This document shows positions 1 through 38,983 of a stretch of 38,983 nucleotides of DNA, piece after piece. Made by a program: the position numbers and the translations under genes. Numbering within the stretch: position 1 is the stretch's first letter; each line of letters begins with the position of its first letter. The notes under the pieces were generated by a model. The model searched no databases. It saw nothing but the letters and a program-made list of their open reading frames with translations, and was not told where the DNA came from. Source of the DNA: a virus; IMG/VR virus record IMGVR_UViG_3300009103_000072, positions 1 to 38,983 of that record; one strand, 5' to 3'.

Positions 1-1
1 C

Positions 2-88
2 CGCGATGCGGGCTTCAAGGTCGAGGGAAAGTGGCGGACCCATCCCGTCACCGGCCAGCGCTACATGCGCTACACCTTCAACGGCTGA
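2..88 (+). CDS. C-terminal end of an unidentified phage protein (partial)
   Basis: An open frame enters from the left edge and ends at TGA 86-88. Only 28 codons are visible, ending in the residues GQRYMRYTFNG. The stop overlaps the ATG of the next small gene in a TGATG junction, the same translational coupling seen through the rest of this operon. That is the main reason to call it coding. The fragment is basic and aromatic, and I recognise no family. The start and most of the protein lie outside the window. Confidence 0.5.
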   Translation, partial: RDAGFKVEGKWRTHPVTGQRYMRYTFNG

Positions 89-216
89 TGTTTGCCGATC
101 CCGAAGGTGATCCGCCGCAGTTTGACACCTTCGACATTCACTACCTGATCGGCCTGACGCTGATCGCCTGGGCCATGCTGCTGTCTCTCGGCTGCATCGC
201 CCGCATGACACCCTGA
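88..216 (+). CDS. Small single-pass membrane protein
   Basis: The gene encodes 42 aa. I chose ATG 88 because it overlaps the upstream stop (TGATG); an ATG at 31 in the same frame would overlap the upstream gene much more. Residues 1-17 are acidic and polar. Residues about 19-38 form one hydrophobic stretch (YLIGLTLIAWAMLLSLGCIA) that fits a transmembrane helix, with a short basic end. The topology is probably N-out or N-in single pass; I cannot tell which. Function is unknown. Tiny membrane proteins of this kind are common among phage early genes. It is followed 10 bases later by the next gene. Confidence 0.55.
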   Translation: MFADPEGDPPQFDTFDIHYLIGLTLIAWAMLLSLGCIARMTP

Positions 217-226
217 CAATTAGGAA

Positions 227-481
227 ATGCACACCGTGAATAAGTTTCTCTCGGCTCTCAAGCAGCGCCTGCTCAACGCGATCACCCCCGGCATCGGGGC
301 CATCCTCTGGACCCTTCAGAAGTTCGAGGCCCTGATCGAGGACATCATCGAGTGCGAAGAACTGAAGCTGATGCAGCTCGACGCCGCCGCCAAGGCACTC
401 GCCGCCCGCATCAAGCAGAAGAACGCGGATGTCGATGCGGCTTACAAGCTGCTCCACAAGGTCGCGGAGATGGGCAAGTGA
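227..481 (+). CDS. Small helical coiled-coil protein, unknown function
   Basis: The gene encodes 84 aa, starting at ATG 227 just after a TAGGAA purine stretch. The N-terminal third (FLSALKQRLLNAITPGIGAI) is amphipathic. The rest is strongly helical with heptad-like spacing of Leu, Ala and Ile among Glu and Lys residues, so a coiled coil is likely. There are no cysteines or enzyme motifs beyond one ECEE stretch. Its stop overlaps the GTG of the next gene (GTGA). It lies just ahead of the primase/helicase, so an early role is expected. I recognise no named family. Confidence 0.65.
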   Translation: MHTVNKFLSALKQRLLNAITPGIGAILWTLQKFEALIEDIIECEELKLMQLDAAAKALAARIKQKNADVDAAYKLLHKVAEMGK

Positions 482-936
482 TCGTCCCCGCCATCACCAA
501 GGAAAACTTCCGGGACTTCCGGACTCCGGACGGCAACCGCGTCACGGGATTCAAGGCGACCCCGCTGCATCCCCACCCCTATCTCACCTTCGAGCGTCCT
601 TGGAAGATTGATCGGTATTCAGTGGAGTCAATTGGTTGGTATGTGGACCGGAATTCGCTGCAAATTCCCGCCAGCAGCCCCTCGGTCAGGCTGGTCTATG
701 ACCCGATCACGACCATGACGCCGCCGCAGGACACAGCCGGTCGTCCCCCGTTCTGGCTCGTCTGGAACCCGCAAGGTCGATCAGTCCCGAGCTTCCGCCA
801 TCCCAGCGAGGCTTCGGCTGTTCGTGAGGCCGAGCGCCTTTCGGCTCTTGTGCCTGGCAACGAGTTCTATGTTCTCAAGGCTACCTCCAAGTCCACCACC
901 GGGAAGCCCCAGGTCCAGACAGGCTTCTTCGCCTAA
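478..936 (+). CDS. Phage hypothetical protein with aromatic C-terminal domain
   Basis: The gene encodes 152 aa. The frame is open further upstream, but GTG 478 is preferred because it forms a GTGA overlap with the preceding stop. The C-terminal part (about residues 98-145) reads WLVWNPQG, then HPSEASAVREAERLS, then EFYVLKA. This strand-helix-strand layout is common in small phage proteins that pair a W-N-P-x-G motif with an A-x-x-E-A-x-x-L helix. The N-terminal half is rich in Pro and Tyr. No catalytic motif is apparent. Position directly before the primase/helicase suggests co-expression with replication genes. Function is unknown. Confidence 0.7.
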   Translation: MIVPAITKENFRDFRTPDGNRVTGFKATPLHPHPYLTFERPWKIDRYSVESIGWYVDRNSLQIPASSPSVRLVYDPITTMTPPQDTAGRPPFWLVWNPQGRSVPSFRHPSEASAVREAERLSALVPGNEFYVLKATSKSTTGKPQVQTGFFA

Positions 937-948
937 CACCGAGTACCA

Positions 949-2628
949 ATGCCCGCAGATGACGGCGCTTCCGATAGCGTCTTCGTTGCCAAGGAACCCT
1001 GCCCCGGCTGCGGCTCCCGCAACAATCTAGCGCGGTATTCGGATGGCCACGCCCACTGTTTCACCCCGTCCTGCGACTATTTCGAGAAAGCGGACGGGGA
1101 GACAGCGCAGCGTCTGTCGGACGATGCCGCATCGCGCCCTAGGCGCACCACGTTCAATCCGATCCATTATGAAGTCGTCGGTCTCCCAAAGCGGGGACTG
1201 TCCGAACAAACCTGCCGCTTCTTCGACTACGGGGTAGGGGAGTTCAACGGCAAGCCCTGCCACTTCGCCCACTACAAGGACCCTGTAACCCGCGAACTTG
1301 TGGCGCAGAAGGTCCGCCTGCCCGCCAAAGAAGACTTCCCGGTCCTCAAGGCTGACGGGACCAAGCTGCCCCTGTTCGGTCAGCACCTGTGGCGCGGGGA
1401 TCGCCGCTCGCTCATCATCACTGAGGGCGAGATCGACGCAATGTCGGTCTCCCAGGTGCAACAGAACAAGTACCCTGTCGTCTCCCTCTCAGGAGGCGCC
1501 GGAAACAGCGTCCACGACATCAAGCGCAACTACGAGTGGCTGTGCGAGTTCGAGAAGATCGTCCTCATGTTCGACGACGATCAGCCTGGGCGCGAGGCTG
1601 CTGAAGCCTGCGCCGAGCTGCTTCCGGTGGGAAAGGTGTTCATCGCCACCATCGAAGGCTTCAAGGACGCCAACGAGGCTCTGGTCGCAGGGAAACCCTC
1701 TGCCATCACCGGAGCCTTCTGGAACGCCAAGCCCTACCAGCCCGAAGGCATCTTCACCCTCGACGACATCGAAGAGGAAGTCCTCGCCCCGGTCGAGATG
1801 GGCCGTCCGTGGTTCCTCGATAGCCTCACTAAGCTGACCTTCGGGCGCCGTGACGGGGAGGTCTACTACTTCGGCGCTGGCACCGGGATCGGCAAGACCG
1901 ACTTGTTTACCCAACAAATTGAGTACGATGTCATGGTCCTGGGCGTTCCCACGGCCTGCATCTACCTTGAGCAGCCCCCGTCCGAGACGGGCAAGCGCAT
2001 CGTAGGCAAGCACGTAGGGAAACAGTTCCATATCCCTGACGGATCATGGACCCAGGAGGAACTGACGGAGGCGTTCGCCAAGGTCAAAGCCACCGGGAAG
2101 CTGTTCTTGGGTGGCAATTTCGCGTCCGCCTCATGGGACCAGATCAAGGCTCGCATCCGCTTCATGGCGGTGGGCCTTGGGGTCAAGCACATCTTCCTCG
2201 ATCACCTTACCGCCCTCGCGGACCCTGCAAAGGAACGCGAGAGTCTGGAGATCATCACGAAGGAACTTGCGCTCCTGGCGCAGGAGCTTCGGATCATCAT
2301 CCACGTCATCTCGCACCTTTCGACCCCTGATGGGAAACCCCACGAGGAAGGCGGGCGCGTGATGCTTCGCCACTTCAAAGGCTCCCGATCCATCGGGTTC
2401 TGGGCCTTCTTCGCGTTCGGCCTCGAACGCAATCCGCAACACGATGACCCCGACATCGCCTCCCAGACGACCCTTCGATGCTTGAAGGATCGCTATACCG
2501 GACGAGCGAACGGCAAGACCATCACCCTTGGATACGACACCACTTCCGGCATCCTGTCGGAGTGCCTGTTCCCCAAGGAGGAAGGCGACAAGCCGCAGAG
2601 CTTCGCGGGTCAGTCCCTGGACGTTTGA
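949..2628 (+). CDS. T7 gp4-type DNA primase/helicase
   Basis: The gene encodes 559 aa, close to T7 gp4 (566 aa). It is predicted to be the bifunctional replisome motor that makes RNA primers and unwinds DNA 5'-3' as a ring. An N-terminal zinc-binding module has Cys18, Cys21, Cys37 and Cys42 (CPGC, then HCFTPSC). A TOPRIM domain follows with the catalytic TEGEIDAMS motif at about residue 158 and the DDDQPG metal motif near residue 206. The RecA-like helicase domain carries Walker A GAGTGIGKTD at about residues 309-318 and a FLDHLTAL Walker B-like strand. It sits four genes ahead of the matching T7-type polymerase. The start follows the previous stop by 12 bases with no strong ribosome site. 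The family assignment is firm. Confidence 0.95.
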   Translation: MPADDGASDSVFVAKEPCPGCGSRNNLARYSDGHAHCFTPSCDYFEKADGETAQRLSDDAASRPRRTTFNPIHYEVVGLPKRGLSEQTCRFFDYGVGEFNGKPCHFAHYKDPVTRELVAQKVRLPAKEDFPVLKADGTKLPLFGQHLWRGDRRSLIITEGEIDAMSVSQVQQNKYPVVSLSGGAGNSVHDIKRNYEWLCEFEKIVLMFDDDQPGREAAEACAELLPVGKVFIATIEGFKDANEALVAGKPSAITGAFWNAKPYQPEGIFTLDDIEEEVLAPVEMGRPWFLDSLTKLTFGRRDGEVYYFGAGTGIGKTDLFTQQIEYDVMVLGVPTACIYLEQPPSETGKRIVGKHVGKQFHIPDGSWTQEELTEAFAKVKATGKLFLGGNFASASWDQIKARIRFMAVGLGVKHIFLDHLTALADPAKERESLEIITKELALLAQELRIIIHVISHLSTPDGKPHEEGGRVMLRHFKGSRSIGFWAFFAFGLERNPQHDDPDIASQTTLRCLKDRYTGRANGKTITLGYDTTSGILSECLFPKEEGDKPQSFAGQSLDV

Positions 2629-2632
2629 TCCA

Positions 2633-2998
2633 ATGAACCAGTCACAACTGAAGTACGCCCGCGAGCGGGCCAAAAAGCTCTACGATAAGCGCGTCAAGGA
2701 CCTGACCGCTGCGCACACCACAGAAGCCGTGCCGATGTCGGATGACGACAAGCTCAAGGCCCTGAAGGCCGGTGCGTTCCGCATTGTCCCCGCGAAGGAT
2801 CGTCCGGAAAACGGATGGCGTTCTAGCTGGGCCAACAACGTCATCTTTCCCGGTGAAGTGAAGGGCGGTCTGAACACCAAGACCTTTGCCCCCGCGAAGG
2901 ATCAGCTCGACAAGGACTACACGGCCCTGCTCGACGAGCTGGTACTAGGGGACAATGAGCAAGCCCTGGCTCTCCTACGAGCCTTCGAGGCCGCATGA
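2633..2998 (+). CDS. Hypothetical protein between primase/helicase and polymerase
   Basis: The gene encodes 121 aa. The frame is open upstream, but ATG 2633 lies 4 bases after the primase/helicase stop and gives a sensible N-terminus (MNQSQLKYARERAKK). The first 40 residues are highly charged and helical. The middle (GWRSSWANNVIFPGEVKGG) is aromatic and glycine-rich, and the C-terminus is an acidic helix. T7-like phages often carry small unassigned genes at this position (4.3-4.7), but I see no clear match. Its stop overlaps the next start in an ATGA junction, so it is translationally coupled. Function is unknown. Confidence 0.75.
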   Translation: MNQSQLKYARERAKKLYDKRVKDLTAAHTTEAVPMSDDDKLKALKAGAFRIVPAKDRPENGWRSSWANNVIFPGEVKGGLNTKTFAPAKDQLDKDYTALLDELVLGDNEQALALLRAFEAA

Positions 2999-3189
2999 CC
3001 GACCAAGCGCGTGAACCCTCCGACATCCTCAAGGACCTTCGCGCCAAGTCCAAGCTCATCGTTCACCTTCAAGGACGCGCCAATCGTGGCGAGTTCAAGT
3101 CGATGGCCGATGCCCAGACGCTCCAGCGGACCCGTAGGGAACGCCAGCGTCTGATGGACAACTTACCGCCCCTGCGCCTCGTCAATTAG
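2995..3189 (+). CDS. Small basic helical protein
   Basis: The gene encodes 64 aa. ATG 2995 overlaps the preceding stop (ATGA). The sequence is charged, with many Arg and Lys residues (LQRTRRERQRLMDNLPPLRL near the C-terminus), so nucleic-acid binding is possible but unproven. Its last 27 bases overlap the 3' end of a convergent minus-strand zinc-ribbon gene, the only place in the replication operon where genes meet tail to tail. About 190 bases separate it from the polymerase start, and the opposite-strand gene occupies that space. No family is recognised. Confidence 0.6.
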   Translation: MTDQAREPSDILKDLRAKSKLIVHLQGRANRGEFKSMADAQTLQRTRRERQRLMDNLPPLRLVN

Positions 3190-3357
3190 GCGTTGGACCT
3201 CTGCGAGAGGCGTATCGTCCTCGAACTTAATCGTCACCCCGCAGCCTTGGCACTCGACCGTCCGTCCTAACCGAAGGGTCTTGTAGCTGACGTGCATGAC
3301 TTCCCCACAGTTGGGGCAGTCAGCGGGGAGGCGAATCTCATCCAGCTCGTTTGCCAT
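3163..3357 (-). CDS. Antisense-oriented zinc-ribbon protein
   Basis: The gene encodes 64 aa on the minus strand, inside the + strand replication operon. The product has two CxxC knuckles, CPNC at about residues 14-17 and CQGC at about 36-39, separated by a basic strand (SYKTLRLGRTVE). A charged helical tail (TPLAEVQRLIDEA) follows. This is a classic two-knuckle zinc ribbon followed by a helix, a layout found in many small phage and plasmid proteins. Real coding is supported by the coherent domain and by the absence of any + strand gene from 3190 to 3381. A GGGGTAGG stretch about 8 bases upstream could serve as ribosome site. The promoter is not identified. It might act as a regulator or nucleic-acid binder. 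Confidence 0.65.
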   Translation of the reverse strand: MANELDEIRLPADCPNCGEVMHVSYKTLRLGRTVECQGCGVTIKFEDDTPLAEVQRLIDEAQGR

Positions 3358-3381
3358 CGCGCAAACCTACCCCAACAAAGA

Positions 3382-5259
3382 ATGCTACGCTACATTTCCG
3401 ACACGGAAGCCAATGGTTTCCTTGAGGATGCTACACGCATCCATTGCGCGGTCCTCGTCAACATTGATACCGGCGAGGCCCGCGGCTTCCGCCCCCATGA
3501 GATCAGCGAATACCTCGACGAGCTGGCTAAGGCCGATGAGGTCTGGGGTCACAACTGGATCAAGTACGACGGCCCGCTGATCCGCAAGCTCCACCCGCAG
3601 GCCAAGCTGCCCCCCTTTGAGGGGGACACAATGGTCCTCTCGCGCCTGATCCACCCTGACATCAAGTCCTCCGACTTCGTGCGGGCAAAGCTCTGGAGGG
3701 ATTACTCCGAGCATGAAGCCGCCCAGGTCGAAAGGATCGAGGCGAACCTTCAGCCGATCCCTTGGCGGCACCCCGTACCCGCTCCGTTCCCTGCCAAGCT
3801 CATCGGGTCCTACTCGCTGGCTGCGTGGGGCTACCGCCTTGGGGAACACAAGGGCGACTACAGCCTCGGGTTCGACCGCTTCAACGAAGAGATGTTCGAC
3901 TACATGATGCAGGACGGGGCGGTCACGCTCCTGCTGTATCAGAAGCTCATGGCGCACGAGCCTTCGGCGCTATCGGTCGAGCTTGAACACCGCATCGCCC
4001 GGCTCTGTTTCCAGATCGAGACCAACGGCTTCCCGTTCAACGAGAAGGCCGCGATCGACCTCCACGGGCGCCTCGTGGACGAGCGTGAACAGCTCCGCGT
4101 GGAGTTGCTCAACCTCTTCCCCAACTGGAAGGTCCGCCTCCCGAACTTCATCCCGAAGCGCAACAACGCGACCAAGGGTTACATCGCTGGACAGCCTGTC
4201 GAGCGGTGGAAGGAAGTCGAGTTCAACCCGGCGTCACGCGATCATATCGCTGACCGTCTGACCGCCAAGTACGGATGGAAGCCACAGGTTTTCACCGACA
4301 ACGGCAAACCTGTCGTGGACGATGACGTCCTGTCCGTCCTTCCCTTTCCCGAGGCCCAGAAGCTCGCTCGGTTCTTCCTGCTCGAAAAGCGTATCGGCCA
4401 GTTGGCCGAGGGGAACCAGGCGTGGCTGAAGGTCTGCAAGCACGGTAAAATCCATGCCCGCTACACCCCGAATGGCACCGTCACCGGACGGTCGACCCAC
4501 TCTCACCCCAACATTTCGCAAGTCCCCCGTGTTTCGAGTGAGTTCGGACGGGACTGTCGAGCGCTGTTCCATGTTCCTCAGGGATGGGTACAGCTTGGCG
4601 CAGACCAGAGCGGCCTCGAACTAAGGGCGCTCGCCAGCGACCTGTCTGGTCTGGCGGGTGACGGTGGAAACTACGCCCGAATTGTCACTCAAGGTGACGT
4701 TCATACCACAAACCAGTTGGCTGCTGGACTGTCCACCAGAGACGGCGCCAAGACCTTCATCTACGCCTTCCTCTACGGAGCGGGCGATGAGAAGATTGGT
4801 TCAATTGTTGGTAAGGGAAGGGAAGCTGGACGCAAGCTGAAGGCTGCGTTCCTCGCTAAGACCCCCGGCCTCGACGCCCTCCTGAAGATCGTCAAGGGCG
4901 CCGCCAAGCGCGGCTTCATCAAGGGGATCGACGGGCGGAAGATCCCCATTCGCTCCGAACACTCTGCTCTCAACATGCGTCTTCAGAACGCAGGTGCCGT
5001 CGTGTGCAAGCAATGGGGATGCGATTGGGATGACGCTCTCAAGGCCACTGGCCTGCGTCATGGCTGGGATGGGGACTACGTGTTCCTCTCGTGGAGCCAC
5101 GATGAATACCAGCTCGCAGTCCGTGACGACCCCGAACTGATCGAAACGGTCAAGCGCATCGGCATCGAAACCGGGCGCAACGCCGGCCTCCCCTTCAACT
5201 TCCAGTGCCCTCTCGACGTAGACGTAAAGGTCGGTCGCAATTGGGCCGAGTGCCACTGA
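3382..5259 (+). CDS. T7 gp5-type family A DNA polymerase
   Basis: The gene encodes 625 aa, somewhat shorter than T7 gp5 (704 aa). It is the replicative polymerase with proofreading exonuclease. ATG 3382 gives MLRYISDTEANG, matching the T7 N-terminus, with exonuclease metal residues Asp7 and Glu9. Later exonuclease motifs include NWIKYDGP and YMMQDGAVT. Polymerase motif A is GADQSGLELRALA (about 406-418). Motif B begins at Arg453 (RDGAKTFIYAFLYG). Motif C is SHDE, with His573, Asp574 and Glu575. The C-terminus GRNWAECH mirrors T7's GPNWAICH. T7 gp5 uses host thioredoxin for processivity; the thumb insertion that binds it is not obvious here, so that dependence is uncertain. The family assignment is secure. 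The stop overlaps the next start (TGATG). Confidence 0.96.
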   Translation: MLRYISDTEANGFLEDATRIHCAVLVNIDTGEARGFRPHEISEYLDELAKADEVWGHNWIKYDGPLIRKLHPQAKLPPFEGDTMVLSRLIHPDIKSSDFVRAKLWRDYSEHEAAQVERIEANLQPIPWRHPVPAPFPAKLIGSYSLAAWGYRLGEHKGDYSLGFDRFNEEMFDYMMQDGAVTLLLYQKLMAHEPSALSVELEHRIARLCFQIETNGFPFNEKAAIDLHGRLVDEREQLRVELLNLFPNWKVRLPNFIPKRNNATKGYIAGQPVERWKEVEFNPASRDHIADRLTAKYGWKPQVFTDNGKPVVDDDVLSVLPFPEAQKLARFFLLEKRIGQLAEGNQAWLKVCKHGKIHARYTPNGTVTGRSTHSHPNISQVPRVSSEFGRDCRALFHVPQGWVQLGADQSGLELRALASDLSGLAGDGGNYARIVTQGDVHTTNQLAAGLSTRDGAKTFIYAFLYGAGDEKIGSIVGKGREAGRKLKAAFLAKTPGLDALLKIVKGAAKRGFIKGIDGRKIPIRSEHSALNMRLQNAGAVVCKQWGCDWDDALKATGLRHGWDGDYVFLSWSHDEYQLAVRDDPELIETVKRIGIETGRNAGLPFNFQCPLDVDVKVGRNWAECH

Positions 5260-5441
5260 TGACCCAGCCCTATGAACGATATGCCTGCGAGGCAGGAACT
5301 ACCTGCGCCTGCAAGCGCGGGAAAGCGAGCCGCTATGACGGAAAGTGCGGCCATTGCCGCTCTCACCGCGAAGAGTGGAAGCACCAACAGCGCCTCAAGC
5401 AGCCATCGTTCTTGGGGCTGACCACAGAACAAGAACCATGA
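5259..5441 (+). CDS. Small cysteine-rich (putative zinc-binding) protein
   Basis: The gene encodes 60 aa. I chose ATG 5259 because it overlaps the polymerase stop by one base. It has five cysteines in the order CEAGTTCACK, then CGHC, followed by a basic helix (RSHREEWKHQQRLKQ). This spacing fits a compact zinc knuckle. The C-terminus is followed immediately by the overlapping start of another cysteine-rich protein (ATGA). Two adjacent zinc-type microproteins right behind the polymerase could bind nucleic acid or replication proteins, but this is inference. No named family is recognised. Confidence 0.65.
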   Translation: MTQPYERYACEAGTTCACKRGKASRYDGKCGHCRSHREEWKHQQRLKQPSFLGLTTEQEP

Positions 5442-5611
5442 CCAAGAAACCCTCCTTCCGGCAGGTGGTGAACGCCAAGTGCCGTGAGTGCATCTACGAC
5501 CCCATCGCCGGGGGCGGGACTTGGCGGGAGCAAGTAGGCTCCTGCGCCAACGTGAACTGCGCCCTGCATCCTCTTCGCCCCATGCCATCCTCAAAGCGGA
5601 AAGCCGCCTGA
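5438..5611 (+). CDS. Small zinc-binding phage protein (GTWREQV type)
   Basis: The gene encodes 57 aa, starting at ATG 5438, which overlaps the previous stop. It has the motif CRECIYDP, a GGGTWREQV turn, then SCANVNCALHPLRP. The pattern CxxC-D-P-GTWREQV-C-x4-C-x-LHPxRP recurs in small phage proteins from many hosts, as I recall. The four cysteines probably hold one zinc. The role is unknown; the usual setting is the replication or recombination region. The gene continues the chain of one-zinc proteins after the polymerase. Its stop overlaps the start of the oxygenase-like gene. Confidence 0.75.
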   Translation: MTKKPSFRQVVNAKCRECIYDPIAGGGTWREQVGSCANVNCALHPLRPMPSSKRKAA

Positions 5612-6255
5612 TGTTTACCCTCGACACCCCCAAATTGATTGCCCGCACGGCGCTCAATTTCGAGCCGACCGTGCTCGAAGTAGGCACCTGCGGTCTGTTC
5701 CGTGCGCCTCTCCATCTTGCGTCGCAGCTCATGCCCTCAATGCGGGGGCTGATCGAAACCGCTCCTGTCTCGGACCCCGACAATTGGGAACTGGACATCA
5801 AGGTCCACATGCTGATGCCGGGGCAGTTCCCCTGCATTCCCAACTGGCATTGCGACAACGTGCCGCGAGACGAGAGTGGCCTTCGCTACGACCTCGTGCG
5901 GGACGACGTGCCGCCGATGTATCTGTGGATCAGCGCTGGACCTGAGACGGAGTTCCTGGCGAACCCGCTCGTCATGGATCACCGACCCGGATCACACCAA
6001 GAGGTCGCCCGCTTCATTCAGTCTCTTGAGCCGCGCAGTGCGCTGCCTGGCGGGGTCGAGACGAGGACCATCGAGCCGAACGCTTGGTATTCGATGGACC
6101 AGACGACCCCGCACCGCGGCACCCAAGCGTCCAAGGCAGGGTGGCGGGTATTTGCCCGCCTCACGCCTAAGGTCCTTGCCCCGGCTCGCCCGGTCAACTC
6201 GGTCATCCGCCGCCACGCTCAGGTCTATCTGGACGCTGTGGAGTTCGGCTGGTGA
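5611..6255 (+). CDS. Putative 2OG-Fe(II) oxygenase-like protein
   Basis: The gene encodes 214 aa. ATG 5611 overlaps the previous stop; the frame is open upstream but overlaps the gene before it. The product carries the facial-triad pattern of Fe(II)/2-oxoglutarate oxygenases: His80-x-Asp82 (NWHCDN), distal His168 (TTPHRG) and Arg179 eleven residues later, the usual place for the 2OG-carboxylate ligand. Strands between them (PPMYLWISAG, NAWYSMDQ, WRVFARL) fit a double-stranded beta-helix. It is surrounded by DNA polymerase, ThyX and dNTP hydrolases, so a nucleotide or DNA base is a possible substrate. That is inference; it could also modify protein or be non-enzymatic. It is followed by a GTGA overlap. 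Confidence 0.6.
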   Translation: MFTLDTPKLIARTALNFEPTVLEVGTCGLFRAPLHLASQLMPSMRGLIETAPVSDPDNWELDIKVHMLMPGQFPCIPNWHCDNVPRDESGLRYDLVRDDVPPMYLWISAGPETEFLANPLVMDHRPGSHQEVARFIQSLEPRSALPGGVETRTIEPNAWYSMDQTTPHRGTQASKAGWRVFARLTPKVLAPARPVNSVIRRHAQVYLDAVEFGW

Positions 6256-6518
6256 ACGAGATCGTCCCCTATGATCCCCCCAAGCTCCTGACGGAGCGAG
6301 AGGTTCGAGCCGCTGGCGTAGTGTCCAATCGCCGCTCCAATATCCGCTACGCTCTCGAAGGCGTTCAGTCGGCCACGCTGACCGTGCGCGACGAGCGTGG
6401 ATCGGCCCTAAACCTCACCCTGAACCTCCCCAAGAATGACGCTGAGGCCCTGCTCGCCTTCCTGGTGGAACGCGACGAGCAGTTCCTGACAGCCCTCAAC
6501 ATCGAGCTTGAACCATGA
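6252..6518 (+). CDS. Hypothetical protein
   Basis: The gene encodes 88 aa, starting at GTG 6252 inside the previous stop (GTGA). The product opens with MNEIVPYDPPKLLTEREVRA. It then has two likely beta-strands, SATLTVRDERGSALNLTLNL, and ends in a helix (NDAEALLAFLVERDEQFLTA). A small alpha/beta fold is likely. There are no cysteines or catalytic motifs. It sits directly before a MazG-like hydrolase and is coupled to it by another ATGA. Function is unknown. Confidence 0.65.
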   Translation: MNEIVPYDPPKLLTEREVRAAGVVSNRRSNIRYALEGVQSATLTVRDERGSALNLTLNLPKNDAEALLAFLVERDEQFLTALNIELEP

Positions 6519-6805
6519 ACGAGACCCCTGACACCATCCGCCATTGGGCGGTGGATACCTTCGGGCTGGCTAAGATTAGCCGCATCCTAGAACGAACCGG
6601 CGAAGAACTGGTGGAACTTAATGATGCGTTCGTTGCGAACGACGCGGATGCCATCATCGAAGAAGCTGCCGATGTCGTCATCACCCTCTGCAACCTTCCG
6701 GGTCTTCAGGCCGCTATCGACGCCAAGATGGCGAAGAACCGTGCCCGCAAGTGGCAGGTGATGGGCGACGGCACCGGCTACCATATCAAGGAACCAACGG
6801 CATGA
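6515..6805 (+). CDS. MazG-like nucleotide pyrophosphohydrolase
   Basis: The gene encodes 96 aa, starting at ATG 6515 (ATGA overlap). It is predicted to hydrolyse (d)NTPs to monophosphate and pyrophosphate. The all-alpha MazG signature is visible: a first acidic motif GEELVELNDAF at about residues 29-39, then EEAADVVITLCNL at about 50-62 giving the second E-E-x-x-D cluster. A basic end KMAKNRARKW closes it, as in many phage MazG-like proteins. The length matches single-domain members. Such enzymes may clean the dNTP pool or lower alarmone levels. The operon also has RNR, ThyX and a second hydrolase, which favours a dNTP-pool role here. The exact substrate cannot be read from sequence. Confidence 0.8.
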   Translation: MNETPDTIRHWAVDTFGLAKISRILERTGEELVELNDAFVANDADAIIEEAADVVITLCNLPGLQAAIDAKMAKNRARKWQVMGDGTGYHIKEPTA

Positions 6806-6867
6806 ACGCAGCCGTTATCCTGCTCATCGTAGCAGTCGCCGCAGGGTGGTCCGTACCATGCCTGTGA
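6802..6867 (+). CDS. 21-residue hydrophobic peptide
   Basis: ATG 6802 overlaps the stop of the MazG-like gene (ATGA). It opens a 21-codon frame, MNAAVILLIVAVAAGWSVPCL, ending at TGA 6865-6867. The first 15 residues form one hydrophobic segment long enough to enter the membrane. The stop overlaps the start region of the next gene. The coupled start and hydrophobic content are the only evidence. It may be a leader peptide or a membrane micropeptide, or it may be chance. Confidence 0.35.
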   Translation: MNAAVILLIVAVAAGWSVPCL

Positions 6868-7136
6868 CCCGCAAGTTTCCGAAGGAACAGATGCTCGCCG
6901 TTCTCTGGGAGGACGCCGGGGTCATCATCTCCGACGAGGTTTACGATACCTCGCGCTGGTCGATCCATCACGAGCTGATCTTCCAGATCGACGGTAAGAC
7001 CTACCAGACGACCTACAGCGTCGGTGCAACCGAAAGCCAGGACGAAAGCCCGTGGGATTACGAGCGCGAAGTCGAGTGCACTGAGGTCCATGCCGTCCGC
7101 AAGGAAGTCGTGGTCTGGGAGCCGGTGGAAGCATGA
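6858..7136 (+). CDS. Hypothetical beta-rich protein
   Basis: The gene encodes 92 aa from ATG 6858; a GTG at 6846 in the same frame is an alternative. An AGGGTGG purine stretch sits about 10 bases before ATG 6858. The product has alternating strands (WSIHHELIFQIDGKTYQTTYS) followed by a very acidic C-terminal half (SQDESPWDYEREVECTEVHA). It contains one cysteine. It looks like a small beta-sandwich or OB-like fold, but I do not recognise it. It overlaps the ThyX start by 4 bases and so is coupled to thymidylate synthesis. Confidence 0.6.
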   Translation: MPVTRKFPKEQMLAVLWEDAGVIISDEVYDTSRWSIHHELIFQIDGKTYQTTYSVGATESQDESPWDYEREVECTEVHAVRKEVVVWEPVEA

Positions 7137-7924
7137 AGACCACCGGCACCTACGGGGCCGAGCTGATCTCCGTTATGGGCGATGACCTGACGGTCGTGAA
7201 CGCTGCCCGCGTCTCCTTCGACAAGGTGGGCTGCTTCGACCCCGGCACCTGTGGTGAATGCGGGACGATCATTGCCTCGACCGCATACTGCCCCGGATGC
7301 GACAACGAGACGTTCTGGGGGGTAGAGCCGTCATTGTCCGACAAGGACGCCAAGCTCATCGCCTACCTCGCCAAGCACGGCCACTGGACGCCCTTCGCCC
7401 ACCCGCAGCTCTCGTTCCGCGTCTCCGCTCCGATCTTCGTGGCCCGCCAGCTTCAGAAGCACCAGATCGGTCTGGCGTGGAATGAAGTGTCACGGCGCTA
7501 CGTGGACAGCGAGCCTGTGATCTACGTGCCGGCTGTCTGGCGAGGCCGGGCGGACAATGCCAAGCAAGGTTCGAGCGATGAAATCGTAACCTGCATAGAC
7601 CGGGGGAAGGTCTACGGATTCAACAGCCCCGACAAAGAGGCGAGACACGTAGCTTACGAGGCTGTCTGGCTCTACAACGACCTTCTCAATAACGGCATCT
7701 GCCCCGAGCAGGCCCGCATGGTCCTCCCGCAGTCCATGATGACCGAATGGGTCTGGACGGGATCGCTCGCTGCCTTCGCCCGTGTCTGCAACCAGCGCCT
7801 CGACGCCCACGCCCAGCGCGAATGCCGCCCGGTAGCTGAGAGCATCGCAGAGGCGCTTCAGAAACACTTCCCTGCCTCCTGGGAAGCGCTCCGCACCATC
7901 AAGGAACCCAATGACCCGAACTGA
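7133..7924 (+). CDS. thyX: FAD-dependent thymidylate synthase (ThyX) with zinc-knuckle insertion
   Basis: The gene encodes 263 aa. It is predicted to make dTMP from dUMP with methylene-tetrahydrofolate, FAD and NADPH. The N-terminal strand (AELISVMGDDLTVVNAARVS) and the helix after HWTPFAHPQLSFR are typical of the family. The signature region is RQLQKHQIGLAWNEVSRRYV from Arg105. It departs from the usual RHRx7S motif: Lys and Gln replace the arginines, and one residue is added. Residues about 36-60 hold CGECG and CPGC, an insertion resembling a zinc ribbon that is not part of ordinary ThyX. The active site still has NExSxRY. The start overlaps the preceding gene (ATGA). ThyX with class II RNR matches the marine SIO1-like phage pattern. 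Confidence 0.92.
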   Translation: MKTTGTYGAELISVMGDDLTVVNAARVSFDKVGCFDPGTCGECGTIIASTAYCPGCDNETFWGVEPSLSDKDAKLIAYLAKHGHWTPFAHPQLSFRVSAPIFVARQLQKHQIGLAWNEVSRRYVDSEPVIYVPAVWRGRADNAKQGSSDEIVTCIDRGKVYGFNSPDKEARHVAYEAVWLYNDLLNNGICPEQARMVLPQSMMTEWVWTGSLAAFARVCNQRLDAHAQRECRPVAESIAEALQKHFPASWEALRTIKEPNDPN

Positions 7925-8204
7925 ACTGCTGGAACACACGTTCCTCGCCGGGGGCTTCACCACTCGATCCGATGTGGCCCGCGAGAATGCTGAACTGATC
8001 GCGGAAGCCGCGCAGCTCGGCCTCCTGACCACCCAGACCCCGCGAGATGGCTTCGGCGCCGTATGGCGCATGACCCCTATCGGCCTGTCCGTCCTGTTCG
8101 ACACCTTCGAATGCGGCGACCCCGACTGCTCCTACTGCCAAGGGGACCTCACTAACGACGACAGCGACGAAAGCACCGATGACTGCCCCCCGACTACTCA
8201 TTGA
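7911..8204 (+). CDS. Hypothetical protein with cysteine-rich C-terminus
   Basis: The gene encodes 97 aa. ATG 7911 lies 14 bases inside the end of thyX. The first 60 residues resemble a small helical DNA-binding unit (GFTTRSDVARENAELIAEAA, then LGLLTT and WRMTPIGLSVL). This could be a winged helix, with the recognition helix near residues 20-36 and the wing near GAVWRMT. The C-terminus has CGDPDCSYCQGD, three closely spaced cysteines, and an acidic tail. It might be a small regulator, but this is weak inference. Its end overlaps the exonuclease start by 26 bases. Confidence 0.6.
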   Translation: MTRTELLEHTFLAGGFTTRSDVARENAELIAEAAQLGLLTTQTPRDGFGAVWRMTPIGLSVLFDTFECGDPDCSYCQGDLTNDDSDESTDDCPPTTH

Positions 8205-8919
8205 CGCGGACGGGTTCCTCTACCGCTCGGTCGCCGCTGCCGAGTATGAAGCGGATTGGGGGGACGGCATCTTTGTCGCCTCCACCAACGTCAACCAGGC
8301 GATCGAGATGTTCAAATCCCAGATCGAGAGCGTGAAGCGCGAGCTGGAATCGGACGACCTCGTGATGGTCATCTCTGGGACCAACAACTTCCGGTACGGC
8401 CTCACTCCCGACTACAAGTCCAACCGCAAGGGCCAGCGTAAGCCTCTGGGATACCTGGCACTTCTAGACTGGATGAAGGGTGAATATGGGGATCGCGTGG
8501 TCTGTAACGACCTCATCGAGGCCGATGACTACATGGGCATCCTTGCCACCCGCCCCGGAGCGCCGCGTTCGATCATCGTCTCGGACGACAAGGACATGCA
8601 AACGATTCCGGGCGAATTGTTCCGTCTTGGCAAACTGTCCACGATTGACGACGATGAGGCAGACCGTTACTGGATGCTTCAGACCCTGACGGGCGATCCC
8701 GCCGATGGCTACAAGGGGTGCCCCGGAATTGGCGCTGTCAAGGCCGAAAAAATCCTTTCCAAGCCAGGAGAACAATGGGAGAACATCCGGCGTGAGTTTC
8801 TCAAGGCAGGAATGACCGAAGATTACGCTGTGCTTCAAGCCCGACTCGCCCGCATCCTGCGGTGGTCGGATTGGGACAGCGCCCGTAAGCAGCCGATCCT
8901 ATGGACCCCAAAGTCCTAG
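8179..8919 (+). CDS. T7 gp6-type 5'-3' exonuclease (FEN/PIN fold)
   Basis: The gene encodes 246 aa. It is predicted to remove RNA primers and resect DNA during replication and recombination. The metal-binding acidic residues of the FEN family are visible: LLIDADGFLYRS at the N-terminus, IEADDYMGIL (about residues 112-121) and IVSDDKDMQTIPG (about 131-143). A helix-hairpin-helix-like stretch, DGYKGCPGIGAVKAEKIL, appears near residue 180. The basic arch segment SNRKGQRKPLG fits the substrate-threading region. Size and position after the polymerase match T7 gp6. The start lies in an overlap with the previous gene. A 33-base gap follows, so the coupling chain pauses here. Confidence 0.9.
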   Translation: MTAPRLLIDADGFLYRSVAAAEYEADWGDGIFVASTNVNQAIEMFKSQIESVKRELESDDLVMVISGTNNFRYGLTPDYKSNRKGQRKPLGYLALLDWMKGEYGDRVVCNDLIEADDYMGILATRPGAPRSIIVSDDKDMQTIPGELFRLGKLSTIDDDEADRYWMLQTLTGDPADGYKGCPGIGAVKAEKILSKPGEQWENIRREFLKAGMTEDYAVLQARLARILRWSDWDSARKQPILWTPKS

Positions 8920-8952
8920 AAATGTAACCTTTCTGAGTGAGTTGACCCCCCT

Positions 8953-9204
8953 ATGCAGATGAATTCCAACGTCGCTAAAGTGTATGCTCTGGTCCCCGTG
9001 TCCGAGCTGGTCCTGGAGACCCCCAGGACCTACCGTTGCTCGGATTCTGACTACGACCCGACGAGCGTGGATTTCTCAGCCGCTGAGAGCCTCACGATCA
9101 GCCAGACGGACGAGTTCGGAAAGGCTCACCATGTGATCCTTTCGGCACAGATGGTCAGCCAGCTCATGCCTCACTTGATCCGATGGAACGCACTGAACAA
9201 TTGA
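8953..9204 (+). CDS. Hypothetical protein
   Basis: The gene encodes 83 aa from ATG 8953; the ATG two codons later is an alternative. It is preceded by a 33-base gap with GAGTGAGTTGA but no strong ribosome site. The product contains two likely beta-strands (ESLTISQTDEFG and AHHVILSAQMV) and a C-terminal helix (SQLMPHLIRWNALN). The end resembles the 88-aa protein at 6252-6518, with a strand pair followed by a short terminal helix, so the two may be related. This is by eye only. It overlaps the next gene by 22 bases. Function is unknown. Confidence 0.55.
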   Translation: MQMNSNVAKVYALVPVSELVLETPRTYRCSDSDYDPTSVDFSAAESLTISQTDEFGKAHHVILSAQMVSQLMPHLIRWNALNN

Positions 9205-9599
9205 ACGCAAACGGGGACAATCCGCTCCCCGAGAATCCCAAGGCGATCTACGGTCGCTCCAAGCCGTCCCTGTCCCTGCTCCCAGGGGGCGCAGAAATCC
9301 AGATCGCCAAAGTCTTTGAGCTTGGGGCCGCAAAGTACGGCCCCTTCAACTGGCGCAAGGACCCGGTAGAGGCTGAAACCTACATCTCAGCCGCCAAGCG
9401 ACACATCCTCTCATGGTTTGACGGGGAAGACCTCGACCGAGAGAGCGGTGAACCCCATCTTGCCCACGCCGCGGCCTGCATGATGATCCTTCTGGATGCT
9501 GCGGCCTGCAACACCATGATCGACAATCGCCCACACAAGGGCGTCTCGGCGTCGCTGATCGACAGCCGCACGATGCTCAAGCATCCGATCTTCCATTGA
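9183..9599 (+). CDS. Predicted dATP/dGTP diphosphohydrolase-type protein
   Basis: The gene encodes 138 aa. The core LLPGGAEIQIAKVFELGAAK, then YGPFNWRKDP, TYISAAKRHILSW and HLAHAAACMMILLD, matches the family annotated as the dATP/dGTP diphosphohydrolase N-terminal domain (DUF5664). Conserved features are the KYG-NWRK segment and the H-x10-D-GE-D-x-ESG-H-AHA pattern, which resembles a MazG-like four-helix metal site. Related phage enzymes shape the purine dNTP pool, including in phages that replace adenine with diaminopurine. No PurZ gene is seen in this window, so plain dNTP clean-up is the simpler reading. It is the last gene before a strong terminator. Confidence 0.75.
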   Translation: MERTEQLNANGDNPLPENPKAIYGRSKPSLSLLPGGAEIQIAKVFELGAAKYGPFNWRKDPVEAETYISAAKRHILSWFDGEDLDRESGEPHLAHAAACMMILLDAAACNTMIDNRPHKGVSASLIDSRTMLKHPIFH

Positions 9600-9606
9600 T
9601 CCCCAG

Positions 9607-9648
9607 GCCCCTATGACCCCGCCCAGGGTCGTGGGGGCTTTCCTTTTT
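9607..9648 (+). terminator. Strong Rho-independent terminator before nrdJ
   Basis: GCCCCTATGACCC (9607-9619) pairs along all 13 positions with GGGTCGTGGGGGC (9626-9638), allowing two G-T pairs, around a 6-base loop. TTTCCTTTTT follows. It lies between the stop at 9599 and the nrdJ ATG at 9658. It shows that the upstream operon mostly ends here, and it argues against the earlier in-frame ATG at 9613 as the nrdJ start because that codon lies inside the stem. nrdJ must then be expressed by read-through, antitermination or a promoter in the short gap. Confidence 0.85.
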
Positions 9649-9657
9649 CCGGTACGA

Positions 9658-11337
9658 ATGAGTTTCAAGTCCAACACCAACCCGATGTTCCGCTCCAAGT
9701 TCAGCGAGGACATCTTCAACCACAAGTATCGCCATGAAGGTGCGGAGACTTGGGAGCAGCTTTGCACCACTCTGGTTAATCACGTCTGTAAGGGGCTGAT
9801 GACCAAGACCGAGATCGACCAGCTCCGTCAATACATGGTCGACATGAAGTTCATCCCAGGCGGTCGCTATCTCTATTATGCTGGGCGCCCGAACGCCTTC
9901 TTCAATAACTGCTACCTCCTGAAAGCCGAGGAAGACAGCCGTGAGGATTGGGCCAACCTGTCATGGAAGGCCGAGAGCTGCCTGATGACGGGCGGGGGCA
10001 TCGGGGCCGACTATTCGGTCTACCGACCCGAAGGCTCACCGATCGCCCGCACAGGCGGTTTCGCTTCCGGGCCGATCCCCAAGATGCAGATGCTCAACGA
10101 GATCGGGCGTCGCGTGATGCAGGGCGGTTCGCGCCGATCGGCCATCTATGCGAGCCTCAACTGGCAGCACGGGGATGCCGACAAGTTCCTGACCGTCAAG
10201 GATTGGGACCAGTACCCGGTGGGCAACACCGGCCTGACCCTGGCCGACATCAAGCAGCAGGATTTCAACTTCCCCTGTCCGCTGGACATGACCAACATCT
10301 CGCTCAACTACGACGATGCCTGGCTCAACCTGGGGGAAGAAGCCCGTGCGATGCACCCCATCTTCCTCAAGAACGTCCGTCAGGCCCTCAAGACCGCCGA
10401 GCCGGGCTTCTCCTTCAATTTTGGAGACAAGCAGCATGAAACGCTGCGAAACGCCTGCACCGAGGTCACTTCGGCAGACGATAGTGACGTATGCAATCTC
10501 GGTTCTGTTAACCTTGGCCGCATCGAATCTCTCGCGGAGATGGTCTCCGTCACAGAGCTTGGGACCAAGTTCCTACTATGCGGCACCCTTCGCGCCCATC
10601 TTCCCTACGACAAGGTAGGCGAGACCCGCGAGAAGAACCGCCGCCTCGGGCTGGGCCTGATGGGTCTCCACGAATGGCTTATCAAGAAGGGCTACCGCTA
10701 TGAAGTCACCCCCGAGCTTCGCAACTGGCTCGCCGTTTACGAGCAAATCTCCGACGCAACGTCTATGGCCTTTGCGGATCGCCTCTGCATTAGCCGTCCT
10801 GTGGCTAATCGAGCCATTGCGCCGACCGGCACCATCGGGATCTTGGCAGGCACCACGACCGGCATCGAGCCGCTGTTCGCTGTCGCTTACAAGCGCCGCT
10901 ACCTGAAGGGCGATAAGGATTGGCATTACCAGTATGTCGTTGATGGCACCGCTCAGGAGCTGATTGACCTCTACGGGGCCGACCCTGAGAAGATCGAGAG
11001 CGCCGTGGACCTCGCCTCAGACTTTGAGCGCCGTATCTCCCTCCAGGCCGACATCCAAGACTTCGTGGACATGGCCATCTCGTCCACCATCAATCTTCCG
11101 CAATGGGGATCGGACCTGAACAACGAGGGCACCGTTGAGGCATTCGCCAAGACGCTCTCGAAGTATGCCCCGCGTCTTCGCGGCTTCACCTGCTACCCCG
11201 ATGGTGCCCGCGGAGGCCAACCCCTGACCCCGTGTGACTATGCGACCGCTAAGGCCAACCTCGGCCAGGAGTTCGCGGAAGCCACCTACCACGACATCTG
11301 CGACATCTCGGGCAAGGGAGGCTCCTGTGGCGTGTGA
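9658..11337 (+). CDS. nrdJ: Adenosylcobalamin-dependent class II ribonucleotide reductase
   Basis: The gene encodes 559 aa from ATG 9658, chosen because the earlier ATG 9613 is buried in a terminator stem. It is predicted to reduce ribonucleotides to deoxyribonucleotides with vitamin B12 coenzyme. Catalytic residues are visible: redox pair Cys85 (NNCYL) and Cys279 (SDVCNLGSVNL), and the radical cysteine Cys267 within Asn265-x-Cys267-x-Glu269. The motif APTGTIGILAGTTTGIEP and a C-terminal cysteine tail (GKGGSCGV) follow. No small NrdB subunit lies nearby, which fits class II. There is no N-terminal ATP-cone. B12-dependent RNR is a hallmark of cobaviruses. The host must supply or take up cobalamin. 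The stop overlaps the next gene. Confidence 0.92.
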   Translation: MSFKSNTNPMFRSKFSEDIFNHKYRHEGAETWEQLCTTLVNHVCKGLMTKTEIDQLRQYMVDMKFIPGGRYLYYAGRPNAFFNNCYLLKAEEDSREDWANLSWKAESCLMTGGGIGADYSVYRPEGSPIARTGGFASGPIPKMQMLNEIGRRVMQGGSRRSAIYASLNWQHGDADKFLTVKDWDQYPVGNTGLTLADIKQQDFNFPCPLDMTNISLNYDDAWLNLGEEARAMHPIFLKNVRQALKTAEPGFSFNFGDKQHETLRNACTEVTSADDSDVCNLGSVNLGRIESLAEMVSVTELGTKFLLCGTLRAHLPYDKVGETREKNRRLGLGLMGLHEWLIKKGYRYEVTPELRNWLAVYEQISDATSMAFADRLCISRPVANRAIAPTGTIGILAGTTTGIEPLFAVAYKRRYLKGDKDWHYQYVVDGTAQELIDLYGADPEKIESAVDLASDFERRISLQADIQDFVDMAISSTINLPQWGSDLNNEGTVEAFAKTLSKYAPRLRGFTCYPDGARGGQPLTPCDYATAKANLGQEFAEATYHDICDISGKGGSCGV

Positions 11338-11503
11338 TCCCCGGACCAAGCCCTGGTGTGTGACCTGCGGGGTCGATGGGGACAGTCTGGACGCCGAGAT
11401 CAACTGCCCCCGATGCTCGAACTGGTGGAAGGAAAATCCACCCCCAGGTGAGCCTGAGCAGCTTGAGCTGCCTCTCGATCTCCGTGCCCCAGGCCGTAGC
11501 TAA
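11327..11503 (+). CDS. Small zinc-ribbon protein after nrdJ
   Basis: The gene encodes 58 aa. GTG 11327 is chosen because a strong AAGGGAGG ribosome site lies about 6 bases before it; the start overlaps the nrdJ end by 11 bases. Two knuckles, CVTC and CPRC, are separated by an acidic stretch (GVDGDSLDAEIN), with SNWWKENPPP after them. This is a compact zinc ribbon. The C-terminal QLELPLDL could be a peptide-binding motif. Some phage RNR operons carry glutaredoxin or thioredoxin as reductant. This product lacks a thioredoxin fold, so a redox role would be speculation. Confidence 0.7.
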   Translation: MACDPRTKPWCVTCGVDGDSLDAEINCPRCSNWWKENPPPGEPEQLELPLDLRAPGRS

Positions 11504-11792
11504 GTGGGGCACAGCGGTTGAGGTCGAGAGGCGCAACCGCATCCGATTGTCGGTCTGGGCCTACGCCTACGAGCTGATGGACGACCCGCTTGTCTCTGAC
11601 GAGCTGTTCGACTCCGTTGCGGCCCAGATCGACCCTTCCGTCTCCACCGGCAACAAGAAGCTCGATGCCTTCTTCAAGGCTGAGTTCAGCCCATTCACAG
11701 GCATGTGGGTCCGCAAGCATCCCGACCAACGCGGTCTGTTTCGCACCTACCTTCGCGTTCGCCACCAGCACCGCAACAAGGGACAGCCATGA
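11484..11792 (+). CDS. Hypothetical protein with ligase-Ia-like helical motif
   Basis: The gene encodes 102 aa from GTG 11484, overlapping the previous gene by 20 bases; no good ribosome site is seen, so the start is uncertain. The product reads VEVERRNRIRLSVWAYAYEL, then a DDPLVSDELFDSVAAQIDPS segment. This pattern (Y-x-x-x-x-P-x-x-S-D-x-x-F/Y-D) resembles the Ia domain of NAD-dependent DNA ligase. No ligase catalytic domain follows. The end (FTGMWVRKHPDQRGLFRTYL) is conserved-looking and basic. I can support coding but not function. It is coupled by ATGA to the next gene. Confidence 0.6.
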   Translation: MPQAVAKWGTAVEVERRNRIRLSVWAYAYELMDDPLVSDELFDSVAAQIDPSVSTGNKKLDAFFKAEFSPFTGMWVRKHPDQRGLFRTYLRVRHQHRNKGQP

Positions 11793-12067
11793 CCCTATCT
11801 GACGGGCTTCTCATCTTCCTTGGTGGCTTTGCCTCAGTGTTCACTCTCGGCTTCCAGAGCCGGGCGGTGAATGCCGGCAACTTCAAGGTAGCCGCAGCAA
11901 TGTCCTTCACGATCGCAATGTTCCAGGCACATCTCTGGAAACTTATCGTTGAAGGGGACGGCTCGATGGCGGCAAGCGTCGTCTACGGCCTCTCGGGGTC
12001 CTGCGCCATCACCAGCGCGATGTGGCTCCACAGGCGGTTCTTCGCCTCCCCAAAGGCAGATGAATAA
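11789..12067 (+). CDS. Small multi-pass membrane protein
   Basis: The gene encodes 92 aa from ATG 11789 (ATGA overlap). Three hydrophobic segments are visible, around residues 4-22 (SDGLLIFLGGFASVFTLGF), 32-52 (FKVAAAMSFTIAMFQAHLW) and 58-78 (GSMAASVVYGLSGSCAITSA), followed by a basic cytoplasmic-type end (WLHRRFFASPK). It therefore probably has three membrane helices. It is the last gene of the replication operon. Holins are possible for such a profile, but a convincing holin is present at 36153-36557, so function stays open. Two tandem terminators follow within 200 bases. Confidence 0.7.
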   Translation: MTLSDGLLIFLGGFASVFTLGFQSRAVNAGNFKVAAAMSFTIAMFQAHLWKLIVEGDGSMAASVVYGLSGSCAITSAMWLHRRFFASPKADE

Positions 12068-12160
12068 GGAACGAGGGTCGGCCTATCGGTCGGCCCAAAT
12101 TCCAAATTTGACGGCAATTGTGGACCTTTTTGCCTTCGGATCAAATTTCTTGTTCGATAG

Positions 12161-12170
12161 AAAATGTGGA
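12161..12170 (+). promoter_or_regulatory. AAAATGTGGA word, possible operator half-site
   Basis: AAAATGTGGACC occurs here, and GTGGACC also occurs at 12119-12125. The same ten bases AAAATGTGGA occur, on the opposite strand, within the inverted repeat at 36688-36697 beside the winged-helix regulator gene. That regulator may therefore bind at both places. The evidence is sequence identity of a short word only. Confidence 0.35.
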
Positions 12171-12190
12171 CCTTTTCACCCTAAGCCCCC

Positions 12191-12213
12191 ATCGCTACGC
12201 GATCTGTGTTTTT
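12191..12213 (+). terminator. First of two tandem terminators after the replication operon
   Basis: The hairpin ATCGC-tac-GCGAT is followed directly by CTGTGTTTTTCG. The stem is only 5 base pairs. The T-rich tail and a second copy downstream with the same tail support termination of + strand transcription about 125 bases after the last gene stop at 12067. Confidence 0.55.
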
Positions 12214-12226
12214 CGCTGCGGATGCC

Positions 12227-12255
12227 GATCGGATTTCCGCCCGATCTGTGTTTTT
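12227..12255 (+). terminator. Second tandem terminator after the replication operon
   Basis: GATCGG (12227-12232) pairs with CCGATC (12241-12246) around an 8-base loop, then TGTGTTTTT. The tail GATCTGTGTTTTTCG is identical to the first terminator and nearly identical to the one at about 36617-36635. Shared tails with different stems suggest either copied terminators or an additional bound site. Confidence 0.6.
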
Positions 12256-12527
12256 CGTGAGTAATGAACGCGCATGGCGTCGCGCGAGCGCCCGCGTAGC
12301 GCAGGCCCGCAGCGTGGTACGCGCATGGTGCGCGAGGGGAGGGGATGGCAGGCAGTGATACCGCCTATTTTGCCCGGAAACCGACCGTACAGCGCCGAAA
12401 GACCCTCTCCATAGGCCCACATAGCGGACAGTATGCAAAGGGCCTGATAGGGGCTTAGAATCGCCATATAGCGTTTTGCCTATCGGAGGCGACTTGACCG
12501 CGCAGCCCGACCATGGCCCGGCACCTG

Positions 12528-12560
12528 CCGACCAGGAGCCGACCAGGAGCCGACCAGGAG
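12528..12560 (+). repeat. Three perfect 11-base tandem repeats (CCGACCAGGAG)
   Basis: CCGACCAGGAG is repeated three times without gaps (12528-12538, 12539-12549, 12550-12560). The period of 11 bases is about one DNA helical turn, so bound proteins would line up on one face. Related CGACCAGGCGA copies occur on the other side of the minus-strand module at 16462-16516 with 22-base spacing. An operator, replication iteron or simple expansion are all possible. Confidence 0.75.
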
Positions 12561-12576
12561 CCGCGACCGCGCACGC

Positions 12577-12608
12577 AAAAGAGCCGCCCCGGATCACTCC
12601 GAGACGGC
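12577..12608 (-). terminator. Strong terminator of the minus-strand module, GNRA-type loop
   Basis: Read on the minus strand, GCCGTCTCGGA pairs at all 11 positions (with two G-T pairs) with TCCGGGGCGGC around a GTGA tetraloop, followed by TCTTTT. It lies 28 bases beyond the stop of the last minus-strand gene (12637). It cleanly bounds the module and supports the two tiny genes upstream of it as real members of the same transcript. Confidence 0.85.
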
Positions 12609-12636
12609 CCAAAGCCTTAGCGATGTAGAGGGGCGC

Positions 12637-12759
12637 CTATTCCCCAATGTCTCCCATTGCGGAGAGCTTTTGCGCCAGGAGGAACGCCAGCAGGGCAGGC
12701 AGAACGACCAGGGCGATAAGCACCCCCTCTAGGGCGCGTTCAATGGCGCTTGTTCTCAC
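12637..12759 (-). CDS. 40-aa single-pass membrane peptide, last gene of minus-strand module
   Basis: The gene starts at GTG 12759, which overlaps the stop of the preceding gene (GTGA), and ends at TAG 12637-12639. The GGGGGA stretch 4-5 bases before the start can act as ribosome site. After a short charged beginning (VRTSAIERALEG) it has VLIALVVLPALLAFLLA, a clear membrane helix, and then a short polar tail (QKLSAMGDIGE). It is directly followed by a strong terminator. It could anchor or regulate the other module products, act as a small toxin-like peptide, or be a spanin/holin-like element. None of these can be chosen from sequence. Confidence 0.65.
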   Translation of the reverse strand: MRTSAIERALEGVLIALVVLPALLAFLLAQKLSAMGDIGE

Positions 12760-12932
12760 CCTGTCCCCCGATCCCCCCCGGCGATGCAAGCCGCGACGAA
12801 TCGCGACCTGTCAAAGCGTGGGTTTGACGTTGCCAGCCTATCGGCCAGTTCTTCCGCGACGTGGCGAACAGGGCCTAGCGCACCCGCCGCACGAACGGCC
12901 CCGGCGATCAGCTCAAAGTCGCGCCTAGTCAT
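12756..12932 (-). CDS. 58-aa conserved-type phage protein in minus-strand module
   Basis: ATG 12932 overlaps the end of the peptidase gene by 8 bases, and a GGAGG ribosome site lies 8 bases before it. This is strong start evidence. The product opens MTRRDFELIAGAVRAAG, continues VRHVAEELADRLATSNPRFD and ends RSRFVAACIAGGDR. The pattern R-x-D-[FY]-x-x-I-A...A-x-x-L-A...N-P-x-F-D-x-x-R-F occurs in many small phage proteins from different hosts, as I recall, none with a known function. It is predicted to be helical. Its presence indicates the antisense module is phage-derived and not inserted host DNA. Confidence 0.75.
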   Translation of the reverse strand: MTRRDFELIAGAVRAAGALGPVRHVAEELADRLATSNPRFDRSRFVAACIAGGDRGTG

Positions 12933-14070
12933 GGTCCCAGCCTCCCACGACCGAAAGGGCCTCCCCGAGCGCAGACGGCGAAAGCACGTCTAGGATTTCA
13001 TCTACGCCCAGCCCGTAATTGTTCAGGACATCCGCCGCCGCTTCAGGGAACCTCTCGACCAGGGAAACGAGATCCGCGCTTGCGCCGCCTTCCGTCTCCC
13101 ATGCCTTTGCGCCCGTCCGCGATCCGCTGGCGACAGTGCCCCAAGTCTTGGAAGGATAGCCGAAGGTAAAGCCGCCTCCGGACCCATAGCCCCAATCGTC
13201 TAGCGTAGGGTCCCGCTCGACCGCCACGCCCGCAAAGTCCGCCTTCACCAGCGCTTCACCCAGGCGCCACAGGTGCAACCCGTCTAGCGTCTCCCGTGGC
13301 CCGTGTTCGCTGTCATAGCCCACCGAGATGTTGCAGCATTCCGCAATATGGTCAGCGTAGGAGTAGCTATCCGTATAGCTCCCCGTATCATCCGCCCGAT
13401 ACCGCAAGCCGCGCCCGGAGACGTTAAGCGCCGCCGAGAGGGTGTCAGCAAAGGCCGCAGAGGCGCAGCGCCTGCCCATTTGGTGGGTGATAACGTCCGC
13501 GTAGTCCCGGCGATCGAAAGCAACGCAGGCGTCATAGCCGGTCAGTCTCCCGGCCTCCCGCGCCGCCACATGCTCAGACCCAAGGCGCCCGACCTCTTCC
13601 CCCCGGTGGAACACATAGCCCCCAGGTACGCCCGCCCGCAGCATCCGCAGCAGCAGCCAGACGCCCGCGCCATCATCCGCACCCAGGCAGCGCCCCGGCT
13701 TGCGCTTCACAAGCTCGACCGTGCGCCCGTCATCCGCAAACTGGACAGCTTGCCGCCCGCCCTTCGCGTGAACCGTATCCACATGGCAGGACCAGAGGAT
13801 TTCAGGCCCCGTGAAGCCTTCCGGACGCGGCACCCGCGCCCAGATGTTGCCGAAGTCGTCAATGTCCGCACGAAGGCCGAGAGCCTTCAGGGGCGCCAGG
13901 ACATGGACGTGCATAAACTCTAGTTCAGCATCCGACCCATGCGGACGCGCCCAGGAGAGAATATCGAGCAGTTCCCCCAGGCCCTCGCGCATTGTCTCCA
14001 GTTCACCAGGGACAGGCGAGGGGCGACCGAAAGGAACGCGGGCCAGCTTTTCAAATGCAACCTTAGTCAT
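12925..14070 (-). CDS. Zinc-dependent M28/M20-like peptidase
   Basis: The gene encodes 381 aa. ATG 14070 is chosen; the frame is open 32 codons further but those codons have no domain-like content. The complete two-zinc aminopeptidase/carboxypeptidase signature can be read: His96-x-Asp98 (SCHVDT), bridging Asp132 (LGADDGAG), general base Glu158 with zinc ligand Glu159 (RGEEVG), Asp187 (VAFDRR) and His256 (NISVGYDSEHGP). The last two segments mirror cellular peptidase-T and M42-like enzymes. No signal peptide is present, so action in the cytoplasm is expected on peptides or amide-linked substrates. The C-terminal 100 residues (from GSGGGFTFGYPS) are unlike the family and may be an added domain. 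Such a gene is unusual in a podovirus. It shares a transcript with a 651-aa zinc-type protein. Confidence 0.85.
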   Translation of the reverse strand: MTKVAFEKLARVPFGRPSPVPGELETMREGLGELLDILSWARPHGSDAELEFMHVHVLAPLKALGLRADIDDFGNIWARVPRPEGFTGPEILWSCHVDTVHAKGGRQAVQFADDGRTVELVKRKPGRCLGADDGAGVWLLLRMLRAGVPGGYVFHRGEEVGRLGSEHVAAREAGRLTGYDACVAFDRRDYADVITHQMGRRCASAAFADTLSAALNVSGRGLRYRADDTGSYTDSYSYADHIAECCNISVGYDSEHGPRETLDGLHLWRLGEALVKADFAGVAVERDPTLDDWGYGSGGGFTFGYPSKTWGTVASGSRTGAKAWETEGGASADLVSLVERFPEAAADVLNNYGLGVDEILDVLSPSALGEALSVVGGWDHD

Positions 14071-14096
14071 GGTGGATAATCCCAAATAGTGGACGA

Positions 14097-16052
14097 TTAG
14101 GCCGCAATGGCCGCAGCCGTCCCCGCCTCGCTGGCATCGCGCAGTTCTTCGCGCTCCCGGTGGCATTCACCGCACAATTCGACCGCCGCGCCATCTTCAT
14201 CTTCCGCGCAGTCGTGGCGCTGATCCAGGGCGAACGCCTCGAAGCAATCCGCGCACTCGAAGGCATCTTCACGCCACACACCGTCCGCGCATTCCAGCGC
14301 CAGGCCCGGAAGGTGCCAATCTGCTACGGCGACTTCCCACCGGCCCCCCGAAGGCACGTAATCCGCCCTGTTATTGTCAGAGACGTGCTCCCCCGACCGC
14401 TCGCAATAGAATGCGTCACTATCCCGGCAGTCGCTGCACCACGTTTCAGAATCATGCCTGCCCACATAGACCGGGGATGCGTCATCCTCCGGGGTTGATT
14501 CCCCGCAGCGGTCACAATCGACCTTTTCCCGCGCGTAAATCAGGCCATCCGTGCGCGTGGCGGATAGGTCCCCGCCCGCCGTGAAATGGTCCCCACAGTC
14601 ATCCACCGTTCCGCCGCCAATATCGAGATACGGCATCACGAAAGTCGCTGCGCCGTAAGTCGGGCAAGGAATCTTGGCGATCCGTGCGCCCCGCAGGTCC
14701 CCCGAGCTATAGCCCATCGCCTCCAGCGCCGTGCGCAGCGCCCGCGCATTGTGTGCCTGCCCATAGACCCGCCCGTATTCCATGCGGCCCGAATTGTCGC
14801 TGTCATCCCAGACCAGGCACCGGGCAAGCACCGGGCCTTCCCCGTCCCAGGTGGCGCCAGGATCAATATCGCCCTCGCTGCACCCTTCCGGCATATCGTC
14901 CTCATCATAGCCCCGGATAAGGGCCACGGTGATTTCACCGCCTTGCGCATAGGCCGCAGTGGGATGGAAGCCATCACGACCGCACGAATAGTTCGAGCTG
15001 GACCCAGACATGCAGCCATGTGCCTCCCCGCCGCTGCAATCTTGGTAGACACGCGCCAGGGCCTCAGCGTCCCCGAGAGGGGCGAACAGGGGCTTAATGG
15101 AGGCGCCCAGCATCGCCGCCGCGAATTCGTGCCTCTCGCTTTCATACCAGAAGCGCTTGCGAACAGCGCGGTCAGGGGAAATGCGGTTCTCATAGTTGGA
15201 GAAGAAGCGGGCCGCATACTCACTAGCCGATAGGACCTTTTGCCTATCCCGCTCCCCGCTTGCCTCGCTTTCCGTGAAGGCGACCTTATGCTTATCGCCT
15301 TGCGCCACATGGGCGAAGTGATCCGGATAGGCATCCGCGATCCGTTCCGCGAACGGGGAAGGCAGGGGCAGGTACTCACCCGAGGCGAGCCGCGCCGCTT
15401 CACGCGCCCGCCAGTCGACCACCTTAGACGGATCGACCTCGACCTTGACGATAGCCAGCGACTTGCCCCCATCGCGATACAAGGCCCGGTTTGCGTTGGC
15501 CCAATCCGCCGCCGCCTTGCCGTCCCCGGCCTCATGGACGCAGGCCCACGCGCCGCGATCCGTCCCTTGCACACCCGCCCGAACCTCGAAGCGGATCGAG
15601 ACGCTAGGCGCCTCGGCCCCGACCGGATCGACAGGAGCGACAGGGGCAGGGAGATTGACGGGGAAGGCCGCAGCCGCGTGATAGGCCGACAAATCGGCAT
15701 CATGGGCGAGCAGGTCCGCAGGCCAGCCATGCGCCCCCGCCAGGTCCTCAGACCCCGCAGGGACGAACAGGGGGCGCGAGACACGCAGAATGACCCCATC
15801 GCCGCACGAATTCGCCTCACTCAGGTCAATCGCATCCGAAGGATAGACCGCGTAGCGGGCAGTCGGCTCAGGGGCGCTAAGGCCGTAGGAGCGCGATGCA
15901 GACGCAGCGACGGCACGTGCGCGGGCCTGATCCCTGAACATCTCCAGGGGCAGGCCACCGAAGACCGAACGAGGCATGAAGGCGAGGGACGAGGGGCGAC
16001 CAGTGCGGGCCAGATCGAGAGCCGAACCATGAAACACGACGATAGAGAACAT
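14097..16052 (-). CDS. 651-aa modular protein with multi-cysteine C-terminal domain
   Basis: The gene starts at ATG 16052, with GGAAGG about 10 bases upstream. The N-terminal third is Ala/Pro-rich. A middle region (about residues 265-490) includes RFWYESERHEFAAAMLG, VYQDCSGGEAHGCMSG, GRVYGQAHNARALRTALEAM and RIAKIPC...FVMPYLDIGGG. This block resembles proteins of unknown function seen in other tailed phages, as I recall. The C-terminal region (about 511-640) holds repeated pairs: CDRC, CSDC, CERSGEH, CADC, CGEC, with further His and Cys. Two or more zincs in treble-clef or LIM-like modules are likely. No nuclease or protease motif is certain. A 26-base gap separates it from the peptidase gene, so the two are co-transcribed. 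Role unknown; a nucleic-acid or protein-binding adaptor is plausible. Confidence 0.85.
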   Translation of the reverse strand: MFSIVVFHGSALDLARTGRPSSLAFMPRSVFGGLPLEMFRDQARARAVAASASRSYGLSAPEPTARYAVYPSDAIDLSEANSCGDGVILRVSRPLFVPAGSEDLAGAHGWPADLLAHDADLSAYHAAAAFPVNLPAPVAPVDPVGAEAPSVSIRFEVRAGVQGTDRGAWACVHEAGDGKAAADWANANRALYRDGGKSLAIVKVEVDPSKVVDWRAREAARLASGEYLPLPSPFAERIADAYPDHFAHVAQGDKHKVAFTESEASGERDRQKVLSASEYAARFFSNYENRISPDRAVRKRFWYESERHEFAAAMLGASIKPLFAPLGDAEALARVYQDCSGGEAHGCMSGSSSNYSCGRDGFHPTAAYAQGGEITVALIRGYDEDDMPEGCSEGDIDPGATWDGEGPVLARCLVWDDSDNSGRMEYGRVYGQAHNARALRTALEAMGYSSGDLRGARIAKIPCPTYGAATFVMPYLDIGGGTVDDCGDHFTAGGDLSATRTDGLIYAREKVDCDRCGESTPEDDASPVYVGRHDSETWCSDCRDSDAFYCERSGEHVSDNNRADYVPSGGRWEVAVADWHLPGLALECADGVWREDAFECADCFEAFALDQRHDCAEDEDGAAVELCGECHREREELRDASEAGTAAAIAA

Positions 16053-16076
16053 ATGACGGACCTTCCGTAAGAGAGG

Positions 16077-16229
16077 TTATTCCTCGATTGCAGACGCTTC
16101 GGGCGCATAGGCCCACGAGGGGACAAGCAGGCCGTCACGCGAAGGACGGCAGGCCCGAACGTCCCGATAGAACCGCGAGAGCCGCAGCTTATGGGCCGAT
16201 TCGTGGCGGGATGAAGGGGATAGGGACAT
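16077..16229 (-). CDS. 50-aa basic protein, first gene of minus-strand module
   Basis: The gene starts at ATG 16229 and ends at TAA 16077-16079, 24 bases before the 651-aa gene. An AAGAGG ribosome-type site lies 10 bases upstream. The product begins MSLSPSSRHESAHKLRLSRF and contains RDVRACRPSRDGLLVPSWAY, with an acidic end (APEASAIEE). It is basic overall with one cysteine. It could be a small regulator of the module, which would suit its promoter-proximal place. Coding is supported by position, start signal and short fixed spacing only. Confidence 0.6.
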   Translation of the reverse strand: MSLSPSSRHESAHKLRLSRFYRDVRACRPSRDGLLVPSWAYAPEASAIEE

Positions 16230-16303
16230 AGGATTGGCGCCTCTTGCCTTGAGGGATGGAGCGCCCCGGCCAGACCGCTAGAAGCAACGACCGGGGAGGC
16301 ATC

Positions 16304-16331
16304 TACATAGGGCGACGCAGACAGAACACAA
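16304..16331 (-). promoter_or_regulatory. Possible promoter of the minus-strand module
   Basis: On the minus strand TTGTGT and TATGTA are separated by 16 bases. Transcription would start about 70 bases before ATG 16229. The fit to the bacterial housekeeping consensus is fair, not strong. It overlaps a segment (ATAGGGGACAGTCTG) that recurs with 13 of 15 matches at 12421-12435, which may be a regulator site. Confidence 0.35.
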
Positions 16332-16461
16332 TAGGGGACAGTCTGAAATTTAAGAGAGGCAGCTAGATCGACCCCCCGCGACCAGGGGAAGCGACAGGCA
16401 GGCGACCGGCAGGCGGATGACCGAGGGGAGACGCGAAGACCGGACGACGACGACAGGGCGC

Positions 16462-16516
16462 CGACCAGGCGACGACGGAGGGGCGACCAGGCGATGACAA
16501 GGCGACGACCAGGCGA
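16462..16516 (+). repeat. Three CGACCAGGCGA repeats at exact 22-base spacing
   Basis: CGACCAGGCGA occurs at 16462-16472, 16484-16494 and 16506-16516. The starts are exactly 22 bases apart, about two helical turns. A weaker CGACCAGGGGA lies at 16379-16389. The core CGACCAGG is shared with the 11-base tandem repeats at 12528-12560. The short core also occurs inside coding sequence elsewhere in this GC-rich genome, so the spacing is more telling than the word. Confidence 0.6.
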
Positions 16517-16688
16517 CCCGCCCGCGCAATGTCCCCGCTAGGCTTGCGTCCCTCTTTTCACCTTAAAGACCCACACCCTCCCCAGACACGAGCTGGACCG
16601 GATGGCAGCGCATCGGGCGCAATGCCCGCCCGCCATTGTCATAGAAGGGCCGATGACCACCGCGCCCTAATGTCCCCCGCGCCCATCA

Positions 16689-16735
16689 CGGATAGTTTAT
16701 CCGTTGAAGAACCGCAGAAAACCTAGGGTTTCCGC
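16689..16735. promoter_or_regulatory. Pair of palindromes, operator-like
   Basis: CGGATA-gtt-TATCCG (16689-16703) is a perfect 6-base-pair inverted repeat. Ten bases on, a 22-base segment (16714-16735) centred on CCTAGG is symmetric except for two base pairs. Neither is followed by a T tract, so protein binding is likelier than termination. The nearest gene starts are 16973 (+) and 16229 (-). Confidence 0.4.
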
Positions 16736-16828
16736 GTGGCGGGGGAGGATCGACGGGGGATTGCGGGCCTTTGGGTCCCCTCCGGGCAGGCGCTAGGGTC
16801 CGGGCGACCCGTGGCACCCCCTGTTTTC

Positions 16829-16849
16829 CAAAAAACCGCTAAACGCGGT
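16829..16849 (-). terminator. Hairpin with T tract on the minus strand
   Basis: Read on the minus strand, ACCGC-gttta-GCGGT is followed by TTTTTT. On the + strand the same hairpin is followed by GGTTGTTGTTGTTATT. It may stop antisense transcription coming from the virion region and so insulate the minus-strand module. The stem is short. Confidence 0.4.
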
Positions 16850-16972
16850 CGGTTGTTGTTGTTATTCCTCGCTTTTTCCGGGCGTGGCGGTCTGAAACAT
16901 CGAAAACTTGAATTAATGGGTCCCATCCCGGCCCCGGTGGCATGGGAACCCGAGACGCGGTAAGGGAGCGAA

Positions 16973-17590
16973 ATGAAACTCCAGCCTCCCGACCAATTGT
17001 CGACCGCTCTCATGTGGGTGGCCGCGATCTACCTAGCGTTGAAGCAGTCGGTGGAGGGGTGGCCCAAGGCGGCGCAGGCTCTCCCGTGGATGCTTTCCGC
17101 CCCCAGCGCCTTTGTGCCGATCACGCTTATGGCGCTCGCGTTCTTGTGGCAGGCAGTTCGATCACGCCCGAGTGAACAGGCCGCATCTCCAGTCTCCAAA
17201 CGCAGGTTGAAGGTTCCGGCGGGGGAGGCATCACGAAAACCAGGGGAGGTCCGCAAGGAACTGCCTCGCGATGTGCAGTCCAGTGTGTCTAATCTGCTGG
17301 CCACAGAAATGCCGGAAGACCTTATCGCCCGGAATCTGCATCCGTATGCTGGATGGTACACAACAGTTGAGGCCCGGTTGGTCACGGTGGTCCACTCGCA
17401 GGAGTTCATGGCGGCTATCTGCTATGTAGAGAAAAGCGGGGTGCGGGGGCCTAATTTTATGGCATTCTTCGCCAATCACTGGTGGGATGCCCTTAGCAAT
17501 TTCAAGGAAGGGGACCGCTTCGTGTTCGCGGGGCGCATTGAGATAGCCTCCCAAACCGTTCTCCAACTGAAGGACTGTAGGCTGATCTAG
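16973..17590 (+). CDS. Membrane-anchored OB-fold-like protein (moron candidate)
   Basis: The gene encodes 205 aa. ATG 16973 has AAGGGAG 4 bases upstream. Two hydrophobic segments (about residues 10-27 and 43-63) suggest a helical hairpin in the membrane. A basic Pro/Arg/Lys linker follows. The C-terminal domain (about 120-205: GWYTTVEARLVTVVHSQEF, MAAICYVE, FKEGDRFVFAGRI, TVLQLKDCRLI) has the strand order and GDRFVFAGRI motif of the bacterial tRNA_anti-like OB fold. It stands alone between intergenic regions, on its own likely promoter, between the antisense module and the virion operon. That isolation is typical of lysogen-expressed cargo. Superinfection exclusion or another membrane function is possible but unproven. 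Confidence 0.7.
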   Translation: MKLQPPDQLSTALMWVAAIYLALKQSVEGWPKAAQALPWMLSAPSAFVPITLMALAFLWQAVRSRPSEQAASPVSKRRLKVPAGEASRKPGEVRKELPRDVQSSVSNLLATEMPEDLIARNLHPYAGWYTTVEARLVTVVHSQEFMAAICYVEKSGVRGPNFMAFFANHWWDALSNFKEGDRFVFAGRIEIASQTVLQLKDCRLI

Positions 17591-17872
17591 TCGTGACGAT
17601 CCCATCCTGCACCGATGGTTAAGTCACTGATCTATAAGGAAAGTGTCAAATTTAGGGATAAAACCCGGCCTTTAGAAGAACCAGCGCAGGCCACCGTCAT
17701 CCTTGACCGATCGCTACGCCACTAAAGTCAACCAAGAGGAATGAGAAAGAGACTTACCATAAGCCTCTTAGTCCCTCCTTCAGTCCTCTCTCAGTCCCCC
17801 AAGAGAATGAATGGGTCTTCTCTCTTGGTCTTCCTCTCTGCCTTTCTCTCAGTCCCCTACAGAAGACCCTAA
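17591..17872 (+). promoter_or_regulatory. Structured, pyrimidine-rich leader before the virion operon
   Basis: No gene is seen in these 282 bases. From 17760 the + strand becomes strongly pyrimidine-rich. AGTCC is repeated at 17770, 17782, 17793 and 17851. CCAAGAGA (17799-17806) pairs perfectly with TCTCTTGG (17821-17828), and AAGAGG near 17734 can pair with CCTCTT near 17764. The late promoter must lie here or upstream, but I see only poor matches (for example TTGACC near 17703). The RNA leader may fold and could control late transcription, for example by antitermination. Confidence 0.45.
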
Positions 17873-18661
17873 GTGCCTCTCGAATCCGCAACGTACCTAC
17901 ACCAGCTCGAACCGGCCAATCCGGCGGCTACCGACCAGCTCGCGCAGGCTGACGAACACCTGCGGCTCATCAAGCAGGTCCTGAAGAACACCTTTCCCAA
18001 CATCAACGCCCCCATCGACCTGAGCGACGAACAGCTCAACGGTATGTTCACCATGCCGATCGGGGCGATCCTCTCCTGGTACGGCTCATCGTCCACCATC
18101 CCCAGCGGATGGGCGCTTTGCGATGGCCGCGAGGTCAGCCGAACTGATGGCGCAGGGACGATCGAGACCCCCGACCTCCGCAACCGCGTCGTTGTCGGGG
18201 CGGGCACGGATGTCCCTCAGGGCGGACAGGCGGGTTCGGCCAGCGTCACCGTCAACACCGGGGCGGCAGGTGGTCATTCCCACACCATCTCTGGCGGGTC
18301 CCATACCCACACAGGTCTGGCCAAGGACCACACCCTCACTACTGACGAAATCCCGGCCCACCGGCACTTCGGGTTCGTCAATGAGCGCCTGAGCTATGGT
18401 GGCCTGAGCGCCTCCAACTCGCCTCCCCAAGAGGGCATGGGCAGCTCGTCGGGCGCCTCGTACCTGATGGGCGGCTCCGGAGCCGAACCCACGATTGGCC
18501 GGTCCAGCAGCATCGGCGCCAACAAGGCCCATTCCCACGAGCTACAGATCGACGCGGGGACTCACGCCCACACGGTATCCGACGCGGACAACCACGCTCA
18601 CTCCGTCACCGTCTCGACCATTCAGCCGTCATACGGCCTGCACTTCATTATGAAGGTCTAA
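17873..18661 (+). CDS. Tail-collar fibre protein with His-x-His motifs
   Basis: The gene encodes 262 aa from GTG 17873; no strong ribosome site, so the exact start is uncertain. The N-terminal 50 residues (NPAATDQLAQADEHLRLIKQ) are the helical attachment type found in phage tail fibres. Residues about 60-115 match the phage tail-collar domain (PIGAILSWYG, PSGWALCDG, TPDLRNRVVVGAG). The remainder is rich in Gly, Ser and HxH pairs (HSHTISGGSHTHTG, KAHSHELQIDAGTHAHT, NHAHSVTV). T4 long-fibre tips bind iron through HxH motifs; the same arrangement is likely here. It ends in the typical QPSYGLHFIMKV. It is probably a receptor-binding fibre and the first gene of the late operon. Confidence 0.88.
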   Translation: MPLESATYLHQLEPANPAATDQLAQADEHLRLIKQVLKNTFPNINAPIDLSDEQLNGMFTMPIGAILSWYGSSSTIPSGWALCDGREVSRTDGAGTIETPDLRNRVVVGAGTDVPQGGQAGSASVTVNTGAAGGHSHTISGGSHTHTGLAKDHTLTTDEIPAHRHFGFVNERLSYGGLSASNSPPQEGMGSSSGASYLMGGSGAEPTIGRSSSIGANKAHSHELQIDAGTHAHTVSDADNHAHSVTVSTIQPSYGLHFIMKV

Positions 18662-18670
18662 TCCAAGTCC

Positions 18671-20308
18671 ATGCCTAACCTTCCCGTCCGCAATCTCGGC
18701 GGGGCAGGGATCATCTCGGACATTCACCCCTACGATCTGCCGCCCAACGTGTTCTCTGCGGGCGTCAATGTCCGCTTCGAGAACGGGACCGTTTCGCGAG
18801 GCCCTGTCCCGCGAGAGGTCTTCGATCTTTCGGCCTACGACGCGAGCTTCGATCCGGGGCACCTGTTCTCAATTCCTGCCATCTCGTCGGGCGCCGAAAC
18901 TCTCGTGACTGTCGCTGCTGACTTCTCGAAGGTCTATTCGGTCATCGGGTCCATCGTGTCCGACATCACCCCGACCTCGGTATTCGTGGCCGACACAGGG
19001 GAGACCTTCACCCACGACTTCCTCGGCAACGTCTCCTACCTCAACAGGCGCAGCAACGTCCCCTTCAAGAAGGCAGGTGGGGACGCCAGGTTTGTCCCTC
19101 TGACGGCCTGGGACCCCAATTGGCGCTGCTCGGCGCTCAGGTCCTACAAGGATTTCCTGATCGCCCTGAACGTCAAGAAGGGGGCCACTGAGTACCCCCA
19201 GATGGTCAAGTGGTCTGACTTCACGCAGTTCGGGTCTGATCCCCTGTCGTGGGATGAAACCTCGACCACAAACTCCGCGGGCGAGAACATCCAGAACCAG
19301 ATGAAGGGGGAGATCGTCGATGGTGCGGTCCTCCGCGACACCTTCATGGTCTACGGGACCAATGAAGTGTGGGCCATGACCTACATCGGGGGTCAGTTCA
19401 TCTTCGACTTCCGGAAGCGGTTCGACGACATCGGGGTCATCAACGCCAACTGCGTCGTCGAGATCGACGGACAGCACTTCGTCTTCGACCGCAACGACAT
19501 CATTGCCCACGATGGGGCCTCGAAGCGCTCGATCGTCCACGGCAAAAACAAGGACTTCATCTTCGGGGGACTGGTCCGAGACCTGGCGCACCTGTGCTTC
19601 GTGGTCCACAGCCCGCGGCTTAACGAGATCCACTTCTGCTACCCTTCACAGGATCGACTGACGGGCTTTTCGAACCCCACGAACGGGTGCAACCGCATCG
19701 CTGCCTACAACTACAGGCGCGACACGATGACGTTCTACGATGTGCCCTACGTCACTGCCGCATCTTATGCCGCGGTCGTATCGGGCATGACCTACGAAAG
19801 CTCTGCCCCCTCCACATTTGCCACGATGGGCGGGACCTACGCAGGGGATGGCGACCAATCGGAGCGTCACCAGCTTTTCGTCAGCCGTAAGAACGTCCCC
19901 CGAGGCGTCACAGCCAACCGCATCATCGGCCTGGACCTCATTACAGGTGGCAGGCTCGCCAAGCCGATTGCGCCGGAATTGCTCAAAGACGCATTTGTCG
20001 AGCGGATCGGGGTCGACCTGGACGAGCAGGGGGCGGCAATCAGCTCCTACAAGTCCTTGCTCAAGTTCTACCCTCAGATTTCCGTTTCCAGCGGAGGCTC
20101 GGGGGCACGGTTCCAGTTCGGGGCCAACGACACGTCTGGCGTGGCGCCTCTTTGGGACGATCCGCAGGCGTTCGACCCCACCACAGACTACCAGCTACCC
20201 GTCCGCAGGGCCGGGAGATACCTTTCGCATCGGCTGCTCCACACCGGCATCACCGACTTCTCATTCTCAGGCTTCGACGCGAGCGTAACGCTGCGCGGTA
20301 AGCGATAA
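18671..20308 (+). CDS. Tail nozzle / tail tubular-B-like structural protein
   Basis: The gene encodes 545 aa from ATG 18671, 9 bases after the fibre gene stop. The N-terminus ([20 protein letters not shown]) matches the opening of many podovirus tail hub or nozzle proteins that start with L-P-P-x...N-V-R-F-x-x-G. Repeated strand pairs with aromatic and glycine turns ([52 protein letters not shown]) suggest a beta-propeller, as in P22 gp10 and T7 gp12. The distant adaptor at 33493-34098 would be its partner in the tail. Assignment to nozzle rests on motif and size, so the exact tail part is less certain than its virion nature. Confidence 0.75.
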
Positions 20309-20328
20309 CGACCCCTCCAAGACCCAAC

Positions 20329-21186
20329 ATGGCAAAGCAGACATTCCCCTATCGCAGGGACATCCGACCCCCTGTGCCGGAGGGTCTTGGAGAACACGTC
20401 GATCGCGAGTTCGAGAAGATTGAAAGCGCCTTCACCAACCTGGCCGTATCGGGCGGGGGAGAAGGTGCGGACGGAAAATCGGCCTACGAGGTCGCGGTGG
20501 CTAATGGATTCACCGGGTCCGAGACCGATTGGCTGCTGTCCCTCAAGGGGGCCACCGGGCCGCAAGGTTCAACCGGGCCACAGGGGCCTGCCGGTCCTCA
20601 AGGTCCTGCCGGTCCTCAAGGTCCTGCCGGTCCTGCTGGTCCTCAGGGTCCGAAGGGCGATACAGGTGCAACAGGCCCTGCCGGATCATCCGCGACTGCA
20701 ACCTTCAAGATGATTGCAGAGTTCGTGGCATCCGGGGGCGAGACGGTCGCCACGTTTTCCAGCATCCCAGCGACCTACAAGGACCTGATCCTGTCAGGCC
20801 AGGGTCGCCTCACGGGCGGTTCTACTGCGATCAAGCTCCGGGTGAATGGGGATACCGGGAACAACTACACTTCCCGGCGCCAGAACATCTACGGCAACAC
20901 CCTCATCACCAGCGGATACCCCGACCTGGCTGAATTTGGCGGCAGCGGCGCACCTGCTGGCTTTGCCTCCATGTTCGAGGCTGTCTTCCCGAACTACGCA
21001 GGAACGGCGCTGTTTAAGCCCTATACGTCGGTTTCCAACGTGGCCGCTGATAACGGCGGTTCCTTCGCCTCGCAGCAAGTCGCCGGGCAGTGGAACGCAA
21101 CGCCCGCCATCAACCAGCTCGCGGTCTTCCCTGCCTCGGGCGGTTTCGCCGCAGGCACCACCATCCGGCTCTACGCCCGAAGCTAA
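20329..21186 (+). CDS. Collagen-like tail fibre protein
   Basis: The gene encodes 285 aa. The N-terminus ([30 protein letters not shown]) resembles a short coiled-coil attachment segment. Residues about 75-118 are uninterrupted Gly-x-y triplets ([16 protein letters not shown] and similar), predicted to form a collagen-like triple helix. The C-terminal 165 residues are beta-rich and may be a trimeric tip. DNA under the triplets contains a perfect 18-base tandem duplication (20593-20628), so copy number may vary. It is likely part of the host-recognition fibre set next to the collar fibre. Confidence 0.85.
20593..20628 (+). repeat. Perfect 18-base tandem duplication in collagen-like region
   Basis: GGTCCTCAAGGTCCTGCC occurs at 20593-20610 and again at 20611-20628, with further partial copies on both sides. 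It encodes GPQGPA twice. Being a multiple of 9 bases, gain or loss of units would keep the frame and the Gly-x-y register. Confidence 0.85.
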
Positions 21187-21207
21187 TTTCAATCAGGAGC
21201 ATCCCCA

Positions 21208-22170
21208 ATGGGACTTCTCGGTGGCTCGACCACTACCACCACCAAGAGCGATCCTTGGGCGCCACAGGGCGACGCTCTCAAGAGCATTTTCAACAGCGCA
21301 GGCGCTCTCTACGAAAGTAAGGCTGGAACGCCTTGGTACACTGGTGATCTTTACGCCAACATGGACCCGACCACCGCCCAGGCGATCCAGTCCATGCTGC
21401 AATACTCGCAGGGTCAAGGCGCCAGCTCGGCAAACAAGCTGACCTCAACAGGCGCCCAGCTTACTGACCCGGCAGCGCTTCAGGGGGCGATCGGAAACTA
21501 CGCCTCCGCGGCGTCCGCCGATCCTACCGAAGCGAACATCAAGGCCGCAACGGCCTACGCCAACAACCCGGCTGTAGACGGGATGATTGACGCCGCGTCA
21601 CGCGACGTTACCCGCAACCTTTACGAAAGTGCGATCCCCGGAATCGACCGATCGGCATCCGCATCGGGCAACATCAATTCGTCTCGCGCTGGTGTTGCAC
21701 AGGGCATCGCCATGCGTGGCGCCCAGGACCAGATCGGGGACATCTCGGCAAACATCCGCGGAGCCGCCTATGACAAGGGCCTGTCGCTCGCAGAAGGTGC
21801 CCGAAGTACCAACCTGTCGGCCTTGGGCCAGACTGCCGGTCTCTACGGCTCCGCTCTCGGACAGGGGGCCAGTGCGCTTCAGGCGGGCAATTCGCTCGCA
21901 ATGGGCAACATGGGTTCCGCAATCGACGCCAGCCAGCTCTACCAGAAGGATGCGCAGGGTCAGCTCGACGCTGATTTCCAGACTTGGCAGGGCAACGACA
22001 CCCGTGCCCAGGACCTGCTCGACAACTACTACAAGGTCATCGGGGCCAACAATTGGGGCGGGACGCAGACCTCGACGCAGAAGTCCAGCGGCAGCATCCT
22101 CGGCTCGGTGTTGGGCGTCGGCTCCATGCTCGCCGGTTTCGGTGCATTCGGCGGCGGTAAGAAGGGCTAA
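21208..22170 (+). CDS. Internal virion / DNA ejection-type protein
   Basis: The gene encodes 320 aa with an AGGAG ribosome site before ATG 21208. The N-terminus MGLLGGSTTTTTKSDPWAPQ is typical of a podovirus structural protein placed before large ejection proteins. The body is dominated by Ala, Ser, Gly and Gln with helical periodicity (YASAASADPTEANIKAATAY). The C-terminus has a Gly-rich hydrophobic stretch (ILGSVLGVGSMLAGFGAFGG), a plausible membrane-interacting tail. No enzyme motif is seen. Position before two more large internal proteins supports a role in the ejected core complex. Confidence 0.7.
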   Translation: MGLLGGSTTTTTKSDPWAPQGDALKSIFNSAGALYESKAGTPWYTGDLYANMDPTTAQAIQSMLQYSQGQGASSANKLTSTGAQLTDPAALQGAIGNYASAASADPTEANIKAATAYANNPAVDGMIDAASRDVTRNLYESAIPGIDRSASASGNINSSRAGVAQGIAMRGAQDQIGDISANIRGAAYDKGLSLAEGARSTNLSALGQTAGLYGSALGQGASALQAGNSLAMGNMGSAIDASQLYQKDAQGQLDADFQTWQGNDTRAQDLLDNYYKVIGANNWGGTQTSTQKSSGSILGSVLGVGSMLAGFGAFGGGKKG

Positions 22171-22182
22171 CAAGGAAACAAC

Positions 22183-23418
22183 ATGGCACTTTACCCTCAG
22201 GCATCTGCGGGCGGCATCTATGGCGATGACCCGTTCGCCGCCCAGAGTGCATTCGATGCCGCATTCGGGCCACAGGATCGGCCTCCCGTAACCGCCGTGG
22301 ATTCTCCTGCCATCCAGCTTCCGGACACGGGAGACTTGGAGCTGGGGGTAGATCCCCAGGTTCAGAAGCGTCCCGGCCTCATGGGGCGCATTCGCCAGCA
22401 ACCGGGCGGCTCCAAGGCACTTCTCGCATTCGGCGCCTCGCTTCTGTCTAACCCTAACTTCTTCGCCGGTCTGGGCCAGGGGGCAATGGCCTATCAGAAC
22501 ACGCTCGACGCCGAAGCGGACAAGCTGAAGCCTCAGCTCACGAAGGATGGGACGTTCACCTATTCGCGTGACCCCGAAACCGGAGAGATGGTCTTCAACA
22601 AGACCCCGGTGGCCGACTACGAGTCCGGCATTGTGGACAAGAAGCTGCTCTCGGCTCAAGCCATGAGCAAGTACCGCACCGATCAGACTGTGGACCTCGG
22701 GCGTGACAAGCTCGTCGAAAATGGGCGCCAGTTCGACGCCAACCTGGACCACCAGCAGGCGGTCCTCAAGGAAACGCAGCGGTGGCACGACGCCTCCCTG
22801 AAGAACGCTTTCGACATCGCCAAGCTCAACAACCAGACCTCAATTCTGGAGAAGCAGCTTGCCTCCGGTGGAAAGCCTCCCCCGGCTGCGATCCAGAAGC
22901 AGGTGGGTGACTATCAGGACATCGTTCAGAAGTCGGACCTGACTCTCAGCCAGGCCCAGCCTATCCTCCAGGCGCTCTCGAACGGGACCCTTCAGCTTGG
23001 CGTGGCATCGAACCTGATGAACAAGGCCAAGCTCGCTTCTGGCGTGGGGATCGACGATAGCGCCATCCTTTACGGTCAGCTCGACACCTTCATAGAAAGC
23101 CTGCGCAACACGATCCTTATGGACGCCCGCGGCGTTCAGACGGACGGTGACGCGGAACGTGCGAAGGCGATGCTGCTGTCCGGAACGGGGAGCGCAGCTT
23201 CTGTCCAGAAGAACCTTCAGATCGTCCTCCAGAACCTTAAGTCGCGCCGCGATTTCGCCCAGTCTCGGGCATCCGACCTTTCCGGCCAATATGGCATCAA
23301 CACCCCTGCAACCAACGCCATCCTGAGCGGTCAGGGTTCCCCCGCCGCCCCCGCGCCCCGACAAGCTCCCCGCACTGGACAGACCAGCACCGGGGCGAAG
23401 TGGCGCATCGTCGGCTAA
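22183..23418 (+). CDS. Internal virion / ejection-type protein with coiled coil
   Basis: The gene encodes 411 aa from ATG 22183, preceded by AAGGAAAC. A disordered Pro-rich N-terminus is followed by a hydrophobic Gly/Ala/Leu segment (LLAFGASLLSNPNFFAGLGQ, about residues 81-100). From about 150 a long helical region rich in Gln, Asp and Lys is likely coiled coil. The C-terminus is Pro/Ala-rich (SPAAPAPRQAPRTG). The hydrophobic patch plus long helices fits proteins that leave the capsid and form a channel across the host envelope. No lysozyme or transglycosylase motif is visible. Confidence 0.7.
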   Translation: MALYPQASAGGIYGDDPFAAQSAFDAAFGPQDRPPVTAVDSPAIQLPDTGDLELGVDPQVQKRPGLMGRIRQQPGGSKALLAFGASLLSNPNFFAGLGQGAMAYQNTLDAEADKLKPQLTKDGTFTYSRDPETGEMVFNKTPVADYESGIVDKKLLSAQAMSKYRTDQTVDLGRDKLVENGRQFDANLDHQQAVLKETQRWHDASLKNAFDIAKLNNQTSILEKQLASGGKPPPAAIQKQVGDYQDIVQKSDLTLSQAQPILQALSNGTLQLGVASNLMNKAKLASGVGIDDSAILYGQLDTFIESLRNTILMDARGVQTDGDAERAKAMLLSGTGSAASVQKNLQIVLQNLKSRRDFAQSRASDLSGQYGINTPATNAILSGQGSPAAPAPRQAPRTGQTSTGAKWRIVG

Positions 23419-23443
23419 CCCACCCAACTAGGAATCCATCAAC

Positions 23444-26335
23444 ATGCCCATCGTCGAGATCGACGGCGTGGGCCGCGTCGAATTGGACGACGGCTTTCTC
23501 CAGATGTCCCCTGCCCAGCAGGAAGCGACCATCAACGAGATCGCCGCGTCCGCTCGTCCGCAGGCCAAGCACAGCTCCCCAGCTCCCCAGCAGCAGGCTC
23601 CAGACCCTGCGCAGATGCAACCCGCCCCTCCGATGGGCGAAATCCCCCCCGCGGCTCCGCAGCCTGCATCTCCACGACCTGGCGGAACCAACTTCGATTT
23701 CGACGCAATGGAGCGTGATTTCCAAGAACAGCAACGCCGCGAGCGTTCGCAGGGTGGACGCACTTCTGCCTACCCGCAGGCTGATAAGACTTCGACATTG
23801 GGGGCCGCGGGTCTTGGCGCGGTTGACGGTCTATCCTTCGGCTTCGACGACGAGATTGGTAGCGGCCTAGCGGCTGTCATTCCCGGCATCGGCAAACGGT
23901 CGATCTGGGACGGCTCTAGCCTGTCTGATGCTTTCGACGCTAACGTGAAGGCATACCGCGGCACGAAGGACGCAGCTTTCAACGAGCACCCCCTCGCCTA
24001 TCTTGGCGGCGGCGTTGCTTCCGCGTTCTTGCCGTGGGGCGCCGCAGGTAGCCTCGTATCTGGCGGGCGCGGTATCATTGGGGCCGCCAAGGCCGCAGAA
24101 GCGCTCGGGACTGCGAGCAACGCCTCTCGCTTCACCAAGGCCGCAAAGAACGGCATTCTCGCCGGTGCCGCATACGGCGCAGGTAGCGACACCGGAGGAA
24201 TCACCGACCGCCTCGACGGGGCCGCGACAGGTGCCGCCATTGGCGGCGGTCTGGGTCTGGCAGGCGAAGCCGTGATCGGAGGCGCCCTCCGTGCGTTGCC
24301 GAAGGCCAAGGCCATGCGGTTCGCCCAGCGCGAGGCCGAGAGGAACCCCTACGCGGCCTACGATGCTGAAGTTGTCGCTGACCTGGAAGCGGCAACCAAG
24401 GATCGTGCTGTCACGGCTACCGACCCCAAGGGCCGCGCTGCCCTGACCGCAAAGACGATCAACAGCGTCGAGCAGCGCTACTTCTCGGAATACAAGAACA
24501 TCATCAATTCGATGGACGGTCTTCCGGACGTGGACAAGCTCCGTCTCAAGGCGGCGCTGACCGGGAAGCACTCTCTCCCTTCCGGCGAGATCGACGCCTT
24601 GCGTGGTACGGTCGAGGGGGACGCGGTGGCCGATGCTATCGTGAAGGTGCAGCGCCTGCGGGCACTGACCCCGGAGATCCGCCGGTCTAACGGGCTGCTG
24701 GCTAAGGTCGCAGGTGCCGTAGACTTTATCCCTGGCGTCCCTCCTGGCGTGGGTAACACGATCCGCAAGGTCGGCAGGGCTGTGGGTGACGGCGAAGCTG
24801 CCCGCGTAAACGCCGCGGAGAAGCTGCTGGCGAAGAAGCGCGGCTATGCAAAGCTGCAAGAGATGGTCGGGCCGTCCGGTCAGGTCGAAAGTAACGCCGC
24901 ACTGTGGCAAAAAGTTGCCGATCAGGCAGAGGAGAAAGCCGGAAGCTCGCTGGACGCCCAGATCGAGAAGGTCATTGAGGGCACCCGTAAGGATGTCTCC
25001 AAGCGCTTCAGCGTTTCCAAGAAGGATCCTGACTACATCAACTTCAGGAACCGCAACTTCGATCCCGACGCAGTAGCGGAAGCCCGCGACATCGCCAACC
25101 GGCGACGCAAGCTGAAGTCTGCGTCTGGCAAGCTCGCAAACGATCAGGACAACAAGCTCGCACAGTTCGACGAAGCGCTCAACGCCGCGCCGCCTGAACC
25201 ACCGGCCCCGAAGGACCCGACGAAGAAGGAACTGTCTGACTTCCGCAAGTCCATCACGGACCCGACGCCAGACATGCGCGACCTGAACGATCCGGTCCCC
25301 ACTGACCGGGCACTCGCAAGCAGGGTTCAGAACCGCAACAAGGCCCTAAACAAGCTCGAATCCGCACAGTCGGATTGGGAGGCCAAGCTGGCCGATCCCT
25401 CGACTGCGCCACAGCCGAAGGTAGTCAAGCTGCCCAGGGCAGGGGCCAAGGACGCGATCGTCGAGAGCAACATCGAGCAGGGAATCGTAGGCGAGAGCGG
25501 TACGCATAACGCCTTCACCCAGCGCGTGGGCGTCACCAAGGACGACCTCATGCGTATCCTGGATCAGGCGCAGGAGGATCACCCGGCAATCGCGTCGGAA
25601 CTGAACCGCATCCGCTTCAACTACCCGACCAAGGATCGCACGTTTGGTTCGGCCATCGTTCCTAAGCTGAAGGCTATCCGCGACAAGCTCGGTATCGAAC
25701 CCGTGGCGTCTGAGGCCAAGGCCGCGGCTGAGGCTGCTCCAGTCAAGATCGACGAGGCCGCTCAGGAGCGTCTGGCCGGCGCGACCGAGGCGGCGGCGCC
25801 GAAGCTCACCGGAAAGGCGCTTGCTCGGGAACAGGAACTACTCACCCGCTTGGATGAGATTGACCCCGAGCGTATCAGCCTCGGTGACGGTCCTGCCATG
25901 CGCGACAGTGAAGCCGGGGTCCTCACCGATCCGGCCAAGCTGGAAGAGGCGAGTAAGATCAAGGACGAGCTTCGTCAGCTTCGTCAGGTGGATCGCCCCA
26001 TTCAGTGGACTGAAGGCAAGGGCCGCTACCAGGCCCTGGCGAACGGAGCGATCGACGATCTGAACAATGACATTCGGATCGACGGGGCTTCCCTCGCGGC
26101 AATCAAGAGGGTCCCCGAGAAGATCAGGGATAGCTTCAAGACCACCGACGAGGCGACCGCCTTCATCGAGAACGAAGTGATCCCCGAGCTGGAAGTGGCG
26201 AAGGTCCCCCGTGACGAGATCGACCAGATCAAGGGCTACCTCTACGAGATCGCAAGCCACAAGCCATACGCGACCAAGGAAGCCTACGAGGCCGGGACGA
26301 AGGCCAACCCACGCGGGCGACCGCGCAAGCAATAA
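23444..26335 (+). CDS. Large internal virion / ejection-type protein
   Basis: The gene encodes 963 aa from ATG 23444. It opens with a small domain (MPIVEIDGVGRVELDDGFLQ, SPAQQEATINEIA) common at the start of phage ejection and tail proteins. Residues about 115-300 are Gly/Ala-rich and hydrophobic (GAVDGLSFGFDDEIGSGLAA, GILAGAAYGAGSDTGGI), giving several segments that could contact membrane. The long remainder is charged and helical, with coiled-coil character. Size and place match the biggest core protein of podoviruses (T7 gp16 analogue). I do not see the catalytic glutamate motif of a lytic transglycosylase, so peptidoglycan-cutting activity is not supported. Confidence 0.75.
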   Translation: MPIVEIDGVGRVELDDGFLQMSPAQQEATINEIAASARPQAKHSSPAPQQQAPDPAQMQPAPPMGEIPPAAPQPASPRPGGTNFDFDAMERDFQEQQRRERSQGGRTSAYPQADKTSTLGAAGLGAVDGLSFGFDDEIGSGLAAVIPGIGKRSIWDGSSLSDAFDANVKAYRGTKDAAFNEHPLAYLGGGVASAFLPWGAAGSLVSGGRGIIGAAKAAEALGTASNASRFTKAAKNGILAGAAYGAGSDTGGITDRLDGAATGAAIGGGLGLAGEAVIGGALRALPKAKAMRFAQREAERNPYAAYDAEVVADLEAATKDRAVTATDPKGRAALTAKTINSVEQRYFSEYKNIINSMDGLPDVDKLRLKAALTGKHSLPSGEIDALRGTVEGDAVADAIVKVQRLRALTPEIRRSNGLLAKVAGAVDFIPGVPPGVGNTIRKVGRAVGDGEAARVNAAEKLLAKKRGYAKLQEMVGPSGQVESNAALWQKVADQAEEKAGSSLDAQIEKVIEGTRKDVSKRFSVSKKDPDYINFRNRNFDPDAVAEARDIANRRRKLKSASGKLANDQDNKLAQFDEALNAAPPEPPAPKDPTKKELSDFRKSITDPTPDMRDLNDPVPTDRALASRVQNRNKALNKLESAQSDWEAKLADPSTAPQPKVVKLPRAGAKDAIVESNIEQGIVGESGTHNAFTQRVGVTKDDLMRILDQAQEDHPAIASELNRIRFNYPTKDRTFGSAIVPKLKAIRDKLGIEPVASEAKAAAEAAPVKIDEAAQERLAGATEAAAPKLTGKALAREQELLTRLDEIDPERISLGDGPAMRDSEAGVLTDPAKLEEASKIKDELRQLRQVDRPIQWTEGKGRYQALANGAIDDLNNDIRIDGASLAAIKRVPEKIRDSFKTTDEATAFIENEVIPELEVAKVPRDEIDQIKGYLYEIASHKPYATKEAYEAGTKANPRGRPRKQ

Positions 26336-26389
26336 TCAAGCACGTCTGGGGCGAGGGAAACCTCTTCCCAGGCGGTGCCAAAGGACACC

Positions 26390-26785
26390 ATGTTCAACAT
26401 TACCAACAGCGTTCAGACGCTGATGAACGCCGAAAGCGTCAGGGACTCGAAGCTCCTGAACGATGACGAGCGGCGCATACTGCTGTGCGCCATCCGCGAC
26501 AGCGTGACTGTCATGCCTGGTCTTCCCGATCACTCGCTGCTCGTCCGTCAGGCCATAGAACGGATGATCGACAGTGAACGACAGCGAAGCGGCACCGCCG
26601 CGAAACAAGGGCGGAAGGCCCAAGGGGTCGAAGAATCGACCGAAGTGGCTGCTAGAGGAACTGAAGAAAGCACCGAAGCGGCCACGCGGGCGCCCGAAGG
26701 GGGCGAAGAACCTACCGAAGACGCTGGACGAGCTGATCGCCCGAAGTCTCGAAAAACCAAAGCCTCGGCCTCCGCGCCCGCCTAA
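26390..26785 (+). CDS. Small protein overprinting the terminase small subunit
   Basis: The gene encodes 131 aa. ATG 26390 has AAGGA 4 bases upstream; an in-frame GTG at 26375 is an alternative. The first 65 residues look like a compact helical domain (SKLLNDDERRILLCAIRDSV, HSLLVRQAIERMID). The rest is an acidic, Glu/Thr-rich disordered tail (EESTEVAARGTEESTEAATR) that shares its DNA with the next gene in another frame for 212 bases. The domain part is almost surely real; whether the whole tail is translated depends on the absence of earlier stops, and none exists. Function unknown; it is placed as if paired with the terminase. Confidence 0.65.
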   Translation: MFNITNSVQTLMNAESVRDSKLLNDDERRILLCAIRDSVTVMPGLPDHSLLVRQAIERMIDSERQRSGTAAKQGRKAQGVEESTEVAARGTEESTEAATRAPEGGEEPTEDAGRADRPKSRKTKASASAPA

Positions 26786-27212
26786 GCAGAAAAAGTCCTA
26801 CGAGACGAGCTTTGCGCGGCTGAAGCGAGAGGACCCCGAAAAGATGGCCGAAATCGCCCGACGCGGCGCCCGCAAAGCGGCAGCCACGCCTCGATCTCCT
26901 GTCGGCATCCAGTTTCGCACCACCAAGCGCGAATGGGCACTGATGCAGGACGAGGCCCGCAAACTCGCACACAGGATTTACAAGCAAATGGACATCGAAG
27001 GTTCCCTTCCCGAGAACCCGATTGCCCGCAAGGCAATGAAAACGGCCTTGGAGATGCTGGCGCTGGACAACTCGACCCGCGACAAGCTCTCCATCGTCCG
27101 CACTCTTCTCGAATACACCCACTCCAAGCCTGCGGCGACGCAGAACGTCAATCTCCGCACCGCGGAAGACTTCCTCGACGAGCTGGCCGCGGAGGATGGC
27201 ACTGACGGATGA
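26574..27212 (+). CDS. Terminase small subunit candidate with AT-hooks
   Basis: The gene encodes 212 aa from GTG 26574. Two AT-hook cores, GGRPKGSKNRPK and RGRPKGAKNLPK, lie in the first 50 residues, followed by a very basic Lys/Pro/Arg stretch. These bind the minor groove of A/T-rich DNA. The second half (about 120-212) is helical and less basic (GIQFRTTKREWALMQDEARK, TALEMLALDNSTRDKLSIV) and could be the oligomer ring. Its stop overlaps the large terminase start by 4 bases, which supports the small-subunit assignment. AT-hooks in a high-GC phage imply a packaging site that stands out as A/T-rich. The assignment rests on context more than on direct family recognition. Confidence 0.7.
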   Translation: MNDSEAAPPRNKGGRPKGSKNRPKWLLEELKKAPKRPRGRPKGAKNLPKTLDELIARSLEKPKPRPPRPPKQKKSYETSFARLKREDPEKMAEIARRGARKAAATPRSPVGIQFRTTKREWALMQDEARKLAHRIYKQMDIEGSLPENPIARKAMKTALEMLALDNSTRDKLSIVRTLLEYTHSKPAATQNVNLRTAEDFLDELAAEDGTDG

Positions 27213-28792
27213 TTACCGACGCCCATAAGCGGCGGTTGGAAATCCGGAAACGGCTCAAGGACGACTTCGACTACTACGCCCAGAAGGCCCTAAAGATCAG
27301 GACCAAGGACGGCGACATTGTGAACCTGCGCCTCAATGAAGCGCAGCGCCGTCTCTTGGAAATGGTCAATGCCCAGCTTCGCAGCGAGGGCAAGGTCCGC
27401 GTCATCATCCTGAAGGCTCGTCAGATGGGCCTTTCGACTGCCGTTGGCGCGTTCATGTATTGGTGGACCTCACAGCGACGCGCCCAGAAGGCGATGGTCG
27501 TTACCCATCACGCGGATAGCACCAAGGCGCTGTTCGACATGACCCGGCGCTATTACGACAACACGCCTGAGGCCCTGAAGCCCACCACGCGCTACTCGTC
27601 GCGCAAGGAACTGAGCTTTGCCAAGCTGGACAGCGGATATGCCGTTGCGACCGCAGGCGGTGACAGTGTGGGCCGCGGTGAAACTATCACGGTCGCCCAC
27701 GTCTCCGAGCTGGCATTCTGGCCGAAGAACACCGCCAAGGACATCCTCAACGGCCTGCTCCAAGCCATCCCCAACCGGCCCAACACCTGCGTCTTCATCG
27801 AAAGCACCGCCAACGGTGTGTCCGGTGAGTTCTACAATATGTGGCAAGGCGCAGTTGAAGGGACGAACGGCTACATTCCGGTCTTCCTGCCCTGGTTCAT
27901 TCAGGATGAATACCGCGAACCCGTCCCTGATGGATTCGAGCGGACGCCCGAGGAAGAACGGCTCGTGGAGCTGCACGGCCTCGACGATGAACAGCTCATG
28001 TTCCGCCGCCGCAAGGTCGCGCAGAACGGGATCGACCTGTTCAAGCAGGAATACCCCTCGACACCTGAAGAAGCCTTCCTGACCACAGGTCGCCCGGTGT
28101 TCAATCCGGAACAGCTCTCCGAGATGGCGCAGACCGCGCCCAAGTCGGCCCCCACGATGGGGCTGATCGGAGAAACCTTCGCCAACGATAGGCGGGGGGA
28201 GTTGACCGTATTCAAACCTGTGGACCCTGCTGACACCTATTACATCGGCGCTGACGTGGCGATGGGTGTGCGAGGCGGGGACTATTCAGTCGCCCAAATC
28301 CTCAACAGCAAGAAGGAACAGGTAGGAATCTGGCGGGGCCATGTCCATCCAGATTACTTCGCCAACGTCCTGCAAGCGCTCGGGTTCTTCTACAATACCG
28401 CCAAAATTGCCGTCGAAAGCAACAATCACGGCATCCTAACCTGCACTCGTCTGGGCAAAGACTTCGCATACCCAAACTTCTACACGGAGACGGTATACGA
28501 CAAGCTCGACGACAAAGAGACGGTAAACCTTGGGTTCCGCATGAACACCAAGACAAAGCCCCTGGTAATCGACCAGCTACGCGCCTCGCTGCGCGACAAC
28601 GAAATGAAGCTGTTCGACCGCACGACGATCGCTGAACTGATGACCTACATCGTCAACGATAATGGCAACATGGAGGCTGAGAGCGGATGTCACGATGACT
28701 GCGTGACCAGCTTGGCGATTGCAAACCACATTCACGAAGGCGTCTTCACGCCCGTCGTCTCTACGGACGATTTCTACCTTACCGCGATTTAG
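27209..28792 (+). CDS. terL: Terminase large subunit
   Basis: The gene encodes 527 aa. It is the DNA-packaging motor and headful or site-specific nuclease. The ATPase has the deviant Walker A KARQMGLST at residues 69-77 and a Walker B region ending in VAHVSELAFW. The RNase H-like nuclease shows GADVAMG near residue 348 and the C-terminal acidic pair in CHDDCVTSLAIA near residue 495. Length is typical. The start overlaps the small subunit stop. The portal gene begins just after its stop. The assignment is firm. Confidence 0.94.
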   Translation: MITDAHKRRLEIRKRLKDDFDYYAQKALKIRTKDGDIVNLRLNEAQRRLLEMVNAQLRSEGKVRVIILKARQMGLSTAVGAFMYWWTSQRRAQKAMVVTHHADSTKALFDMTRRYYDNTPEALKPTTRYSSRKELSFAKLDSGYAVATAGGDSVGRGETITVAHVSELAFWPKNTAKDILNGLLQAIPNRPNTCVFIESTANGVSGEFYNMWQGAVEGTNGYIPVFLPWFIQDEYREPVPDGFERTPEEERLVELHGLDDEQLMFRRRKVAQNGIDLFKQEYPSTPEEAFLTTGRPVFNPEQLSEMAQTAPKSAPTMGLIGETFANDRRGELTVFKPVDPADTYYIGADVAMGVRGGDYSVAQILNSKKEQVGIWRGHVHPDYFANVLQALGFFYNTAKIAVESNNHGILTCTRLGKDFAYPNFYTETVYDKLDDKETVNLGFRMNTKTKPLVIDQLRASLRDNEMKLFDRTTIAELMTYIVNDNGNMEAESGCHDDCVTSLAIANHIHEGVFTPVVSTDDFYLTAI

Positions 28793-28793
28793 A

Positions 28794-30833
28794 ATGCCCA
28801 AGAAACTTACGGACAGTGAAATTCTGTCCCTGCTGAATGCCGACCTGAAGTCGGGCGTTCGCTACACGGACACGAAGCTGGCCGCGGAACGCCGTAAGGT
28901 CGAAGACTATTACAACGGCAAGCTCCCGGCCCCCTTCCACGCCGGAAACTCCCGCTACGTCTCCACTGACGTTTACGACACGGTAGAGAGCGCCAAGTCG
29001 GTCCTGCTGGAGACCTTCAGCGCCCACGGGGACATCGTGCAGTTCTCGCCTCGTGGCGAAGAAGACGTGCCGCTGGCAAAGGTCGCCACGGCTTACACCA
29101 AGCACGTCATTTTCGAGCAGAACGGTGGCACTGAGCTATTCAGCGCCATCGTCCACGGGAGCCTGACCCACCGCAACGCTGTCGCGAAGGTCTATTGGGA
29201 CAAGCGCGTCGATGAGATCGAAGAGACGTTCGACGGCATTGCGGAAGACGAGCTGGACGAGATCCTAGCTGACGATACCGTTACGCTCTCTGACCTCGAA
29301 CTGGACGCCGAAACCGGCTTGTATTCTGGGAGCCTCACGAGGACCGAAGACCGCAGCCAGGTCCGCATTGTCGCCCTGCCGATGGAAGAGTTCATCGTCC
29401 CTCCGAACATCAAGTGTCTGGATACCTCCCCATCCATCACGCACCGCACGGAGAAGACGAAGGACGAATTGAAGCAGGACGGGTTTGATCCCAAGCTCGT
29501 CAACAGCATACCAGACGGCCCCGACGACGAGCTGTCGGCAGACCCCGAACGGATCAACCGGCATTCGGAGACGGGAGGCGACTTCGCGATCAGCGAGGAC
29601 CGCCAAAGCGGCATCCGCAAGCTCGTAGTCCACGAAACCTACACCCGGCTCGACCTCGACGGAATGGGAACCAAGTTCTGGAAGATCATCCACTGCGCGG
29701 GCGTCATCCTCGACAAGGAGCAGGTGTTGCGTCACCCCTTCCTGAGCTACGCTGCGCTTCCGACGCCGCATCGCTTCTGGGGTGAGAACTTCGCGGCCCG
29801 CGTGATCCCGACGCAGAACGCCAAGACGGTCCTGATCCGCTCGATCCTCGACCATGCCGTGGTCGCCAACAACCCCCGATACGGTGTGGTGAAGGGCGCT
29901 CTAACCAACCCCCGCGAACTGCTCGACAATCGCTTGGGCGGTCTGGTCAACGTCACGCGGCAGGACGGCATCTTCCCGCTTCCTCAGGCCCCTCTGAACC
30001 CGTTCGTGTTCCAGACGATTGGGATGCTCGACGACGACAAGGAAGACGTTACCGGCGTCTCGCGCCTGTCCCAGGGCCTGAACAAGGACGCCATCTCCAA
30101 CCAGAATTCTCAGGGGATGGTAGAACAGCTCATTGGCGCCTCGATGCAGCGCCAAAAGACTATGGCCCGCGCCTTTGCTGCGCAATTTCTGGGGCCACTG
30201 TTCCTCGAAGTCTACCGGCTTGTGGTCGAGAACGAGAGCCGCGAGCGCGTTGTCGAGATCGCCGGGGCTTGGGTCCCTGTTACGCCCTCCACCTGGGCGC
30301 GGCAGCGTGACGTAGTGATCGACTTCCGCCTCGGTTATGGCGAGCGGGACCAGCGGGCGCAGGAGTACCTGATGATGGGGCAGATGCTCGCTCAGGACCC
30401 CGCCATCGCGCATCTCTACACCGATCAGGAGCGCTACAATGTCTACCGTGCCTTTGCGGAAACGAAGGGTCACAAGGACATCTCTCTGTTCCTGAAGGAC
30501 CCGGCCAAGGCGCAGAAGCCGCAACCCGATCCGATGGTGATGGCCGAGATTCAGCTTCGCCAGCAGGAGCTACAGCTCAACGAGCGCAAGCAGTCGCTGG
30601 CGGAAGCCAAGCAGAAGCAGACGTTCGACCTTGAGCAGTTCCGTGCCGATATGGAGCGCCGCTTCAAGATGATGGACTTCGCCCTGAAGACCCAGGAATC
30701 CGAACGCAAATCTGCCGAGACGGAAAACCGGATCGAAGTCGCGGAAGCGGAAATCGAGATGGCCCGCGAGACGCTGGCAAACGCACCGGACGAGAACGAA
30801 AAGGCCACGGCCATCCTGTCTCCGAACGGCTAA
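28794..30833 (+). CDS. Portal protein
   Basis: The gene encodes 679 aa. ATG 28794 lies right after the terminase stop (TAGAATG); the frame is open upstream but overlaps terL. The product has portal features: an N-terminal YYNGKLPAPFHAGNSRYVST segment, a central HPFLSYAALPTPHRFWGENF region with RLSQGLNKDAISNQNSQGM, and a very long charged C-terminal coiled coil (QLRQQELQLNERKQSLAEAK) typical of P22-type portal barrels. It forms the dodecameric ring at the capsid vertex where terminase docks. The family assignment is good, based on order, size and motif. Confidence 0.9.
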   Translation: MPKKLTDSEILSLLNADLKSGVRYTDTKLAAERRKVEDYYNGKLPAPFHAGNSRYVSTDVYDTVESAKSVLLETFSAHGDIVQFSPRGEEDVPLAKVATAYTKHVIFEQNGGTELFSAIVHGSLTHRNAVAKVYWDKRVDEIEETFDGIAEDELDEILADDTVTLSDLELDAETGLYSGSLTRTEDRSQVRIVALPMEEFIVPPNIKCLDTSPSITHRTEKTKDELKQDGFDPKLVNSIPDGPDDELSADPERINRHSETGGDFAISEDRQSGIRKLVVHETYTRLDLDGMGTKFWKIIHCAGVILDKEQVLRHPFLSYAALPTPHRFWGENFAARVIPTQNAKTVLIRSILDHAVVANNPRYGVVKGALTNPRELLDNRLGGLVNVTRQDGIFPLPQAPLNPFVFQTIGMLDDDKEDVTGVSRLSQGLNKDAISNQNSQGMVEQLIGASMQRQKTMARAFAAQFLGPLFLEVYRLVVENESRERVVEIAGAWVPVTPSTWARQRDVVIDFRLGYGERDQRAQEYLMMGQMLAQDPAIAHLYTDQERYNVYRAFAETKGHKDISLFLKDPAKAQKPQPDPMVMAEIQLRQQELQLNERKQSLAEAKQKQTFDLEQFRADMERRFKMMDFALKTQESERKSAETENRIEVAEAEIEMARETLANAPDENEKATAILSPNG

Positions 30834-30847
30834 GTTTCCGGAATTCA

Positions 30848-31153
30848 ATGAACACCGAACAAATCATCGAGAGGGGGTTGGCCGCGGCCAGCCTCCTTTC
30901 CGATCCCACTTTCACGTCTGTCGTTAAGTCGATCGGCATCGAATGCTTCGCCGCATTCACCGAGAGCCAGCCCGGCGACTCCGACAAGCGCGAACACACT
31001 TACAACCTATACCGTGGTCTCCAGGCCATCGAAGCTGAACTGAACGCCCGCATCCAAGCGAAGGAAGAGGCAGTCAAGCGGCTCGACGCCACTCTCGACG
31101 AACAACACGAAGTCGAAGGACCCATCTACATCCAAGGTAACACTGACCAATGA
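30848..31153 (+). CDS. Small head-region hypothetical protein
   Basis: The gene encodes 101 aa from ATG 30848. The N-terminal half (IIERGLAAASLLSDPTFTSV, SIGIECFAAF) is compact and helical. The second half is a charged helix (RGLQAIEAELNARIQAKEEA). Genes of this size commonly sit between portal and scaffold in podoviruses with this capsid type, but no defined function is known to me. It is coupled to the scaffold gene by a 4-base overlap (ATGA). Confidence 0.75.
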   Translation: MNTEQIIERGLAAASLLSDPTFTSVVKSIGIECFAAFTESQPGDSDKREHTYNLYRGLQAIEAELNARIQAKEEAVKRLDATLDEQHEVEGPIYIQGNTDQ

Positions 31154-32175
31154 CCACCCTCGCCAACGAGGCCGTCAATGACACCCACGACTACAGCGAT
31201 GACGCTGCTGTCGAGGCTTTCCTGAACCGCTGGGCGGACGCTGACGACACCGATCAGTCATCCAACACGGGAGAAGGGGAAAACTCCGAGAACCACGACG
31301 AGGACGATGCGACTGACCTCGACCTCTCGGAAGACGAAAGCGAAGAAGGGGCAGAAGCCGACGCGGATGGCGCGGACGAAGCCGAGGACGGTGAAGACGA
31401 AGGCTCGCCGGTCAAGGAAGCCGGGGACGACCATCTCGTCACTGTGACCGTTGACGGCGAGACGAAGCGGGTCCCGGTCAAGGACCTGAAGCGCCTGTTT
31501 GGGCAGGAAGCCTCCCTCACTCGCAAGTCGCAGGAAGTCGCTGCGGCACGAAAGGCCGCGGAGCAGGATGGCGAGCGTTACGTCCTTGCGGCCGGAAAGT
31601 TGATCCAGAAGGCCGAAGCCCGCTTCGCACCGTTCGCCAAGATCGACTGGATGGTGGCGCAGCAGCGTCTCACTCCGGACGAGTTCTCTGCCCTGCGCAC
31701 TGAAGCCAAGGAAGCGCTGGAGGACCTGAACTTCCTGAAGGCTGAGGCCGACGAGGTTCTGGGCCAGGCCCAGACCGCCCGGCAGGCATCATTCGCGGAA
31801 GCAGCCAAGGAGAGCATCAAGGTCCTTGAGGCCGAAGTGCCGGGCTGGAACCGCGAGGTTTACGACAAAGTCCGAGCCTTTGCCGTCTCGACCGGCATGG
31901 ACGCCAATGTCGTCAACACCATCATCGACCCCGCTGCCCTCAAGATGTTCCACATGGCCATGCGTCTCTCGGAGCTGAAGGCCAAGGCGAAGGCGAAGAA
32001 GGCCACTGCCCCCAAGGCGACCGCACCGAAGCGCGTGGTCAAGCCGTCCACCAACAGCGCCGGCAAGATCGGGCGCATCGACAAGGCCGGTGATGCCGTC
32101 GCTCGCCTCCGGAAGTCCGGCAGCGATGAAGACGCGGTGGCCGCGCTGATGAGCCGCTGGGCCGACAACGGCTAA
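31150..32175 (+). CDS. Capsid scaffolding protein
   Basis: The gene encodes 341 aa, directly before the major capsid gene. The first 90 residues are extremely acidic (runs of Asp/Glu such as DLDLSEDESEEGAEADADGA). The middle is a long helical region (residues about 120-240), and the C-terminus is strongly basic (ELKAKAKAKKATAPKATAPK) with a final helix. An acidic disordered start, helical middle and basic capsid-binding end is the usual scaffold design. It guides capsid protein assembly and then leaves the shell. No protease motif is visible. Confidence 0.85.
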   Translation: MTTLANEAVNDTHDYSDDAAVEAFLNRWADADDTDQSSNTGEGENSENHDEDDATDLDLSEDESEEGAEADADGADEAEDGEDEGSPVKEAGDDHLVTVTVDGETKRVPVKDLKRLFGQEASLTRKSQEVAAARKAAEQDGERYVLAAGKLIQKAEARFAPFAKIDWMVAQQRLTPDEFSALRTEAKEALEDLNFLKAEADEVLGQAQTARQASFAEAAKESIKVLEAEVPGWNREVYDKVRAFAVSTGMDANVVNTIIDPAALKMFHMAMRLSELKAKAKAKKATAPKATAPKRVVKPSTNSAGKIGRIDKAGDAVARLRKSGSDEDAVAALMSRWADNG

Positions 32176-32223
32176 CCCTCACACCAACCCTATTCCCTAA
32201 TTCCAATTTTGATCTGAATACAC

Positions 32224-33111
32224 ATGCCCACTTATACCACCTACGACACCGTTGGCATCAAGGAAGACGTTTCGGACGTTATCTCGAACCTGACGCCCAC
32301 CAAGACCCCGTTCCTCACCCTGATCGGTTCGGACAAGACCAAGAGCCGCAAGTTTGAGTGGCTGGAGGACGAGCTGGCCGCTGTCCGCGATAACGCGAAG
32401 CTGGAAGGCTTCGAGGCGACGGACGCGACCATCACGCCGCCCGTCCACCGCGAGAACTACACCCAGATTCTCGAAAAGACCTTCAAGATCAGCGAGACCG
32501 AGGACGCGGTTGACCAGTACGGTCGCGCCAAGGAAACCGCTTACCAGACCGTGAAGGCCGGCAAGGAACTGAAGCGCGACCTGGAGAACGCCTTCATTGG
32601 CGTCGATCAGGCCGCTGTCATCGGCAACAGCTCTACGACCCCGCGTCGCACCGCTTCGGCCACCAAGATGGTCGATGCGTCGGTCACGATCGACGGCGCC
32701 GCTGCGGCCCTGTCGGAGTCGATGATCCTCTCGGCAGGCCAGGCGGCTTACACCGCCGGCGCCGAGCCGACCTACCTGATGGTGAAGCCGTCCGACTCTC
32801 TGAAGGTGGCCGGTTTCGCCGCTGCCGCTGGTCGCACCCGTCAGGTCCCCACCGACAGCCGCAAGCTGGTCAACGTGATCGACCTCTACGTGTCGCCGTT
32901 CGGTGAATACAAGGTCATCCTCAACCGCTTCCTCAAGTCGGATGTTGCGTGGCTGCTCGATCCCGAGATGTGGAAGAACGTGACCCTGCGCGGGTGGACC
33001 CGTTCGCCGCTCGCCAAGTCGGGCGACAGCAACCGCCAGATGATCGTTGGCGAGTTCGGCCTGAAGAACACCAACTTCAAGTCGTCGGCCCTCATCAAGA
33101 ACATCCTCTAA
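32224..33111 (+). CDS. Major capsid protein, SU10/HK97-fold type
   Basis: The gene encodes 295 aa. The start MPTYTTYDTVGIKEDVSDVI and the following NLTPTKTPFLTLIG segment are the signature of the SU10-type major capsid family. Conserved features downstream include FEWLEDELAAVRDNAKLEG and ENYTQILEKTFKISETEDAV. The middle contains the P- and A-domain strands, ending LRGWTRSPLAKSGDSNRQMI. No N-terminal delta domain is present, since the scaffold is separate. The gene stands alone before a strong terminator, consistent with high expression. Capsid assignment is firm. Confidence 0.93.
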   Translation: MPTYTTYDTVGIKEDVSDVISNLTPTKTPFLTLIGSDKTKSRKFEWLEDELAAVRDNAKLEGFEATDATITPPVHRENYTQILEKTFKISETEDAVDQYGRAKETAYQTVKAGKELKRDLENAFIGVDQAAVIGNSSTTPRRTASATKMVDASVTIDGAAAALSESMILSAGQAAYTAGAEPTYLMVKPSDSLKVAGFAAAAGRTRQVPTDSRKLVNVIDLYVSPFGEYKVILNRFLKSDVAWLLDPEMWKNVTLRGWTRSPLAKSGDSNRQMIVGEFGLKNTNFKSSALIKNIL

Positions 33112-33117
33112 TCCCTC

Positions 33118-33157
33118 AAGGCCCTGCGTTCCTACCGGAGCGTGGGGCCTTCTTTTT
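33118..33157 (+). terminator. Strong terminator after the capsid gene
   Basis: AAGGCCCTGCGTTCC (33118-33132) pairs over 15 positions (with three G-T pairs) with GGAGCGTGGGGCCTT (33137-33151) around a TACC loop, then CTTTTT. It lies 6 bases after the capsid stop. It likely lowers expression of the tail and lysis genes relative to capsid. Confidence 0.9.
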
Positions 33158-33168
33158 GCATTTTCAGA

Positions 33169-33483
33169 ATGACCAGTACCGAGGGCGTCCACCTGATTGA
33201 CGCCAACACCCGCCTGCGGTTCGAGAAGGACCACGCGGTACGCCGGATCACCCAGGAGGTCCCTGCCAGCTTCCTCGATCAGCTCAAACGGAAGCGTGAT
33301 GACAGCGCCTCGGCCCCGACCGGCGAGATGCACCACGTTGCCAGCATCCCGGTTGCCATCGTTGAAAAGTGGATGGCCGAGGGTTTCAACATTTTCGACA
33401 AGAACATCAATCTCAAGGAGATCGTCAAGCGCCTCAACAGCGAGGACATGGCGGGATTCCTTGTGACTAACAAGCGCCTCTGA
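33169..33483 (+). CDS. Hypothetical head-tail region protein
   Basis: The gene encodes 104 aa from ATG 33169, just beyond the terminator tail; in-frame sequence further upstream lies in the hairpin. The product ends with SIPVAIVEKWMAEGFNIFDK, NINLKEIVKRLNSEDMAGF, which looks like a conserved helical unit. The start (STEGVHLIDANTRLRFEKD) is beta-strand-like. I do not recognise the family. Its place between capsid and adaptor suggests a virion or assembly role. Confidence 0.7.
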   Translation: MTSTEGVHLIDANTRLRFEKDHAVRRITQEVPASFLDQLKRKRDDSASAPTGEMHHVASIPVAIVEKWMAEGFNIFDKNINLKEIVKRLNSEDMAGFLVTNKRL

Positions 33484-33492
33484 CGCATTGAA

Positions 33493-34098
33493 ATGAATTA
33501 CGCTGCACTCAAGGCCCAGCTCCGGGGCCTCATCAACCGGAGCGACATGACCGACGAGCTTGCCGGCAACTTCCTGCATCTCGCACAGGTCCGTCTGGAG
33601 CGCCTTCTCCGGACCAGCTTCATGCAGCGGTTCGTATCCTTCAGTGTCGATCGCCCCGATGGGGTCTTCCGCGTCCCAACTGACTACCTTGAGCTGATAG
33701 AGCTTTTCTCGGACTGTGGGGAACTGGATCGGGTCGATATGGGGCGGTGGCTGAAGCTGCCCGCAAGCTCAGGGACGCCGAAGTCCTTTGTCCAAACGGG
33801 GCATGACTTCAGGCTCAGGCCGCACCCTGCTCCTTCGGACATCCTCTATCTCCGTTACTACGGCTGCGAGCCATCGCTCGTGAACGACGCGGATGCCAAC
33901 CACTGGTCCTACGCTGCCTCCGACGCCTTGATCTACGGAGCCGCTGAATACGCCGCGGACCATTTCGAGGACGAGCGCCTCTCTCGTTTCGCTGCCCGCT
34001 TTACGGAAGCCTGCAACGAGCTTCGCGACCAGCAGCTCCAGGAGGACTTCTCGGGTCCGATGAGCATCCAACCCACCTACTCCTACCCGACTGAATAA
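33493..34098 (+). CDS. Head-tail adaptor / tail tubular-A-like protein
   Basis: The gene encodes 201 aa. A helical start ([38 protein letters not shown]) leads into strands ([19 protein letters not shown]) and a final helical bundle ([39 protein letters not shown]). This layout of an L-x-x-x-L-x-x-x-I-x-R start with P-x-D-Y-L-E-L in the middle is characteristic of podovirus adaptor proteins (T7 gp11, gp6-like). It would form the ring under the portal to which the nozzle (18671-20308) attaches. Confidence 0.8.
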
Positions 34099-34100
34099 CG

Positions 34101-34676
34101 ATGGCAGACACCCCAACTTCTCCGACCTCCTTCCACTCCCTCGACGGGGCGGATGCTGTCGTTCAGACCCTTCAGGGTCCTCCGGGTCCTCAGGGTCCTG
34201 CCGGTGCAGCCGGTCCTTCGGGGCCGCAAGGTCCGCAGGGTCTGGAAGGTCCGCAGGGTCCCGCAGGCGCCCCCGGCATCCAAGGTCCCACCGGCCCCGA
34301 AGGCCCTGCCGGTCCCAAGGGCGACCCCGGCCCCTCGACCTACAACTTCGGCTTCTTCTTCAACGCAGCGCCTGGGACGAGCGAGGTACTGTTCCGCCAC
34401 GTCGTGGCTGTAGACCTGTCGCTCCCGGCAGATTTCACGGACGCCCTTATGTCCGCGGTCGAGACGCTGCCAACGAACACCTGGAGCCTTTCGATCAAGC
34501 GGAACGGTGCAACGGTAGGGACGATCACGGTCTCCCCCGCGGGTGTTGTCACCGCAAGCACCGGCAGCGCCCCCCTGTATCTGGCGGCAGGTGACGTCCT
34601 GAAGATCGTTGCCCCTGTCTCCCCTGATGCCACCGCCTCCAACATGGCGTTCACCTTCAAAGGAACCAAGGTATGA
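34101..34676 (+). CDS. Second collagen-like fibre protein
   Basis: The gene encodes 191 aa, starting 2 bases after the adaptor stop. Residues about 25-75 are Gly-x-y repeats ([20 protein letters not shown] and onward). A compact beta-rich tip (about 80-191) follows ([20 protein letters not shown]). It is a likely trimeric fibre or head decoration. The triplet design resembles the protein at 20329-21186, but the tips differ. It is coupled to the next gene by an ATGA overlap. Confidence 0.85.
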
Positions 34677-35746
34677 GCGTGACCCTGATCGACGGGTTCG
34701 ACACCTACAACGGCTCGCAAACCGGGCTGGGTCTGGGGTCCAAGTGGGCCTATGCCAAGTTCAACAACAACAACTGCTCGACCGACCTCGTTCCGGGCCG
34801 CTTCTCTGGGCAGGCGCTGCGTCTCGCGGAGCCTGTAGGTGGCCCTGCCGCCGCCGGATGGCTGCGAGCGTTTGGCTCCCCCACCAGCACGGTGAGCTAC
34901 GGCTTCGCCTATCGGTCCTCGAACCTCGCGGGCCATTCGCAAACCTTCGTACCTATGATCTCGGCCCTCTACGACAGCGTAGGCGGCATCTGGCACATCC
35001 TGATTGCCGTATCGGTAGATGGCCGGATCAGCGCCTATCGCGCCACCGGGCCTAACTCGGGAACCATGCTGGGCGCCTCTGTCGTGGGGACCATCAAGCC
35101 CAACACGTTCCACTATGTCGAAGTGGAGATGGTGTGCCACGACACGTCCGGTCGTGTCCGGATCGTTGTGGATGGCGTGGAGGTCCTGAACGTCACGGGT
35201 GCCGATACCCGCAACGGGGGCACGGGCACCGCAGACACCATCGTCCTTGCCGCAAACAGCGGAGACTTCGTGACGGCGAACCACGACTTCGACGACCTCT
35301 ACGTGACCGACAGCGCCCTGTCGCTCGGGGAGAAGCGTGTGGAAACCCTCGTCCCTAACGCGGACGTGACGAAGACCTTCGTGCCGAACGCCGGGACCAC
35401 CAACTACACGCAGGTAGACGACCTCCCCAACACCGGGGATACGGACTTCGTGCAAGGGTCTAATCTGGGGGACGTGGACACCTACGCCTTCACGGACCTA
35501 TCGGCCAACCCGCAGACGATCGAGGCGGTCCAGCTTATCGCCTACGCCAAGAAGACGGACGCCTCCACAAGGGGCATCGCACTTCAGGTCAAGAGTGGAA
35601 CTGCGGTTTCCGATGGCCCCTTGACGAACCTGAACGCGACCTACGCGAAGATCGAGCGTCTGCTCACGTCTGACCCGAACACCGGATCGGCGTGGACAAC
35701 CGCAGCGGTCAATGCACTGCGCGGCGGTCCTAAGGTGGCGCTCTGA
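34673..35746 (+). CDS. Concanavalin-like virion protein
   Basis: The gene encodes 357 aa. The first half ([69 protein letters not shown]) has the strand pattern and F-D-D-L-Y-V-T-D ending of lectin-like phage proteins of the concanavalin fold. The second half ([20 protein letters not shown]) is another beta domain. Proteins of this type are virion-surface decorations or fibre tips that contact sugars. Exact location is not determined. Confidence 0.75.
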
Positions 35747-35747
35747 T

Positions 35748-35906
35748 ATGGCGAACGAATACGTCGTCACCGCGGTTGCCGCTGAGGTCCTGAACAACAG
35801 CCCGGCGAAGGCTCGGGTCGCCCAGGTGGCGATCGAGGTCCTGCGATCAGTAGCGGCCTTCGTCCCCGCGCCTCCGCGGCGCCACCAGTTTACAAATCTG
35901 AACTAA
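35748..35906 (+). CDS. 52-aa hypothetical protein
   Basis: ATG 35748 follows the previous stop at one base distance (TGATATG). The product reads MANEYVVTAVAAEVLNNSPA, then ARVAQVAIEVLRSVAAFVPA and a basic end. It is mildly hydrophobic with strand and helix character. Small proteins with repeated V-A-E-V-L / V-A-I-E-V-L patterns occur next to phage decoration genes. Role unknown. Confidence 0.6.
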   Translation: MANEYVVTAVAAEVLNNSPAKARVAQVAIEVLRSVAAFVPAPPRRHQFTNLN

Positions 35907-35917
35907 CTCCAAAGCAC

Positions 35918-36145
35918 ATGACCACCACGGAATTCCAAATTATTGAACGCCTTACGCGCATGGAGGAAAAGTTCGACGCTTTTCTGGACCGCGCTACCGA
36001 CCAGAATGCCCGATCCGATGACCACGAGGCCCGCATTCGTAGCCTAGAGGGAGGCAGTGCCCGCCTTCTCGGGATCGGGTCCGCTCTTGCCCTCGTCGTA
36101 GGCATCGCTGGCGAGCGCATCGTCAGCTTCACGCTCGGATCGTAA
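35918..36145 (+). CDS. Coiled-coil membrane protein, holin-associated type
   Basis: The gene encodes 75 aa. The first 45 residues form a charged coiled coil (IIERLTRMEEKFDAFLDRA). One hydrophobic segment (about 50-68, LLGIGSALALVVGIAGERI) follows near the end. The layout resembles XhlA-type or small lysis-accessory proteins that sit beside holins. It lies 7 bases before the holin gene, so the pair is probably the lysis cassette. Endolysin is not seen next to it. Confidence 0.65.
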   Translation: MTTTEFQIIERLTRMEEKFDAFLDRATDQNARSDDHEARIRSLEGGSARLLGIGSALALVVGIAGERIVSFTLGS

Positions 36146-36152
36146 TCACTCT

Positions 36153-36557
36153 ATGATCTGGAACATTATTTCGACTGTCCTCGGGATCGGGGGCGACGCA
36201 CTGGCGAAGCGTCAGAAGCTCAAAGAGATCGAGCTGGAAGGCAAGACGCGCATTGCTGTCGCCCAGGCCGAAGCGGAGATCGCGAGGCTGAACAAGCAGG
36301 GTGACGCGGAGATTGATTGGGACGCAGAGGCCGAGAGGCAAATGGCTCACTCGTGGAAAGACGAGTACCTTACGTTGCTTCTTTCGGCTCCGATGATCCT
36401 CGCATTCCTTGGGGATTGGGGCAGAACCGCAGTTTCTGATGGGTTCGCAGCTATCGCTACGGCACCCGAATGGTATAAGGTTGCGTTTCTCGCATCCGTC
36501 GCAGCGTCGTTCGGAATCAGGGCTTTGGTGAACAAGTTCGGATTCGGGAAAAAGTAG
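36153..36557 (+). CDS. Holin of the three-helix (3TM/GTA) type
   Basis: The gene encodes 134 aa. The N-terminus (MIWNIISTVLGIGGDALAKR) has the first hydrophobic segment. A charged helix (AVAQAEAEIARLNKQ) and then DAEAERQMAHSWKDEYLTLL lead into the second and third segments (LLLSAPMILAFLGDWG and WYKVAFLASVAASFGIRALV). The Q-M-x-x-S-W-K-D-E-Y pattern ahead of two membrane helices is the mark of the 3TM holin family known from gene-transfer agents and alphaproteobacterial phages. It would open the inner membrane at lysis. It is the last gene before the late terminator. Confidence 0.85.
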   Translation: MIWNIISTVLGIGGDALAKRQKLKEIELEGKTRIAVAQAEAEIARLNKQGDAEIDWDAEAERQMAHSWKDEYLTLLLSAPMILAFLGDWGRTAVSDGFAAIATAPEWYKVAFLASVAASFGIRALVNKFGFGKK

Positions 36558-36595
36558 ACTTCGCGGAAGATTGCGGATCGCATAGACACAAGGTT

Positions 36596-36636
36596 CCCCG
36601 TCCCGTTATGGGATTGGGGGATCTGTGTTTTTTGTT
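36596..36636 (+). terminator. Terminator after the holin, third copy of the GATCTGTGTTTTT tail
   Basis: CCCCGTCCC pairs imperfectly with GGGATTGGGG around a short loop, followed by GATCTGTGTTTTTTG. The tail repeats that of the two terminators near 12200. It ends the late operon about 40 bases after the holin stop. Confidence 0.65.
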
Positions 36637-36658
36637 AATTGGGGGTTAACACGAATGT

Positions 36659-36699
36659 CCAAAATGTTTAGGCACAATGGAACACTATCCACATTTTGG
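36659..36699. promoter_or_regulatory. Inverted repeat CCAAAATGT / ACATTTTGG, likely operator
   Basis: CCAAAATGT (36659-36667) and ACATTTTGG (36691-36699) are exact inverted copies separated by 23 bases. They lie 35-75 bases before ATG 36734 of the winged-helix regulator, a natural place for autoregulation. The right arm lies in TATCCACATTTTGG, whose TCCACATTTT complements the AAAATGTGGA at 12161-12170. Confidence 0.55.
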
Positions 36700-36733
36700 G
36701 ATTATATCTCAACTGAAGCGGAGGTTGACCGAG

Positions 36734-37147
36734 ATGCAATTACAGATACATGCGCCACCCCCAATGAGGGTGCCGATCATGCAGGATGAGCCGAACCTGT
36801 TCATGCACAGGGTGCAGATTCGCAACGTCCAAGAGTTCCTGAAGACCTTCACGGACCTGAACCAGACCATCCCGGTCGGCGCGGTCCTGATGTTCCTCAC
36901 CGTGGCCCTCAACGAGGGGCTTTCCCAGGGGGAGCTGGTGGACAAGTCGGGGATCAAGAAGTCCACGGCAAGCCGCTACCTGCTGGACCTGTCGGACAAG
37001 ACCCGAACCGGAGATCAGGGCTACGGCCTGGTCAAGGGGGAGATCGACCCCGACGAGCTGCGTCGCAAGATGTATTCCCTGTCCCCCAAGGGACGAAAGA
37101 TCATCCAGAAGCTCATTCGCTCTGGAGCCAACATCGTCGAGAACTGA
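36734..37147 (+). CDS. MarR-like winged-helix transcription regulator
   Basis: The gene encodes 137 aa. ATG 36734 is preferred to the upstream ATG 36677 because GGAGG lies 10 bases before it and the longer version would run through the operator-like repeat. A helix-turn-helix is clear at about residues 66-92 (GLSQGELVDKSGIKKSTASR), with the wing following (DQGYGLVKGEIDPDELRRKM) and a last dimer helix (KGRKIIQKLIRSG). The opening helix (VQEFLKTFTDLNQTIPVGAV) fits MarR-type dimerisation. Location beside the integrase suggests it is the lysogeny repressor or a switch regulator. It likely binds the repeat upstream of itself and possibly at 12161. The next gene follows at 1 base distance. Confidence 0.85.
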   Translation: MQLQIHAPPPMRVPIMQDEPNLFMHRVQIRNVQEFLKTFTDLNQTIPVGAVLMFLTVALNEGLSQGELVDKSGIKKSTASRYLLDLSDKTRTGDQGYGLVKGEIDPDELRRKMYSLSPKGRKIIQKLIRSGANIVEN

Positions 37148-37148
37148 A

Positions 37149-38525
37149 ATGGCTATCTACCCCGAACGCAACAAGAGCGGAAAGCTGACCGGCTTCTTCA
37201 GGATCGAGGTCCAGAAGGGCAAGGAACGTCTGCGCGGTCGGGCTGAAAGCATGGCCGAAGCAAAAGGGATCGAGGAAGCCCTGAAGGAACGTCTCGCCAC
37301 TGGTGCGACCTGCGCTGCCCCCAAGCGCCGGTCTGCACCGGAGGCCGCACCGTCTCCCACATTGAGGGAGGCGGCTGACCGTGCGAGGGGTACTCTTTGG
37401 TCTGGACAGTCCACAGAAGCGGAAAGTCTGCGAAAGCTGGATCGTGTCATCAAGCTCGTCGGAGAGGGCGTTCGCGTGGACGAGCTGGACATGAACAAGG
37501 TGGACGAGCTGGTGGTCTCCCTGAAGGATGCAGGGGTCAAGGATAGCACGGTCAACCGCTACCTCTCTTGCGTCTCTGCGTTCCTCAAGTTCTGCAAGAA
37601 GCGCGGCCTCCGCAACGTCGAGGTCCCCGAGATCGAATGGCGCGATGAGGACGAGGGCCGCATCCGCTGGCTGACCTACGAGGAAGAGACGCGCCTCTGT
37701 GAGCTACTGCCTCGTCCCTACAACGACGTTGTGTTCGTGGCGATCCGCACGGGTCTTCGCGCCTCCGAACTGCTCAACCTGAAGGAGGATCAGATCGAAC
37801 CGCGCTGGGTCCACCTGTGGGGATCAGACACGAAGAACGGGTCGTCCCGGTCGGTGCCGCTGACCAAGGAAGTCCACGCTGTCCTGATGGCTCTCGTCTC
37901 CGCAGGGATGCCGGGGTATTGGGAACTGCGTTGGGCATGGGAGAAGGCGCGGGAGGCGATGGGCCTGCTCAAAGACCCCACGTTCGTATTCCACAGTTGT
38001 AGACATTCCTACGCTACGAGGGCTGTCCAGGCGGGTGTGAACATCCGGGTCTTGCAGAAGCTGATGGGCCACAAGTCCATCCAGACCACCCTTCGCTACG
38101 CCCATGTGGATGACGAGACGCTGGCCGACGCAGGGACTAAAGCCGTCGCTTTCCACGAGCAAAAGCGCGGGGGAATCGACCGGGGAAAACGAGCAAAATT
38201 CCCCCGTCACGCTGGATCGAGGGGAGCGCACGAACCGCAGAAATCTGCGGGTCTTGGTCAATGGAGTGCCCCCGCACAGGGACTGCAAATCCGTTTACGC
38301 CGGTTCGATTCCGGCTCGGGCCTCCATCGCAGCTGGGTTTCATCCCATAGGGCGCCGATTTCGATCCCAATTGCTGCTGCAATCCCGAGGATAGACCTCG
38401 CGATCGGAAGGGCCCGGGGGCGCTCAAGGCTGGATGATGACGCTGCGGCTTCAGCGCCGCTTATTGATAGCGCAACGTGTTCTCGAACCCGGCGTTGGTC
38501 TTGGCCATCTTGGCCAGTTTCCTGA
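37149..38525 (+). CDS. int: Tyrosine integrase whose frame runs through attR into host DNA
   Basis: The gene encodes 458 aa in this integrated form. It catalyses site-specific recombination between attP and the tRNA-Cys attB. All catalytic residues are seen: Arg204 (TGLRASE), Lys229 (DTKNGSS), His282-x-x-Arg285 (HSCRHS), His308 (MGHKS) and Tyr317 (LRYAHV). An N-terminal SAM-like core-binding domain lies at about 70-160, after a small arm-type domain (MAIYPERNKSGKLTGFFRIE). No stop occurs after the catalytic tyrosine before the attachment core. Residues about 377-393 are encoded by the tRNA-like core, and 394-458 by host DNA. In the free phage the C-terminus must differ. The normal end of the phage form is unknown. 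Confidence 0.92.
   Translation: MAIYPERNKSGKLTGFFRIEVQKGKERLRGRAESMAEAKGIEEALKERLATGATCAAPKRRSAPEAAPSPTLREAADRARGTLWSGQSTEAESLRKLDRVIKLVGEGVRVDELDMNKVDELVVSLKDAGVKDSTVNRYLSCVSAFLKFCKKRGLRNVEVPEIEWRDEDEGRIRWLTYEEETRLCELLPRPYNDVVFVAIRTGLRASELLNLKEDQIEPRWVHLWGSDTKNGSSRSVPLTKEVHAVLMALVSAGMPGYWELRWAWEKAREAMGLLKDPTFVFHSCRHSYATRAVQAGVNIRVLQKLMGHKSIQTTLRYAHVDDETLADAGTKAVAFHEQKRGGIDRGKRAKFPRHAGSRGAHEPQKSAGLGQWSAPAQGLQIRLRRFDSGSGLHRSWVSSHRAPISIPIAAAIPRIDLAIGRARGRSRLDDDAAASAPLIDSATCSRTRRWSWPSWPVS
38235..38250. repeat. Perfect short palindrome near the attachment core
   Basis: CCGCAGA and TCTGCGG form a perfect 7-base inverted repeat separated by two bases. It lies about 30 bases before the attachment core, inside the integrase frame. 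It could be an integrase or excisionase binding site, but arm-site consensus cannot be judged from one copy. Confidence 0.4.
38279..38326 (+). other. attR core: 3' half of a tRNA-Cys gene
   Basis: The sequence holds the anticodon loop CTGCAAA (anticodon GCA, Cys), half of its stem, the variable region, the T arm GCCGG-TTCGATT-CCGGC, the acceptor 3' strand TCGGGCC, and CCA at 38324-38326. The bases before 38279 do not form a D arm or 5' acceptor strand, so the gene is not complete here. The first base pair of the anticodon stem beyond this point already fails. This is the signature of phage integration into a tRNA-Cys gene. The intact gene should lie at the left prophage end, outside the window. 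Confidence 0.85.
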
Positions 38526-38823
38526 GATTGGCGCGGACATATCTTTCAAAGCGCCGGTCGTCATAGATGCCCGTGGTCTGATAGTCGTCCTGCCCCAGCA
38601 AGTCTTTGAGGCGGGCGGCGAAGGCGGTTTGGTCGCCCTGGCGCGCGGCTGCCTTCATGGCGCGGCAGACCCACTCCTCGGCGGCGGCCTTGTCATAGTC
38701 GTCCTGGCCTTCGTAGCCCCGCCGGTCTGCCGCGGTCTGATCAAGACGTGCGGCGTCGATGCGGCGTTCCAACCATGTGCAGACCACGTCGCTTTGCCAG
38801 GGTTTTGCCGAAACGCTCATCAT
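38461..38823 (-). CDS. Host hypothetical protein beyond the prophage
   Basis: The gene encodes 120 aa. Start ATG 38823 (or the adjacent ATG 38820) has GGAGAG just upstream. The product is helical and charged (ADRRGYEGQDDYDKAAAEEW, RFERYVRANLRKLAKMAKT), without cysteine clusters, signal peptide or membrane segment. The tail of the integrase read-through frame overlaps its 3' end on the opposite strand, which is chance because that part of the frame is host DNA. I recognise no family. The long inverted repeat upstream may carry its promoter or belong to a neighbouring element. Confidence 0.6.
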   Translation of the reverse strand: MMSVSAKPWQSDVVCTWLERRIDAARLDQTAADRRGYEGQDDYDKAAAEEWVCRAMKAAARQGDQTAFAARLKDLLGQDDYQTTGIYDDRRFERYVRANLRKLAKMAKTNAGFENTLRYQ

Positions 38824-38881
38824 GCTCTCCACGCTTGTCTGGTAACGGCCTAGGCGGCGTGGACAAATTCCACAACGCCAC

Positions 38882-38980
38882 GGTTGCCCTATAAAAGGCC
38901 CTGGCGAGGCGCGAGGACGAAGCAAGAGTGGGCCTCTTGCAAGGCCGAGCAACGCTGCCAGGGCCTTTTATAGGGCAACC
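38882..38980. repeat. 24-base perfect inverted repeat with an inner hairpin (host side)
   Basis: The segment 38882-38905 is exactly complementary to 38957-38980: it begins GGTTGCCCTATAAAAGG and ends in CCCTGGC. The 51 bases between them contain a second hairpin, GCAAGAG-tgggc-CTCTTGC (38922-38940). It could be a small mobile repeat, a structured RNA or a terminator pair. The window ends 3 bases after it, so the full element may be larger. Confidence 0.7.
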
Positions 38981-38983
38981 CCT

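Follow-up and report, generated by a model that had tools for sequence, protein, structure and literature searches.

In six Novosphingobium elements for which we rebuilt the phage attachment site (attP), the reading frame of the integrase gene (int) continues through the attachment core, and the free form of the integrase ends in a short conserved peptide that integration replaces with a host-coded end. The best explanation, which we regard as probable though by no means secure, is that the 3′ end of int also supplies attP with its left arm and core and that the free-form tail is a signal lost on integration.

Integrase gene and attachment site in the window

The window is the whole 38,983-nucleotide stretch of viral DNA analysed here (IMG/VR record IMGVR_UViG_3300009103_000072, positions 1 to 38,983). 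Family profile matches identify its genes as podoviral, with a T7-like primase/helicase, DNA polymerase, portal, capsid and terminase. Because int runs into a 3′ fragment of a tRNA-Cys gene and on into a host-like flank, sequence comparison identifies the window as the attR side of an integrated T7-like podovirus in Novosphingobium. Neither ARAGORN nor Rfam detected a complete tRNA in the window, which is expected given that attR carries just the displaced 3′ piece of the gene. With the intact tRNA-Cys of N. capsulatum (L003:9974-10047) as the reference for the core, the window aligns at 91% identity over ~560 bp (38280-38838), starting at the anticodon arm from GGACTGCAAATCC. Attachment at a host tRNA-Cys is thus seen in the match of core and flank to an intact site, and also in full attL/attR pairs in relatives. 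In L010, L011, L015 and L016 identity begins at or near CTGCAAA, and this anticodon loop is the likely strand-exchange segment.

The preliminary description had the int frame passing through the tRNA-Cys core into host codons, and this was borne out: the frame exits the catalytic domain, crosses the tRNA-Cys 3′ fragment and ends in host DNA (Table 1). The tyrosine-recombinase residues R204, H282, R285, H308 and Y317 are invariant in the family alignment. A predicted structure of the attR-form protein, of modest confidence, shows a body ordered to approximately residue 338, while the model after residue 341 has very low confidence and this portion is probably disordered; the N-terminal segment (residues 1–51) may be of the arm-binding kind, judging from its predicted fold. 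The catalytic domain is over by residue 323–338 and the core starts at codon 378, and the prophage int therefore retains all of the catalytic body. The tail between body and core contains the peptide PQKSA, which is found unchanged in L010 and as PQNSA in L011.

Three G-rich repeats within the int coding sequence are candidate P-arm integrase sites. By pattern position, the G-rich repeats of relatives lie inside int near codons 343–354 in five of six cases and recur at or past the free-form stop in all six, and we consider them likely arm-type integrase sites. The last part of int would then be coding sequence and at the same time provide attP with its left arm and core. Across codons 335–395 of the window, however, no forward frame contains a stop, and in DNA of 62% GC the read-through of the window taken alone could therefore be a matter of chance.

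The left prophage end (attL, P′) lies outside the record. Exact patterns built from the core and the window's left end had no match in viral contigs, and alignments of int, the gene at 36153 and the RNA polymerase returned related contigs, none with the window's left end. Relative to the circular relative G788, ~6 kb is absent from the left edge of the window, including the single-subunit RNA polymerase gene, which is the next gene after int in relatives that span attP. The window's own attP was therefore not rebuilt, and the proposed tail was tested in relatives.

The HTH regulator gene directly upstream of int is intact, the attachment site being elsewhere, and it is also the neighbour of int in L014, L042, L043 and L044. 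The host gene downstream of tRNA-Cys had no Pfam or PHROG match. Positions 38849-38983, at the contig end, hold a repeated element with inverted repeats, several copies of which occur in N. capsulatum (88–98% identical over ~134 bases); this could be a mobile or palindromic element of small size, and its presence explains the end of the assembly at this point. Elsewhere in the window, two long genes on the minus strand (12925-16052) oppose the direction of the other phage genes; one product is peptidase-like (phrog_4191), and the other, of 651 aa, matched no family.

Table 1 Features of the window, and lengths of integrated and rebuilt free forms of the integrase in six relatives.
Feature	Position in window	Strand	Basis	Integrated form (aa)	Rebuilt free form (aa)
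HTH regulator gene, MarR-like; PHROG transcriptional regulator	36677..37147	+	Profile matches		
int, attR (integrated) form, ATG start	37149..38525	+	Open reading frame, Pfam	458	
N-terminal beta-beta-beta-helix segment, residues 1-51	37149..37301	+	Predicted structure		
Catalytic domain, residues 189-323	37713..38117	+	Pfam PF00589, E 1.2e-22; alignment		
Codon of nucleophile Tyr317	38097-38099	+	Family alignment		
G-rich repeats CGGGGGAA, CGGGGAAA, ATTCCCCC in int coding sequence	38168..38206	+	Pattern positions		
int tail between catalytic body and core, residues 341-377	38169..38279	+	Predicted disordered		
att core, 3′ part of tRNA-Cys(GCA)	38280..38326	+	Alignment with L003		
Anticodon loop CTGCAAA inside core	38283-38289	+	Start of identity in relatives		
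Host-encoded int tail codons, prophage form, ~65	38327..38522	+	91% identity to N. capsulatum		
Host gene downstream of tRNA-Cys	38461..38823	-	Conserved in L003		
int of L010				483	408
int of L011				419	407
int of L012				412	423
int of L013				432	426
int of L015				491	406
int of L016				397	413

Rebuilt attP and exchange of integrase tails in relatives

Relatives were sought across the genus, in 196 Novosphingobium genomes, which yielded nine elements with integrases 41–62% identical. The set used for attP comprises L010, L011, L012, L013, L015 and L016, all from Novosphingobium, with a read-through int and integrases 56–62% identical; these six are related to one another, and those whose size could be measured are mostly islands of 5–11 kb rather than complete phages. 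Both ends lie on a single contig in L010, L012, L015 and L016, whereas the attL tRNA of L011 and of L013 is on a different contig of the same genome, such that the ends were joined across contigs. In each case int was joined to the P′ side of attL within the shared core and then translated.

The attP core lies inside the int frame in all six rebuilt sites, as it does in the attR of the window. Free forms span 406–426 aa and integrated forms 397–491 aa, and every rebuilt free form ends in a tail with [A/S/G]-N-D-[D/N], 12–23 codons past the core (ends TANDD, TANDNDP, ASNDD, SGNDN, YANDNDQNP and STANDDGGVEKP). The ND[DN] motif is coded in P′, and integration swaps in host-coded tails that are unrelated to each other. 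It had been proposed that free and integrated phage make integrases with different tails; this holds in the six relatives, none of which has the same end, or a stop right after the core, in both forms. The proposal would not extend to L014, L018, L048, L050 and the circular phage L044, in which int stops before the core and the same protein would be made in both states.

The elements L010/L022, L012/L030, L015/L025 and L016/L033, of ~5–11 kb, have the same integrase type and occur at the same or similar tRNA sites. Relatives of the large phage protein encoded at 23444-26335 of the window are present in L010 and L016, and L010 also encodes a resolvase; these elements could be phage satellites or remnants.

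A possible signal in the free-form tail

We propose a mechanism in which the int frame of the circular element would traverse the candidate P-arm sites and the tRNA core, enter P′ and, with a short conserved [AS]-N-D-[DN] tail added, stop next to the first repeat there. Integration would recombine int within the core, the anticodon loop being the probable place, and the prophage int would keep the whole catalytic enzyme and trade the free tail for a host-coded end. In this proposal the free tail would be a peptide signal, short and disordered, whose action is confined to Int produced from unintegrated DNA. It could serve for recognition by an adaptor or protease, with a likeness to the beginning of the tmRNA tag, or for a contact within the integrative complex. 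On integration this signal would be lost from all Int made later by the prophage, leaving a record of the integrated state encoded in the DNA itself.

The first of these options is proposed because the hosts' tmRNA tag, ANDNEALALAA in eight genomes, begins with ANDN, and SspB (PF04386) was found in 7/7 genomes checked. SspB binding to the first half of the tmRNA tag is established in E. coli. A more specific version would make the tail an SspB-type tether, through which Int from free DNA is quickly turned over by ClpXP while prophage Int is stable; we consider this doubtful, if well worth keeping in view. The free tails do contain ANDN or ANDD, but they match just this first part of the tag: the residues past ANDN are unlike it, the LAA-type C-terminus that engages ClpX and marks ssrA-type degrons is absent, and L012 and L013 are weaker matches (ASNDD, SGNDN). 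Given the absent LAA end, the likeness to the tmRNA tag is a lead rather than evidence of membership.

Conservation of the free-form tail as protein

The free-form tail may alternatively be a neutral by-product of compaction, in which attP came to lie tightly against int, drift carried the stop codon beyond the core, and neither phage-coded nor host-coded tails have a function. Several observations are compatible with this scenario: the host-coded tails show no kinship and no set length, relatives without the overlap exist, all three frames are open in the window, and the tail is predicted to be disordered. The free-form motif is nevertheless conserved. In dinucleotide-shuffled P′ sequences, with each element shuffled separately, an in-frame ND[DN] before the stop arose in 0–0.6% of cases. 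The tRNA-Cys core, whose sequence is set by the host, is read in three frames across elements (LQIRLRRFDSGSGL, NPFTPVRFRLGPP and DCKSLHAGSIPARAS), and despite this the motif falls in the int frame every time, at a variable distance from the core.

Sister pairs in the tree are L011/L015 and L010/L016 (support 98/98 and 97/95). The two members of a pair differ in frame across the core, by 2 in L011/L015 and by 1 in L010/L016, and in both pairs an indel in P′ brings the difference back to 0 just before the motif. Motif codons differ at four positions between the sisters of the first pair and at three between those of the second, and all seven of these substitutions fall at third positions and are synonymous. 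In L014, whose int terminates upstream of the core, at codon 353, no ND[DN] motif was found in P′. Taken together, the rarity of the motif in shuffled sequences, the restoration of frame, the exclusively synonymous changes and the absence of the motif in L014 indicate that the free-form tail is selected as protein in these relatives, a conclusion that is strong but not final given the small sample of related members. We accordingly judge neutral compaction unlikely; a conserved free-form tail that is removed on integration suggests a switch rather than an accident.

A further alternative is that the P′ piece is conserved as DNA, as a site for Int, excisionase or a host factor, and reads NDD by chance. 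The piece adjoins the G-rich repeats of P′, and L043 has AACGATGACTAG out of the int frame, both of which would suit a DNA element. Against this, the motif keeps to the int frame although the core is read in three frames, the distance between core and motif varies, and the third positions of the N and D codons vary freely while the first and second are fixed, which together make this explanation improbable. Inactivation of Int on integration, known from the archaeal suicidal integrases, and the rewriting of a repressor, known from integration-dependent immunity, are both highly improbable here: an attP inside a phage gene is common to both systems, but the anatomy already contradicts them unless the host-coded tails abolish activity, as the catalytic body ends near residue 338, well upstream of the core, and the regulator gene upstream of int is untouched.

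Relatives without the motif and the free form of the window phage

Not all relatives share the arrangement for which a signal function is proposed. The full-phage relatives L014 and L044 are among those whose int stops before the core, which counts against the reading of the tail as a switch; L018, L048 and L050, which stop there in both forms, are distant relatives. In L049 and L109, which likewise count against it, int reads into a tRNA-Leu core and ends without the motif, with the stop of L109 just past the core. L043 has no tRNA core after int, and its AACGATGACTAG is present one frame off int. A degenerate core pattern search recovered intact tRNA-Cys genes of hosts, none accompanied by a related int except in L042, and searches of plasmid records, and of genomes at the level of the order and the sister genus, returned no close relative and no further close relatives, respectively.

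Two candidates were set aside. L042 reads through the core in another frame and its contig ends 23 bases later, such that attP and attR are indistinguishable, and the P′ of L058 (G117) was left uncounted because its int is decayed and on another contig. The sequence after tRNA-Cys in L058 resembles a P′, one frame giving LADNDNDDP* ahead of GGTGGGGG repeats. In the phage contig of L043, the off-frame AACGATGACTAG has G-rich repeats on both sides (10996-11125). The attP of the circular L044/L191 (G788) has the 5′ part of tRNA-Cys rather than the 3′ part, a mirror image of the window, and the integrases of L048 and L050 (G213, ~50 kb apart) are related, equally oriented and located at one and the same tRNA-Leu; the two are apparently tandem prophages with a common site.

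Phylogenetic analysis placed the window int in a strongly supported clade, of unresolved inner order, with L014, L042, L043, L044 and the two motif-bearing subclades. The window shares its core frame and the PQxSA peptide with L010 and L011, and on this basis its free form would seem likelier to carry the motif than to lack it. It is possible, although we put this forward only tentatively, that the window phage belongs to an alphaproteobacterial family of elements in which integration acts as a protein switch on the lifetime or direction of Int, with the frame repeatedly restored downstream of an unchangeable tRNA core to keep the peptide.

Comparison with known systems

Avoidance of excision after integration by tyrosine integrases is usually credited to excisionases and to Int supply. 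If the proposed mechanism is correct, a tail found solely on integrase produced from free DNA would let the gene itself distinguish, in a simple manner, the integrated from the free state. Annotations of prophage int genes may also carry host-coded ends, in which case the true C-terminus should be read from attP.

Related tyrosine integrases occur in the temperate T7-like podoviruses LUZ100 (Pseudomonas), BB8 (Bordetella) and YIMV22061 (Limnohabitans); they are 31–34% identical to the window int and are followed by a single-subunit RNA polymerase gene, an order also found in L043, L044 and L109. Their annotated integrases are ~347–357 aa long and are without the long tail of the window int.

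In the integration-dependent immunity of mycobacteriophages and Gordonia phages, attP lies in the repressor gene and integration changes the protein (PMC10865867); the mycobacteriophage case had been offered as a parallel. The window differs from it in that attP lies in int while the HTH gene is intact, and the direct precedent is instead Myxococcus phage Mx8. In archaeal SSV-type suicidal integrases attP is in the integrase gene and integration splits the gene into inactive pieces (PMC8371274); in the present elements integration leaves the catalytic domain intact and exchanges no more than the end of the protein.

For Myxococcus xanthus phage Mx8, a review places attP within the int coding sequence and describes integration as giving int a new 3′ end, with an enzyme that is active but changed in behaviour (PMC6070905). 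The overlap of attP with int is thus already known, and the arrangement is alike, with the C-terminus likewise swapped in our six relatives. The present elements differ in using the core of a tRNA gene as attP, in an alphaproteobacterial podovirus and related islands, and the Novosphingobium elements add a conserved short free-form tail and frame compensation through the core. Within the literature searched, an end peptide confined to the free form, together with frame compensation around a tRNA core, appears to be new.
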